A stretch of DNA of 64,000 nt from Spironucleus salmonicida (taxonomy: Eukaryota > Fornicata > Diplomonadida > Hexamitidae). Below the pieces are notes generated by a model, which searched no databases, was not told where the DNA came from, and saw nothing but the letters and a program-made list of their open reading frames with translations. Each line of letters starts with the position of its first letter. The first letter of the stretch is position 1. The stretch covers positions 1,112,001 to 1,176,000 of the forward strand of contig CM035318.1 of NCBI GenBank assembly GCA_000497125.2, written 5' to 3'. This document shows positions 1 to 64,000 of the stretch, in pieces. Made by a program: the position numbers and the translations under genes.

Positions 1-285
1 CTTCAAATGTTTTTAAAGATGCTGAGTGATATAGTTTTAAAAATTAATCTTTCTGTCTCTATAAAAATTATATCATCAAATCTTATTTTGTAATTATAGC
101 GTTAAATGGCAACTAGGGATGTTTATTAGCTAAATTTTGATCCATGGCTAATTTAATAAAAGTACTTCAAGTATTTAATTTTAAACAGTTTCTATTTCAC
201 TATATTCACGTTTATTTTAACCTAACTTTAGCTATAAATAATATTAGACTAATTTCCATCAAATAAAGAGAAAGTACAAAGATGT
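1..285. other. AT-rich edge, no gene seen
   Basis: This is AT-rich sequence downstream of the phosphatase stop. No reading frame with coding character reaches the window edge, and no RNA gene or repeat is seen. Confidence 0.5.
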
Positions 286-1845
286 TCACTACCAAAACTG
301 TGTCACAAACTCTTAGTAAATATCAAAGGGTGTTAGACTACCAAAAGAATCGTATGTATAGGTCATATCATGCTCTTTAAATTTTTAAATTAATTTATTT
401 GAGTCATAATCTGAGCAAATTACATCTAATAATTCGTTATCATCTAAAGCACTGATTACTGGGAAGTCAAAATACTTAGAAAACCCTTCCATACCACCCC
501 TTCCATTTATTTCTTTATAGCAACGTTTTAAATCTATAGCTTTTACATTTCTGAATACAAAAAACCACTCCTCCTTATACGGAATAGTCAAATAAAAATC
601 ATTCTTAAAGATTTCACCTTTAACAATATCACTTGGGAAAAATGATGTGCCTAAAAAATGAACTGGTTTATTATTCAATTTATCACTTTTATAAAGAACT
701 TTAGGAACCATTTCTGTAAACCAAAGATTCCAAATAGAAGATGAATCATTAATGTAGTTTGGATTTAGCATTTTATATTCCATTGGGGCATTACCTACAA
801 CTTTCAATAAATCTAAACGTTTTACTTCGTCAAAAATAGTAGTATTTAAATCCTTTTCAAACTAATTTAAGAATTGGTCGGTTGTAATGTTTTAAATAGA
901 AATAAATTCGGCTTAGTTTGTCAACTACTCGACAAACTTAATAGATTTAATTATTTTAGATCCAGTTGGAGTAGTATAATCTTCAAAATCAATATCTATT
1001 AAAGATATATTTCTAAAATAATTTACAGTTTCAGCATATACAAAGTTTTTATCAAAATTTTATGTAAAAATATTCTTCCAATTTGTATTTACTTCTTTAT
1101 TAAATTTACTTAATTTAGCATTAATTTTAGATGTACTTATCTCATAATCATAAACTGTCTAATGTTCATGTCCTCCTAATATTATAACTGGGCAATCTGT
1201 ATATTCTCTTATTGATTAATACATATAGTATGCTGTTTCAGGATGCTAATGGTAACCTGAATGAACTAATATAGTAATAAAATCTGGTTTTTCATTTTTC
1301 AACAACGATTAAAAGAATTGATCTTCATCAAATATTAATTTTAAATCTCTTATAATAATTGGATCTTTAGATTTAAATGGATACATAAAACCTGCAACTA
1401 AAGTAGTCAAGTTTCCATTTTTTACTCTTCTCCATCTCTATCCTGGTGAATGTTTTTCATTTTAAAACCATGAATTGGTAGTAGTTGAATTGAAAACAAT
1501 ATCAGATTCATAAAGAACATATTTAAGGGAATCTGCTAACATAAAATCATGATTGCCTAATGTTATAGTATCGTAATAATGACCACCTTTAAGCGCCTTT
1601 TCCCACATTTTATAAACAAATTAACCTGTTGGCACATCATTATCAGCATCTGATAAGCCATTACCCATAATAAAATCACCAGAATCAAATACAAATGTCT
1701 ATGGATTAATAGTTCGCTAATGCCTGATAAAAGCTAAAATACCAGAAAAACCAGCATTTATGGATGGTTAATGTGGATCACCCCATAACCATCCATGAGT
1801 ATCTGATGAGTGTATGATCCGAAGTGACATCAAAGCAAGCATCAT
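286..1845 (-). CDS. Calcineurin-like metallophosphoesterase, 5'-nucleotidase/YHR202W-like
   Basis: The protein has 519 aa when TAA/TAG are read as Gln, with a TGA stop. Metal-binding motifs of the calcineurin-like superfamily appear in order: HSSDTHGW near residue 14, a GD pair near 55, GNHD near 98 and GGHEH near 215. The opening HSSDTHGW resembles the fungal YHR202W / 5'-nucleotidase branch, which hydrolyses phosphate esters with two metal ions. The first dozen residues are hydrophobic and could form a short signal peptide, so a secreted or lysosome-like location is possible; this is inference. The start is the outer of two adjacent ATGs. A divergent gene begins 119 bp away. The natural substrate cannot be told from the sequence. 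Confidence 0.85.
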
Positions 1846-1964
1846 TGATTTATTGAAGCGAAATATTATTACATTATAATACTATAATAAGCTTAATTTT
1901 TTCATCTAGTTCCATTTACTTCGTACTTTATCTATTATATATAATTAATTTAATCCGCAGAAAA

Positions 1965-2432
1965 ATGCAGCTTCCAATACTACTCCCAATGCGCTATATC
2001 CAAAAGCCTACACAGTACGGATCTCCGCTTTACTAGTATTTTGATGGTAATGTACGCCATACTAAATATACCTGTCCGATTTCATCACTGAACCAGCATC
2101 CATCATCGCCCAGCCTCCTGCCGACCAACTTCTTCCTTCAGCACTGGAACGACCCTTTGATCTCCGAGTACTCTGGTCTTAAACCGATGAAAAAACGTAA
2201 AATTTAGATCAGTTCTAACCTGAATATGGAGGAGCTGCGGAACATCCAAATCCGTCGCGAACAGTTTTCGGAGTCGACAGTCGTCGCAAACCAGTGTATG
2301 ATCGACTGGGTCAAAGGGAACGGTTCGATTCCCACAAAGTAGAACACTGATGACAAGCTGCCGGACTGGGTCCTACGCTAGAAAGTAGGCCAGCGGCGGC
2401 GGAAGCTCTGTCTGGATGAGGTGGCGAAGTGA
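1965..2432 (+). CDS. GC-rich orphan protein, 155 aa (possibly first exon of a longer gene)
   Basis: This open frame of 155 aa runs from ATG to TGA and is much richer in G+C than its surroundings. It has a basic C-terminal half (KKRK, RRRK clusters). I do not recognise a family. The stop lies inside the string GTGAGTAC. If that GT starts an intron ending at the TTTTAG at 2508-2513, the frame continues for about 35 more codons with helix-like residues (KKIEQILENH) to a TGA at 2620-2622. A TCCGCAG element lies about ten bases before the ATG, like the start-proximal motif of other genes here. It lies just upstream of the left repeat arm and may once have been joined to the gene in that arm. Confidence 0.6.
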
Positions 2433-2513
2433 GTACGTGGAATAGTAAATTTTTGGTAATGAATTGTAGGATTATATGTTGAGAAGTGTTAAAAATTTGT
2501 TTTTTAATTTTAG
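2429..2513 (+). other. Candidate spliceosomal intron, 85 bp
   Basis: The sequence begins GTGAGT and ends with a T-rich tract and TTTTAG. Removing it keeps the frame open, joining GCG AA to G AAA ATC. It is AT-rich next to a GC-rich exon. Intron status is inferred only. Confidence 0.35.
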
Positions 2514-2732
2514 GAAAATCGAGCAAATACTGGAAAATCACAGTACAAGTTCATTTTCACATGCATTGGAACATTTTAGAGCTGCATGTAATCCTGTTGC
2601 TAAATTAGTGAGTGTTTAATGAAATAGGGAAACCGGAATTGGCCAGTTTCCGATTAAGGCAGAATATGGCTCGTGAGACTAAAATTTTTTATTAAGTAAT
2701 TTTTGAGTTTTTCACATATTATACACCTATTA

Positions 2733-4298
2733 ATGGCAATTTTATTCAACAAACTACCTATAAGATTAAATATTATATCAATTGAATAAATTACACTCTG
2801 GAAAAGTTATGAATCAGAATATCTTTTCGAATCTATTACTGCAGTATATTGTAATTCGCTGATTTTCCTGCAAGAGGCGCAGATTCCGGCGGAGGCGACG
2901 CAGAATTTCACTGTGCAGCTGTCGGTACGCGCATACCGGGGCCAGATCTTACAGCAGAGCACTTTCTACACTTCGGAGCACATCAGCCTCGCGGAGCAGC
3001 GCACAGAGCTGCTGTTAGCGGAGGACCTGAATCTGGACATCACAATCGTGAGATCTGACAAGTATGCACAGTTCACTACGCTCCCCAACCTGTTAGTCTA
3101 GCTACCGTTCCAGGTGCAGCTCACCGTGCAGATCCAGTGCAACTTCTATGCGTTCGAAACGGAGCTGGTGGCATGTGGAGACAGCCTGTTCGCGGTAAAC
3201 CGGTCGGTAATTATCCCGTTTTAGACCTCTTTCCGGGTTTGCATATTTTCCACCCCGAGGGGCTAGATGAAGATGAAAGTAGCCTCATTTAGCGTTACCT
3301 ATATCGAGGCGCATAGCCAGTTGATCACCCTGAACTTTGCAGCCAAGTTCAGCGAGGAGATGGTCGCACAGGCCACAAACTCGCAAATGTTTGCCTGCAT
3401 GGGGCTTATTGAAGTTAACGATGGGTTTTAAGAGTTTCTTCCAGAGGAGAAGGTCATAAACAAGAACTACAAAAGCATAAAGAAGCTCAAAAAGATTGAT
3501 GACGTCCAAGGATAAATGCGGATAATTGTTAACAATACAAATTTACTGCATAAGGTTAACATCGCCAAGATCGAAAATTACGCTGAACAGTAACTGACTG
3601 GATCAGCAATGCTGTATAACTTTGAACCGTGTACCTATTTGGCTAATTCCTGGCTCAACTTACAAAATAGCGATCAGAAGGTTCAAAATAAAGTTTATCG
3701 GATTCAGAGTATGGGAACGCTCAACCTAAAATCTTTCGATTATAGCGGCGTGGTTGCATTTTATCGGTAGGGTGGCCAAATATATAACTCAATCCCTTAA
3801 TATTACGATTTTGGTGTTGAGGTTCGAGTGGCCAATCGACTATAGAATATTCTATCCCAATAACTGTTCATAATTGTAGTGTTAAATGAGAAGCAGTTCT
3901 TTAGACTCCCAATAGACTTACAAGAGTACAAAGAGAGTGTGTATAATAGTATTTTGAATAATAACCTGTATAAAATAATTCTTGAGGTAAAATTTTAGGA
4001 AGTTTAACTAGATCTAACATTTAATTTTTAAATATTTGATCAAGAGCTGAAGCAGTATTTGGTAGAGAAAGATGAACATACTCATCGGTAAATGCGTGAA
4101 ATTTAAAAAATTGAAGAGGAGAGATAAAAAGATTTGGATGAATTATAAAAAGGGATGCAAGACATTGCAGGAGATGAATATGAAAAAAAGAGAAAGAGGA
4201 AGAGAGTCAAAAAAATCGGGCATACCTGCGAAGACCATCCTAGTAGTAGCTAGACGGTATGTACACTTCCAGAGATGTCCAGTCCTAGTAATTTTTGA
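2733..4298 (+). CDS. Orphan protein, left inverted-repeat copy
   Basis: The frame is open from well upstream to a TGA at 4296-4298; ATG 2733 (521 aa) is a guess, and 2619 is an in-frame alternative. The part inside the repeat arm (2853 onward) is identical to the right copy apart from one codon seen, AAC (Asn) at 3558-3560. The protein looks beta-rich in its GC-rich first half and more AT-rich in the second, with a lysine/arginine-rich tail near residues 440-510. I do not recognise a family. Upstream of the arm the N-terminal sequence is unrelated to that of the right copy. Thus one copy has a chimaeric or truncated start, and this one could receive upstream exons from the 1965 gene. Confidence 0.6.
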
Positions 4299-4412
4299 TT
4301 ATAAGCATCATTTTAAAGTTTATTGACTGTCATATAGCATTATCAACTATCATTACTATAAGTATGCGGGCCATTTTTGCACTGCAACGCAATAACTATC
4401 GAAAAGTAATAA
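2853..4412 (+). repeat. Left arm of 1,560-bp inverted repeat
   Basis: This segment reappears in reverse orientation at 6898-8457 with the same length and no gap seen. Three long stretches translate identically in both arms. The one base difference noticed is A at 3558 against T in the mirrored copy (position 7752). Identity stops abruptly at both edges. The arm covers most of one orphan gene plus its 3' flank. No terminal repeats, target-site duplication or transposase is visible, so it looks like a segmental inverted duplication. Confidence 0.95.
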
Positions 4413-4605
4413 TAATATAGTATTAAATATTATGTATAAATTTAATAACAGATTAGTTTAGATTATACACAGAGAATTGATCTACATTAAATACATCTTA
4501 AATTCATGATTACGTAATCAAAGCGAAAGAAATGTAGGGTAGGTAACATTTTGCCTAAATTTCATTATTTTATTATAATTAGTAAAATATTTTTAAATCG
4601 TCATA

Positions 4606-5199
4606 ATGAGTGATTAAGAAGAATCGAATTAAGAAAATTTAAGTGAATATTTCACTTGCCCTATTTGTTTGGATATTCTTAATTATCCAGTAATGATTTC
4701 ATGTGGACATTTAACATGTTTTTCGTGTTTATAACATACCAATGAAAACTCTGAGAATATATCTTGTCCAGTTTGTCAATGCCCAATAAAGCCAAAAGAA
4801 GTAAAAGCTGCATTTATAGGAAAATAAGTGGGTGAAGATACTAGAGGTGATATTGTCAAAGGGTTTGAAGATGCTGATAAGCTTAGAAAAGAAAGAGCTG
4901 CACAAAATGTTTAAAATCAAGGAAATTTCAGATTTTAGTTAGGAATGGGAGGTTTAGGTCTTATGGGAGGAATTCCAGGTTTAAATATTAATATTAATGG
5001 TTTCCCTGGTGGGGTTCGTATTAATCAAGGCCCATAAGTCCCTGCTGAACCATTGACTTTTAAGTAAAAGTTAAATAAGTTTACAAAAAAAGTTGGTGCT
5101 ATCGCTTTATTTGGTCTTGTGATTTATTTATAAATAAAAGAATCAGTTAATGAATTTAAAGTTGGTGGTTAAAAAGTTGTTTATTACCATTTTCCATGA
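4606..5199 (+). CDS. RING-finger protein with C-terminal membrane anchor (RNF5/RNF185-like E3)
   Basis: The protein has 197 aa. A C3HC4 RING lies at about residues 16-58, with CPICLD, CGHLTC and CPVC as its cysteine/histidine pairs. Then comes a Gly/Met/Ile-rich linker and one hydrophobic segment near residues 165-180 (GAIALFGLVIYL) close to the C terminus. This is the layout of small ER-anchored ubiquitin ligases such as RNF5/RNF185, which act in ER quality control; that role is inferred from architecture. It sits in the unique spacer between the two repeat arms, transcribed convergently with the PQ-loop gene, with 99 bp between their stops. Confidence 0.85.
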
Positions 5200-5298
5200 T
5201 GATTAATGATTACTTTTACAGATTTTTATAAGTTTTTACTTATTTTCAGTAATTATAATATAAAGTTATAATAATATAGTATCCAAATAACTTTCAGT

Positions 5299-6207
5299 TC
5301 AAACTTAACTACTAATAGCTAGATCTGCAGTTTTTTCTTCTTTTGTTTCCTCGTCCTAAAAGCTAGGATTGTTTTTAGACGGAGTAAATTTTCTATAATA
5401 TACAAATTATGCTAAAATAACAGCGTCTAAACAAGCTGGAACAATAGCTGCAATATAGAATGCAATTTAGTCATAGTTAACTTCATTAGGAGAATTAATC
5501 TTAGTATTAATAGTATCAATTAATAATGTAATAAATTAAGTAACATTAGCTAATAATGCAATGATAAACATTACTATGCTAAGCCCTTCGACAGATCTCC
5601 TTTTATAATTTTTATAAATTTGAAACGGCCGCGTCATAATGTAAAAGGGTATAGCTGTATAAGATAGTATATTGCCAAAAATACGTCTCCAATTGGATAA
5701 AGTACCTTCAGAACAAGTAGAATATTTTGTTGGCTAAACTTTAAATAACTATGCTTATAAAATACCATAAATAACGATCGAAATTATAACAGTTGAGATT
5801 ATCAACAAATATATAATAATTTCCAAAGGTCTTAGTTTAATTGAAACACCAGTATTCTTCGAATTTCTAAAAAATATCTGCTAAAACACCAAAACAATGT
5901 CAGTAGTGATCCATATAACAGCTAAAATTTTCTATGTGAAAAGCAAATCTAAAATAAAAACGGAAACTAAATTTAAAAAATCAGCCCCTAACCACTGAAA
6001 TATTAACCAAGCTGACAAAGCTCCTACTTCTCTTGTTATAAATTAATCACGAGCTTGTGGATACAGAGCAATAATCCATAGTGAAAGAGAAATCCATCCA
6101 AAAATAAAAGAATAGAGTTATAGATTAGTGTATATACATGTATTAAATGATGCATTTATAAAATAGATAGGGTCAATCTTATTTTGCTAACCACAGATGC
6201 ATTACAT
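5299..6207 (-). CDS. PQ-loop repeat membrane protein (PQLC2/Ypq-like transporter)
   Basis: The protein has 302 aa with about seven hydrophobic segments. A PQ-loop motif is visible in the first membrane pair (IALYPQAR, near residue 50). A second motif, where the Pro-Gln is replaced by Arg-Pro (MTRPFQIYKN, near 197), is followed by RRSVEGLSIVMF, typical of this family. Relatives are lysosomal or vacuolar exporters of cationic amino acids (PQLC2, Ypq1-3), so a role in the endolysosome is likely. The substrate is not determined by the sequence. The tail is acidic and charged. It is the second gene in the repeat spacer. Confidence 0.8.
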
Positions 6208-6897
6208 TTTCAAAATATTTACTTTTCAGTATTTAATATAATATAAGTTTATATTAATTTATTATTTGTGCTTGTCGAAAATATTATTATACTTTGCAAA
6301 ATTAAAGTTTTACCTATAATATAGACCTAAAAATTGTAAAAACTTAAGAAGAATTAATATATGGATATAAACATAAAATTAGTGTTCTAATATTCAGTAA
6401 TTGTGATTATATAATTATGAATATACTGATATTAATTTTATTTAATTAATAGTATTAACCTTAATAATCATTATTTAATATAATTAAGAAAACACAAAAT
6501 GATGTACAAAATGTTGTGAATTAAATATAAACATAAATGCATGTATAATAGATCAAAAATTCTACTTAGATATATGTCAAGTATAGAATAAGTAAATTGA
6601 TACTAATAGAATATTTATATTTGACGAAGTACTAAAATAAGAATAACCAAAATCGAAAATCATGTAATTTAATTTTGTATATCTAAAAGGACTATTATAT
6701 ATAAGTGTTATTGTTGAGTTTTATAAGTGATTTTATTAATAAAATTTATAAATGTTCAGAAACTCTAGATATGTAAATTTTAAATTAATTTCTATCGCAG
6801 ATAAAATAAACGCTTTACTGGGAACTATTTATATTATAGTCAGTATTTTGTTGTAAAGCTACAATAATATCTAATATGCATATCTAACAATTAGTTT
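6208..6897. other. Intergenic, AT-rich, no gene seen
   Basis: About 690 bp of very AT-rich spacer separate the PQ-loop start and the right repeat arm. It should hold the promoter of the minus-strand transporter. I see no convincing reading frame or RNA. Confidence 0.5.
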
Positions 6898-8457
6898 TTA
6901 TTACTTTTCGATAGTTATTGCGTTGCAGTGCAAAAATGGCCCGCATACTTATAGTAATGATAGTTGATAATGCTATATGACAGTCAATAAACTTTAAAAT
7001 GATGCTTATAATCAAAAATTACTAGGACTGGACATCTCTGGAAGTGTACATACCGTCTAGCTACTACTAGGATGGTCTTCGCAGGTATGCCCGATTTTTT
7101 TGACTCTCTTCCTCTTTCTCTTTTTTTCATATTCATCTCCTGCAATGTCTTGCATCCCTTTTTATAATTCATCCAAATCTTTTTATCTCTCCTCTTCAAT
7201 TTTTTAAATTTCACGCATTTACCGATGAGTATGTTCATCTTTCTCTACCAAATACTGCTTCAGCTCTTGATCAAATATTTAAAAATTAAATGTTAGATCT
7301 AGTTAAACTTCCTAAAATTTTACCTCAAGAATTATTTTATACAGGTTATTATTCAAAATACTATTATACACACTCTCTTTGTACTCTTGTAAGTCTATTG
7401 GGAGTCTAAAGAACTGCTTCTCATTTAACACTACAATTATGAACAGTTATTGGGATAGAATATTCTATAGTCGATTGGCCACTCGAACCTCAACACCAAA
7501 ATCGTAATATTAAGGGATTGAGTTATATATTTGGCCACCCTACCGATAAAATGCAACCACGCCGCTATAATCGAAAGATTTTAGGTTGAGCGTTCCCATA
7601 CTCTGAATCCGATAAACTTTATTTTGAACCTTCTGATCGCTATTTTGTAAGTTGAGCCAGGAATTAGCCAAATAGGTACACGGTTCAAAGTTATACAGCA
7701 TTGCTGATCCAGTCAGTTACTGTTCAGCGTAATTTTCGATCTTGGCGATGTAAACCTTATGCAGTAAATTTGTATTGTTAACAATTATCCGCATTTATCC
7801 TTGGACGTCATCAATCTTTTTGAGCTTCTTTATGCTTTTGTAGTTCTTGTTTATGACCTTCTCCTCTGGAAGAAACTCTTAAAACCCATCGTTAACTTCA
7901 ATAAGCCCCATGCAGGCAAACATTTGCGAGTTTGTGGCCTGTGCGACCATCTCCTCGCTGAACTTGGCTGCAAAGTTCAGGGTGATCAACTGGCTATGCG
8001 CCTCGATATAGGTAACGCTAAATGAGGCTACTTTCATCTTCATCTAGCCCCTCGGGGTGGAAAATATGCAAACCCGGAAAGAGGTCTAAAACGGGATAAT
8101 TACCGACCGGTTTACCGCGAACAGGCTGTCTCCACATGCCACCAGCTCCGTTTCGAACGCATAGAAGTTGCACTGGATCTGCACGGTGAGCTGCACCTGG
8201 AACGGTAGCTAGACTAACAGGTTGGGGAGCGTAGTGAACTGTGCATACTTGTCAGATCTCACGATTGTGATGTCCAGATTCAGGTCCTCCGCTAACAGCA
8301 GCTCTGTGCGCTGCTCCGCGAGGCTGATGTGCTCCGAAGTGTAGAAAGTGCTCTGCTGTAAGATCTGGCCCCGGTATGCGCGTACCGACAGCTGCACAGT
8401 GAAATTCTGCGTCGCCTCCGCCGGAATCTGCGCCTCTTGCAGGAAAATCAGCGAATT
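6898..8457 (-). repeat. Right arm of 1,560-bp inverted repeat
   Basis: Reverse-complement partner of 2853-4412, same length. The 2,485-bp unique spacer between the arms would allow a very large hairpin or inversion by recombination. At 7752 the base is A where the mirrored left copy predicts T. Confidence 0.95.
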
Positions 8458-8523
8458 TGATTGTACAGGTACCAGGATTAGTGAGTGATGTAAGAAGTTA
8501 AATTAAAATTAAATCTGCACCAT
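7012..8523 (-). CDS. Orphan protein, right inverted-repeat copy
   Basis: The frame of 503 aa runs from an ATG just outside the arm to the TGA mirrored from the left copy. The first 22 residues or so come from unique flanking DNA. The ATG directly follows TTCCACT, which resembles the start-proximal element of other genes, so this copy may be expressed from a newly acquired start. The rest equals the left copy except that codon AAC (Asn) becomes TAC (Tyr) at 7750-7752 on the plus strand. I recognise no family. The first half is GC-rich and beta-like, and the C terminus is highly charged. Confidence 0.65.
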
Positions 8524-8700
8524 AGTGGAACTTTACACACCCAAATGTGATAAATCAGTTTTTAAACTAATTTAGTACATTTGAATAAAGTACTCTATAT
8601 AAATATAATATTTAATTTTAAGTGATAACACTTGCTTTTGGGAATAAAAATATTAACATATATTAATAATGAATATATTAAATTATACTCGATATCGTAC

Positions 8701-9120
8701 TCATTCTAGCTTAACACTCTCCCCATAAAGCCTATCATGTCTTCTTTTAAGTAAACATAATTCACTTTACAAACTTAAAATCTATTTTTATCGCTTTTCA
8801 ATAAATTCTTATACCTAAAAAGGACTTAAATCAAGTCTAGAACTAACTGGAAAATATTTTTGCCAACTCTCTCTTGAATCCTTTATTGATGAAACCATTT
8901 TTTCACGCTTCTAAATTGATGTTTATACAATTCCGATAATAGAGATAATATCTTTACAAAAATAGTGTCCAACCCGCTGGGCAGGCGACTGCTTTGGATA
9001 AAATAAATCAATTTCTTTGCGCAGTTCATTTGTGAGCTTCTTAACATTATCTAATGACGAATAATTTATATACTTCATCTGCAAGTTGTTGCTTCCGTCT
9101 GCTGCTACAGAGTTGTCCAT
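8701..9120 (-). CDS. Small orphan protein, 139 aa, helical C terminus
   Basis: The frame runs from ATG at 9120 to TGA at 8701, with five in-frame TAA/TAG Gln codons in the second half. The middle has a Pro-rich turn (YPKQSPAQRVGHYF). The C-terminal half is strongly helical and charged, with a coiled-coil-like stretch (residues ~95-139). I do not recognise it. It follows PheRS beta on the same strand after about 140 bp. Confidence 0.55.
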
Positions 9121-9264
9121 TTTCCAAATTATGAAAATATTTTGTCCTATGAAAGATATAATAATACTATATATTTTTCAAATATACTTTTGATATTTTA
9201 TACACAAATATTTAATTTCCCACTAGCTTAACTGTCAAAGCCTGATATTTTAACCCAAAAACCA

Positions 9265-10971
9265 TCACTCCATATCGATTTCGAAAACTGACACTGGAAA
9301 CGGTATCTTAAACTCGTTCAGCTGCTTTATCCCTACAACACCTGCGAATCCGACTCTTTTGCCTTCCAAATAGACTCCGCAGCTTCTGCCGGAAATCATC
9401 CAATCAAAGCTTTCCTCCTTCAAGTGGTAATTCCTGCCTAATCTGACGCCAATTCTGTCGAGTATGCCGTGCAGTTCTCCGAACAAATCAGATGTTCCGC
9501 CTACCAAAACACCGATTTTTACCTCGCAGCTGACCCCCAAATCATTAGATGTTTCGCAAAAGACTTCTGCAGTTTCGAAAATTTTCACCGGAAGCGGTCT
9601 GAACTGACCGCAGCTTGCGGCACGAAGCATTCCCGGGATCAGACTAGCTCTTCCGTGTGAGAAAGTTGCTGTTTTTGCGTTTGCAAGCGCGATCGGAAGA
9701 GGTAATACGAAGGCATCTGAAGCCTGGCAGAGGGAAAAATTAAGTGTTTCGATACAGCCGGACGCTGATAACTCGCGACGTACCGCTTCCTATACTTTAT
9801 ATGAGCGTAAAGTGGAGCCAATAGTGACAGTTCTGGGGTAAGTAGACTATTGTGCGATTTCGTTAAAGCCGTAGCCTATCGCAATGTCTTCAATAAGGTC
9901 GATCTCGTTTAGAACATCGGCACGTTCGAATGGTACTGTGCATATAAGCCCGTTATTGGCAGATTTGATTGCTTTAATTGACATTTTTTGAAGATATGAA
10001 ATCGCTTCTTCTGGCGTAAAAGTGAGACCGATGACGCGGGCAGCCTAGTCGAGAGACATTGAAAATGTGCGTGCGCTTAAATCTGGTGTAGTATTTTGTA
10101 AATTTCTCAACAGTGGAGCGCTAGAAATGTCTTAATAATGGACATCAACTGATTACACTTCACAAGGTGTCGAAGAATGTGCTAATAGGCCAGAAACTAC
10201 AGAATTAAGGGCAATATTGCCTTTTGTTAAATCTGTTGCAGTTACCTCGATGAAAATATCTGTGGTTGTAAGGTCAATTTTAGAGTATTCTGAGTTGATG
10301 ATTGGTGGTAGCGAAAGGACCTCACCAGTAGCATCTCTAATCACTGGCCATACATGAGACTGTTGGATAAGTTATAAGAACTCTTGGAGTTTCTTATCTG
10401 ACTCCAAAACTTCAAATAACTCGTCTCCGTTGAGCTTTTAAGCTTAATTAAGGGCTTTAAAAATGATATTTTTTGGTGACTCAGCCGTGTAAGTTATTTT
10501 CGACGTATCCATTTTCTTCATATCATGAGTTCCAATTGCTCCAAGAGATCTACGTCTACAGACATTATGGTGGAGTTTATCTTAATGGTCAATAAATGAG
10601 TTATATGAACGTTAATTGAGTGATACATTTTTAACAACAGCCGCTACAATGTAGGGTCTGATAATTGCTGTAGATGGGTCAACATTAATCGTGATACCAG
10701 ATGGAGTAGTATTTACTGTTTAATATTCATCCTTTCCTAAGAATACGCGAAGTACACGCACTATATTCTCAGCACAAAGCAAATCTCCACGATTAGCAGA
10801 TACATCAACTTTATAAGTAGGAATCGGAACAGTGCAATTACGCTCTGCCTCGTCAATAATTTCATCTAACTCAATGCCATAACTGGCCATAATTTCGTCA
10901 AGTTTAGAATCCGAAATATCCTCTCCAAATAATTGAATAAAGTATTCACGGGATACAGAAACAGTTGGCAT
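9265..10971 (-). CDS. FARSB: Phenylalanyl-tRNA synthetase beta subunit, cytosolic
   Basis: The protein has 568 aa, close to the 590 usual for eukaryotic/archaeal beta chains. The start MPTVSVSREYFIQLFG matches the family N terminus. The substrate-editing B3/B4 region lies at about residues 100-260 and a B5 domain at about 270-350 (SLDQAARVIGLTF). The catalytic-like fold follows to the end (GYGFNEI, GMLRAASCGQ). With the alpha chain it charges tRNA-Phe in the cytosol and edits mischarged Tyr. The alpha gene is not in this window. A CCATTCC element lies close before the ATG. The divergent ubiquitin-L40 gene starts 97 bp away, so the two share a promoter region. Confidence 0.95.
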
Positions 10972-11051
10972 GCAAAGGAATGGTGATATTACTATTATAT
11001 ACTATAATATATATAATATCCTCTATATATTTCAAAATTGATTTTCTGAAA

Positions 11052-11058
11052 CCACTCC
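11052..11058 (+). promoter_or_regulatory. Start-proximal CCACTCC element (ubiquitin-L40)
   Basis: CCACTCC ends 10 nt before the ATG of ubiquitin-L40. The same heptamer precedes L35, IFT52 and the 62217 gene, and a one-base variant precedes GPI, at similar spacing. This suggests an initiator-like core promoter. Confidence 0.55.
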
Positions 11059-11068
11059 ATTTGTGAGA

Positions 11069-11452
<384 letters not shown>

Positions 11453-11554
11453 TTAACTTTTATATAATATAAATTCACTTCACAAAGATAAAGTGAAGAG
11501 GTAAGATAAGGAAATATAGTTTATAATAAAATTTTATAAAAAGAAATAAATTAA

Positions 11555-11947
11555 TCAGTGCTTGAGGGCAAAGTTAAGCTTAGGACAAGCATGATGACGC
11601 TTAGTAACCATGTTAGGCTTGATCTGCTGTTAACGTGTAGAAAGAGCAAGTCTTCTAGCCTTGGTAGTGAACTTCGTGAATCTTTTAGGCTTAACCTTAG
11701 AGGACTCATACTTTTCAGCAAGTTCCTTGAGCTATACAGTACGGATCTGGGTGAGTACACGAGCGATGTCCTTCTGGACATCAGAAAGACGGTTGAGTTG
11801 GTTGGCAACACGACCAGAGACAACCTTAGAAACACGAAGGTTAAGGTGCTCTCTTCTGTATTCATCAAGCTTGGTCTGGAGTTCTTCTTTGGTCATAGCC
11901 TTAAGTTCTTTGTTAAGTTTAACGAGCTTTGAATCTTCGCGAGCCAT
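11555..11947 (-). CDS. RPL35: 60S ribosomal protein L35 (uL29)
   Basis: The protein has 130 aa (human 123). It is helical and basic, with the family core at residues 10-75 (TKEELQTKLDEYRREHLNLRV, then KVVSGRVAN and VQKDIARVLTQIRTV) and the KYESSKVKPK continuation. Gln codon TAG follows IRTV, where a standard-code reading would stop. It sits near the exit tunnel of the large subunit. Its stop lies about 100 bp from that of ubiquitin-L40, in convergent orientation. Confidence 0.97.
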
Positions 11948-11956
11948 CTCAAACGT

Positions 11957-11963
11957 GGAGTGG
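11957..11963 (-). promoter_or_regulatory. Start-proximal CCACTCC element (L35)
   Basis: On the minus strand CCACTCC lies 9 nt before the L35 ATG. Confidence 0.55.
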
Positions 11964-12165
11964 AAACGTAAAATTAATTTACATAAATTATGAATATTAT
12001 ATACTTTCTAGTCTATACATATTTTAATCCACTAATTACTAATTATATATATTATAATATAAATTAATAACATTAGTTTCTGTTTGTCTTTGACAAACAT
12101 ATATTTTCAAATAATATAATTTAATATTATATACATTCATATATTACCATCCAATTTAGTATAAA

Positions 12166-14118
12166 ATGCTGTTCGTTCTATAAATTACATATTCAAATTA
12201 CTAAGCTATTACTTCATATAAAATAAAAGATCCTTAACTAATATTAGTTAATCTTTAAATACCATAAAGTTGCAGTGACTAAACAGTCAAAAATTATCAG
12301 ATACCATTTGTAGCTTAAGTTGATAATTTTACATTGAACTTTTTTAAAGGAATTTCTACTACTAGCAATAACTTAAGCTCATTAGTAAAAAACCTTTCTG
12401 GTTGTATGGATAAGCTTAACAACATTACAATTCAACTTGAAATTCCTACTAATTCAACTTATTTTCTATAGAAAAAGGAAGTAGGAGATAAGTGTGCCCA
12501 ATAATGTGTTTAAGGCACTACTTCAACTGCGTGTAATAAATTTATCATTAATAATACATCATCAACTAATTTGATTAACATAGTTACATCACCGAGCTAT
12601 CAAATATTTAATGTTAAGAATAATGTTATAATATAAGTTTTATCTATTTAGTTTATTATTAAGATGCTAGCAGGTAAATTTCAATATCCTAATTAGATTA
12701 ACTGCTTTGGAGATAATGAGAGTATTTAATTGAGTAGATTTTTAACGCAAAATATTTAATTAGATACCGCAATTCCTTGCATAGCAGAATGCGTAGAAGT
12801 AGACAAAGGACTATTTGTTTAAGGTGTATCAGTTAATAGCATTGCTTAGATTACTGAACTCCAATATTATTTTATTTGGACTGGTAGAGATAATCAAAAT
12901 GACTAATTTCGTAGTTAAACTTAGTCATGGTTCTACTACTAAGGAATTTAAAACAAATCTGGTTATTTCACGGCTATTTAAAACTGGTTTAAAGATTAAT
13001 TCAAGTGATTCAAATTTAAAAGTCAAAGCTAGGAATATTATATTGCGTTGTATATTATTTACCGTTTCTTTCAAATGCCACCTTACAATTCAGGTTAATT
13101 ATTTGTATAACCTTAAGCAACTACGACATTAAAATTATTGTAAGGTGCTATTCATATTAATGGTGTCTTTATATCACCCAATACTACTATATTATTATAA
13201 CCTGGTCATTTATAATTAATTTAAATTTTATAAAATGCAGATATATTATTATCGCCAGAACCTTAAAATAAATATTATACTTAATTTCAAGATAATAATA
13301 TCAATTTTCTTAGTAAAATACTTACCAGATTAGGTTAGAAAAAAATCTAAGTAATTCTCTATATAGGAGCAACTTAATAATCTCTATAATCTTAAATTTA
13401 ATTATTACAATCTAATTCTATTATTCCTATTTTAGTTGACTTGTCTGAGCAGGTTATTTAACATTCTGCATTTTGTACTTAGTTTAATTTTGAAAATAAA
13501 TTTAAAATCTATAATCCACTGATTCTGCCTAGTTTTTATGACTAAAAAATTATTGATATTGCTTTAGTGAAGGCTAGTTAATTATCTGAAGAAATATAAG
13601 ATGTTGTTGTGTTCGTTGCACTCCCTTTCAAGTAAGTTAATTTTGATTGCATTGATTACTATAAAAACTAGATTTCTATCTACTAAAATAAGATAAAATC
13701 AAGTGGAGTGGAGGTTGATATTACGTGCTTTACCGATTTTGAATATTTGGGATAAAATATTATGGATATGAACTTTATGAAATATCCAGAATTTTTATAC
13801 AAAGAGCTAAATGATTCTATTTAGCAAAGATTTCTAAGATTTTATTTCTATGGAGATGGTGAGTATTTAACACCAAAATCCAAGTTTATAGAAAAATCTA
13901 AAGTTGAATTTATGACAATTTAAAACGGAATATTTACCAATAGAGATACTGACTGTGAGTATAAATACGGAATAATTATGAACGAAGATGAAGAATACAT
14001 AGGAATAGTAAAAATATAAAAAATTGATGAATCATAGGTATAGATGGTAGTTTTTAACGAAGAGATTTGCTCATTTCAAAAATTGAGGGTAATTGTAACA
14101 GATAATGATGTGATATGA
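12166..14118 (+). pseudogene. Orphan gene, 651 codons, with in-frame TGA or frameshifts
   Basis: One frame is open from ATG 12166 to TGA 14116-14118 except for a TGA at 13006-13008 (codon 281). Around 12900-13075 a second frame (+1) also looks coding, for example MTNFVVKLSHGSTTKEF. Two compensating frameshifts are therefore an alternative to a single nonsense codon. The N-terminal third is Ser/Thr/Asn-rich with scattered cysteines (CAQQCVQG), like a surface or secreted protein, although no clear signal peptide is seen. The C-terminal half contains beta-rich sequence such as VVVFVALPFKQVNF. I recognise no family. It could be a pseudogene, a read-through gene, or an assembly error. Confidence 0.5.
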
Positions 14119-14125
14119 TAATTCT

Positions 14126-17100
14126 TCACATAGAAACTATGATAGTATCCTTCGGCCCCTTGATCCCAATCTCCCTCCTGCCAGTCTATGAAAACGATAC
14201 AAACGCGCCAGAAATCTCATAAACAACCTATAAACTTTCAAATTCTAGCACTTGAAACCCATCTTTGCTGATCGTTCCAATCCAGCGCGGAAAATCGTAG
14301 AAATATATGAAATCTGCATAGATACACCCTCTACTCAACTCAACGTTTAGAACCTGTCGAAGAGCGCTATTGAAGTACTGGAAAAATATTCTGTTTTCTC
14401 GTAAAAATAAACTCGTCAAGCCACCGTTCCAGGCGTTTTTAAATGTGTAGACTTGATCATAATATTCAACTTAAACCACAAATTGGGCCCGAAAATTAAA
14501 ATCGTATACTTAATATATATAAATACAATCTTGATATAAACAAAAAATTCTACGACTTTCTGTCTGAACAAAACATTTGATGGGAAGATCAATATGCAAT
14601 GGCTAGATTCTGTTTTGGGTCACTAGGAAGAACTCGTTGAAGGCTAAAATAAGAACTTCCTACGGTCCCAAAAATTTAGCAAATTGCGCACGAGATCCAG
14701 TTGGGACTTGCCAAATAAGTATCCTTTCAGCACCCTTTTACAATTAATATATTTTCACGTTATGTTCTTCTATTTCAAGTACTTAATCAATTTCAGGAGA
14801 AATAAAATATGGTAGTGGAAGCTCCTGACACTGAAAATTAGCAGAAATCCCTTCTTTCGATTGAAAGTTAATTTTGACCTTCCGTTCATAAATATATAGT
14901 TTTTCAAGAACTTGGTCAGGCTCCACTCCATAAAAGAGCGATTTTAAAAGCTCTGGATCTGAGAAAGACTAGTATTGCTATTTCTTACTGAAATGCGGAA
15001 ACGTGTTTTCTGGAATTTAGTTACCGAAAATGAGTTGGATCCAGGAATTTATGTGCTAGTTGGTTTCTAATTGTGTGCGAAACTTTGTAAGATTATAAAA
15101 AACTTTATCCAGCTCTATGAGCCCGTCTTATTTAAACTGGTATGTCTCGTTGTAGTCTAAGTTATTGATGTTCGTATAAAATTCCATAGTAGAAAATAGT
15201 TCAGGAGTGAGCTCAGAAAGCGATTTTCCGGTCATAATTTTGTCCCACTAACTCTATATTGAGTGGAACTATCTATCATAGCAATCGTACACGCCATTTT
15301 GTAAATATCTCTAAATGGATGTAAATGGTTCTACTTTAAATAAAAAATGTGAAGCAACTGCTCTATGAGAATAAAATGTCTAAAATAAAGAATTTTTGGC
15401 TTCTGTAATTGATTCTTTGTTATCTTTAAGTTTTTACTCTAATTTATCAACAATATCTTGGCATTACTTCCCTATTATTTCACTATAAATTCTGTTTTCA
15501 CTTATCATAGGAAATATTGGATACTAATATAGGTCATCATATGATCTTCCAGCTAGATAATTAATTGATAAAATGAATGAAAATACAGAAATTTCTTAAA
15601 ATTTATATGATCTCATTAATTATTTTATCTATTATTATACGTTAATTTTCTTCTCCTAAAAAGTTTTAGAAAAACTTGAGTGTTACGTAAATTTATCAAA
15701 ATCTAATTGAGAATTGAATACTAACTAAATAGATTGAGAATCATACTAGACTAACTCCAACATATAAAAATAATTACATAACCGCTTTTCGTAAATCAAT
15801 CTAATGGAATTTAAATTAATCTATTAAAAATTTACATCTAATGTGTGATTTCCGTAATCATATAGACCATCATTTATAGTTCTATCATATTCATCCTTTT
15901 GTACACATTACTACTCCTATTTCTATTATATGATATTCAATAATGATGATATATCATTTTCCTACTATTATTTAATCTTTACTAGTAATAATAAACTATC
16001 CTCAATATAAATATCAAATATTTAATTACCTAACAATTATAGTTTTAACACACTCACAATTTTTTCACTTTTTGGACGGAGATAAGGATATTAAATTTTT
16101 TTAGATAATAATAAAAGAGGTTATAATAAAAATCTTTTCGATGGATAGGTTTTTATATTTGATAATACAATCTAATTTGATTATTCTGAAGAGCATTGCT
16201 ACATAAAATGAAGAAGTTTTTGCAATATATATTACTTATTCTCACAAATAGGGCATATCTATTTGTAACAAATCATGTTGTAGTTATTATTCTTTTTATA
16301 ACAACATTTTGATAAATTTTTCACCTTTACATTTCTATCATCATTCATAACTTTATTTATATTTACTTACATATACAATGACACATGCAACTTATCTAAA
16401 AATAAGTCAACAAGTTATTGGATATCATCATATATGTATTTAAATACAAACTAAAGATGATAATCCCCTATTATTTCTAGTAATAACTACTCTTATTATT
16501 ATTTTATAATTGTTTTTTATTAACAATATACAATTGATGCTACAAAATTATTTCTAACATTCCCGCTTTACTAACTCATATTTCCATTAACAATATATCG
16601 TAATAATTACTATTCATCGATATTAAAAGCAAATATGAATTAATGTACTTTTTCTATAAATTTGTTATGCTTTACTTGATTATTCTTCTAAAATAAAACT
16701 AATTATTCAAAACAATACTATTTACATGCAAAATATTCCCATAAATTATCATCATACTCATTTATTTCTTAGAGTAATATAGTGCAATCTAAAGCAAATT
16801 CATCGTATAAGATCTGTTAATTAGAATAGTATGAATTAAGTATTTAAACCATAATATTTTTATCATTTTAATAATAAGTTAATAAAAGTTTTGTATTATT
16901 TATAGTTATTATAGAAACTAATTTCAAAATTTATGACATAGAAAAATCAATATATTAATTTTCTTTAGTTAACATAGAATAAGTAACACCTAATAATAAT
17001 TAATGATTATTTTATAAAGCATTACAGTCTTCTTCAATTAAATTAGATAAAATTTAATAACAGTACCGGTGACCATCATTCTTTAAATTTAATGTAAATA

Positions 17101-20100
17101 ATATACCAAGCTAAAACTATGTAGATATGTTATGAAGGAGTGCTAATTTTTATTCGTATTAAGTTTACGATAAATATTTTGTTAAAATCAACAGTTCCTG
17201 TGAATCCTATTTCATATCAAATTGAAGATCATTAAACAATAATAATTTATTAACCTACAGTATTAATTATTATGCAATATCTAAATTAGTCTCCTAGAAT
17301 AAATACTCTAAAATTTTAAGAATATTTTAATATGAAAATTTTGAAGATATTTAGTTAATCATTAATTAAGAAAGAATTATATTTCTTTTTCCCTACATAA
17401 CTATAAGACTTACAATATCTTCCTCTTTGTTAATATACTATACAATATTTTCTATTATATATTTAGTAACAATTTCATCTACTTAGTCAACTAATTGTAA
17501 TAAAACATATGACTTAAATAAAAACTAATTATCATCAAACTAACGAAAAGATATTACTGCTACTTTAAGCAAAGTTATCATTTATTCTTATGTTAACAAT
17601 TATTCTCCAACTACTGAAAAAATTTACTATATTAAAAAGAAAAATTTATCAATTTAACCTAAACGAAAATTTTAATCAATGATTATAAGAATATCTTGCA
17701 ATTCTTAGACAAAAATACTGAACAAATCATACCTTTTCTATAAAGCACTACGTAATAATACTTTATATTATGATTTTTTTCCTAAATTAATAGACAATTC
17801 TAAAGAAAGTTTTAAAAAATCTTAATTATCAATAAGTTTATAATTTAATAAATCTGAATACATCATATAAACTACATTTGAAGTATTGAAAACATCAAAA
17901 TTATTTTTAATACTAGTTATTTTATATTATTACGAGAAATTAACTATAGACTACTGATAACTTATTTCTGATTCCTAAAACTATTAAGTACTATACTATG
18001 GATTTTTTATTGTACAATTTACTATTTATGGATTATAATCTAGATTAAAGTCTATTAACTCTTAGTTATTTGCATAAAGTCTAACAGTAGATAAGTTTTA
18101 GTTAGAAAAATATTCTAATCCAAAAATATTAATATCTTTTACTACATCCAATTATATAATGGTTTCAACCGCATTAATCTTAATAGAAATAAATAAATTA
18201 TTAAAAAATAATAAATCCATCTTTGAATATTAGTGTCCACCAGAAAAATTAAAACTAAAACTAAAACTGTTTATTGAACAGATTGAATAAGTAAAAATAG
18301 TTTTAACATCGTGAGTGATTTTAAATTCCTAGCTCTTAATATCAACTACCTTCTAATTTTCTAATTAAAGTAACTAGTATTAATAATTTTAGCTTTTATA
18401 TATTAAATTGATTAAGGAATTAAACTTTTAATGCTTATAAAGGTATTAAATGAATATTGGACTGGAATAGAAAATAGTCAAAACACATTTATCAAGTATT
18501 GATTCATTATTATAAAAATTTAAATTAACTAATTATCTTAGTAAAATCTAATGAAGCTTATAATTCTTATTTTTACAAATATTATTTAAAACTATTATAA
18601 AAGTTTATTCAAAAAAAGTCTGCATATCTTAATTATTATCAATAACACATTTAAAATAGTAAAGAATTTTTTGCAGATTAGTAAGATTGAAAGAATTAGA
18701 CTTTTCAAATTAAATATTATTTTCAAGTAAAGTTTGAATATCTTTTTAAAAATTCTCTTATATTGAAATATCACTATCATTAATTTTTTAATCTTATTGT
18801 ATATGTGAGAATAATAGTAGAAGCAGAGTTTACTTATTGTTCTTATAAGTATTCATTTATTAGAATGACTAATCATATAATTAGTAGTCTTAGTTTTTAT
18901 TTTTATTAATATGACATATAACATTTTAAAGTAAAAATATTACTTATAATAATTATAAGTCTAGGTTAGATACAATTAATTAATTGAGTTTTATCATTAA
19001 CTACTCTAAATATTAGGATGATTCTTACTGATAAAGTTTGATAAAGTATATTAATACTTTGCAGATCACAATTTAAGATTGGGTAGTGAAAGTATATAGT
19101 TTGTCAATAATTTACGTCATAATATACTTTGAACTAAGAAATTTTTTAAAAATCAAATTACCTAACAAAAATTTATCTAATAAGTTGTCATCTAACTAAA
19201 AAAGATTAACAAGAATATCTTGATGTTTCTCATCAATGTTATCACTATCTAATAATAAAATTATATTATAAATAGTCTAAGAATGACTATAATTTACATC
19301 ATTAATTAATGAAAACAAAGTATCTTACAACTTATAATAATAAAATTTATCTCTTCTATTAATAACAATACTTTTCAATAAAGATAAATATAAACAAATT
19401 TATTATGTTTATGTAAATTTAAATATAGACAGTTAAGACACAAGTTCACATACCTTATCAGAGTATTGAACTTATTTTGTAGAAATATTAAAAATATATA
19501 CTAACATCCAATAGTTTATGGTTTATTTTTTAGTATAGAATTATGCAATATAATTAATAATACTATCTGTAAATTATGGAGAGGCAAAATCAAATAATAT
19601 AACAGAAGTTAACGATTTATTAATTCTCTAAGAATCAAATACACCTTACGATACTATTTAAAGCAGAGCCTATTAGCAAAATTATGATGTCAAAAGGATT
19701 TATTTTAAGATTTTTTTATTTTAATAATTAGCCTATTATAATACTTTTATCCAGAGTTCAACTGATTATATCATATCTTAATGTTATTAAATGAATAATA
19801 TCGAATCATATTTTAATTTATTATCTATTAAAAATATAACAAATTATGGGACACAGTAATTCTTTTTTAAACGATAAGTGAGAAACTTGTTAAATTTTTT
19901 GTTGAAGAAACAAGACTAATAGTATTTCTCTAAAAAGAGAAAAAGCTACTATACTGAAAATTGTTAATAGTTATTCATAATAAAAATTATAGACTACTAT
20001 GTAAACGATGTTACAAGACATAAATCTGGGCTTGTTAGTGTAATCTGTTTTATTTATTTTTGTTCTATAAAATGTTCGTAACATTATAGTATTAATTAGT

Positions 20101-20197
20101 CTTTCATTTAATTTTTTAGTAAAGGTTAGATATAGCAGCTTATTTCTTCTTCTTTGAAATATTAAAGGAGATATTTCAAAACTATATTTGCTGTCAT
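14126..20197 (-). CDS. Giant BEACH-domain protein
   Basis: An uninterrupted frame of 2,023 aa reads through a large number of TAA/TAG codons. The BEACH domain is near residues 1540-1680. FSFILSINYLAGRSYDDLYQ aligns with the family's NxxAGRsfnDlxQYPvFPwi block, and HRAVASHFLFKVEPF, DRQFHSIQ and LSELTPELFSTMEFY follow in the usual order. A WD40-like stretch forms the last ~330 residues. A Cys-rich patch (CPICENK) lies near 1315. BEACH proteins (neurobeachin, LYST, BCHS types) act in membrane traffic and autophagy. The N-terminal ~1,300 residues are AT-driven low-complexity Asn/Gln/Ile/Lys and not recognisable. The start is ATG 20197, the first with a plausible N terminus; the frame closes at an upstream TGA near 20270. 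The stop is 7 nt from that of the converging orphan. Confidence 0.88.
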
Positions 20198-20382
20198 TTG
20201 ATTTATTATTTTGCTAATTATTATATATAATTATATATTAACTATTTGTTGATAAAAATTACTATTTCATACAGTCCAGTTATTAAATAAATTTGTAAAT
20301 ATAAATAATTAGGTAATTAAGTATCAACTATACCAAAGTTTACACATCAATAATCATATGATAATTCAGTGAATTAGAACCT

Positions 20383-21924
20383 TCACTCAAATTTGAAAAC
20401 AAATTTTTAATTTTAAAATGTTCTAGAACCCTTGAGAGTAGTTTTATAACTTTTACTATTATAAACCATGTCGCTTAATATACCTTCAACAAGCCAAGCA
20501 TCCTCTTTCATTTACATCTTAGCTAATATTTCAGCAGATGTACCATGGCATGCTTTTAATTCCTTATCTAATTTCATAGATAACTCGTTTACTCTAGTAG
20601 CAGCTTTCTTACCATCCTAAACTCCTGGCTGATCATATGCATTGATACCCCAGAATGCACCCAAAGTAGATACGATTCTCTCTTCTAAAGCAATTAACTA
20701 ACCAATACAGAATTCACTGCATTTTTTAACGGTAATAGTCATAAACTCTCTACCATTCTAGCTTAAAGCTAATTCAGTGCCTTTCAAAAATGCTAATAAC
20801 TGTCTGCCCATGCTGCCCGCCTTAGAATCTTCGTAATCCTCATGTTTCCTCTCTTAGAACTGAATAAACTTGACAAAACTGTCAGCTACTCCCTTCTGAA
20901 TCTGCTGCATAAAGGCGTGCTGTTCGCCAGTACCAATTCCTCCATAAACGCTCAATCCGCTGGGCTGGATTCTGCCGTCCTTGCAGTATTCCTTACCCAG
21001 GCTCTCCATGTATAGCTGTTAGCAGTAGTGGGCGTACTGCTTCAGGCTCTCAGAGTAGCCCAAAATGATCATGTTCTTGGGCGCCGCGAACTTCTTGATC
21101 AGCGAATCGATCATGGCAGCGATTTCCAAGGCGGGGTTGCCCTCAGCCTTGCGGGTTTCGCAGTCCATCTGCGCCATTCCCTTCAGGAACTCGTCAAATT
21201 TGATGCCCGCAAATGCGCAGGGGACCATTGCCACGGCCGAGCAAATTGAAGTGCGGCCGCCGGTGGGCTCGCACATCTCGAAGGTTTGCAGCCACGAAGC
21301 CGCGAGCTTGTGCAAGTTCGAACCGGGAATCGTGATGGCGATGCAGTGTGCAGAGGGTGACAACGAGGCCTTGGTGAGCAGGTTCAGATAGCACTGCGTG
21401 TTGGTGGCCGTTTCCGCGGTCGAGCCGGACTTTGATATGGTCACCATGAGCGTTTTCTTCACGTCGAGCAGGTCGAAAAGTGTCGAGAACGAGTCGGAAT
21501 CCGTGTTGGCGAGAAAATGGAGGGATGGGAGGCCTCTTTTCTGGAGGCTAAGATTGTAGTCATCTCCCAACATAGCCTAAATAAGCATGTATGGGCCTAA
21601 ATATGAGCCACCGATTCCGTTAAAAATGATGTGTTTGTAGTCGTTTCTAATGCTGGAAACAAACGTATTTACTTTTTCCCAGAGCTTCAAAGAGTGTTCC
21701 AGTGACTTGCCAGGTACCAATTCTTGCGTTAAACGGTGGTTGTAATGATCAACTGGGCGATTTTCGGACTCTGAAGCAACAGATGTTTTATTGACAATTT
21801 CGCCTTTCTCAATAGCAGCAAACTCAGCGAGAGCTATTTCGAAGTTCTTAGCATACCTTTTGCTATCGAAAGTCATGTTAGTGGAGATAGTCATATCAAC
21901 ATCAGAGTAATATGTAGTCTTCAT
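20383..21924 (-). CDS. GPI: Glucose-6-phosphate isomerase, bacterial-type
   Basis: The protein has 513 aa. It interconverts glucose-6-phosphate and fructose-6-phosphate in glycolysis. Sugar-phosphate-binding segments are clear: NGIGGSYLGP near residue 108, SKSGSTAET near 165, TGGRTSICSA near 227 and WGINAYDQPGV near 435. GGRTS instead of the GGRY/FS of animals and plants, and the ~510-530 aa length, resemble bacterial long-form enzymes. An old bacterial origin is therefore likely but needs a tree. The middle (20820-21560) is markedly GC-rich and uses CAG for Gln, while both ends are AT-rich and use TAA/TAG. A CCACTCCC element precedes the ATG. Confidence 0.95.
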
Positions 21925-21932
21925 TTGGTGAG

Positions 21933-21939
21933 GGAGTGG
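21933..21939 (-). promoter_or_regulatory. Start-proximal CCACTCC element (GPI)
   Basis: On the minus strand CCACTCC, followed by another C, lies 8 nt before the GPI ATG. Confidence 0.5.
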
Positions 21940-22774
21940 ATAGATTTGATAGAAGAAATTTTAAATAATAGATATAATAATAGAAAAAGATTAAACGCAA
22001 TGAACTTATGGTGTTATTTCATATTCCAATAATCTAATTGATTGTGAAGAATTCATCGGATCTTACTACTTTCATTTATACTAACGATGTACTACAAGGG
22101 GATGATGAAAATAAGTAATTATTATAAAATAAGGAAATAGCATATTTACTAGGATAAATAATTTGTTTTTAAGTATAAGATGGAAATATTTATTACACAA
22201 AATTTCACTACTTACTGTAAAAGAATTAATTTATTTCATTCTATCTTCTGTCATAATTCTAATATATTAATCGGATTTAAAATATATTATTATAGCAGAT
22301 AATTAAAAATATTCATTTAATCTCATAATTTTGGATTAATAACATATATAATCATCGTCGTAATTAATTTAAAGTGATTATAGTAATTTACGGTAGACGT
22401 ATATCTTAAACTATAAAAATAAAATAAACATTATAATGTACTTATTTTTAGTCTTTATATAAACAAATAACAGCTACCTAAGTTAAAATCATAGATAATA
22501 TGATATCAAAGAATTTAACCAAGTTAAGTTAATTATATTTAGTTTTTTATGATTACTCGAATAAATGTGATTGATGATTGTAAAAAATATAAAATAAATA
22601 TTCATTTAATGCATACGATTTATTTTTTTATCCGCATAGACTATATATCAAAAATTAACTTAAAGCCAATCTTAAATTTTATAAAATTTTATTTTAAACC
22701 TCAATATGTAAGATAACCTGTAATTTGATTATATATTTTATGCTTTGAAAAACTATGAAACATCTTCCATACCT
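21940..22774. other. Intergenic, AT-rich
   Basis: About 840 bp lie between GPI and the small minus-strand orphan. A 96-codon frame (22087-22377, plus) exists, but its composition does not differ from chance in DNA where only TGA stops. Nothing else is seen. Confidence 0.4.
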
Positions 22775-23182
22775 TCAATAGTAATTAACTTTGAAATTAC
22801 TGAGACACTTAGTTATTACTTTTTGCTTTTTCATACCCAAAAAATCTGAACAAATTTCGTCTATTTCTTGCTCAATTTAATGTTCTTTGCAAAGTTTACT
22901 ATGAATTCTCTTCTATTTTTAATATTATGGGTATGAGAATTAGCTGGTAAATTCCATACCAGGTTGAACTATTTTAAGCTCATTTTGTATTTCAAAGTTT
23001 TTCTGTTGTTACTATTTTTCAAACAAATCAAAATATGATTCAGTTCTACCTGATGAATAAATAGGTTTATTATGATGTAAATTCTCATTTGTAGAATATG
23101 TTATAGTGCGCTTAGACTATGGTCTATATGGAGGTTTTTATTGATAAATATGAGTTATATAAGTTTAAGGCATATTTAGCAT
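22775..23182 (-). CDS. Small orphan protein, 135 aa
   Basis: The frame runs from ATG to TGA with many Gln, Tyr and Ser residues early (IYQQKPPYRPQSKRT) and a basic, helical second half (GMKKQKVITKC). Several in-frame TAA/TAG are read as Gln. I recognise no family. It is divergent from the 1,743-aa gene, with 150 bp between starts. Confidence 0.55.
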
Positions 23183-23332
23183 TTTTAAGGTTATTAGTAT
23201 AAATATTTAAAATAAATATATACTGTCAAGTAAATATTGCAATAATTAGTTATAATATATATTTATGTTGAAATATATATAATATTATTATTATTATTTA
23301 TATAGATAGTTATATTTTCTACTCCGCAAAAA

Positions 23333-26300
23333 ATGGACCAAAATTTGACTTTTTCTATTGAATCTGAACAATAATAACACAAATAGGAGTATAATATTGG
23401 AGATTTAACAATAGAAACTTAAAGAGAAGTTAAATCTCTAATATAGCTTATAAAGACTTAGTATACATCATAGATTAAAACATCTTTCACAGAATTATCC
23501 GATAATATCAAAAATAGACAGTTCTATGTAATGTTTGAGCCGAAACTTAATACTAATGCTTTATCTGATCATTAAATACCACGATCGATATTACCAATTT
23601 TGGAACCGTTTATTAAAGATGCTTAAGATTAAACTCGTATAGCTTTAGACAATTTACTAACTGATACTATTGTTTCAGCTTTCGGAAAAACATATGAAAG
23701 TGAAATTGACGTTAAGTATAAATAATAACTTAAAATCGACGCCCTAGAAGTTGATTTGCGCAGGTATAATACATAATCTGATGTTTAATAACGAATAATT
23801 GATTAGTTGTAATCATAACTAGTGTCTGAAAGATAAAAATTTGTCAAAGAATTTTAAGCAATTAAGGAATAAGTTTTTCAAAAGAATAGAGTCGGTGGGA
23901 AATATGTTCCAGATTTTAATGAAAATCCATAATCAGCATAAGAGCTATTATAGTTACCAGATATCCCCAACTTAGACTCTATTCGCTCTCGGTCGGCTAA
24001 AGAACCTAGAGTTGATGCCACTAAATTAAAAATATTAAGCTAGTAATGCGCCGTTATGTAAAAATAGTTAGGAGAAGGTGAAAAAATTAGAGTTGAATTA
24101 AAGGAGACTACCAAAAGATTAAAAATAGCAGAGGCAGATCTAGCTAATGAAAGATTAACAATGCGCGAGGAGCTGACATAATATAAAAATAGACTAGCAG
24201 AATTAGAAAAGCACAATATGCTTGTAGAAGAACAATATAATGATTCATAGATTTATTTGGAAAGAAAATAAGAATCTATTGATTAACTCAAAACATAAAT
24301 TAAGGATTTTGATAATTTAGAAAAATAATATCAGCTAGTGGCGTAAGAATACAATAAGCTAAAGATCAAAAGTGATAAAACCACAAGAGAACTTGAAAAG
24401 TTAAAAATAGAGTTTGATGCTAATCTTTAAGAAGGTGAATAAAGCTAATCTGTAGCTATAGTAGAAAAAGAAAATTAATTAAATGAGCTTAATTAAAAAC
24501 TAAACTAACTTATCAAAAGCAATGAGGATTTAGAAGATTAAAATGAATAGTTAATATAAGAAGTTCAATAGTTGAAGGTTTCACAAAAATCTTAAGACCT
24601 AAGTAATGTAACAGATTCTATGATGGAAGTATCATAAAGTCAACCTTAGGAGAAATAAAGAAAGAAGCGAAAAATAACAGTAGAATTCAAGTAATAATTT
24701 CCAGAAGTTTAGCTTTAAACAAGTACAACCAAATCAAATCTATACGATAGTGGTGTATAAGGTCACGGTAATAGTAGTGCTATTTAGAATTCAAATATAC
24801 GTGATGTAATAGCTTTTAGGACAGAGTTTGACTCTGGTAAACAGGTATTAGGATTTAACTGGAGTGTGGATGATGTGGATGATGTTATGAAGAAAGTATT
24901 GGGTGATATAATTGATTTTAGGAGTTAGCTTCGAGGAAGAAATATTAAAAGAGTCCAATAGACTTAGTTTTTAAAAGAAATGTTTGGTAAAGATGTTTAA
25001 GAATAATTTTTACAAGAATATAGATAGGAAAGTATATTGGCCAATAGTAATATAAATAAAGATGCAAGTCTTAATAGTAATAATAAATCTGGAGGTAAAT
25101 CCTTATATTCATAGTCTGACGTTTCACTCTAAGAAGACGATGACCTACAAAAAATATAAGAAGAACTAAATAAAAATCTTAATTAAAATATAATTAAGCC
25201 TAGCAATGTTTTACATCCAGGAATTGATTAAAATATATCTATAAATTCCTAGAATAATTTGCATAAAAGTGGAAACAATGCTAGACCACCAATTCCTTTA
25301 GTAAATTAAAAGAATTATTAAACTACTTCTTAAAAAATTATTGCCACAGATAGTTCTATAGATCAAGATTCATCAATTCTCAGAAATAATGCACAAAACA
25401 ATTAAATTTCAAGTTGTCCTAAATTTGAGACTTTAAAAGATGCATCAATTATTACAAATAATACGGTACCAAATAGTACAAAAGAGGATATTTAAGAAAT
25501 AAATTTAGAGATTCTTTAATAAGCACCTAATTTTCCAACAAAAGAGTCATAATATATTAATTACAAACCTGGTATTACAGGAAACTAGTCAGATAAAATG
25601 TTAAATAATAATTCCAAAAATAATAATTAAAAATAAACGAGTAATTAGTCGAAAAATATTAATACTTCTAAACCATCGCAAAATAAGGTAAATATGAAAC
25701 CTAATGTGAGTTTTGATAAAAAACCATTAGGCCCATCTTCTGTTACTTCACTGACTAAGGAGAAATAAAATAATCAAATGATAACAAATAATTTTGTCTT
25801 ACCAGATGAGAAAAACGATTCTATTTCTTAAAATCAGGATAAGACGGAGTCGGTAAAAGATATAATGGAAGTATAAGCTTATATTCCAATTTCATAAAAT
25901 CAACATACCTCAGTTAATAATAATTAGATGATAAATAATCAGTTAAATTCTTCAATAGATTATAAGAAGCAAAATAGCAATGCTGACTCTCCATATACTG
26001 AAATAGAGAACCACTAGTAGGATAACGCAGTTAATAGTTAACTTACTAGTATTTCAATTGATCCTAGAAGTATAATTGAAGAACATATTGAAGATTAAGT
26101 CAATGAATCTCTTGCTTTATAAATTAAAGCAGTTGCTAGTAATCATTCAATTATATCGTTTGTAAATTATAATGATGATGTATAATCAGATTAGGTAACA
26201 GAGTCAGATATTGATGATGAAGAATTCATTAGATTAATAGAACATGATAGTTTTAAAGATGAAGATAATCTAGTAATTTCAAATGATAAAATACTTAATA

Positions 26301-28564
26301 ACCAGAATATTATTTCTTATCAAGAGTAAAATCCACTATTACAGTCTTAATATGAAGCAGAAACTATATCAAATAATTAAAAAGATATTTCAAATTTGAT
26401 ATAAATCAAATAAGATGTGAAAGCCCCTTAAAAAGTAAATGTTAAAGAATAGTTAATAGAAATTTTAGGTGGATAGCCCCAACCCAAAAATATATAGTTA
26501 TCAGAAAAGTAATTATAAATAGCTACTGAGGAAGAAAAGAAGAAGATAATTGTTACTGCATTAAAAGATCAGCTTTTTACATTTTTATTAAACAACGATA
26601 TTGAAAATGAAACTTAGGAAACGGATCAAACATTAAATAATCATATCAAATCTTTATAGCTCGTTGACGAATTATAATATATACTTACAGATAAATTTAC
26701 TTCCGAAAAAGTATTATAAGACTATCCTTTAGATTAAAAAGACATGGATTCAATTGCAAAATAATTATATAAAGCAACAACATTAAAGAAAGTTGTTAAT
26801 ATGCTACCATAGCTAGATGAACATAATAAGTAAATAGTATAACAACTATTCGATCCTAATACATGCTAGTAGTTTTAAGATAATAACCTGGATGAAAAAA
26901 CACATCCTTTAATAAAGCAGATCTTTTTCAATTCAAATTTACTTCCGTTATTAGTTTAAAATAAAGAAAAAGTTACCTTGTTTTAAAATGAAAATTTAGA
27001 TCAATCACAAATTGAAGAAGCCTTACTTTTAACAGTTCAAAATGATTTATACACACCAGAAAAAATGGCTTCTAATCTTTAATCATGCTTAGAAAATTAT
27101 AAGTTTGAAAATGCTCATTCATAATTAATGCAAAAATTGAAAAATATTTTTGCTGATGATTTTTATGAAGAAATTCTAAAAGGAAATGAAAATTTTACAG
27201 AGGAAGCAAGGTTGTCACTGATATAAATATTATAAGATGCAACGGTCGTATAAAAATTCCTTTAATCTGATATTGATAAAAATACAGCTAAAAAGTTATT
27301 TTTACTTTATGAACCAGGAAGAGTTAGACGATTATAATAAAACCAGATATCATCAGAAGAAGTTAAGAGAATAATTGATATTTTGCTTGACCCAGAAGTT
27401 ATAAGGATATTATTTGGTAATAATATTTCAGATATAGAGCTTAAGAAATTAGTATAGCAGAGAAGTGAAGCTAAATAAGTTGAAAAGCAGATTAAAACAT
27501 CTGATCATATTTTGTTAAACACCGATATAGCTAAAAAAATGTCACATGGTATGCTAGATAAGGCTACTTTGAACGCTGTTGTTAAAACATTTTATAGTAA
27601 AAATGTTTCAAATTTAATAGCATCTAGTAAATTTTCTACAGAGACCGCAAAGTAAATTTCGACTGTTCTTTATAACCCAGAATTTATGAAATAACTTTAA
27701 AATGATGAGGCGGATGAAAGTAATATTTAAAGACTTGCACAAGTAATTTATAATCCTGAAGTTATTTAACTTCTATAAAGTAATATCAAATCAAAGTAAG
27801 TTAGAGAACAAGCTAGATAGTGTGCCGCTATTGTACAAACTGAGACATAAGATGTATTATCAGATAGTAAATATTAAATACCATTTTAGGTTATTAGTTC
27901 TGTTAATGATATTAAGGAAAATTTAAGTAACTCTAAGTCTAGGCATCAAATGAGTTAAATTTAGGCTAGTTAAAATGTGAGTTAAGGATATTAAAGAAAA
28001 GGGTATAAAAGTGGTGGCAGCTTTAGACGAGATTCTACAGTTAAAATGCCATTTTTATAAGGTAATAATAAACAAGCGCCTAGTTTTATTAGAAGCTTTA
28101 AATTGCCTGGAGAGGAAGATATATCTGTAAGTTAACCTAAAACAAAGAAATCCCCTTAGAAGAATGTTTAACAGAAAATTAATTCCATAAGGTATAATAG
28201 TAATAATAATAGACAAGAATCACCACCTAGACATGTAGTTCCATGTTGTATAGTTGGGTTAAGTGGTGTTGAGGAACCTATTTATAAAAGTGAAATCACT
28301 CAAAATAAACCTGTTTACAAAAATTTACATGATAAAATAAGGAGAGAATACGCTGAACGGGAAATTGTCATATCTAAACAGCAAGAACGTCCTAAACCTT
28401 AAGAAAAGCTAAGCTTGTTGACATAAGTGCCATTAAATAATGAAGGATATATTGCAGATCGAAGAGAGCAGGCAAAGTTAGAAAGCTTTAAAAATATAGT
28501 TAATTCAGTAGGTTTAGATAATGAAAATCCTGGCCTAGATGGTTTTACTTTTAAAAAATTGTGA
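23333..28564 (+). CDS. 1,743-aa coiled-coil and helical-repeat protein
   Basis: One open frame of 1,743 codons starts right after ACTCCGCAAAAA. Residues ~100-460 are long coiled coil (QKQLGEGEKIRVELKETTKR and similar heptads). Residues ~460-1000 are low complexity, Asn/Ser/Gln-rich. Residues ~1010-1510 contain a degenerate helical repeat built on a core like LYNPEFMKQLQ, IYNPEVIQLLQ, LLDPEVIRILF and LYEPGRVRRLQ, spaced about 35-60 residues. The C terminus is basic. No known family is recognised. Such an architecture is common in cytoskeletal or centrosomal scaffolds, but that is only inference. Confidence 0.75.
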
Positions 28565-28642
28565 CTGTTTTTAAATAGGTTATATTAGTCATTACATATT
28601 ATATTATATAAATTATAAATTATTCCTTTCCATTTATAAATT

Positions 28643-31600
28643 ATGGAAGAAACGATTATTCATACTTTCTAGCTTTCAGAGCTCAACTAGCTTCCAGAAA
28701 TATTTGCTTCATTAGAGGAATTATATATTATGCTATTAGATCTAGTTTATACTAAAAAGTATAATTGCATTTAGCAGTATAATTCAATTATTTAATATTG
28801 TATTGAAAATAACTTTTTAATAAATATTTAATTTTAAGCATAAAAGTTTAACAATTAAATGAGCCCCACATAATTAATAATTGGGTGCCTAGTTATGATT
28901 CCTACTTTAATTGCTAGCACTAATTTTTAAGAAGCTATCACATTAGCTGATGCTCTCTAAAATGACATCACTACATAGATTTAAGATTATCATTTAGATA
29001 GTTATTTCAAACAAAATCATACAACATATTTGCAACTTCTTAAAATATTTAAAAACAAAATTTAGAATTCTAAAAACTATTTAGATATTATTAATATATT
29101 AAGATCAGTCGCCTATGAAGGACTAGGAAACTATAAAGCATCATTGCAGCAAATATAAGCAATAGCTGAAACAGATAAATCTATTTAACTAGCTTGTTTG
29201 CGAATTAAATTTAATCTTATTTATTAATAGTCAAAAGAATTTTTAGTTCCAATGTTTGAAATGGCTAAAAATAATATATCATCAATGATATCTGAAATTA
29301 AATAACTATAGTCAAACATAACTAAAGTTTCAAAGAATACCCTTTTTGATTATGATTAGTCTCTCATTCAATATGTTTCAACTTTATATTTATCGCGTAT
29401 ACATACTTTAATTAATAGTTACGAATAGGCAAATATATATTATACGGAATTATGGTAACTTTCACCAGACGATGAGTCTTATGAAGAATCAATTGTTGCG
29501 TATCTAGATAATTTCGTTAGATATGCAGGTGGAGATAAGAATGATTGTTCATTAGTTACCAAGTCGCCTTTACATTATCATTTCCACTCAAACAAAATTC
29601 GTCCAGAAGTCGTTAATTAGGCACTTTAAATTGCAACAGAATTTGCTAACGTTAAAGACAAATAACAGTTAAATGCTATTGCCTATTATTACATGGGTCA
29701 TTTAAAAATATTACTTAAAGATTATGATGGAGCAGTAGGTGATTTACGTAAATCTAAAGAATTAAATCAAACATAGTATAAGTATCCTTCTGAACTTGTT
29801 TCTGTTGCATGGTTGCCATCAATGATAGATTTTGATCTATTAAGTGTTATGCTTTTGTCAGGGCGAAAAGAAATTTGTTAGGTGAATTAACCTAATTATT
29901 TTGAAAAAATTATTCAAAATAAAAATATTTTAATTTAGCTTTCAACTGATCGTTAAGAAATGGCATAAATCTTGCATATATTGTTTAATTTTTAACGAAA
30001 ATTTCATGATAATTCCCTGCTTTCTAATGAAGATGTTGTTCATTTATTAGTTAAAGTTGGTATGTTAGATGATAAATTTTTCCCAAATAATACAGAATTT
30101 TACTATGTTGAACCTACTATTAACAATTGTCACATTATGGTTTAAGTTTATTTGCTGGCAATATATTTTATCGAAAGCTAAAATTACGAAATTGGATAAT
30201 TCTGTAGAGATAAAATTAAGGATTTAATAGGAGAATTTCCTGAATTGGAACTAGTATAAACTATTTTAAAAAGTAAATAGAATATGTAATAAGATGTTCA
30301 AATAGTTCCAACAGTTTCCTATACACTTTTGCTTATGCAAACCCAAAAGAGAAAGACATTTTTAGAAAATGTTTAAAAATGGATTATGAAATAACAACCT
30401 CCTACATCTGAATCCCGTAGAATTTAAGTTTATACAAAATGTCTTTAAAGTTCACCAGATACTGCGATTAATCTTTCAAATTTATTATAAGATGTAGAAC
30501 CAATTAGGATATTATTAAAATGTTATAAAAGCATATAAGTTACAGATATTATTTAAAATTAAACCGATAGCTTTTCCATTATCATAAAAGCATTTTTATT
30601 GTACGAAAATAAAAGCATTGGTTAAGCAATAGAATTACTGGAGAAAACTGTTTATTTAACGCAAGTTAAGGAAAAATAATAATTAGTATATTTTAATCTG
30701 GCTAAACTTAACGTTTTAAATAATACTACAGAAGATGGAATCAATATTTTATAAGTATTGGAATAAACTGTATCAAAATCAACAATACTATATAATTCAG
30801 TTATTTTCGATTTGATTCTAGCATATGAAGAAATTTCAGATGTGAATAAAGCGCTACAACTAGGATCATAACATTCTACATTTAATATTCTAAAAACAAT
30901 GATTGTCTTCAAATAGTTCCAATTTGGAATAGATTACGAAACAATGGAAAATTTGCTTAAAAATTACGTAGAATTGAATGAATTCGATAGTTTAGTTATC
31001 AGAGCTATCTTACATCTGAAAAGTACACAAGACCAAGATGGTTACTTCCAGCAGTTATTTACTGAACTTCTAAATAGAATTCCATAATTCTAAAAAATCT
31101 TTGAGCAGCCCAAAACATAGTTTCCTTCCCCAAATTACTTCACGCTAGAGATCATTGAGTAAGAGAAAATGTCATCAAGTCTGCTGCCATAATTTTCACC
31201 AATTAGCATATTCTTAAGCGATATTTATGACAAAAAGTACTCAATTCTGTTTTTTGTCAGCTTGTGTTGCAGCCTGGCATTAATTTTGGACTAGCAAATT
31301 GATTTTGCACTAATTGAACCATTTTTCGGAGTCCGCGACAACTTCCACAGTTCTTGGGCGAATAACGTTCATATTTACCTTCTCAAGTTCGGCCTGGAAT
31401 CTCCTTTTATGGAGTCTATTTAGCAAAATTCCTAGGCCGAAGTGATCTAAACGATCGAAGTGAACCAGCAATAACACAATTTATTAGCGCTCAATTTCCC
31501 AGTAAATCTGCCTAAAATATACGAAAAATAGGAGTTCTTTAATCCGATAAATCAGTTCACGGTCGCGAGTTTGGTAGATGAAGTGAAAAGTCAAATTGAG

Positions 31601-31903
31601 CCGGAAAATCAGACGCAAAACAACACTTGCCAGAGCGTGCTGAACAGCGTTTTCATGCTGGACTACACGGTCGAAGTGGTATCGCCCAAAAAGTAGGTCC
31701 AGAACCTGGCGCTTGAGCCGAATAAGCTAACGCTGCAGCAGCTGGAAACGCCGCAGAGGCCGCTGAGGGCCAAATCGGCACGGCCGCTCCTGAAAATGCC
31801 GAAAACAATTTAGCAGCAGAAGCCAGTGGTTGGAAAACCGATTCGGGCCGGCTTCAGGAGGCTGAAGGCGATTCAGGACTCAGGGAGTGGGGATGCCGAG
31901 TGA
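28643..31903 (+). CDS. 1,086-aa helical protein with TPR-like segment
   Basis: The frame runs from ATG 28643 to TGA 31901-31903. Most of it is alpha-helical. A segment near residues 345-385 looks like a tetratricopeptide unit (AIAYYYMGHLKILLKDYDGAV), and weaker helical pairs follow (SIGQAIELLEKTV, residues ~655-667), so a superhelical TPR-type scaffold is likely. I do not recognise an orthologue. From about 31130 the gene changes from AT-rich with TAA/TAG glutamines to GC-rich with CAG glutamines, ending in a basic, Pro-rich tail (RPLRAKSARPLLKMPK). CCTTTCC precedes the start. Confidence 0.7.
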
Positions 31904-32206
31904 TGGTCTTTTGGGTACAGATGGAAACGTGGGTGTGGTAAAAATAGTAATTCCAAATTTATATACTGTGAATATTATATATAGTTAAATAATATTTAGA
32001 GCAAATCCATTTTGTTGAGGATGAAAAACAGTTTCAGGAGATGTAGTTGGATGAAATGAGCTTTGGGTAGTGTGATGTTTTCCTGAACAGAACAGAAATG
32101 TGTGTATAAAATTTAATAAACTACAAATGAAGGGTAAGTAGGATTTTTCCAAAAATGAGACTTTAAAGTGATATTAAAACATTTTCTTGCATTGAAAGCT
32201 ACCAGT
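31904..32206. other. Convergent intergenic region
   Basis: Three hundred bases lie between two converging stops. I see only short frames without coding character. Confidence 0.5.
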
Positions 32207-34048
32207 TCACTCATCCAAGGTTTTTAGCGCCATCTCATCGCTGTCACCTTTGCTATTCCTGCTAGGTTAACTTTCTCTCTTACTACCTAATAAGCTGTTT
32301 ATTAAGTTTAGTTCATTTTTCTTCCCATCCCTATCTTCAAGCATACTATTTTTATAGAAATCAATACTTTAACCGTTCAAACCACTCAGATCGTTTCTAG
32401 TAACATTAATCAGCTCGCTATCTTTCTACTAGCCGTCAATGTCAATATTTGCAGCTTCCTTCTAGTCATTAAATGTGTCCTACAGTCCACCCATATCACC
32501 GTCTTATTTGGCTTAAGTAACAAACTGCAGTTTATAGAGACCGAAAACTTCAGCGATCACAATTGGTATTTAAAACAACAATAGAGATACATCTGTTAGA
32601 TAAATACCTTAATATAAAGGTTAATTGACACCTTCCTACGTAACTAAAGCAACAGATAAGGAACTGTTAATTAGTAACTAGAAAAGGCTATAAATAGCTA
32701 GTTTGTAAGGTTTTGAAGTGAAAATTGCAATATTGCAACATACTTGAAGTGGTGCTAACCCCATTCCTTCTATCATTCCCCATTTCAAAAAACTAAACTA
32801 ACTAAGCCAATTTTCAAGCTCTGTAACAGTATACTTCTCTGTAAGAGCAGAGTTTGCCATTACAAAAAGTACGTTGGTGAATGCCGGAGCACACACGAAG
32901 CATATGAAGGCGAACGTGAACGATAGTGCAAAAACTAAAATAAGAGATTGCAAAACTAGTTTAAAGACTCTATCATAACGTTTAACAGACATATTAATTG
33001 CACCAATAGCCAGCATTACAGGCTCGGAAGCAAAGTTGACTGAAGAAGCGATCTTTCCAATTCGTAACATATAATAGGTAAAAATAAAAATAAATTTTTG
33101 AAAATCTGAACCGTTTTCATTGAAAATTATAGAAACAAATACTGGTATCGTTCCCAGCGCCCATCTGGCTTCGTAAAGGTAGAAAGGTATAATTGATTTA
33201 AGAATATTTAAAAGCACTTTAAATCTAAAAGGATTAAACAGCTTTAAGTCGTAGCGAGCAGCTAATTTTAATCCGGAAGCTTAAGAAAGTGCTGGAACAA
33301 TAGCTAATAACGAAATTACGAGAGCAAAACCTTATCCTGCAAGTTCAGCGACTGCTACCATGATAAATTTTTAAGGTTATTCTGGAGTTTCTTCTGTACT
33401 AGGTCCTTGAGAGATATAAAGAGCCATTAACACAAGTAATGTTGTGAGTTTAATAACAACATATCCAAAATCCATATAAAGCTCGACAGATTTTCTATTT
33501 TCAACTCTATAATATGGTTTCATACTTGTACTGAATAATCCCATAGCACAACCTACTCCACCTACCAGAGTGATGTATTATTTGGCTTCAGCTGCTATAT
33601 AAGGAGTGAAATACTCTGAAATTGTTCCTGATAAAGAAATCACGATTGCAATACAAATAATACTAAATAAGATTGCTAACGTAATACCATATGTAAAGAT
33701 AGTATTAGAAGCCACCATTTAAGCTGCTTGTAAAAACTATGCAACTAATTCAGAAGTAGCTCTATTAACTGCAATGGAAACTGCATGAGTTGAAAGAAAA
33801 ATTAATGGTTATAAGGTAGCAATTGCAGCAGCATAATCTACACCTAAGTAAAATAAAACTAAATAAATCTCTAATACATACTATAATTAGATAATCAGAT
33901 TCATAACAAAATGTGCGGGAATATTTTAAAGTAAGAGTTATGATAATGGCAACAATACAGCGTGTTGAATATCAATACCACGGCAGTTCATAGATGAGGC
34001 ATCAGATTCACATGATTTACCTGAAACCTATGACTTGTATTCAGTCAT
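32207..34048 (-). CDS. MATE-like multidrug/organic cation efflux membrane protein
   Basis: The protein has 613 aa with about 12 hydrophobic segments spread over residues 25-510 and a hydrophilic C-terminal tail of about 100 residues rich in Asp, Ser and Lys. The topology and stretches such as AAAIATLQPLIFLSTHAVSIAVN near 75 and LVGGVGCAMGLFSTSMKPYYRVENR near 165 resemble the MATE transporter fold, which exports drugs or organic cations in exchange for Na+ or H+. No single diagnostic motif is decisive, so another MOP-superfamily flippase is possible. The gene starts about 210 bp from the divergent coiled-coil gene. Confidence 0.65.
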
Positions 34049-34260
34049 TTTATTGAAATTATTAGTTATTAATATATTACAATTTGAAATATTTATTTCT
34101 GTTGTTTAATCTGTCGTTCCATATTAAACTATTTTGTTATAATTCATTTAATATAGTTAGCACTACATTTCTCTATTGGAATCGAAACAATTTATAATGT
34201 GTTCATACATTCGATATTATAGTATTATATATAGATTAAGCTCTGGTTATAAAAATTTTA

Positions 34261-34554
34261 ATGACACTTTCCGATATTAAAGATCTTTACACACATATTC
34301 TTTAAAAGTATGAGAATCTGTAAATATAATATGAATATATGAAGACTAATAAAGATAATTAGATAACATTATTGTAGGATGATCTTCAAACTTTGAAAAA
34401 ATAAAATAAGGATAGTTGTTAATAAATTATTTCTTTAAAAACATAGTTGAGAGATTTAAAAATAGAACAACTTGGATTAGGTAAAGATGTATAAGAGCCT
34501 GAGTAAGAATTAAATCAAATTACAGTAGCGGAATGTATTAATATTGTAGAGTGA
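34261..34554 (+). CDS. Small coiled-coil protein, 97 aa
   Basis: The short frame from ATG to TGA is almost entirely heptad-patterned (ILQKYENLQIQYEYMK, LQDDLQTLKKQ), with Gln mostly TAA/TAG. A single coiled coil with an acidic end. I recognise no family. It lies head-on to the MATE-like gene and 61 bp before the next gene on the same strand. Confidence 0.55.
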
Positions 34555-34593
34555 TTAATGCATCTAGTGTTCATACTATTAATTGCTTAAGTT

Positions 34594-34599
34594 CACTCC
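34594..34599 (+). promoter_or_regulatory. Start-proximal CACTCC element
   Basis: CACTCC lies 16 nt before ATG 34616 and favours that start over the out-of-frame ATG at 34558. Confidence 0.4.
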
Positions 34600-34615
34600 T
34601 ATTTACCATCCGGTT

Positions 34616-35170
34616 ATGTGTCTTACTAATAATTCAATCTCTATAATCTGGCCATATTAACTTTTCTGCGATGTGGCGAAATCTAGGCAGGCAACACTTC
34701 ATAATCCGGCATATCAATGTTATTTAAATTTACCTAAGGCAGATGAAATATCCGACCTCGTCTAAAATTTGGTCTTTATGGGGTTTTTGGCTAAGTTTTA
34801 GTAACCAATTCCTTCAAAAGAAGATCAAATTACTGATCACTTTAGTCTATTTAGAATTTCACTTTTCTACTATTTGGAAGTGATATCGATCTTTAAGGAA
34901 TTGATGGCAATTAGGGGTTCATTTTCTATAAATATAGATAAAACTTTAGATATAATATTGGGAATAAATAATCTACTAAACAATATATATATATTAATAT
35001 AATATAGAGAATATCATTCATTTTAAATTGTACTAGGTTATTTACTAATCAATGTATTTGATTCATCAGTATCTTATACTGAAACTGTATCCATCTACTA
35101 GCTTGCGAGCCGTAACGATGACGAATATTGCTACTGTTTATAAAGTTTTTGTTAATTGTCTTGCAGCTGA
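34616..35170 (+). CDS. Orphan protein, 184 aa
   Basis: The frame runs from ATG (MCLTNNSISII) to TGA. Its middle is hydrophobic and helical (LVQNLVFMGFLAKF, ISLFYYLEVISIF), and there is a Cys pair near the end (YCYCLQSFC). I recognise no family. The start was chosen because of the CACTCC element just upstream. The last 157 bp overlap the 3' end of the converging minus-strand gene; both frames stay open there. Confidence 0.5.
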
Positions 35171-35358
35171 AAAAAGTCATCATATACTTTAATAAGATCA
35201 TCATAGTGTTTTTCATCAGAAATAGAAGTCGACACTTTATTCACTTAATCGCGTATATCTGAAAAATCTAGGTCAAATTCCAGAAATTCTGGTTATGATC
35301 TCTTATGTTCAATCTTTTACTTATATCTTGCTAGTCGTTATTGAAAATATTCATCCAT
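35014..35358 (-). CDS. Small coiled-coil protein, 114 aa
   Basis: The frame starts MDEYFQQRLARYKQKIE and is helical and acidic throughout, ending in a Gln/Ser-rich tail. The pattern suits a short coiled coil. It overlaps the preceding plus-strand gene antisense over 157 bp at the 3' ends, and starts 41 bp from the dUTPase stop on the same strand. No family is recognised. Confidence 0.55.
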
Positions 35359-35399
35359 TAAAAACAATTATATATAAATATATATATCAATTTTATTAA

Positions 35400-35831
35400 T
35401 CATTTCATACCAGTACTACCAAATCCTTATATGTCTCTTGAAGTTTTATTAATCTTGTCAATTGTAAATGTAGCAACATAGCTTCTAACAACAACCATTT
35501 GCGCTATTCTATCTCCTCTATTAACTACAAAATCATTCTATCCAAAATTCATCAATATAACTCCAATTTCACCCCTATAGTCTGCATCAATCGTACCAGG
35601 AGAATTTAGAACAGCTATCTAATTTTTTAAGGCCAATCCTGATCTAGACCGTATCTCAATATGATAATCAGGTGAAAATTCTGTATAAAGGCCAGTAGGG
35701 ATAAGAGCAGATTACATTGGTTTAATTGTCACAGATGTAGATATGTGTGCTTTTAAATCTGCTCCAGCAGATTGGGAACTTTAATATACAGGTATAAATT
35801 CTTCAGATATTGGACTCAGTTTAATTTGCAT
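35400..35831 (-). CDS. DUT: dUTPase (deoxyuridine 5'-triphosphate nucleotidohydrolase)
   Basis: The protein has 143 aa, the usual length of the trimeric enzyme. All five family motifs are visible in order: AGADLKAH (1), RSRSGLALK (2), GTIDADYRGEIGV (3), RGDRIAQMVV (4) and RDIQGFGSTG (5). The catalytic aspartate is in motif 3. It converts dUTP to dUMP, keeping uracil out of DNA. It shows no organelle-targeting extension. Gln is written TAA/TAG several times, so it is native to this code. Confidence 0.96.
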
Positions 35832-35928
35832 TTTAAGATAACTGCATAAAATTTAAATAATACGCTAGGAATAGGTTACCTATTAATTGAAATTTTAATA
35901 ATTTAATAATAACTAAGAATAATAAATA

Positions 35929-36183
35929 TCATTTCTATGTGTAATCCACATTCAAATAATCGCGTTTTCGAATAAATTTAAGATCTTTTTTTGATGTTTT
36001 TTGTAAATATAAAATTTCTTATACTTCTGAAGAGCAATCTCTTGTATTTTCAATAAGTTGTTTAACATGTCCCCATATTTCCTTTATTTCTAATCTATTT
36101 GACATTAAGTTTGACATTAGTAGATAAACATCGTATGTATCTTCAAAAATACCGTCATCTAGGTTTTTATTTATTGCATCCAT
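35929..36183 (-). CDS. Small helical protein, 84 aa
   Basis: The frame from ATG to TGA (MDAINKNLDDGIFEDTY) is helical, with a hydrophobic pattern (VYLLMSNLMSNRLEIKEIWGHVKQLIEN) and a basic end. The length and helix-rich nature recall small kinetochore, dynein or exocyst-type accessory subunits, but no family is recognised. It precedes the dUTPase on the same strand by about 100 bp. Confidence 0.5.
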
Positions 36184-36329
36184 AGTTATTAAAGCTGATG
36201 ATGAATAGTTGTGTTATTACATTTTTAGTTTAGTAAAAATTTTAATATAAATATATAAATAGAATATACATAACTTGTTACTCTAATATTAATATACTCA
36301 TTAATTATAAGTTATTCTAAATTTACAAA

Positions 36330-36710
36330 ATGTATCACAAACTTCCAAATTACACTAACACATTTTACTCAAAAATAGAATCGAAACCTTAATACTTTTC
36401 AAAGATAGTATACCCAGAAAATGAATAGGAATATAAAAATATAGCCAAATAGGAGTAAAAGTAAGTAGAATCATTTAATAAAGTTAGCGTAAAAATGTTT
36501 AAATTTAAGAGACCAAGTTTTCGTCCCATCTAAAACAAAGAGATATGTGAAATGGAAAAATTTGTTGACTAAATTAGTCATAAAAAGCAACCAATTCCGT
36601 CTTTAAAGAGTTTTTCAATAAACCGAGATATTTAGCCAAATTCATTTTATCCACTAAGTGCACGAAGGTGTAAAAGATAATATTTTGATTACTAAACAGA
36701 TTTTGAGTGA
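36330..36710 (+). CDS. Small orphan protein, 126 aa
   Basis: The frame from ATG to TGA is basic and Tyr/Phe-rich (MYHKLPNYTNTFYSKIE), with Ser-Pro and Lys-Arg clusters (KFKRPSFRPIQ) and no membrane segment. Predicted largely disordered. I recognise no family. It is divergent from the 84-aa gene. Confidence 0.5.
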
Positions 36711-36959
36711 TTATCTTAACCATCAATTTTAATTTTGTTTCCCATTATCAATTTTTAAGTGAAATCGGATAATGGAACAAAATAAAATGATAAATAATAT
36801 TATAATAATTATATATTTTCTGTCTACTTGTAGAAAGCTGAGTAGAGGAGACTTTACACAATGTTTTATTTAATTAATATAATAAATACGAGAAATAGTT
36901 TTTGCACTAATTTTTAATTTAAAAATTTAACCCAATAAACATTAGACATTAAATACTAT

Positions 36960-37313
36960 ATGATTAAAAAATTACAAATGTAAACATGCTTTATAAAAAT
37001 CAAAGGTTCATAATCCCACGCTGCACTTTTCGAAATACTGCATGATGAGATACATATAAAAGACTATTATTTCAATTATAGAATACCTCTGGCATCGACA
37101 GTCGTGGAAGTTTAGGATGGAGAAGAATACTTCACGTATTACGATAAGCTCTAAAATGTGAAATTAGATATCCCAAAAATCAAATCAGTTCCAGTTTAGC
37201 GCAATTCTGATTTTTCGGTCCTGTAATATATCTATGAACCATAGGGAATTTTAAGTTATTATAACTAAAATTGTGACCATTAGTAAGTGTGTAGTTTCAA
37301 GAGAATATAGTGA
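36960..37313 (+). CDS. Small orphan protein, 117 aa
   Basis: The frame begins at ATG 36960, with 36978 as an alternative start. Alternating hydrophobic residues (IPLASTVVEVQDG, KLDIPKIKSVPV) suggest beta strands. Part of the gene (about 37080-37180) is less AT-rich than its flanks. No family is recognised. It converges on the ASH-domain gene. Confidence 0.45.
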
Positions 37314-37458
37314 TATATATTGATATTTTTCATAAATTTAAGAAATTTATTTGTTATTTAATCACTCTCCTACCAAATTGTCTTCCATCGAATTCATTTA
37401 TTACTAGCTAAAATTATATTCTAATCATTATATTATAAATAACCAAATATTCATGATT

Positions 37459-40400
37459 TCACTTAATTTCCTGGTAAACTACCTCTTGCAGTTCCTACAA
37501 AAACTCGCTAATATCAATCTCCCAAGTCCTTTTGGCGACTTCGCTGTCCATAACTTCAACTGGATTGTCGAATTCGCTCTCGAAGAAATTTGCTGGATTC
37601 AGACCGTTCACGGCATCTCTTTTAGCACTTTTGGCGGCCTGTAACAGAGCTTTCTGGCTCTCTTCTTCTGTTGCCAACTTGCCTACTGCGCTGCGCAGAG
37701 CGTTCCCAACCAATCCAGCCAGATTTTTGCTGTCTTATTCTGAAAGTTCTTAGTTTTGATTTTAACTTTGATTTTCTACTCCTTTTAAGGCGATTGCGGC
37801 CTAAGATGTCTATAGCCCAAATTCGCAGTCTCTGTAATAATGCAGCGCGTTCAATCGGTGCGAATGGAGCGTTATCGTGAGCCACAAAACATCAGTTAGC
37901 GGCATATCTGCATACTGCGAAAGAGGTCCAGATTTGACCTTGCTAACGCGGTCGTCAACCCCGTAAAGCATCGCATGCGCGTGCCGCCCTGCCTGGTCGA
38001 GGCCCGCTTTGTTGATTTCGCTGGGATCGAATTGCTGCAAAATCGCAGTTTCGCTGATTCGCGCAGCTGACGCCACCGTGTTAGCAAGCACCACAGGCAG
38101 TCGCGAGAAGTTTTCCTGTTTCGCCTCGTAGTTCGTGTTTCCGACGATTTCCGGCACGAATCGCACAGTGAACGGAACGTCCTCTAAGAACACGCTCGGA
38201 ATCGGCCCTGAGCTGATTTGGACGTTAATTTGCGTCGTTTCGTTGAATTTCAGGGTCCCTGAATTTGGGCTGAATTTGATGCTTAAGTCTTTGTTTATGA
38301 ATTGCTGATGATTGCGAATTTCCCACTCAAAATGGCCTTTTGAGTACCCAAAATGGTGTATATCGGCGATATCGCCAGCTGAAATTTCGATGATTGTGCT
38401 CGTGAACCCAAAGACCGGAATTCCGCCTAAAACCAGTCTGCCGCACGACAACTGACAGATTCCGAGGCCTCTTTAGGAGGTCAACGAGGAAGCTGAATTT
38501 TGAAGGATAGAGACGGCGCCACAGTCCGGTTTTAGATGATTTCCGATTAAGGAATGCGACGGGACGACTAATTAAGGAATAGTGGACTGCGGAATGAAGC
38601 CGTAACCAATGATGGAAAGCGTCTAATAAACCTTAGAATCTTCATCCAAAGATGAGTTTATTGGAAGGAATTACTGCTATTTTGGATTTATTGAAAGGTT
38701 TTCTGGGAGGTCAACTGTGCATTCGTTTTCGAAGAATTTTTGCTGCTAAACTTGAGTATCTAGCACATTTATCTTTGCTGAGGTATTAATAACTAAATCG
38801 TACTTAATTTGGACCAAACCGATTTAATTAGGTTAAAATTAAAGGATAACTACAGTTGATGATTATGGGGCAATGTATCCGGAAGGATTTAAACATCTGA
38901 GTATTTTAGTAGCCTGTTGTGGTATAATTCCATCATTTTCCTAGTCGGCAAAAATAAATTCAGGGTTAACTAGTTTATACGAAACTGGTACATTACCAGG
39001 GTTGTTCATTTTCAAGAACTGTCTTGGTGGCGTTACTTCGCCAACAGCTACTGGTAAAAGCTTAAATTCAACTGGTGCAATTAATGCAGGCTCATCTTCA
39101 GCTAAGGTCTAACCTACTAAATGGAAGAAGAATGTTCTTCCACCTTTGATTTTCACCAAGACTACTAATTCATGAACACCTTCTTCTTAATGAGAATAGG
39201 TAATGGAAATACTGTGTTTTTACCCAGGTTGAAGTTTAACCTCTTCTGGGGAAACAGTGAATATTTTTCTCGCAAGCAAACTCATTGTAATCTATTACTT
39301 CTAACTTGGCAATGCTGATGCCCAGGGTGCGGCATCTAAACTAGGGTGCTCTGTCGGCATTTCTATGCTAATTTCAACAGGTAAGACACCAGGATTTGCT
39401 AAAGTTAAGTTAATACGATGCTCTTTACCATCACATCTGTTATCAGGTCCTAAAACAATAGGGAATTCTTGTAATAATTTTTCTTCTTAATTCAACAATT
39501 TTTAACTCAAATCCTTATTTGGTTTATTGTTTTATTTAACAGTAAACTCTTTCATATTATCAGCTTCAGGAACTGGGTTTATATGAAGATCCCCACTTTT
39601 TTCAGATTGATTTTCACTAATATCATCATGTTCTTCTTCATTCATTTCAATTTCACTTTCCTACACATTCTTTTCTTGAACAAGTCTATCCATAAGCTTC
39701 TCCTTATCACTGCATGGTGTAACGTATACGCGTTCAGCCATTGTAACATCGCTAGCTAAAAATGTATTAATTGAGTCAACTTCCATAATATCTCGCATTT
39801 AGTTACTACCGATTGTAGGGCAGCTAATGTCGCTGATAAAGAACTTTGGATAGTCGGCACTAACTTCAATACGACACTCAAATATCTCTTTTTCCTTCGA
39901 AATAATAGAATTCAGTGCATTGGCAGTTCCTTAAATATAAACACTCTTATTTTCCAATTCGTTGATTACCTCGCCAAATTTTCTACCATAACTTTCAATT
40001 TCAATAATTTTAGCATAAATTCTTGCCCTTACTGTATTAGTAGAGAAAGGCATTATTGTAATCATAGCATTATTTGAAGACTAAGGTAAAATAATTGAGC
40101 CTGCACCAGAGCGAATAAAAATTTGTGGACACCTTTCTGTCTGTGCAGGAGACATTACTGATTCTGTGTTGTAGAGCTTATTATACAAAGAAGGTACAAG
40201 ATAGTCCCCATTTTCGTTTGCTGAAATATAAGAATATTTTCTGGCAGTTTTATGTGTTTTTTCAAATGGTAGGTCATTCATTTCAGTGAAAATTTCATGA
40301 ATTTCCAAGGTGTATGATATTGAACAGTGTGAGGAATTATAAATTTATATTGGTATATCTATTGAAGTATATGGTACGATAGGTCCCAAATTGACAGTTT

Positions 40401-43400
40401 TTGGGGTTAAGTCTACGGTTCTGCGAGCTATTGAGGTTTCTATTGACACTTTTTATTCATACACATTTTATGCAAGTGAAAAATTAAGTTTTGTGTTTAA
40501 AAGGAGATTTTTAGGTGATGGGGTAGAGAACTGATATGGAATTTCAACTCTAACATCTAGATCAAATTTATAAGATTATTCTTGTAGATATTTCTCCATA
40601 GCTCGTAATGTGTATGTATAATTAGTAAATTCACATCCTGGTATAATAATATCATTAGGTTAGGTATACATTAATTATGAATCTCTTTAATTTGATGCCT
40701 CAAATGTAATATGTGAAGGTAAAATACTCTTGTTAATGAATGTGAAAAATCTATTTGATTCAGATCCTAAAGAAACTGGGGCCATTCTCATAACAACTGG
40801 TTATATTTTAACTTTATCCTACTAAGATGCTACAATCTACTCCTATGTGTTAACCTTATCTAATACAACATCAACCCCAGAACAAATAGCTTGGAATGAG
40901 ATATCCTATCTTGTAATTTAAGATCCATTAATATTAAAGACTAAAACATCATCAAATTAAACCTAATTTTAAGATCCTTAAACAAATGTAAAACCATATT
41001 TTTCTTTATTTGTTATTGAATCTTTTGGAAAAGTTATACAGACTGAGACCACAGTAGTCTGTTTTGGGTTGAGTCCAATAATATCTGGTGTAACTTATAC
41101 AAAGTTATAGAGTAACTTACTAAGAGAAATAACAATAAAAGTAGATGCTTAGTTAGTAAAAGCAAAGCTGATTCTAGATACAGACCCAGGACCAACAGGA
41201 GGCATTCTTAATTTGTCTTATATAACTGGTTTAGAAACGAGGGGAATACTAGATAACAATGAAGGAGAATCTGGAATTCTTGAAAATCCTGCTACCCTAA
41301 TTTCCTAAATAAAGCTAGCTCCTACAATGGAATGCCTAAAACATCTATAAAGTAATAATGGATGATGGACACAAAATAGAGCAAATTTAGTATAGAATGA
41401 TTCATCAGGCTGAGAGGGTCTAAATGTAACTTGGAAAAATCCATAGTATTAAGGAGGAATCTTAGCTACTAAACCCTTAGTAAGTGCAGTTCTATACTCA
41501 AGGCCATCTTCTACTTAAAAGTAAAATGGTTCTAAACTATCTTTTGTTTAAAAGTATGGGTCTGGGCTAAGACCAATGAATTCAATAGTTGCATTCTTTA
41601 AATTACTTAATCCTGTTAATCCTACAAACATACTCATTCTTTCCGATGTATTATAGATTGTAAATATTTTCTGTTTATCAGATCCAAATGGAATATATCC
41701 AAAGTTTAGTGATTTTTCACTAATCTTTGCTGGATATTTAACTGCACCTCCTATTCTATACTAAAATTCTTGTAATAAAGAATCTGATGGAAGAAGTGCA
41801 TTACTATTAGGCTTAATTTCCAAATCTCTTAAATCATATTTTTCAATTTCTCTAACCAAACTTTATTCATGTAGATTGACCTTACTAGCATATTCAGTTT
41901 CAAATTCTGGTAAATATTAACTATAAAGAGGGCTATTCATAGGAATTGCAGGATCATTTTTAAAAGGAAGCATCATACCGATAAGTTAATCTATATCATA
42001 CTCTTTTTATATCTAATACCATTTTTCTGCATACTTCATAGTTATAGGAGCAGGTCGGCAATCTAATCCTTTCTCTGGTAAAATAGTGGCAGTTAAATGA
42101 AGAAATTAAATAGGAGCTCCTGGCGTTTTAAACTAAATGAAAATACTAAGTGGTTAAGGTGGTATAAATGTTAAATTTGATGTATTTTAAGTCAAATCAT
42201 CTGATTTACATGTAAATTTGGATAAGTTAAACGTAAGATCAATTGTTGTATTAATCTAAGATGTTGCTACACCTGAGTTTGGATGTATTTACAATGGAAA
42301 ATCTTATAAAATTCTTTTTCTCGACCTAGTAACGTCTAATAAATCTGTTGCCTTAATTATATCAGAATCTACTTCAGCATCTGGGGCCACACCAGGAAAA
42401 CAAGTTAATCCAGGGCAGGTAAACTCATACGGGGTATTAAATTTTGAATTATTTTTAAGATATAATGACTTAGCCACGGATTACCCGCAACATATAGTAC
42501 CTAATTCAACTTTAGTATGAGATAATTATAAATCAATAGGAGATGCAGATGCTCTTACTGTAAATACAGTAGAAGCATTTGATTTTGTAGTTATTTTAAA
42601 TTATACGTGAAGCTATAGTTATTACGGGTCAAAATTAGTAAAAATATAATCTTCATCATATTCAGTAGAATCTAATGATCTATCACCAATACATTTATAA
42701 AAACCAGCCGTGTACGCGGGCTTATATTTAAGCTATATAGGAAATTTTCCGTTAGGACCAATAACTCCTTAACTCACGCTTAACTTAATCTGACTATAAG
42801 GCTTATCACTTACAATATCATCGTCTATTTTGAAAGAGCAGCTAACTGGGGAGTCATTAACTAAGATAACTTATTTTGAAATCTCTGATAATATAGGTGT
42901 ATTCGTAAAATCAACTTCTGAATTAAAACTATCGTCAATTAAGGTTCTTATAAATGGGAATTTAGAGAATGCAACTGCTGAAATTTCGTAATCAACTTTT
43001 TCAACCTTGGCTAATAAATCCAAGTCTGCTTTTCTAATTTCCAAAAAGAAATGAGAACAAATTTAACCTGCTTCTGTTGGTTTAAATGTATATGTTATTT
43101 ATATTTTTTAGCCAACATCTAATGCACCTTATGATGGGTTTATTTCAAATAAATCGGTTGAATTTTAAAATTTAAATAAGAATGGTACTTCTCCGTCATT
43201 AACCAGAGGCTGGACATATTACTATTATTCAGCAACAGCTGTAGGGCTAGGAAATTAAATTTACAGAGTTGTTTTAGCAGAAAGAAGAGGGAGATCCCCT
43301 CTTAAATGAATGATAAAATTCTCCTTGTGCTGATTACAAAAAAAGACTAGTTCTGATTCAACTTCAACAGGGTTAACTGGTTAAAATGAAACGGTGATAG

Positions 43401-43638
43401 CATGCTCCATACCTACAGGCAATACAATTTAATCTGGATATGGAGTAAAAAAGCATGCCATTTCAGGTAGCTTATAGGTAAGGGTAATAAGTTAATTGCC
43501 AATATTTTTCATTATAAGTTATTTAGTATAAACACGACCATCAGGTTTCCATGCCGAAAATATTATCTCGCTTTAGCAATCAATAGAGAAGTACTTTTTG
43601 CGTTTATCCTTCGATAAAACTGTGGTATTTCTGTTCAT
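37459..43638 (-). CDS. Giant ASH/HYDIN-like repeat protein of the axoneme
   Basis: One frame has 2,059 aa. It is a chain of roughly 100-residue immunoglobulin-like beta-sandwiches of the ASPM-SPD2-Hydin/MSP type. Typical repeat signatures recur: FEINPSQGALDVGQ, LNFGYIPFGSDKQKIFTIYN, FTVSPEEVKLQPGQ, FSPNSGTLKFNETTQINV, each before a FxP or VRF strand. Such proteins (HYDIN, CFAP65, CFAP47, DLEC1) sit in the central pair or inner junction of motile flagella, so the same place is likely; which family it belongs to is not settled. An acidic linker lies near residue 1330. The last ~370 residues are GC-rich with CAG glutamines and lack clear ASH repeats at the very end. TTCCGCAAA precedes the ATG. 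Confidence 0.85.
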
Positions 43639-43815
43639 TTGAATTTGCGGAAAGGCGAATTCTGTAATAATAATATATAATAATAGATTATTGTGAAATT
43701 TTATTATCAAAAGTTATTCATCAATTTGATGTATATTTTTTATATTTATACTGAATATGTAGATTACTAACATAAAAAAGAATAAGATTTTTTCTTTCGC
43801 CGCTCCTAAATTAGT

Positions 43816-45051
43816 ATGGACTAATTATACCAAGATCACGCAGCTATGAGAGCTTTTGAAACTCTCAATAGGCATCAGATTTTATCATAATAAGAATTTA
43901 TTGACTTGCATTAACCACCACTTACAAATCCAGAGTAATAGTAAAAAACTTTAGAAGCCGTGGCTTTATCATTTATTCCATCTACTAAACAAAACGCACC
44001 ATTTAGAATATCAAGATAAAAAGGTTCAAAAAAAGTGAAAATCGAAATTTCTCAGGAGTTTAAAGTATTTGCACTTTAAACTTCATATACTTTACGACAA
44101 TTTTTTTAAAAGCAATTTGATCGACATGAATCTGAGGAACGGTCTTGGGGATTACTAGCATGCGCCGCATGTTCATCACTGCAAAAAAAGCTTAACTAGT
44201 AAAAAGCATTGTTTTTAGTTTAAGACGAGTTTAAAACAGTTAGGGGTATAATATTTGACTTAGAACTTTAAATAGGGTTCAGACAATCATCTGTTTAACA
44301 TGAACTTAGCGAATTTTTTGAAAATAAAGCCAGACATATTGATAGTATAGATGCATTTTAGCATTATTCATTAATTGGTAATTCTGATTAATAAAATGAT
44401 TTTTCAAATTTTAGATAATATCTTACTGATTATGAAGATATTTAATTAAATGAGCCTAATTGCAATTCTGATTATGGATGTGGATTTGGGCCTGATTTGG
44501 ATGATTTTTTAGATGAGTATGACTCATTTTCCTCTGTAAGAAGTGCTAATTTATATACTATTTTATTGTTAGAAAATATTGAGAGATAAAGCTCAGAGCT
44601 TGAAAAAAATATACAATTTCATCATTTTAGAGATTAAAAGTAACAACTGCAAGTCCTTATGCAGTCCTAGTAAGTTTCATTTCCCACTGAAGTTACCTTT
44701 ACACAATAGTCTTTTGATATTAAAGATTTTACTTCTTTTTAAGTTTCAACAAAAACTTAAAGAAAATCTTAAAAATATGTAACTTAACGTTAATTTTTTG
44801 ATTATATACCTCCAGAAACTGCTGAAAAATTTGCAGAAATCTTATATGCTGTTTAGGTTGTTGGAAAATATATATTTAAAGACTTAGAATCTATTAAAAA
44901 TTAATAATAGTATGATAAGTTCAGACAGAAAATAAGTGATATGATGGATGAAATAGATAATATTATTAGCGATAAAAAGTTTTTATAAATTCTGAGATTA
45001 AGCAAAATTGACTAACAAATTGATTTCCTTAAAAGTGTAGTAGGGTTGTGA
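43816..45051 (+). CDS. Orphan protein, 411 aa
   Basis: The frame runs from ATG to TGA; CGCTCC lies 10 nt before the ATG. The protein is soluble, Gln-rich and mostly helical. It has a Cys patch (LLACAACSSLQ, near residue 120), an acidic middle (PDLDDFLDEYDSF) and a helical C terminus (KFRQKISDMMDEIDNI). I recognise no family. It diverges from the ASH gene with 177 bp between starts and converges on the ankyrin-like gene. Confidence 0.6.
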
Positions 45052-45151
45052 GGTTTATATTTGTATTGAGATTTTATCTTATAGCGCAACTAGTTGTATA
45101 TCGATATTAATATAGTGGAGATAATTAAATGTAAAATCACTTGAAAAGTCA

Positions 45152-47101
45152 TCATTATTCCTAATCATCCGCTTCCTCATATTATTCTTCTATTGGTTCC
45201 AAAGAATAACATTAATATTCTTATTTGTATAATTCTGTCAACGCCTGATAGTTTAATTAAGATCGATTAAATATGTCTTATGTCATATAGCATCCTCTAC
45301 CAAATATATCAGATCCAAATATCTTTGGCGAACTAGATAAATACAAATTAGATTGGATATAATATTAAAAAATATCGGAAATCTTAACAGTTTTAAGTTT
45401 TTCAGTAAAGTAATTAACGTGATCTTTATAACTTAACGAATACCAGGATATAAATTAAACCTCCATTTAAGTTAATAGCTACACTGACTCTGAATATAAT
45501 ATTGTTGAGTTGTTTATTATAAAATATAGTGCTGGGTTTCCTCTAGCATCTAATTAACCTCCTTATTACTTAATAATTCGCTACTAATCAACTTCTTTCA
45601 ATTAAAAAAATATGCCATTCATTATTAAACACATTAATGATGTTTTTGAGTTAGGCTTAAATAGCTTATACTCTTTATCAAAAAGTAAATTTGCAGTTTC
45701 TATGTTCTAAGCACAGGAGAGACCAGTTAATCCATCTGCAGTTATAAATCCTGAAAAACAAATATATTTTTCTACAGATTTTGAACTACCTGCTTATGCT
45801 GATAAAATCAAAGGTGTCACATCTTAAATATCCCAATTCGTACTTGAGACCAAAAAGTCTAATGCCTCTGGAAATTCATGCATAAATGCTTGAAAAAATA
45901 ATTCTTCGATAGATATTTAATTTGATTTCACTGCTATAATGTACAAATCTATACATGAATAAAAGCAAATAAAAGATAAATCTAATATAAAATTTGTTAG
46001 CTTTTAAAATATATATTATTATTAGTCAACTGAAAAATAAGTCTATTTTAGCCCATAAAAATATTATAGTTGTTAGGGTTCAAATTTTTCAATACAATCA
46101 TCTATATTATTTTTCACTAAATAGGATTCATATAATGATTCGATTATTTAGATGGAACAATTCTTTTACAGTAAAAAAGATAAATACTCTATTTTATTAT
46201 TATATTTGCAAAAATTAATTATTAGTTCTAAATCAATATTATGCTGAGTGAATAATTAAAATTATATTTCTGTAAATGTTATTGAAATTTAATAAAAAAG
46301 ATCTAGTAACAGGTCATATTTAATTGATAGCTCTATAATATTGATTTTTTATTATTCAAACGTTGTGATTTATGTATAGTTCATTTATTTAATAGAATGT
46401 ATGAAATTTTCAACTGTTAAATAATAGCTGGATTTATAAGCTTCCTTAAGATATTTTTCTTAAATATGATATTCCCAACCCACTTGAGTTAGATGAACTT
46501 ACACCTTCTAAATTTACTAAATAAAAAGTTCATCTTTATAATTAATGATCCAGTCTGACTCATGATCTCTACCAATTATAACACCACCATCATTTATTAG
46601 TATCCAAAAATTATTAAATACAGCTATAACTTTTTTTTACGGGAATGTAAGCAATCGCCTTCTATCTTCTAGAACATATAGTTAATTTACTGTTCCAAAT
46701 ATTGAAATATAATTTTAAAAGCAAGTAATTACTGTTAACATTTATTGCGAATATTTAAACAATATTGAACCATTAGAAATATATAAACCTTCTTTATTTG
46801 GTGCTATATTAACTGATTGTATATCTTGTGTACTATGATATGCTGTTTTAGAAAGAATTTATAGAGTGCCGCCTTTAAACTCATATAATGTATCCTTATT
46901 AAAAATAAATTATCGATCATTATATTTAAAAATTTTATATTTGATTGCTAAATTGTTAGAGTAAAAAGGGAAATTGATATTTTAACTCTATTTGATGATA
47001 AATTTATCTTCTTACCATTCGAGTAAATATTATTTATTAAAATAAAAACAGTAAGTTAGTCCATTTTCTTTCACGATATAACTCAATTTCTTATCTTTCA
47101 T
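45152..47101 (-). CDS. Ankyrin-repeat-like protein, 649 aa
   Basis: The frame runs from ATG to TGA. The N-terminal third is Ile/Tyr/Asn-rich and could be a beta-propeller-like region (NKDTLYEFKGGTLQIL). The part near residues 395-520 resembles degenerate ankyrin units, with helix-turn motifs such as DVTPLILSAQAGSSKSVEKYI, GLTGLSCAQNIETANLLFD and TSLMCLIMNGIFFQLKEV. Ankyrin proteins are numerous in diplomonads. The partner is unknown. The gene is very AT-rich. The divergent Hsp110 gene starts 193 bp away. Confidence 0.55.
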
Positions 47102-47294
47102 TCCCTTTACTAAAGTATCAATACATTCATATATTATACTGAATTTATAAATAAATTTATATACTTAGAAGTATTATATAAGATTATATATATAATATTT
47201 TTAACTGTATCGTATTATTATATATATTTTATCTAAAATTTATTAATTTCCTTGAATCAATTCTTACATAAATTCTTCGTCTCCTTTCCTTAAA

Positions 47295-49853
47295 ATGTCT
47301 CTTATTGCGTTTGATCTTGGAAATTGTAATATTTTAGCTACCGTCCCTCGTGGTAAAGGTATAGATGTCGTTACATCTGACACTTCTTCAAAGTAAATTC
47401 CATCTTGCGTATCGTATACATCCGAAAGAAGATTCTTCGCTGATGCGGCTTCTTCTTAAAAAATTACCAACAGAACTGCTTGTTATTATTATTTACCTCT
47501 AATTTGTGGTGAAAAGTATGATTCTGAAGCTGTAAAGCGTGCATTTGATGCTGGTGCTTAATTCACTCTTAAGGCTTCAGAATAAGACGGAAGAGCTTTA
47601 GCTCCTGTCTTCTTCGGAGAAGACAATATAGCTATTGAAACTGAATAATTAGCAGCTGCTATGTTTTGTTAGGTAAAAAAGTATGCAGAATCTATGGATA
47701 GTGTTATGCCATATGATTTCCTTCTGACTGTACCTGGATATTGGTCTACTGAGAAAAAGATGAAGATGAAAGCTGCAGCATAGTCTACTGGTCTTAATTG
47801 TTTAGGTATAGTTACTTAGCATTCTGCTGTTGGTATAGGTTACTATATGAGAAGAGTACAAGAATTCTAGGCTATGGATGCTGATAACAAAGGCATTACT
47901 GTTGGATTTTTATCAATTGGTGAGATAGAAAGCTATTGTGTTGTTATTTAAATGAATAAAAGTGGAATCACCACCCTTAACTAAGCCCATTCTATGTAAG
48001 TAGGTTCTATTGATTTCGATAAAGTTTTAGCGTCTATGATTGTCGATGCTGCTTTGTTAAAAACCAAATAGATCACTAGGGATGAACTACTATCCAAAAA
48101 ATCTTAGATTAAAATTATGAAGGCTGCAAATTAAGCTAAGAAGACTCTTTCTATTAATTAAAATGCGCCTGTTACATTAGAATGTATTGGTGACAATTAG
48201 ATTGATATTCCTGTTATGCTTAATTTAAATGACTTTGAAGCAAAGTGCAAAGAATTAGGTATAATTGATAAAATTACTCAGTTAATAACTGAAGGTTTAG
48301 GCGAAACAAAACCCTAAGACTTAGAAGCATTCGAATGCATAGGTGGTGCTTCCAGAGTTAAAGCTATCTAAAATTAAGTTTCATCTATCTTTGGGGATAA
48401 AGTTACGAAGCGTCTTAATGCTGATGAGGCTCCTGCTTTTGGTCTTGGCTGGGTAGGCGCACTTCGTTCATCAAAGCATAGAATTCCGTTTGATCTTAAA
48501 ATTTCTGACAAAATATGTAATTTAAAGGCTCCTATTACATTTTAAGTTTATAATAGGGAAACAAATGAGAAAGTTTTTGATTCTCCATTTACTATGTTTG
48601 AGAATGGTGAAAACTATCCTAAATCTAAGAAAATAACCTTACGTTTCAAACCAGGTCAGTATCGTTCTGTCTTAACAGAAGGTGATATTATGCACGAAGA
48701 ATAATTTTTCACCATTAATGAAAAGAATTTGACATAATTCACAGATACTGAGTTTGCTACTGCCAATGGTGTTGATTTCAACGATTTAACAATTTAAGTT
48801 AAAGCAAGAATTTTAGCTGATGATGATTGCAACTACAAATTAGCTCAACTGTAAAGAAATGATTAGGATCTTGTTTTGGATGATATTAAGAAGAAGGTTA
48901 AAAATGAAAAATATGACGAGTAACAAGAATAATACAAGACCAAAGTAGCCAAAATTGAGGAAGATTTTACTACTGCGAATGCTGCATATGAGCCATTATA
49001 GAAAGCATATGAGATCGAAAAATCAACAGCCGAAGCCGCTAAAACCGAGTTACCTAAAGCCCCAGCAAAGCCCGTTCGTGCTACAATGCCAACCCCTCCT
49101 TCTGAAAACGTTGAAGTTACTGAAAAAGTTCCTAGAATAGCGTCTTTCTTAAGAGATATCATTTTAGCAGGCTAATTCTAAATTTCTAACACCACTTCGC
49201 TAGTGAAGGAAATCCTCAAATTTGAAGCTCATTGTAAGCAAATCGATAGGAATTCCCTCCGATTCGATGCCGCTGTCAACAACTTAGAGAGCCAGATTTA
49301 CTCGACTAGAGAAGCATTTGACTACGGAAACCTGAATGAGTTCGTTACTGAAGAAGAACTCACGCAGATCAATGCCTGGCTTGATGCTGAGCATGCTTTT
49401 GCCCAAAATATTGAAGGTAAGCACTAGCTGACAATCATAGAAGAAAAAGCTGCTGAATTGGAAGGGAAACTTAAAATATTTTTCGATAGAAAGAACTGCC
49501 ACTGCTAGACCGAAGAGAAGCTTTATGGTCTCAGGTCTGAAATTAAGCTTCTTTGTGAGAAGTTCAGTCACGAAAAATGCGCTTAAATTCACGCATAATT
49601 AAACGCCACAATCTAAGAAGTTGAAGCCAGGATTGCTGTTGTAAACAAGAAAGCAGAGATTCCAGACTGCTTTGAGGGCGTAAACTCCACTGTCCAGAAA
49701 TTCGAAGAGGAAATGAGAAAGATTCAGAAGGAAATTGATGCTGAGATCAAGGCAGAAGAGGAAAAAGCAAAGAAGGCCAAGGATGAAGAGGAAAAAGCTT
49801 AGAAAGAGGCCGAAGCTTCTGCCAAAAAGGAGGTAGTCGAGGAGAAAAAGTGA
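47295..49853 (+). CDS. Hsp110/Grp170-type chaperone (Hsp70 superfamily)
   Basis: The protein has 852 aa. The N-terminal ATPase domain starts SLIAFDLGNCNILATV and contains AECIGG-like EAFECIGGASRVKAIQ near residue 350. A beta-sandwich substrate domain (~390-520) and a long helical C-terminal region with acidic/lysine-rich linkers (~540-850) follow; it ends KKEVVEEKK without EEVD or an ER-retention signal, so it is cytosolic. The classical Hsp70 DLGTT is DLGNC here and the length exceeds Hsp70 by 200 residues, both typical of Hsp110, which acts as nucleotide-exchange factor and holdase for Hsp70. The C-terminal third is less AT-rich. CTCC motifs precede the start. Confidence 0.9.
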
Positions 49854-50077
49854 TGATTGTTGTTTAAACAATAATTGAAGATAATATTATTTCTCTCATG
49901 TGTTACAATTATACAAGAGATAAGTGAGACCTTGTTTGTAATTATGGAGCTGATTAAAAGTCTATACGGAAATACAAAACTAATAAATATTATAATAATT
50001 ATATAATAATAGTAACTGTGGAAATAGTTATTTGAAGCAAGATTATAAATCTTAATAATTTTTATTAATTTGAAAAT

Positions 50078-50162
50078 TAGCATAACTAGGAATCGAACCC
50101 AGGTCTCCTCAAAAAACGTGATTGATTTAATTGAAGGAATGCTCCCACTGCACCATTATACT
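50078..50162 (-). tRNA. tRNA gene with enlarged anticodon arm (possible intron)
   Basis: Read on the minus strand, a seven-pair acceptor stem (AGTATAA with TTATGCT, one G-T), a four-pair D stem (GTGC/GCAT) and a T arm with GGTTCGATTCC are visible, followed by discriminator A. The anticodon arm is about 31 nt instead of 17, with stem CCTT/GAGG. This suggests a ~14-nt intron or a degenerate gene. The anticodon cannot be assigned: no cut places a T at position 33 together with a perfect stem. Confidence 0.65.
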
Positions 50163-50454
50163 TTATATCACTTCTAAAAAAATGCTTATAGAGTCAAAGC
50201 TAATATAAAACTGGAATCAGCAACATATTTATATAATAATATATATACTTATGTTTTTAATGATTTTAATTCTTAATTTTAATAAGATACTACAAACTAA
50301 TATTGTTTTTTCAGTTTCTAGTTTTACAAAATTAGTTTATTATTAAATATATGCAAAAGAGAATGCATAATTTAGTAAGTTTTAGTAATTATAGTTAATA
50401 ATATATGAATTCTTTTTGAGAAAATAAATGCATACAAGTTAGGAACGATGTTTT

Positions 50455-50865
50455 ATGCTTAAAATACCAGACTACACTAATAGATTTTACGCAGACGTTG
50501 AAAAGAAAAAAATTTACTTCCCTTAATTTGTCTTCCCTTAACAGGAAGAAGCCTATCGGAGGAAAAGAATAAAAGAACAATTAGAGGCTATGTAATTTAA
50601 GTCAGTTACGCTTAAAAATATTGATTTCAAACTTAAAGGCTAGTAATCGGTTAAATTATCCGAAATAGAGAACTATGTATCCAAAGCAACACATAAACGT
50701 GATTTTGGTTCGCCCATTAGCAGCCCTAGAATAGATATTACATCACGACCTTAGTCAGAATTAAGGAAGTTTACTAATAATAAATAATAATAAATATTTA
50801 TTGATAGCGATGCTGGATTTGCCCCAACTAGTTGTAGGCGATCACGATTATTATCAATACAGTGA
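50455..50865 (+). CDS. Small basic orphan protein, 136 aa
   Basis: The frame from ATG to TGA has a helical charged part (EEAYRRKRIKEQLEAMQF) and a Ser/Arg-rich C-terminal half (SPISSPRIDITSRP). It is probably disordered. No family is recognised. Its stop is 11 nt from the stop of the converging helicase. Confidence 0.5.
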
Positions 50866-50876
50866 GAAATAAACAT

Positions 50877-53027
50877 TCATTTTTTGTATACTTTTCTTCC
50901 AGCCTGAGCATAAACAGGATCTTCTTAAATAACCTTAGACATATCCTTTAAAACTTGATTTCCTTATTAACTTTACTGACGTCTTCCCATCTTTTTTTCT
51001 TTAATAGAAAGATCTGCATTGCCTTTAAGTTCCACTACATCAGCTTTAACAACTTCATCTTTTGTTACCTCTTCTTTTTGATCTTTAGATAACTTTTATG
51101 TCTTCTTATCATTTTTTTCTTTCTTCCTCTTGTTTTTTTCTTGCTATTAGCGGTACTCTTCATTAACATCAATCTTTGAATTGCGTTTTTTCGCCATTGC
51201 AATATCATTCACTGTTTAACTTTTTATCAAATTTTCTTAAAATTTATAAGCTTCTGGAACAATTATCTTCCTAGGAACTTCAAGCAAAAGTCTTGCCTAA
51301 CTACTAGACGGTGCATTTCTTTCTATTTTATCAGAAATATTCTCATTTATCATCAGATTTTTACTAACAACATTAATTAAGTGATTCCTTGACACTTTAG
51401 CTGTAACTTCAATATCTTCCAAAAGCTGCTTCATGCTTTCAGTATCCTGACTTCTAAACTCTTTACTAACCTTTTCATGATACTTTTTCATATTCATAGC
51501 TTCTAATACATCACCTTCAAAATCAGCTTCTAAAAGCTCATTATATCCTCTGAAAACACCAACTTTACGAGCAAGTTCCATGTGATCAGATTCACTTTCA
51601 GAACACTTTAATAAAGCACTAACAACTTTAGTAGTTTAACTCAAAAATTTTAAATTGAACTTAAAATCCTCGGGTATTTGCTTTTTATCATATCCACAAA
51701 TCTTTTTAATAACATTAAACATGTCTTCATCATTTTTATCAATTAAAGAAATGGCTAAACCGACTTTTTCTTCGCTTTCTTCATTTCTAGCACATCTACC
51801 AATTCTATGGACGTGAGTGGCCGCAGAAGTAGGTTTTGCCAACTAAATAACTAATTTTACAGATGGAATATCAATACCACGTGCACAAACATCAGTTGTA
51901 AAAAGTACTGAATTAGAAGATTTTAATTTATCTAAATTTTTAAGACGCTATCTTTATGGCATTTATGCGTGAATTGCAAATGAATTAATCTATAAAAGCT
52001 TAAAAGCTGCTGCTAAACGTTTTGATTCTCTTACAGAGTTCGTGAAAACAATAGTTGGAACGTCAAATCTCAAAATTAAGTATGTGAGCATTTCAAGTTT
52101 TTCGTCATATGATTTAACAAACTGCCATTTTTCAAGAATTGTTGAATTAACTATGTGTTCTGGTGTATTGTCAATAAAATTAATCTTGAGATCTTTAAAA
52201 CCTAGATTTATAATAACATTTTTATATTCAGTAGCTACATCTGATTCAACAGAAAGGGTTAGATTAGCTTTATTAGAGATTCGTTAATTTTTTTAAAATT
52301 TCATACCTTTATCTTTGAACATGGATGGCAAATTCATTGTCGCAGAAGAAAGTGTTAGTTAAGGACTGCAATGGTTGTTTAAATATTATACCAACTTTAC
52401 TAAATCAGCAAAATGTCCTTATTCTAATAATTTATCGGCCTCATCGATTACAATTCTTTTAAAGCTTGATAAATCTGATAGGTAAGGGTGGTTTTAAACT
52501 AATTCATAAATTCTACCAGGTGTTCCAATAACTAATCCTGGATTAGATTAAAGGATTCTATTTTACTTATCCTTTGATAAGCCACCAACTAAAATGACAG
52601 AAAATTAATAGATTTTGTTAAGAACTTTAAAAATATCAGAAATAACACTAAACAATTAGATTGCAAGTTCTCTGGTAGGTGTAACAATAATATATTTAAA
52701 TTTTCTATCTGCATTTGATGTAACTAAATCTTAAATTATTGGCATTATGAAAGCAAGTGATTTACCGGCACCAGTTTCTGCAGAAATCACAAATGACGCT
52801 TTTTCTTTGAGTGTAGGCTTGATAACTTACTACTAAATTTAGGTTGGCTTGACTAAATTATGTTTAACAAGATATTTTGAAATACCAGGGTGAATTCCTA
52901 ATTTAGTCCAAGGCAAGCAGTCTAATTCTAGATCTGGCTTAAGAGCCTATTGAGCATTCTTTTCATTAAAAATAAAGCTGCTGATATGTTATACTTTTGC
53001 TGAAGGGTCTAGTTCAATTGTAGTCAT
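50877..53027 (-). CDS. DEAD-box RNA helicase, Mak5/DDX24-like
   Basis: The protein has 716 aa. Helicase motifs are in order: Q motif region (PTQIQQQVIKP, ~61-71), AETGAGKS (83-90), PTRELAIQ, GTPGRI, DEAD, SATM, then RGIDIP and HRIGRCAR in the second lobe. The phrase DEADKLLEQGHFADLVKL is close to the GHFAEL stretch of Mak5/DDX24, a nucleolar factor for 60S ribosome assembly. The C-terminal ~200 residues are Lys/Glu-rich, as in nucleolar helicases. The orthology is a judgement from that one stretch; a generic DEAD-box call is secure. It is the first of three minus-strand genes (helicase, MutL, prenyltransferase). Confidence 0.88.
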
Positions 53028-53077
53028 TATAAAGTGAAAAAAGAAAAGGAACCGTCATAATATTATTATATAGTTAT

Positions 53078-55042
53078 TCACTTTAATCTAAAACAAGTCG
53101 GTCTTCCATGTGGACAGTTGAGCACATTTTTAGAATTCTTTGCTGATATAATTATATCTTTTGCTGTTTTGTCGCTTAATACATCCCCAAGTTTTACTGC
53201 AGTCTTGCATGACCTATTTGCTAATATACGCTAAAATGCAGGCGGAAAATCAACGTCGTATAAAACTTCTATATATTCAATTAAATCTTATAGTTGTACC
53301 ACATTTTTGTCTAAAATAGGTAGAGTTTTCAGATAAAAGCTATCATCAATTTATACTATTTCAAACCCAAAATTTTACAACTTTTACAGATCATAAGTGG
53401 ATAGCTTAAAATTTTACGATGAGTTCAAACCTAATCTTAAAGGTTAGATTAGCTTTTATACCTTTAAAGCCGTTTGTATATCATTTACTAAATTTTCAAA
53501 AATGACAGCTTCTTATAAAGCATGCTAATCTAATATATATAAACGCGAATTCTAATGACACAATAAAAAAGACGAATTATATTATCCTATATAATTTAAA
53601 TTAAAAATATTATTGTCTGAAATTTCTTTTTAAGTCTCTGAACTAGTTTCATTTTCGTAGAAGGAAAAATCATATTTAATATCTACTTCTTTTTTCATTA
53701 AATTTTCATATTAATAGTTGTCTTAATATTCGATGCTTTTAATACTATTTTATTCAGAAATAGATATAATTTAGTTGGTGCCTTAATTACGAAGTGTATC
53801 TTAATTAGTAGTTGTTTGTTTGTTTCCGCGAAAGCTTTCTTATTAAACTTAACTATTGGTTTATTATTACAATTTGTCTCCTTTATTCATTGGTATAAAT
53901 TAACCAGTATTGTATCCATTAATCTTTTAAATAGGTTCTTAACTCACAGTATCTTATGATTGAGATGAGAATTATTTATCCAATAAACTATGTTGTGTTT
54001 GTACAGTATTTATTGGAGTCGTATGATTTACACTTTTAAAAACTATTGGGGAAGGTAAATTAAGTTTTGGAGATACAATACGAATTTAGCTAGACCTTTT
54101 CTCTATCTCCTAAGTCTATTAAATAATTTCATGGTGACTATTTTCCAAACATTCTTTATAATATTCCATTGTATAATCTATTAACTATTTATAACCCATT
54201 ATTTTAACGGTAAGTTTATCGTTAGAAACATTAAAGTCTACCCTAGAACTATCAATTTAATAGTTAATACAACCATTCACCTTGTATATTGCAGATTTTT
54301 TCTTAAACTACTAGGCTAGCCCTTAATAGATTTCCTCGTTTTCAATATATTTACCATTAATGAAGATGAATAAATTAGATAACTTTTCCTGCTAAAAACT
54401 GTTACTGAGAAACCCATTTAGCTTGAAATTTTCCCATTCCTTATCGATTTCCACAAAATTGTCTTTAATCGAAAAAATGCTCTAATACTTCATTCTCTAA
54501 GTTACCAGGTTTTCTGTACTAAATTTTATTTCACTATCTAACCAAACCTTTAACTGAATGTCATATGTTAATGCATAGGCGAAAAATAACCTAAAATTCA
54601 GCTTAACCTCGAGCTTCCAATTCTTAGTTTCAGCAAAAAAGCGCTTCCGTACAGGAATATTTTTAAATATATTCTAAACAGTTATCCTAGTACTATTTAT
54701 ATCACTAAAACCCATCTCCCCGTCTGATAAACGCTTATTCCTAGATTCTATGATAATGTCTGCAAGGTTCGATATCGCAAACAGTGCTTCGCCTCGGAAA
54801 CCAATTTTCTAACTACTCTTGGTAGTTAACCTTAACTTAGTAATATTTTTAAGAAGATCCTCGGGAAATCCAGGCCCGTCATCAGTTATAGTAACAGAAT
54901 CGTGTGTAATACGAAGATCTACGAGCTTGGCATTCGCATCGATTGCGTTGTCTAAAAGTTCTTTTGCAATTGATATAGGAGATTTAAGTTAAAATGATGC
55001 GTTTATGAGATGTTTCGTCTCGGTTGGCAGCTCGCGAATCAT
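53078..55042 (-). CDS. PMS2: MutL-family mismatch repair protein, PMS2/Pms1 type
   Basis: The protein has 654 aa. The GHKL ATPase is complete: AKELLDNAIDANAK (motif I) near residue 30, DDGPGF near 55, and GFRGEALFAIS near 82. The C-terminal domain holds DQHALQEAVIFE, which fits the DQHA(X)2E(X)4E endonuclease motif of PMS2-type subunits, and ends with CPHGRP near 643. It should nick the new strand during mismatch repair with MLH1 as partner. The linker (~330-440) is short and Gln/Asn-rich. The protein is shorter than human PMS2 (862 aa), mostly through this linker. Confidence 0.93.
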
Positions 55043-55138
55043 TAAGTAAAAGTAATATTTATGATAATAATGGCTATAATTAATATTCTATTTATTAAAA
55101 TAATAAATTTATACATTAAATATATAATACTGATAACA

Positions 55139-56062
55139 TCAGATAGCATCTTTCTCTTTTACAATATCAAAAATTTCTTTTGACATAAATGCCCAATAAT
55201 TTTTTCTAGGGACGTCAAATTTTGCTACTAAATTGCAGGTATCACTGAGGTGCTAGACATCTTCCTTTCTAAACCAAACGTTATCCACACATAAAAACAA
55301 GGCAGGAGCACGTATTGGTCCATCTCCAATACAATTTTCTCTGGCATAATCATAGATTTTGTTAGCTGTATCTATATCATTTTTTTAGATAGAGATATCG
55401 AACAAGCTTACTAAGAAGTTCCAACCAGGTTCAGATGATGGTGCTTTATGAATAATAGTTTTATAGAATTCAAATTCATCTGTAATAGTAATTGTTGAAA
55501 ATTTAAATAGAAATGCTCGATAACTCCAATAAGAATTATTTAAAGGATCTAATAATAATAACTTAACTGTAACGGCTAGCTCAGATTTTATAAAATTTTA
55601 AATGCCACATCTTTACACTAACCATATTCTGAAATCCCAAGAATGATAATTTTTTTAATCCATCTCAAATACCTGATCTGTAAAATTAATTTCTAATTAA
55701 GGATCGAAATAATAATTGTGTTAAAGAGTAAACTCTATGATTTCATGTATATGATGCCATTACTAGAAATTCTTAGGTTAAACTAACAATATATTATGTG
55801 TTTTAACTATCTCCTAGGCTAATAAAACTTAATCATTTCTTTAAAATAATATCTTACGGCGTAATGTATATGCCGTATATTGATATGGATTTTATGATAA
55901 TATTAGCTGTGTTGTTGCAAAAGCCCGTTCAGATAATTCATTATAAGTATAAGCATATGAAAGATTAATAAGTTATACCTTATATTCTTCTGAGTATGTA
56001 ACTTATAGTATATCTTGTTCAATATCTGGTATAAATTCTTTAGGTATATCTTCCCAGGTCAT
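55139..56062 (-). CDS. FNTA: Protein farnesyl/geranylgeranyltransferase alpha subunit
   Basis: The protein has 307 aa. It consists of PFTA (prenyltransferase alpha) helical-hairpin repeats with the Trp signature: YTAYTLRRKILF, FQQWHHIHEIIEF, NYHSWDFRIWLVQR, NSYWSYRAFLFKF and EPGWNFLVSLFD, at about 35-residue spacing. The alpha chain pairs with a beta chain to attach a farnesyl or geranylgeranyl lipid to CaaX cysteines. It could also be the related Rab transferase alpha; the start (MTWEDIP) and length favour FNTA. Mostly TAA/TAG glutamines. Confidence 0.88.
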
Positions 56063-56170
56063 ATTTAATATATAATATTTATACATATATAATAATATAA
56101 AATATGTTACTTTAAATGAGTATTATAAATATTCATATATTAATATCATACATGATTTTTTCTTCATTTA

Positions 56171-56938
56171 ATGTCAATTGACTACACCAAATAACTTTAA
56201 AAATATAGACCAAAAAAATTAGCATAACCCCCTTAATTTCAAGATCTACCTGAATATGCATAAACTGCAACTTAACTTCTAGCAGATCTATCATAAATTA
56301 ATTAGAGGATTAACTAGCTTTAGTAAAAATTTTCTTTAAAGTAAAATCAACTATTTTAGGATGCATTAAACCAAGAGATATTATTTCTTAAATCAGATAT
56401 ATAATAGCGTTTATAAACTACAACATAAAAAATATCAAACTTTGACTCTACAAAATGTTAATCAAATGAGTAAAAATAATACCAGCAACCTTTAATATTA
56501 TCTCTTAAATCTAAACTCGCTTTATTTTCTACAATATTTCGTACTTTTTAGTCTAGATTTATGTCATAGTTAACGAATGAAATTAATACTATTTAAAAGG
56601 TTGATATAGCATAGATTCCAGAAGAGCAATAATAAGTTTATTTATAAGCAAAAAAATAAATTGATGCAGATAAAGCAGAAGCAAAATATATATGTAATGA
56701 AATTCAAGGTATAATGGAACTAATCAACTAAATGGCTAGTTCTGTATATGAACAAGGTACAGTTTTAGACCGCATTGAGCGAAATATTATGCAAGCCCAA
56801 GAATTTGCAGTTTAAGGTGTCTAAAATCTAGAAAAAGCACGTTAAGATTAAAAGAAAGTTGGAATGCTACGAAAAGTTACATATGGAATTTTAATTATCG
56901 ACATGATTATGATGATTATTTATGCTATTATTGGCTGA
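56171..56938 (+). CDS. Syntaxin-16/Tlg2-like Qa-SNARE
   Basis: The protein has 255 aa with the C-terminal anchor layout of a syntaxin. The SNARE motif is at about residues 165-228, with EQGTVLDRIERNI; the zero-layer glutamine is the Q of EQG. QNLEKARQDQKK then leads into one transmembrane helix (ILIIDMIMMIIYAIIG). EQGTVLDRI matches syntaxin-16/Tlg2, which drives fusion of endosome-derived vesicles with the trans-Golgi. The N-terminal helical region is Gln-rich. Its partner on the other strand is a paralogue, 99 bp away tail to tail. Confidence 0.88.
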
Positions 56939-57037
56939 TTTGCTTTAATATTAAGTTGTGATGTTTGTTAATTTATTATTAGATTACTTCTAAATTATTA
57001 ATTTAATAAATTTTAAAATATATGTCACTTAAAAATA

Positions 57038-57808
57038 TCATATTTTTATAATACCATAAAGGATAGCCATAATAATATCGATAATAAACAGTGTGTAAGT
57101 AAAACTTCTCAACTTGCTTATAGTTTTCTAATGTTTACGTGCTATTTCTAAGTTTTTAATTCCAGACTCTACCATATTATCTGCCTCTAAAATATGTTAG
57201 TCGATTCTATCGATTACAGTGCCTGTTTCATACACCTATCCTGTCATTTCTGACACAATCTAAACTAAGTCTTGAATTTCTTTTGTTATCTATTAAGCAT
57301 AAATAGTGTCCTGTGAATTTTTTACCTATTATTACTATTGTATCCCTTACGTATTTGTCTATGAGATGCTAGATTCCGCGGTATTGAGTTCAGCTAAATA
57401 TACTGATTAAATTCTCCGGAATAGTTAACCATTTTAATGATTTATAACATTAAGTGATATAATTGCTTGAGGTACAATCAGCTTAGATTCATAATTTGTA
57501 TTTTTTAAACGCTCAAGAGTTGGAAGTTTTTACTTAAACAAAGAAAGTTTTTCCACTATAATATATCTTTATTAATTAATTTCTTCTTAAATAGCTGATT
57601 AAAACTATAGTGAGCTCATTTAGCTGTGCTTTTGGTGAATTTTTTTCAATGATGCCGATATTTCAAATTGAATCTACCGTAACTGCTTATAAATGATAAT
57701 ATATTACGGAATTTTGGCTTCAAATTAATTTTAAATTAAGGGAGCATTATCTTCGTAGGCTTCGGGCTAAGCTGGCCTAAATTTAAAGAATTTCTACGTT
57801 AAATCCAT
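57038..57808 (-). CDS. Divergent syntaxin-16-like SNARE with altered zero layer
   Basis: The protein has 256 aa. Its end aligns with the neighbouring syntaxin: VYETGTVIDRIDQHILEAD, NLEIARKHQKTISKLR and a single C-terminal membrane helix (LFIIDIIMAILYGIIKI). The zero-layer Gln of EQG is replaced by Thr (codon ACA). The N-terminal ~110 residues are helical. It is most likely a lineage-specific duplicate that either forms a non-standard SNARE bundle or has a modified partner. The motif is otherwise intact and the frame is open, so it does not look like a pseudogene. Confidence 0.82.
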
Positions 57809-57941
57809 TTTAAGACCCAAATGATTATAGTACTATAATATATAATAATTAGTATACCTTCCAAAATATTATTTTATTTTTAATTATATAATAGTTACTA
57901 ATATTAATTTTTCCCATTTCTTATTTTTTCCATTCCTCGCT

Positions 57942-58349
57942 ATGTAGATTGCTCCCAATACTGCTAAGAATGTCGAAAAGCTTGACGCGATGAAGTTCCT
58001 CACCAAACTCAACAACGTAACTAAAATCTCATTCACGAAGAGCGGCACTGACTTCGTCATCAACAACCCAGTCTGCTACTACAACGAGGATACGAAGACC
58101 CACATTTTCCTCGGCGAGCCCAAGCCATTCGACCCCAATGCACAGGCAAACCAGATCCTGAACATGATCCAGAACATGCCAAAGAACATGCCTGACACTA
58201 CACCCGTGCACGATACCTCCGCCACCTTCAACGAAGAGGACGTCAAGACCATCGCCTCACAGGCCAACGTCTCCGAGGAGGAGGCCCGCCAGGCGCTCAT
58301 CGACAAGCAAGGTAACGTTGTCGAGGCCCTTTTGGTCTGTAAGAAGTGA
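57942..58349 (+). CDS. NACA: Nascent polypeptide-associated complex alpha subunit
   Basis: The protein has 135 aa. A NAC domain lies at about residues 20-70 (KISFTKSGTDFVINNPVCYYN, HIFLGEPKP) and a UBA domain at the C terminus (NEEDVKTIASQANVSEEEARQALIDKQGNVVEALL), the layout of alpha-NAC. With beta-NAC it binds ribosomes near the tunnel exit and controls nascent-chain targeting. The start is the ATG of ATGTAGATT, in which TAG is Gln, extending the standard-code frame by 16 residues. GC-rich codons fit high expression. CCATTCCTCG precedes the ATG. Confidence 0.93.
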
Positions 58350-58361
58350 CGCTTTCCATAC

Positions 58362-59501
58362 TCACTCAATCTCTAGGCTCTGCAGGTCCTCGAAGGCGAT
58401 TGATGCCAGCGGCGGTGTCTGCTGGTTGATCATATTCTGACTTAAAAGCAGCTGAACTGGTGAATTCAGGCCGAACTGGACGGGCTAAATTAGGATCTTT
58501 GGCAACAAATATTTTTATTACCTTATCGTATGGTATAGATGGGAAAGGTTCTGCCTATCCGTTCCAAGCTACAAAATGTCAAATTCTGGAGTATGACCTC
58601 CCTAACTTGCAAGGATAATGGTGAGCTGAGAGTTACCGCCGAATATTAGAAAGTCGTCATTGGCGTCACAAAGTCTATAAATCGAACCAGTTCCCGGCAT
58701 TGGGAACCAGTCCAAATTCACAAAAAATCCATTTCTTACCTCTGGGGAAATAGGGCCGCATGAAGTGTAGATTATTGCATATTTAAATGTTACAACAGAT
58801 GTTTATTTGTCTGTTACTGTCCTCAAAATTTTTTGTGGAGTGGCAAATTGAGCTTGAAACATGAGTATCGCGTCGCAGTCTGTATGAATAATAAGGTAAT
58901 TATTCTCGTAGCTGAAACGATTTAAGCAGGTTTTGAACGGAATTTGAATCTCGAAAAAGCTGGAATTGAGGATGTAAAATAACTGGTTATTGTTGAGAAG
59001 AATAAATATAAAATTTTGGACGCACTAAAGTTATTTAATTGTAGTTTTCGCATGTTTTAATATATTTTTAATAATAGTTTAGCCCGGAGAAACTGCTTTA
59101 GGGGAATGAAATTTTCCTGTTAAATCGATATAGTTATTATTTAGTAATCCTATAATTTTTTGTTTTGTTTTTATTTTCTTGAATTCGAACAATTTAGATA
59201 CTTGGATTACAAAATTGGCAAAGTAAATATGTGCTATTTCATTATAAATTTCATGGTGCAGAGGAGGTGATTTGATAAATTCTATATTTTTATATTAGAA
59301 CAGTATTTCGAGTTTGTAAAGGTCATAAATATGTATATCCCCGGAAATGAATATAATTATTGCAGTATCTAAATAGATGAATAATTAACTGATTTACTAC
59401 CCAAATTATACTTCTTTTACTTCTAATTACCATTGATAGAAAGGAACCTATTAAAATGCTTGTTTTCCATTCAGTCCAGTAATAAAATTATACTCATTCA
59501 T
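58362..59501 (-). CDS. Orphan protein, 379 aa, beta-propeller-like
   Basis: The frame runs from ATG to TGA, only 12 nt from the converging NACA stop. Repeated short beta strands (SQLFIYLDTAIIIFISGD, QNFIFILLNNNQLFYIL, ENNYLIIHTDCDAILMF) suggest a degenerate propeller or other all-beta fold, but no WD signature is clean. The 5' half is AT-rich and the last ~100 codons GC-rich. I recognise no family. Confidence 0.55.
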
Positions 59502-59557
59502 TTTTTGTTATATAACACAATATTATAATATGCATATATATAAAACTATGTATTTTA

Positions 59558-60004
59558 ATGACATCTTTTGGTAAGTCATAAAAAGAAATTATGCAGATTG
59601 TTAGAGCTAGATCTCCATCAACACGCTCGCCTACTATGTACTAAAATTCACCTAAGTCATTTTTTTCGTTGGATACTTAAGTCAAAATAGGGACACTAAT
59701 CAAAGATGAGAAAAAACGTTATAGCGTTAAAGTTTATCAACCATAAGAATCAGAAATCGAAGTTATATCTGAAAATGGTAACCTGTCTAATTTTGCAACA
59801 GAACGTGAAGAAAAGTTTGTTAAAATTAAATTTACTGTTACGGCTAATGGTAAAGGTGCACAAACAGATGCTGTTATAGTGAAATCAGGAGATCAGGAAG
59901 TCTCTAGAATACCAGTATTCTTTAATGTCGTTGTAGATGTCGATACTATTAAAAGAATAAAATAATTAAGAGAGAAAAAGCAAATGGAGAAGTTGGGATA
60001 CTGA
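59558..60004 (+). CDS. Small MSP/ASH-type beta-sandwich protein, 148 aa
   Basis: The frame runs from ATG to TGA. The first 45 residues are Ser/Arg/Pro-rich. Residues ~45-130 alternate hydrophobic and polar as in a small beta-sandwich (VKVYQPQESEIEVISENG, FVKIKFTVTANG, IPVFFNVVVDV). A basic helix follows (IKRIKQLREKKQMEK). The fold resembles the ASH/MSP class seen in the giant gene at 37459, but no family is recognised. It lies directly before a coiled-coil gene and IFT52 on the same strand. Confidence 0.5.
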
Positions 60005-60043
60005 TTTATATTATATTTGTATTTTAATATTTACCTTTCAAAG

Positions 60044-60733
60044 ATGGAATAGGTCACAAATTTTGAATTAGACATGCTTCGTCATTAAAATAAACAGTTA
60101 ATGTAGTTATTAGAAAATATATAGACTAAATAATAATCATTAATACCTAGTAAATCATAATAAACAAAAGAATCTTAGGACATATTGCAGTAGTCATTTA
60201 AAATCCAGCAATTAACAAAATAAGTAAATTCTTACTAGTTATAAATCACTTCTCTTCAATCATAAAATGATATGCTGTTGGAAAAGTTGTAACTATGCTC
60301 AAATCCTCAATAAATTTATTAATAGGCATAACACGCTTCATAATTAACAGAAAATGCATTATAAGAATAAATTATCAGACTAAAAATCAGATGTGAAGAG
60401 TTATAAAATTCAAAAAAGTTCGAAATTAGCTAATCTATATAATAGGGTTGGTAGGTTATTTAAAATAGTCTGATTAATTCAAATGACGTTAATAATGAGT
60501 CAAAGACTGTTATCATTGAAGGTGAAACAAATAGATAAAACTGTGAGGAAGAAGAATAAGATAAGGAATCGTATGCTACTTAATAGACAGATGACGGTTA
60601 AGATAGGGAACAAGAAGAAGGTCTAAGTATAAGTTTGCAAAAAGAGTTTTAAGAACCAATATAAAAATAATTATCAGCGGATATGTTTGTATAAGAAGAA
60701 CCATAGGAAGATTAGGAAGATTTTATGTTCTGA
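60044..60733 (+). CDS. Coiled-coil orphan protein, 229 aa
   Basis: The frame starts 39 nt after the preceding stop. Residues 5-130 are heptad-rich and Gln-rich (LRHQNKQLMQLLENIQ, QNDMLLEKLQLC). The second half is strongly acidic (GETNRQNCEEEEQDKE, QEEPQEDQEDFMF). I recognise no family. It could be a cytoskeletal or flagellar component given its neighbour IFT52, but that is inference. Confidence 0.55.
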
Positions 60734-60788
60734 ATATTTTGAATATTTACTTTATATTTTATATTATATTTAACAAACGAATAAATTC

Positions 60789-60795
60789 CCACTCC
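60789..60795 (+). promoter_or_regulatory. Start-proximal CCACTCC element (IFT52)
   Basis: CCACTCC lies 11 nt before the IFT52 ATG. Confidence 0.5.
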
Positions 60796-60806
60796 AAAAT
60801 TCAAAT

Positions 60807-62084
60807 ATGAGTGAAGCGCAAAAGCCTCGTTTAGTATTTTTAGTTCCTAATTCTTCGTCTTTGAATCCAGATGTAGACTTTAAAAATCTATCAAGGTAAC
60901 TATAACTTAAATTCTCTGTATCAACGACAAATAATTTAGAGACTGTCTCAGCAGATGAAATTTTATTTATTGGACCTGGATGTGACAACCTATCAATAGC
61001 AGATGTTGCAGCCTTACGTCAACACCGGTCCAATGGAGGATCTATATTTATTTGCCTCCCAGGTGCTGACTCAAATTAAGCATCAGAAGAATTAAATAAA
61101 TTTTTGTAAAGAGCTGGAGTCCAATTAGTAAAGTATGACTCAGTTATTTAATCAACATATGCACCTGGATTATATCATCCTACTCACGTAAGTATTTCAC
61201 AATCTTCATTTTTATGTTAATCTCTTATTACCAAGATCGAGAAATTGAAGTAATAAGAAGACTCTTCTACCTCATCTGATGTCTAATTTGTGTATCCTTA
61301 AGGTTGTTATTTCTAAATTTAATCTCCACCTGCTCACCCTATTTTATCTACTGGTGAAGGTTCTTTCCCAGTTAAACAACCTATTCTTATAGCTCATGAA
61401 GAATTCCACTCTACAAAAGCTTCTAGACTTTTAGTTTGTGGTTCTTGCTCAGTTTTCAAGAATGATTGGATCAAAAAATTTGATAATAAACATTTAGCAG
61501 ATGTATTATTCAGTTATCTCTCACATGATGCAGATGCTCCAATTCTTTGTAGTGTATAAAAGGATTCTAATCAATCTATCTAGTTAGAAGAATAATTTTT
61601 TGTACCTGATACTTAAACTCTTGCTACAAACTTCCGTGCATGCCTGCATGCACCTGATACTCTTCCGGATGACTTCAGAGATATGCTCGATATATCTGCC
61701 AAATAAGAAAAATCTCTTCTCCCACAAGTAGTTAAACTATACGAATCAATGGGATTCCCAACAAATGAACCAATTTTGAAGTTGATAAAACCGTCTTTTG
61801 AGCGACCAACTCCTCCTCTTGTACCAGCAATTATTTCTCCTGGTTTACCCGAACCTCCTGGTGTTCCATAATTAGAACTTTATGATTTAGATAATGAATT
61901 AGCTTCAGATTTAACTAGACTTAGCAGACTGGCCTTAAAATGTAAAAATGACGATTTAGAAATATTTATTGAATCCGCTGGTGACTTATTTGGCATTCCT
62001 GGTAATGCTAAAGAGATATTGTATCATGTCTTAAAGACATCAGTAAATTTCAAGAAAGCAGAATTTTAAAGAAATGTCAAATGA
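60807..62084 (+). CDS. IFT52: Intraflagellar transport protein 52
   Basis: The protein has 425 aa (human 437). The N-terminal GIFT domain runs to about residue 270, with SNGGSIFICLPG near 75, GEGSFPVKQPILI near 187 and LLVCGSCSVFKNDW near 212. Then comes the middle segment LPDDFRDMLDIS, and the C-terminal region that binds IFT46/IFT88 (APAIISPG... LELYDLDNELASDLTRL, then DLEIFIESAGDLFGI). It is a core IFT-B subunit needed for flagellum assembly. All family blocks are in order with no break. It marks the organism as flagellated. Confidence 0.96.
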
Positions 62085-62195
62085 GAATTTTATATATTAT
62101 TATATCATCATACACGAATAATATCATATTTAATTAAAGACAAATAATATATAATTTATTTATTATATTATTGAACGTAATATTTATATCTTTTT

Positions 62196-62202
62196 CCACT
62201 CC
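62196..62202 (+). promoter_or_regulatory. Start-proximal CCACTCC element
   Basis: CCACTCC lies 14 nt before the ATG of the 62217 gene. Confidence 0.5.
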
Positions 62203-62216
62203 AAATTTCAACAAAA

Positions 62217-63896
62217 ATGGACTCTTCCTTTTTTCTGCTGAAGTACTGCCCACCTTTACGCAAGATTTTCACAAAGCACTTTGTGCTTAAATTTCTTATT
62301 TCACTTATCTATACAACCGGTTTCTCGGCAGTTTCCCTGCTCATCCTGCCATCCTCCCCGGCGCTGGCCCAGAAAGATACCTTTGTCAAGCTGCTCACAC
62401 TACCATTTATTTCAAACATTATTGCCATTTCTTCTTCATCCTACATGTTCTTACCAGTTACTATTCTTACGGTACTGATTTTCGTCCCTATTGATACCCC
62501 AAATTTCGTTTTATGGCTAATATCGGGCGTAGTTTTTGTCAAATTTTCAACCTTCTCTGCCGAGCGCTTCACCCACGTGGACTACCACTATTCGTCACGA
62601 TCTGCCCTGCTGGGAGACTCGGTCAAAACCGCATTCAAGCGCACCTTTCCACATCTACTAATATGGTAATTTCTGAAGCAGCCGCTCAGTAGTTTCGACC
62701 TCGTAGCAGCGTATGCGTTGCTTCTTTTTGCTTCCATTTCGTTCGCATAACCTTTGTTCTTTGGACTACTGTACGAACCCGTGAAGCAGATTCAGAATGA
62801 TCCGATTCGCCTAGCAACTATTTCTGCAAATCTGTCGTGTTATTTAGCCTTTCGGGCAGATAATAATCTGAAATATCACAATCAAATTTAGGAGCTTCAG
62901 AGGCTTCAAAAAGAGAAAGGAAAGAAAGCTAAACTAACTGAACCAAGAATTAGGTTGATTTTGACGTCTCGAGCCGATAGTTTCGTTATTTCACAGACTA
63001 TTTGTGCAATTCAGCATTTGATTTAGACTGATTTGTAGGGTTCGCTAAATAATACATAATAATTGGTTAGTCCTGCAATTTAACTTGCTGAAAAACTACG
63101 TTCGTTGTTACCCCCTCAGAACTCGTTAACACACCTATTTGAAGCTAATGTTGCCGCTCCTGCTCCTTTGCACTTTTTCCTAGATTTCTTGACGTTTGCC
63201 GCCACGGATTCATTATCTAGAAGTTTTATTGAAAAATAGAACTCTTAAACAATTTTCAGAATTAATTAATTAGTCAAAAAATTGAACTAAGTTTATAGTG
63301 GGGAAACTGTGTTGAAATTAAATTAGATGGTTATGATGTAGGAAAATGATGACTAGTTGGAATTTGATTAGGAACAGCTGTTTGGATTTGGTGTAAATGG
63401 TTTAGATATGGAGAATGATAATGAAACTAAAAAATCTGAATTTAATATTATCAGCGAGGGACGCAAGAAAATTAAGCTTACTCCATTTTAGTTTGTTTCG
63501 TTATATTTGTTCAGCAATTTAACATTTGACTAGCTTATCAATGATCCTGATGCTATTCAAACCTATTTATAACAGAAAGCTATTTTGAAGCTTTAAAATA
63601 AAACTAATTTTATGCATAAACTTATCAATATATTAACGTTCAAATAACTTAGACATTTTGCTGGTGTTTAAGCAAGCTGCTCTGAAGATTTAATTGCGTT
63701 GAGATTCACGTTAGCTGCTGTTTCCGATGTGTGTTTTGGGTTGAGAGGAAATTAGAGCTATTATTTAAGCAAGGAAGCTGGGTTTGAAATTCTAAAATGT
63801 GTAATGTTTGCAGTTTTAAAAAGTGGGCGGAAAGGGAAGTAAGTTGACTAGGTCCTTACCGGTGTTAAAATATAAATGAATTTAATGCGTGAATGA
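62217..63896 (+). CDS. Multi-pass membrane orphan, 559 aa (Ndc1-like layout)
   Basis: The frame runs from ATG to TGA. About six hydrophobic segments lie in residues 20-200 (VLKFLISLIYTTGFSAVSLLIL, SYMFLPVTILTVLIFV, FVLWLISGVVFVKF, LVAAYALLLFASISFA). A soluble helical C-terminal half of about 340 residues follows. Six membrane segments plus a cytosolic helical half resemble the nucleoporin Ndc1, but no specific motif confirms it. The first 600 bp are GC-rich and the rest becomes AT-rich. I would treat the function as unknown. Confidence 0.6.
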
Positions 63897-64000
63897 TAAA
63901 ATTTACTTTTTCGTAATGAACAATATAAATTTATTTATTCTATGGTCTCTGTAAACTCAATAAGTACCTATTATACATAAAGTGGTGTAACAAATTTATA
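63897..64000. other. Window edge, no gene seen
   Basis: Short AT-rich 3' flank without a recognisable feature. Confidence 0.4.

Follow-up and report, generated by a model that had tools for sequence, protein, structure and literature searches.

A near-identical spaced palindrome in a Spironucleus salmonicida chromosome carries most of an orphan gene in inverted copies

Structure and gene content of the inverted repeat

The window, a stretch of 64,000 nucleotides from contig CM035318.1 of S. salmonicida, contains two arms of equal length in inverted orientation, each of which includes most of one orphan gene and which together enclose a spacer with two other genes. The features of the locus, in positions of the window, are the following:

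2853..4412, + strand: arm 1, 1,560 bp, in ungapped register with arm 2
6898..8457, - strand: arm 2, 1,560 bp, in ungapped register with arm 1
4413..6897: unique spacer, 2,485 bp, GC about 0.25
2733..4298, + strand: orphan gene copy 1, an ORF in code 6; 521 aa from this ATG or 570 aa from 2586 (candidate starts); the part from 2853 is common to copy 2
7012..8580, - strand: orphan gene copy 2, 522 aa; N-terminus matches the database protein UniRef V6LSK0
3558, + strand: A, paired with gene-strand T at 7752 (Asn vs Tyr), the sole difference between the arms
4606..5199, + strand: spacer gene 1, RING-finger protein, 197 aa (PF15227, 4e-10, and other RING models)
5299..6207, - strand: spacer gene 2, PQ-loop membrane protein, 302 aa (PF04193, 3e-21)
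4403..4423, + strand: 21-nt sequence straddling the inner edge of arm 1, of which 10 nt belong to the arm; possible template-switch scar
5262..5282, + strand: second copy of the 21-nt sequence, within the spacer, 20/21 identical

The structure, located in a nuclear chromosome of a diplomonad, is a spaced palindrome in which most of one GC-rich gene is duplicated in inverted orientation. The full alignment of the arms, for which the preliminary description had called, confirms its claim of near-identical inverted arms of equal length: as reverse complements they match at 1559 of 1560 positions with zero gaps, position 2853+k pairing with 8457-k (by BLAST the match extends over 1563 bp with 2 mismatches). 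In its length and identity this inverted repeat is far beyond chance. The edges are as abrupt as had been stated, since identity collapses at both of them and alignments of the 150 bp beyond score in the range of random segments of the genome with similar GC (the controls equal or exceed this repeat in 103 of 200 cases at the inner edge and in 169 of 200 at the outer edge). A genome search with positions 2700-8600 found the arms (>99% identical) twice on one chromosome and the spacer once, with no second copy of either the spacer or the outer flanks. DNA and protein searches of the same genome revealed no further copies of the arms, these counts being lower bounds. No Rfam family reaches the gathering score in the window.

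The preliminary description also listed three identical translated stretches in the arms. Their identity holds, but they are not separate; all are parts of one long frame, because TAA and TAG are read as Gln in this organism. The two gene copies are convergent around the spacer genes. At the arm edge the GC3 of copy 1 rises from 0.15 to 0.72, and the coding score is about +83 bits within the arm and -2.2 and -2.5 bits in the upstream extensions; the PQ-loop gene, a real gene, itself scores -9.8, and therefore the score cannot prove AT-rich sequence noncoding. A two-intron gene that would link the ORF at 1965-2432 to the arm through GT/AG-like sites, recognized by eye, was considered and dropped, because the introns reported for the genome number just four and have an AC-repeat motif (PMC9509377, PMC3916229). 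An origin of the arm as a retrocopy (its inner edge adjoins an AGTAAT motif) was rejected by reading, because the arm continues 114 nt beyond the stop codon and the polyadenylation signal of S. salmonicida, as published in 2014, overlaps the stop codon (PMC3916229).

The arm protein has no match in Pfam and no relative in the PDB (best E 0.33), and the one homologue found is the S. salmonicida protein itself. A single-sequence AlphaFold2 model (mean pLDDT 35.6) was of no use. UniRef V6LSK0 combines the N-terminus of arm 2 with the residue of arm 1 at the single variable site; the older protein may owe this swap to a mixed consensus of short reads. The spacer carries two genes, as had been described, namely the RING-finger and PQ-loop ORFs. 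Elsewhere in the genome the former has two weak matches and the latter four paralogues with 36-46% identity.

The 21-nt pattern occurs, at 0 mismatches, in only these two places in the genome. The probe from the inner edge of arm 1 scores 18, compared with a maximum of 15 among 274 control probes, in a post hoc test that concerns one of eight probes in AT-rich DNA and in which 10 of the 21 letters are arm sequence. A probe that starts outside arm 1 scores 12, within the controls, and no comparable local repeat rises above controls at the other three edges. As a pattern in the sequence, the 21-nt repeat hints that arm 1 may be the newer copy.

Sibling repeats and GC content

Our survey of 304 kb, mostly one 264-kb stretch, covered pairs of 480 bp or more and revealed that the repeat, which had been presented as a singleton, is one of eight inverted pairs that are 97.7-99.9% identical. 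The arms of the surveyed siblings are 0.5-12 kb long and contain enzymes, e.g. a PALP enzyme. Two direct pairs were also found, one of them implied by two inverted pairs; their copies are separated by larger distances (13 and 20.5 kb). In P3, P5, P7 and this repeat the arms diverge by 0.06-0.2%, near the 0.09% reported for allelic heterozygosity in S. salmonicida (PMC9509377). BLAST of 264 kb found nothing between the near-identical long repeats and matches of at most 152 bp at 78-92%.

The two largest siblings, P1 and P2, each contain a strongly divergent patch, of about 0.9 kb within arms otherwise about 99.8% identical in P1 and of about 0.4 kb within arms otherwise about 99.4% identical in P2; the one in P1 consists of homologous coding sequence. 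Judged from the sequences, these patches point to gene conversion. No such mosaic patch is visible at the repeat studied here. Decayed homology was sought beyond 11 edges of P1, P2, P3, P5 (inner only), this repeat and P7, a set that leaves out P4 and the C5 pair. None was detected at this repeat, and the strongest edge elsewhere was the inner one of P7, where 2 of 200 controls scored as high.

The surveyed arms are GC-rich (0.54 vs 0.31). The GC3 of their ORFs reaches 0.98, against a median of 0.27 outside, and their noncoding GC is 0.49 vs 0.27. At this repeat the GC content is 0.409 in the arms, 0.251 in the spacer and 0.342 in the 1-kb outer flanks. Arm GC exceeds spacer GC in seven of the eight inverted pairs (the exception is P4), and the outer flanks are richer in GC than the arms in P2, P4 and P5. 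Outside the arms, 11 ORFs have a GC3 of at least 0.5. Three GC-rich stretches there, which hold 3 of these 11 ORFs whole and 2 in part, were found nowhere else in the genome, and this argues against GC richness as a consequence of duplication alone.

Proposed origin and upkeep of the arms

We consider it reasonably probable that the palindrome arose as an inverted duplication via break repair and that conversion probably maintains the likeness of its arms. One arm would have been copied in inverted orientation during break repair, or during replication in which the template was switched. The arms would then pair within the chromosome and swap sequence by non-crossover conversion, which would hold them about as alike as alleles, and now and then a crossover would invert the spacer together with the two genes in it. 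Such putative flipping is mechanically plausible. The evidence for conversion comes from the sibling repeats of the same contig, and at the locus itself conversion and a recent duplication alone fit equally well; the alternatives put forward in the preliminary description, a recent inverted duplication or ongoing conversion, are both consistent with what is found here. Collapse, allelic mixing or orientation variants may lie hidden in the assembled sequence from which this is read.

The main competitor is a recent inverted duplication only, i.e. one copying event shortly before the sequenced culture and no continuing exchange. The inverted bias would then be survivorship, close direct repeats having been deleted by recombination or collapsed in assembly, and the wider separation of the two direct repeats agrees with this. 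Abrupt edges without residual homology and a single difference need nothing more. It is nevertheless on the whole unlikely, as five pairs (P3, P5, P7, D2 and this one) share the same very low divergence, BLAST shows no repeats of intermediate identity in the 264 kb, and the patches in P1 and P2 suggest that some pairs are old yet otherwise near-identical.

It is improbable that one arm is a false copy created by the assembler or by chimeric reads. The protein collection searched contains the arm gene from S. salmonicida, and both spacer genes match there only the window's own protein (cut-offs 1e-60 and 1e-10); this might mean, as a suggestion only, that an older assembly is without this arrangement. 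Palindromes produced by scaffolding errors are also a stated worry elsewhere (PMC7953838). Against an artefact, the outer flanks differ from each other, and neither they nor the spacer have the second copy that a read fold-back would leave; the arms differ at one base; and the published assembly is described as using PacBio reads with an N50 of 14.6 kb at 161x, longer than the 5.6-kb structure (PMC9509377).

Least probable by far are a transposon, of which the arms would be long terminal inverted repeats, and a programmed inversion of the spacer that changes the expression of its genes. Equal inverted arms do surround two genes, whose neighbours flipping would exchange, but most of each arm is taken up by the coding sequence of a single gene, no dispersed copies characteristic of a transposon or MITE were found, no transposase (as had been reported) or recombinase was matched by Pfam among the 9 local ORFs tested, which include the RING and PQ-loop genes of the spacer and an arm gene of no family, and the reported lack of a target-site duplication holds for direct repeats of at least 20 nt around an arm in the 12 kb searched.

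Returning to inverted duplication followed by conversion, we can extend it, tentatively, to the whole genome. It is possible, if less likely than not, that the S. salmonicida genome is built at large scale from local spaced palindromes, most twins being inverted within about 12 kb, and that continuous GC-biased conversion of the arms drives their composition far from the average. If so, the genome would be a compact natural system in which to study GC-biased gene conversion driven by palindromes beyond sex chromosomes; besides surface antigens, ordinary enzymes and orphan genes would be subject to it. By itself, the locus amounts to one recent gene duplication. Its place among eight inverted pairs in 304 kb suggests a way for a binucleate diplomonad to keep its duplicates identical, and makes it possible to test whether inverted duplication and conversion are connected with the GC-rich duplicated fifth of the genome.

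Comparison with known palindromes

The literature searched, with most subscription papers outside its coverage, yielded no report of palindromes of this kind in Spironucleus; the words "inverted" and "palindrom-" are absent from two S. salmonicida genome papers, and "orientation" also from PMC9509377. That paper reports that 19.2% of the assembly is duplicated (at least 2 kb, 95%), often as single genes, and that duplicated regions have a GC content of 44.7% vs 30.7%. Unlike the duplications counted there, the repeat described here falls under the 2-kb limit.

Among diplomonads, Giardia muris is reported to have seven identical inverted VSP gene pairs, 1.7-8.8 kb apart (PMC7641422), and G. intestinalis WB 12 convergent and 7 divergent VSP gene pairs (PMC7000408). 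The likeness to these accounts lies in identical gene copies that are convergent or divergent and separated by other genes; in S. salmonicida the copies are convergent, enclose two genes and differ by one base. VSPs, however, form a large family of variant surface proteins, whereas the arm protein is an orphan for which no other copy was found and which, with 8 cysteines and zero CXXC among its 521 residues, does not resemble a cysteine-rich surface protein of the CXXC kind, and the sibling arms carry enzymes such as PALP.

Adineta vaga and other parthenogenetic animals also have inverted duplicates on one chromosome, proposed there to permit conversion without outcrossing; palindromes are reported in 10 of 23 species screened, with 1.3% of genes at most, and the authors warn of scaffolding errors (PMC7953838). 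The palindromes of the mammalian X and Y, as described in PMC3723533 and PMC8981503, share with this repeat inverted arms of >99% identity, a unique spacer, genes in the arms and GC-rich arms, and in the human Y palindrome studied conversion is far more frequent than inversion. They differ in that they are large and that conversion has been shown there in populations and between species, whereas the S. salmonicida arms are 0.5-12 kb long, belong to a protist and would undergo conversion on the evidence of their sequences.

The inverted repeat and its genes

The preliminary description had claimed a near-identical inverted repeat with abrupt edges, and this observation is correct: the full alignment of the two arms is ungapped, with 1559 of 1560 positions identical, and past the arm edges we found no homology alignable above controls. 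Whole-genome DNA and protein searches revealed no further copies, the two arms being the sole matches. The repeat structure is probably real. Viewed alone, the repeat is a recent inverted duplication of an ordinary kind, among the many duplicates for which this genome is known. It comprises the following features:

2853-4412, plus strand: arm 1, with most of one copy of an orphan gene (the arm gene)
4413-6897: spacer
in the spacer, plus strand: RING-finger gene, tail to tail with the PQ-loop gene
in the spacer, minus strand: PQ-loop gene, tail to tail with the RING-finger gene
6898-8457, minus strand: arm 2, with most of the other copy of the arm gene

The reading frames of the arm gene, like the genes of the window, are continuous only if TAA and TAG are read as Gln. 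The arm gene has one homologue in the database, V6LSK0 from Spironucleus salmonicida, an uncharacterised protein with 99% identity over 93% of the query. Each arm has one long frame, which stops within the arm and whose 5' part crosses the outer edge into unrelated sequence, different for the two arms; hence two N-termini are possible. At the outer edge of arm 1, the frame's GC3 rises from 0.15 (last 40 codons before the arm) to 0.72 (first 40 codons inside). By a codon score, the 481 codons common to both copies reach about +83 bits, and their respective upstream extensions -2.2 and -2.5. Since even the PQ-loop gene comes out at -9.8, such values are no proof that the extensions are noncoding. 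Two paralogues of the PQ-loop gene (46% and 45% identity) lie in the same orientation, about 27 kb apart, on another contig (C6:1354441-1355274 and 1381926-1382762). Arm 1 is adjoined by a GC-rich ORF (1965-2432, plus strand, GC3 0.61) encoding an orphan of 155 aa, which has one copy in the genome search and terminates in AGTGA, the reported stop/polyadenylation motif.

The inner edge of arm 1 falls within a 21-nt sequence that recurs with one mismatch 859 bp downstream in the spacer. A genome scan for this pattern found no further place at zero mismatches and one at a single mismatch; the reversed control has three at up to one mismatch. The local match scores 18, against a maximum of 15 among 274 AT-rich control probes, and the remaining seven edge probes score 9-13. 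One of these, beginning just outside arm 1 at the same inner edge, scores 12, so the signal rests on 10 letters within the arm. This post hoc and weak test gives a hint that, of the two copies, arm 1 is the newer. The duplication might have arisen by template switch during repair, with which the 21-nt repeat is compatible.

At its N-terminus V6LSK0 agrees with the arm 2 context, yet it carries Asn at the variable site (3558 in arm 1, 7752 in arm 2), as in the present arm 1. Three explanations fit: a blend of the arms in the older assembly, allelic variation at the site, or conversion of it. Unlike the arm gene, which is present in the protein collection from S. salmonicida, the spacer genes (4606-6207) match only the window's own entries there (cut-offs 1e-60 and 1e-10), which may suggest a loss of the spacer from the older assembly.

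Inverted pairs around the window

What surprises is not the single repeat but its surroundings, where near-identical inverted pairs, rich in GC, are in excess. BLAST detected nine self-repeats of at least 480 bp in the 264 kb around the window, the repeat included. Seven are inverted, with lengths of 12,088, 6,906, 4,015, 3,649, at least 1,995 (a minimum, as this pair is cut by the end of the 264-kb stretch), 1,563 (the repeat) and 487 bp, identities of 97.7-99.9% and spacers of 1.2-7.3 kb. The other two repeats, D1 (4,910 bp) and D2 (1,255 bp), run in direct orientation, and D1 follows from two overlapping inverted pairs. A blind-chosen 40-kb stretch of another contig contained a single repeat, which was again inverted, with a 12.2-kb spacer (821 bp, 98.8%). 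The siblings of the repeat (C3 is the contig carrying the window, C5 another contig) are:

C3:1012001-1018733: P5, inverted, near-identical, at least 1,995 bp
C3:1028755-1040829 and 1045741-1057813: P1, 12-kb inverted pair, 4.9-kb spacer
C3:1083424-1106273: inverted pairs P2 and P4 and direct pair D1, one segment occurring three times, its orientation alternating, and a short patch of divergence
C3:1216535-1224814: P7, inverted, near-identical, 487 bp
C3:1236089-1247789: P3, inverted, near-identical, 4,015 bp
C5:308592-322439: C5 pair, inverted, near-identical, 821 bp

The inverted share is 8/10 (one-sided binomial 0.055), or 8/9 without the implied direct pair (0.020, a generous value, as three pairs sit at one locus). 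Direct repeats lying close together may be lost or collapsed, which could produce the same bias. When the genome was searched with an 8.8-kb piece from the largest pair, two copies came up, one in each arm. Four of the seven scanned arm ORFs have family matches: a PALP enzyme in P1 (GC3 0.98), an F420 ligase-like protein, a serine carboxypeptidase S28 in a direct pair, and a CHY zinc finger, the last scoring under its cut-off.

Proposed conversion and base composition

Of the 293 mismatches (MAFFT) in P1, 271 are packed into 900 bp; P2 has 72 of its 110 within 400 bp. Outside these patches the arms are about 99.8% and 99.4% identical, respectively (BLAST counts 253 mismatches and 14 gaps for P1, 105 and 7 for P2). 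The P1 patch, about 0.9 kb, is homologous but strongly diverged coding sequence, sharply bounded at either end. Such mosaics are most simply explained by non-reciprocal exchange, which may have homogenised the arms and left a diverged island, or may have brought in a tract copied from elsewhere. The repeat itself (2853-8457) contains no divergent patch, so conversion there is something we infer.

GC content is 0.541 in the arms, direct ones included, versus 0.312 outside; when the arm mask was shifted circularly, none of 2000 placements reached this difference. For mechanically called ORFs of at least 150 aa, median GC3 is 0.56 in arms (n=29; at least 80% inside arms, copies counted twice) versus 0.27 outside (n=114), with 11 of 154 ORFs excluded as lying partly in arms; noncoding GC is 0.489 versus 0.273. 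Arms are richer in GC than their own spacer in seven of eight inverted pairs, the exception being P4, and the outer flanks exceed the arms in P2, P4 and P5. Eleven outside ORFs have GC3 of at least 0.5. Three GC-rich stretches in AT-rich surroundings (C3:1072001-1074845, 1178079-1178996 and 1060042-1062000; ORF GC3 0.63-0.75), which hold five such ORFs whole or in part, gave no second copy in a genome search, which argues against a simple link between GC and duplication.

Comparison with known systems

PMC9509377 gives 44.7% GC for duplicated regions of S. salmonicida versus 30.7% elsewhere, and a similar trend in primate X palindromes is interpreted, in PMC8981503, as GC-biased conversion. 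Identical inverted pairs enclosing genes are already known for Giardia VSP genes (PMC7641422 and PMC7000408). Like the Giardia pairs, the repeat is an inverted gene pair with genes between; unlike them, its arm gene is not of the VSP kind. For a human Y palindrome, PMC3723533 reports 56 conversion to 3 inversion events in 83 chromosomes; by this analogy, flips of the spacer would be rare events, and no switch.
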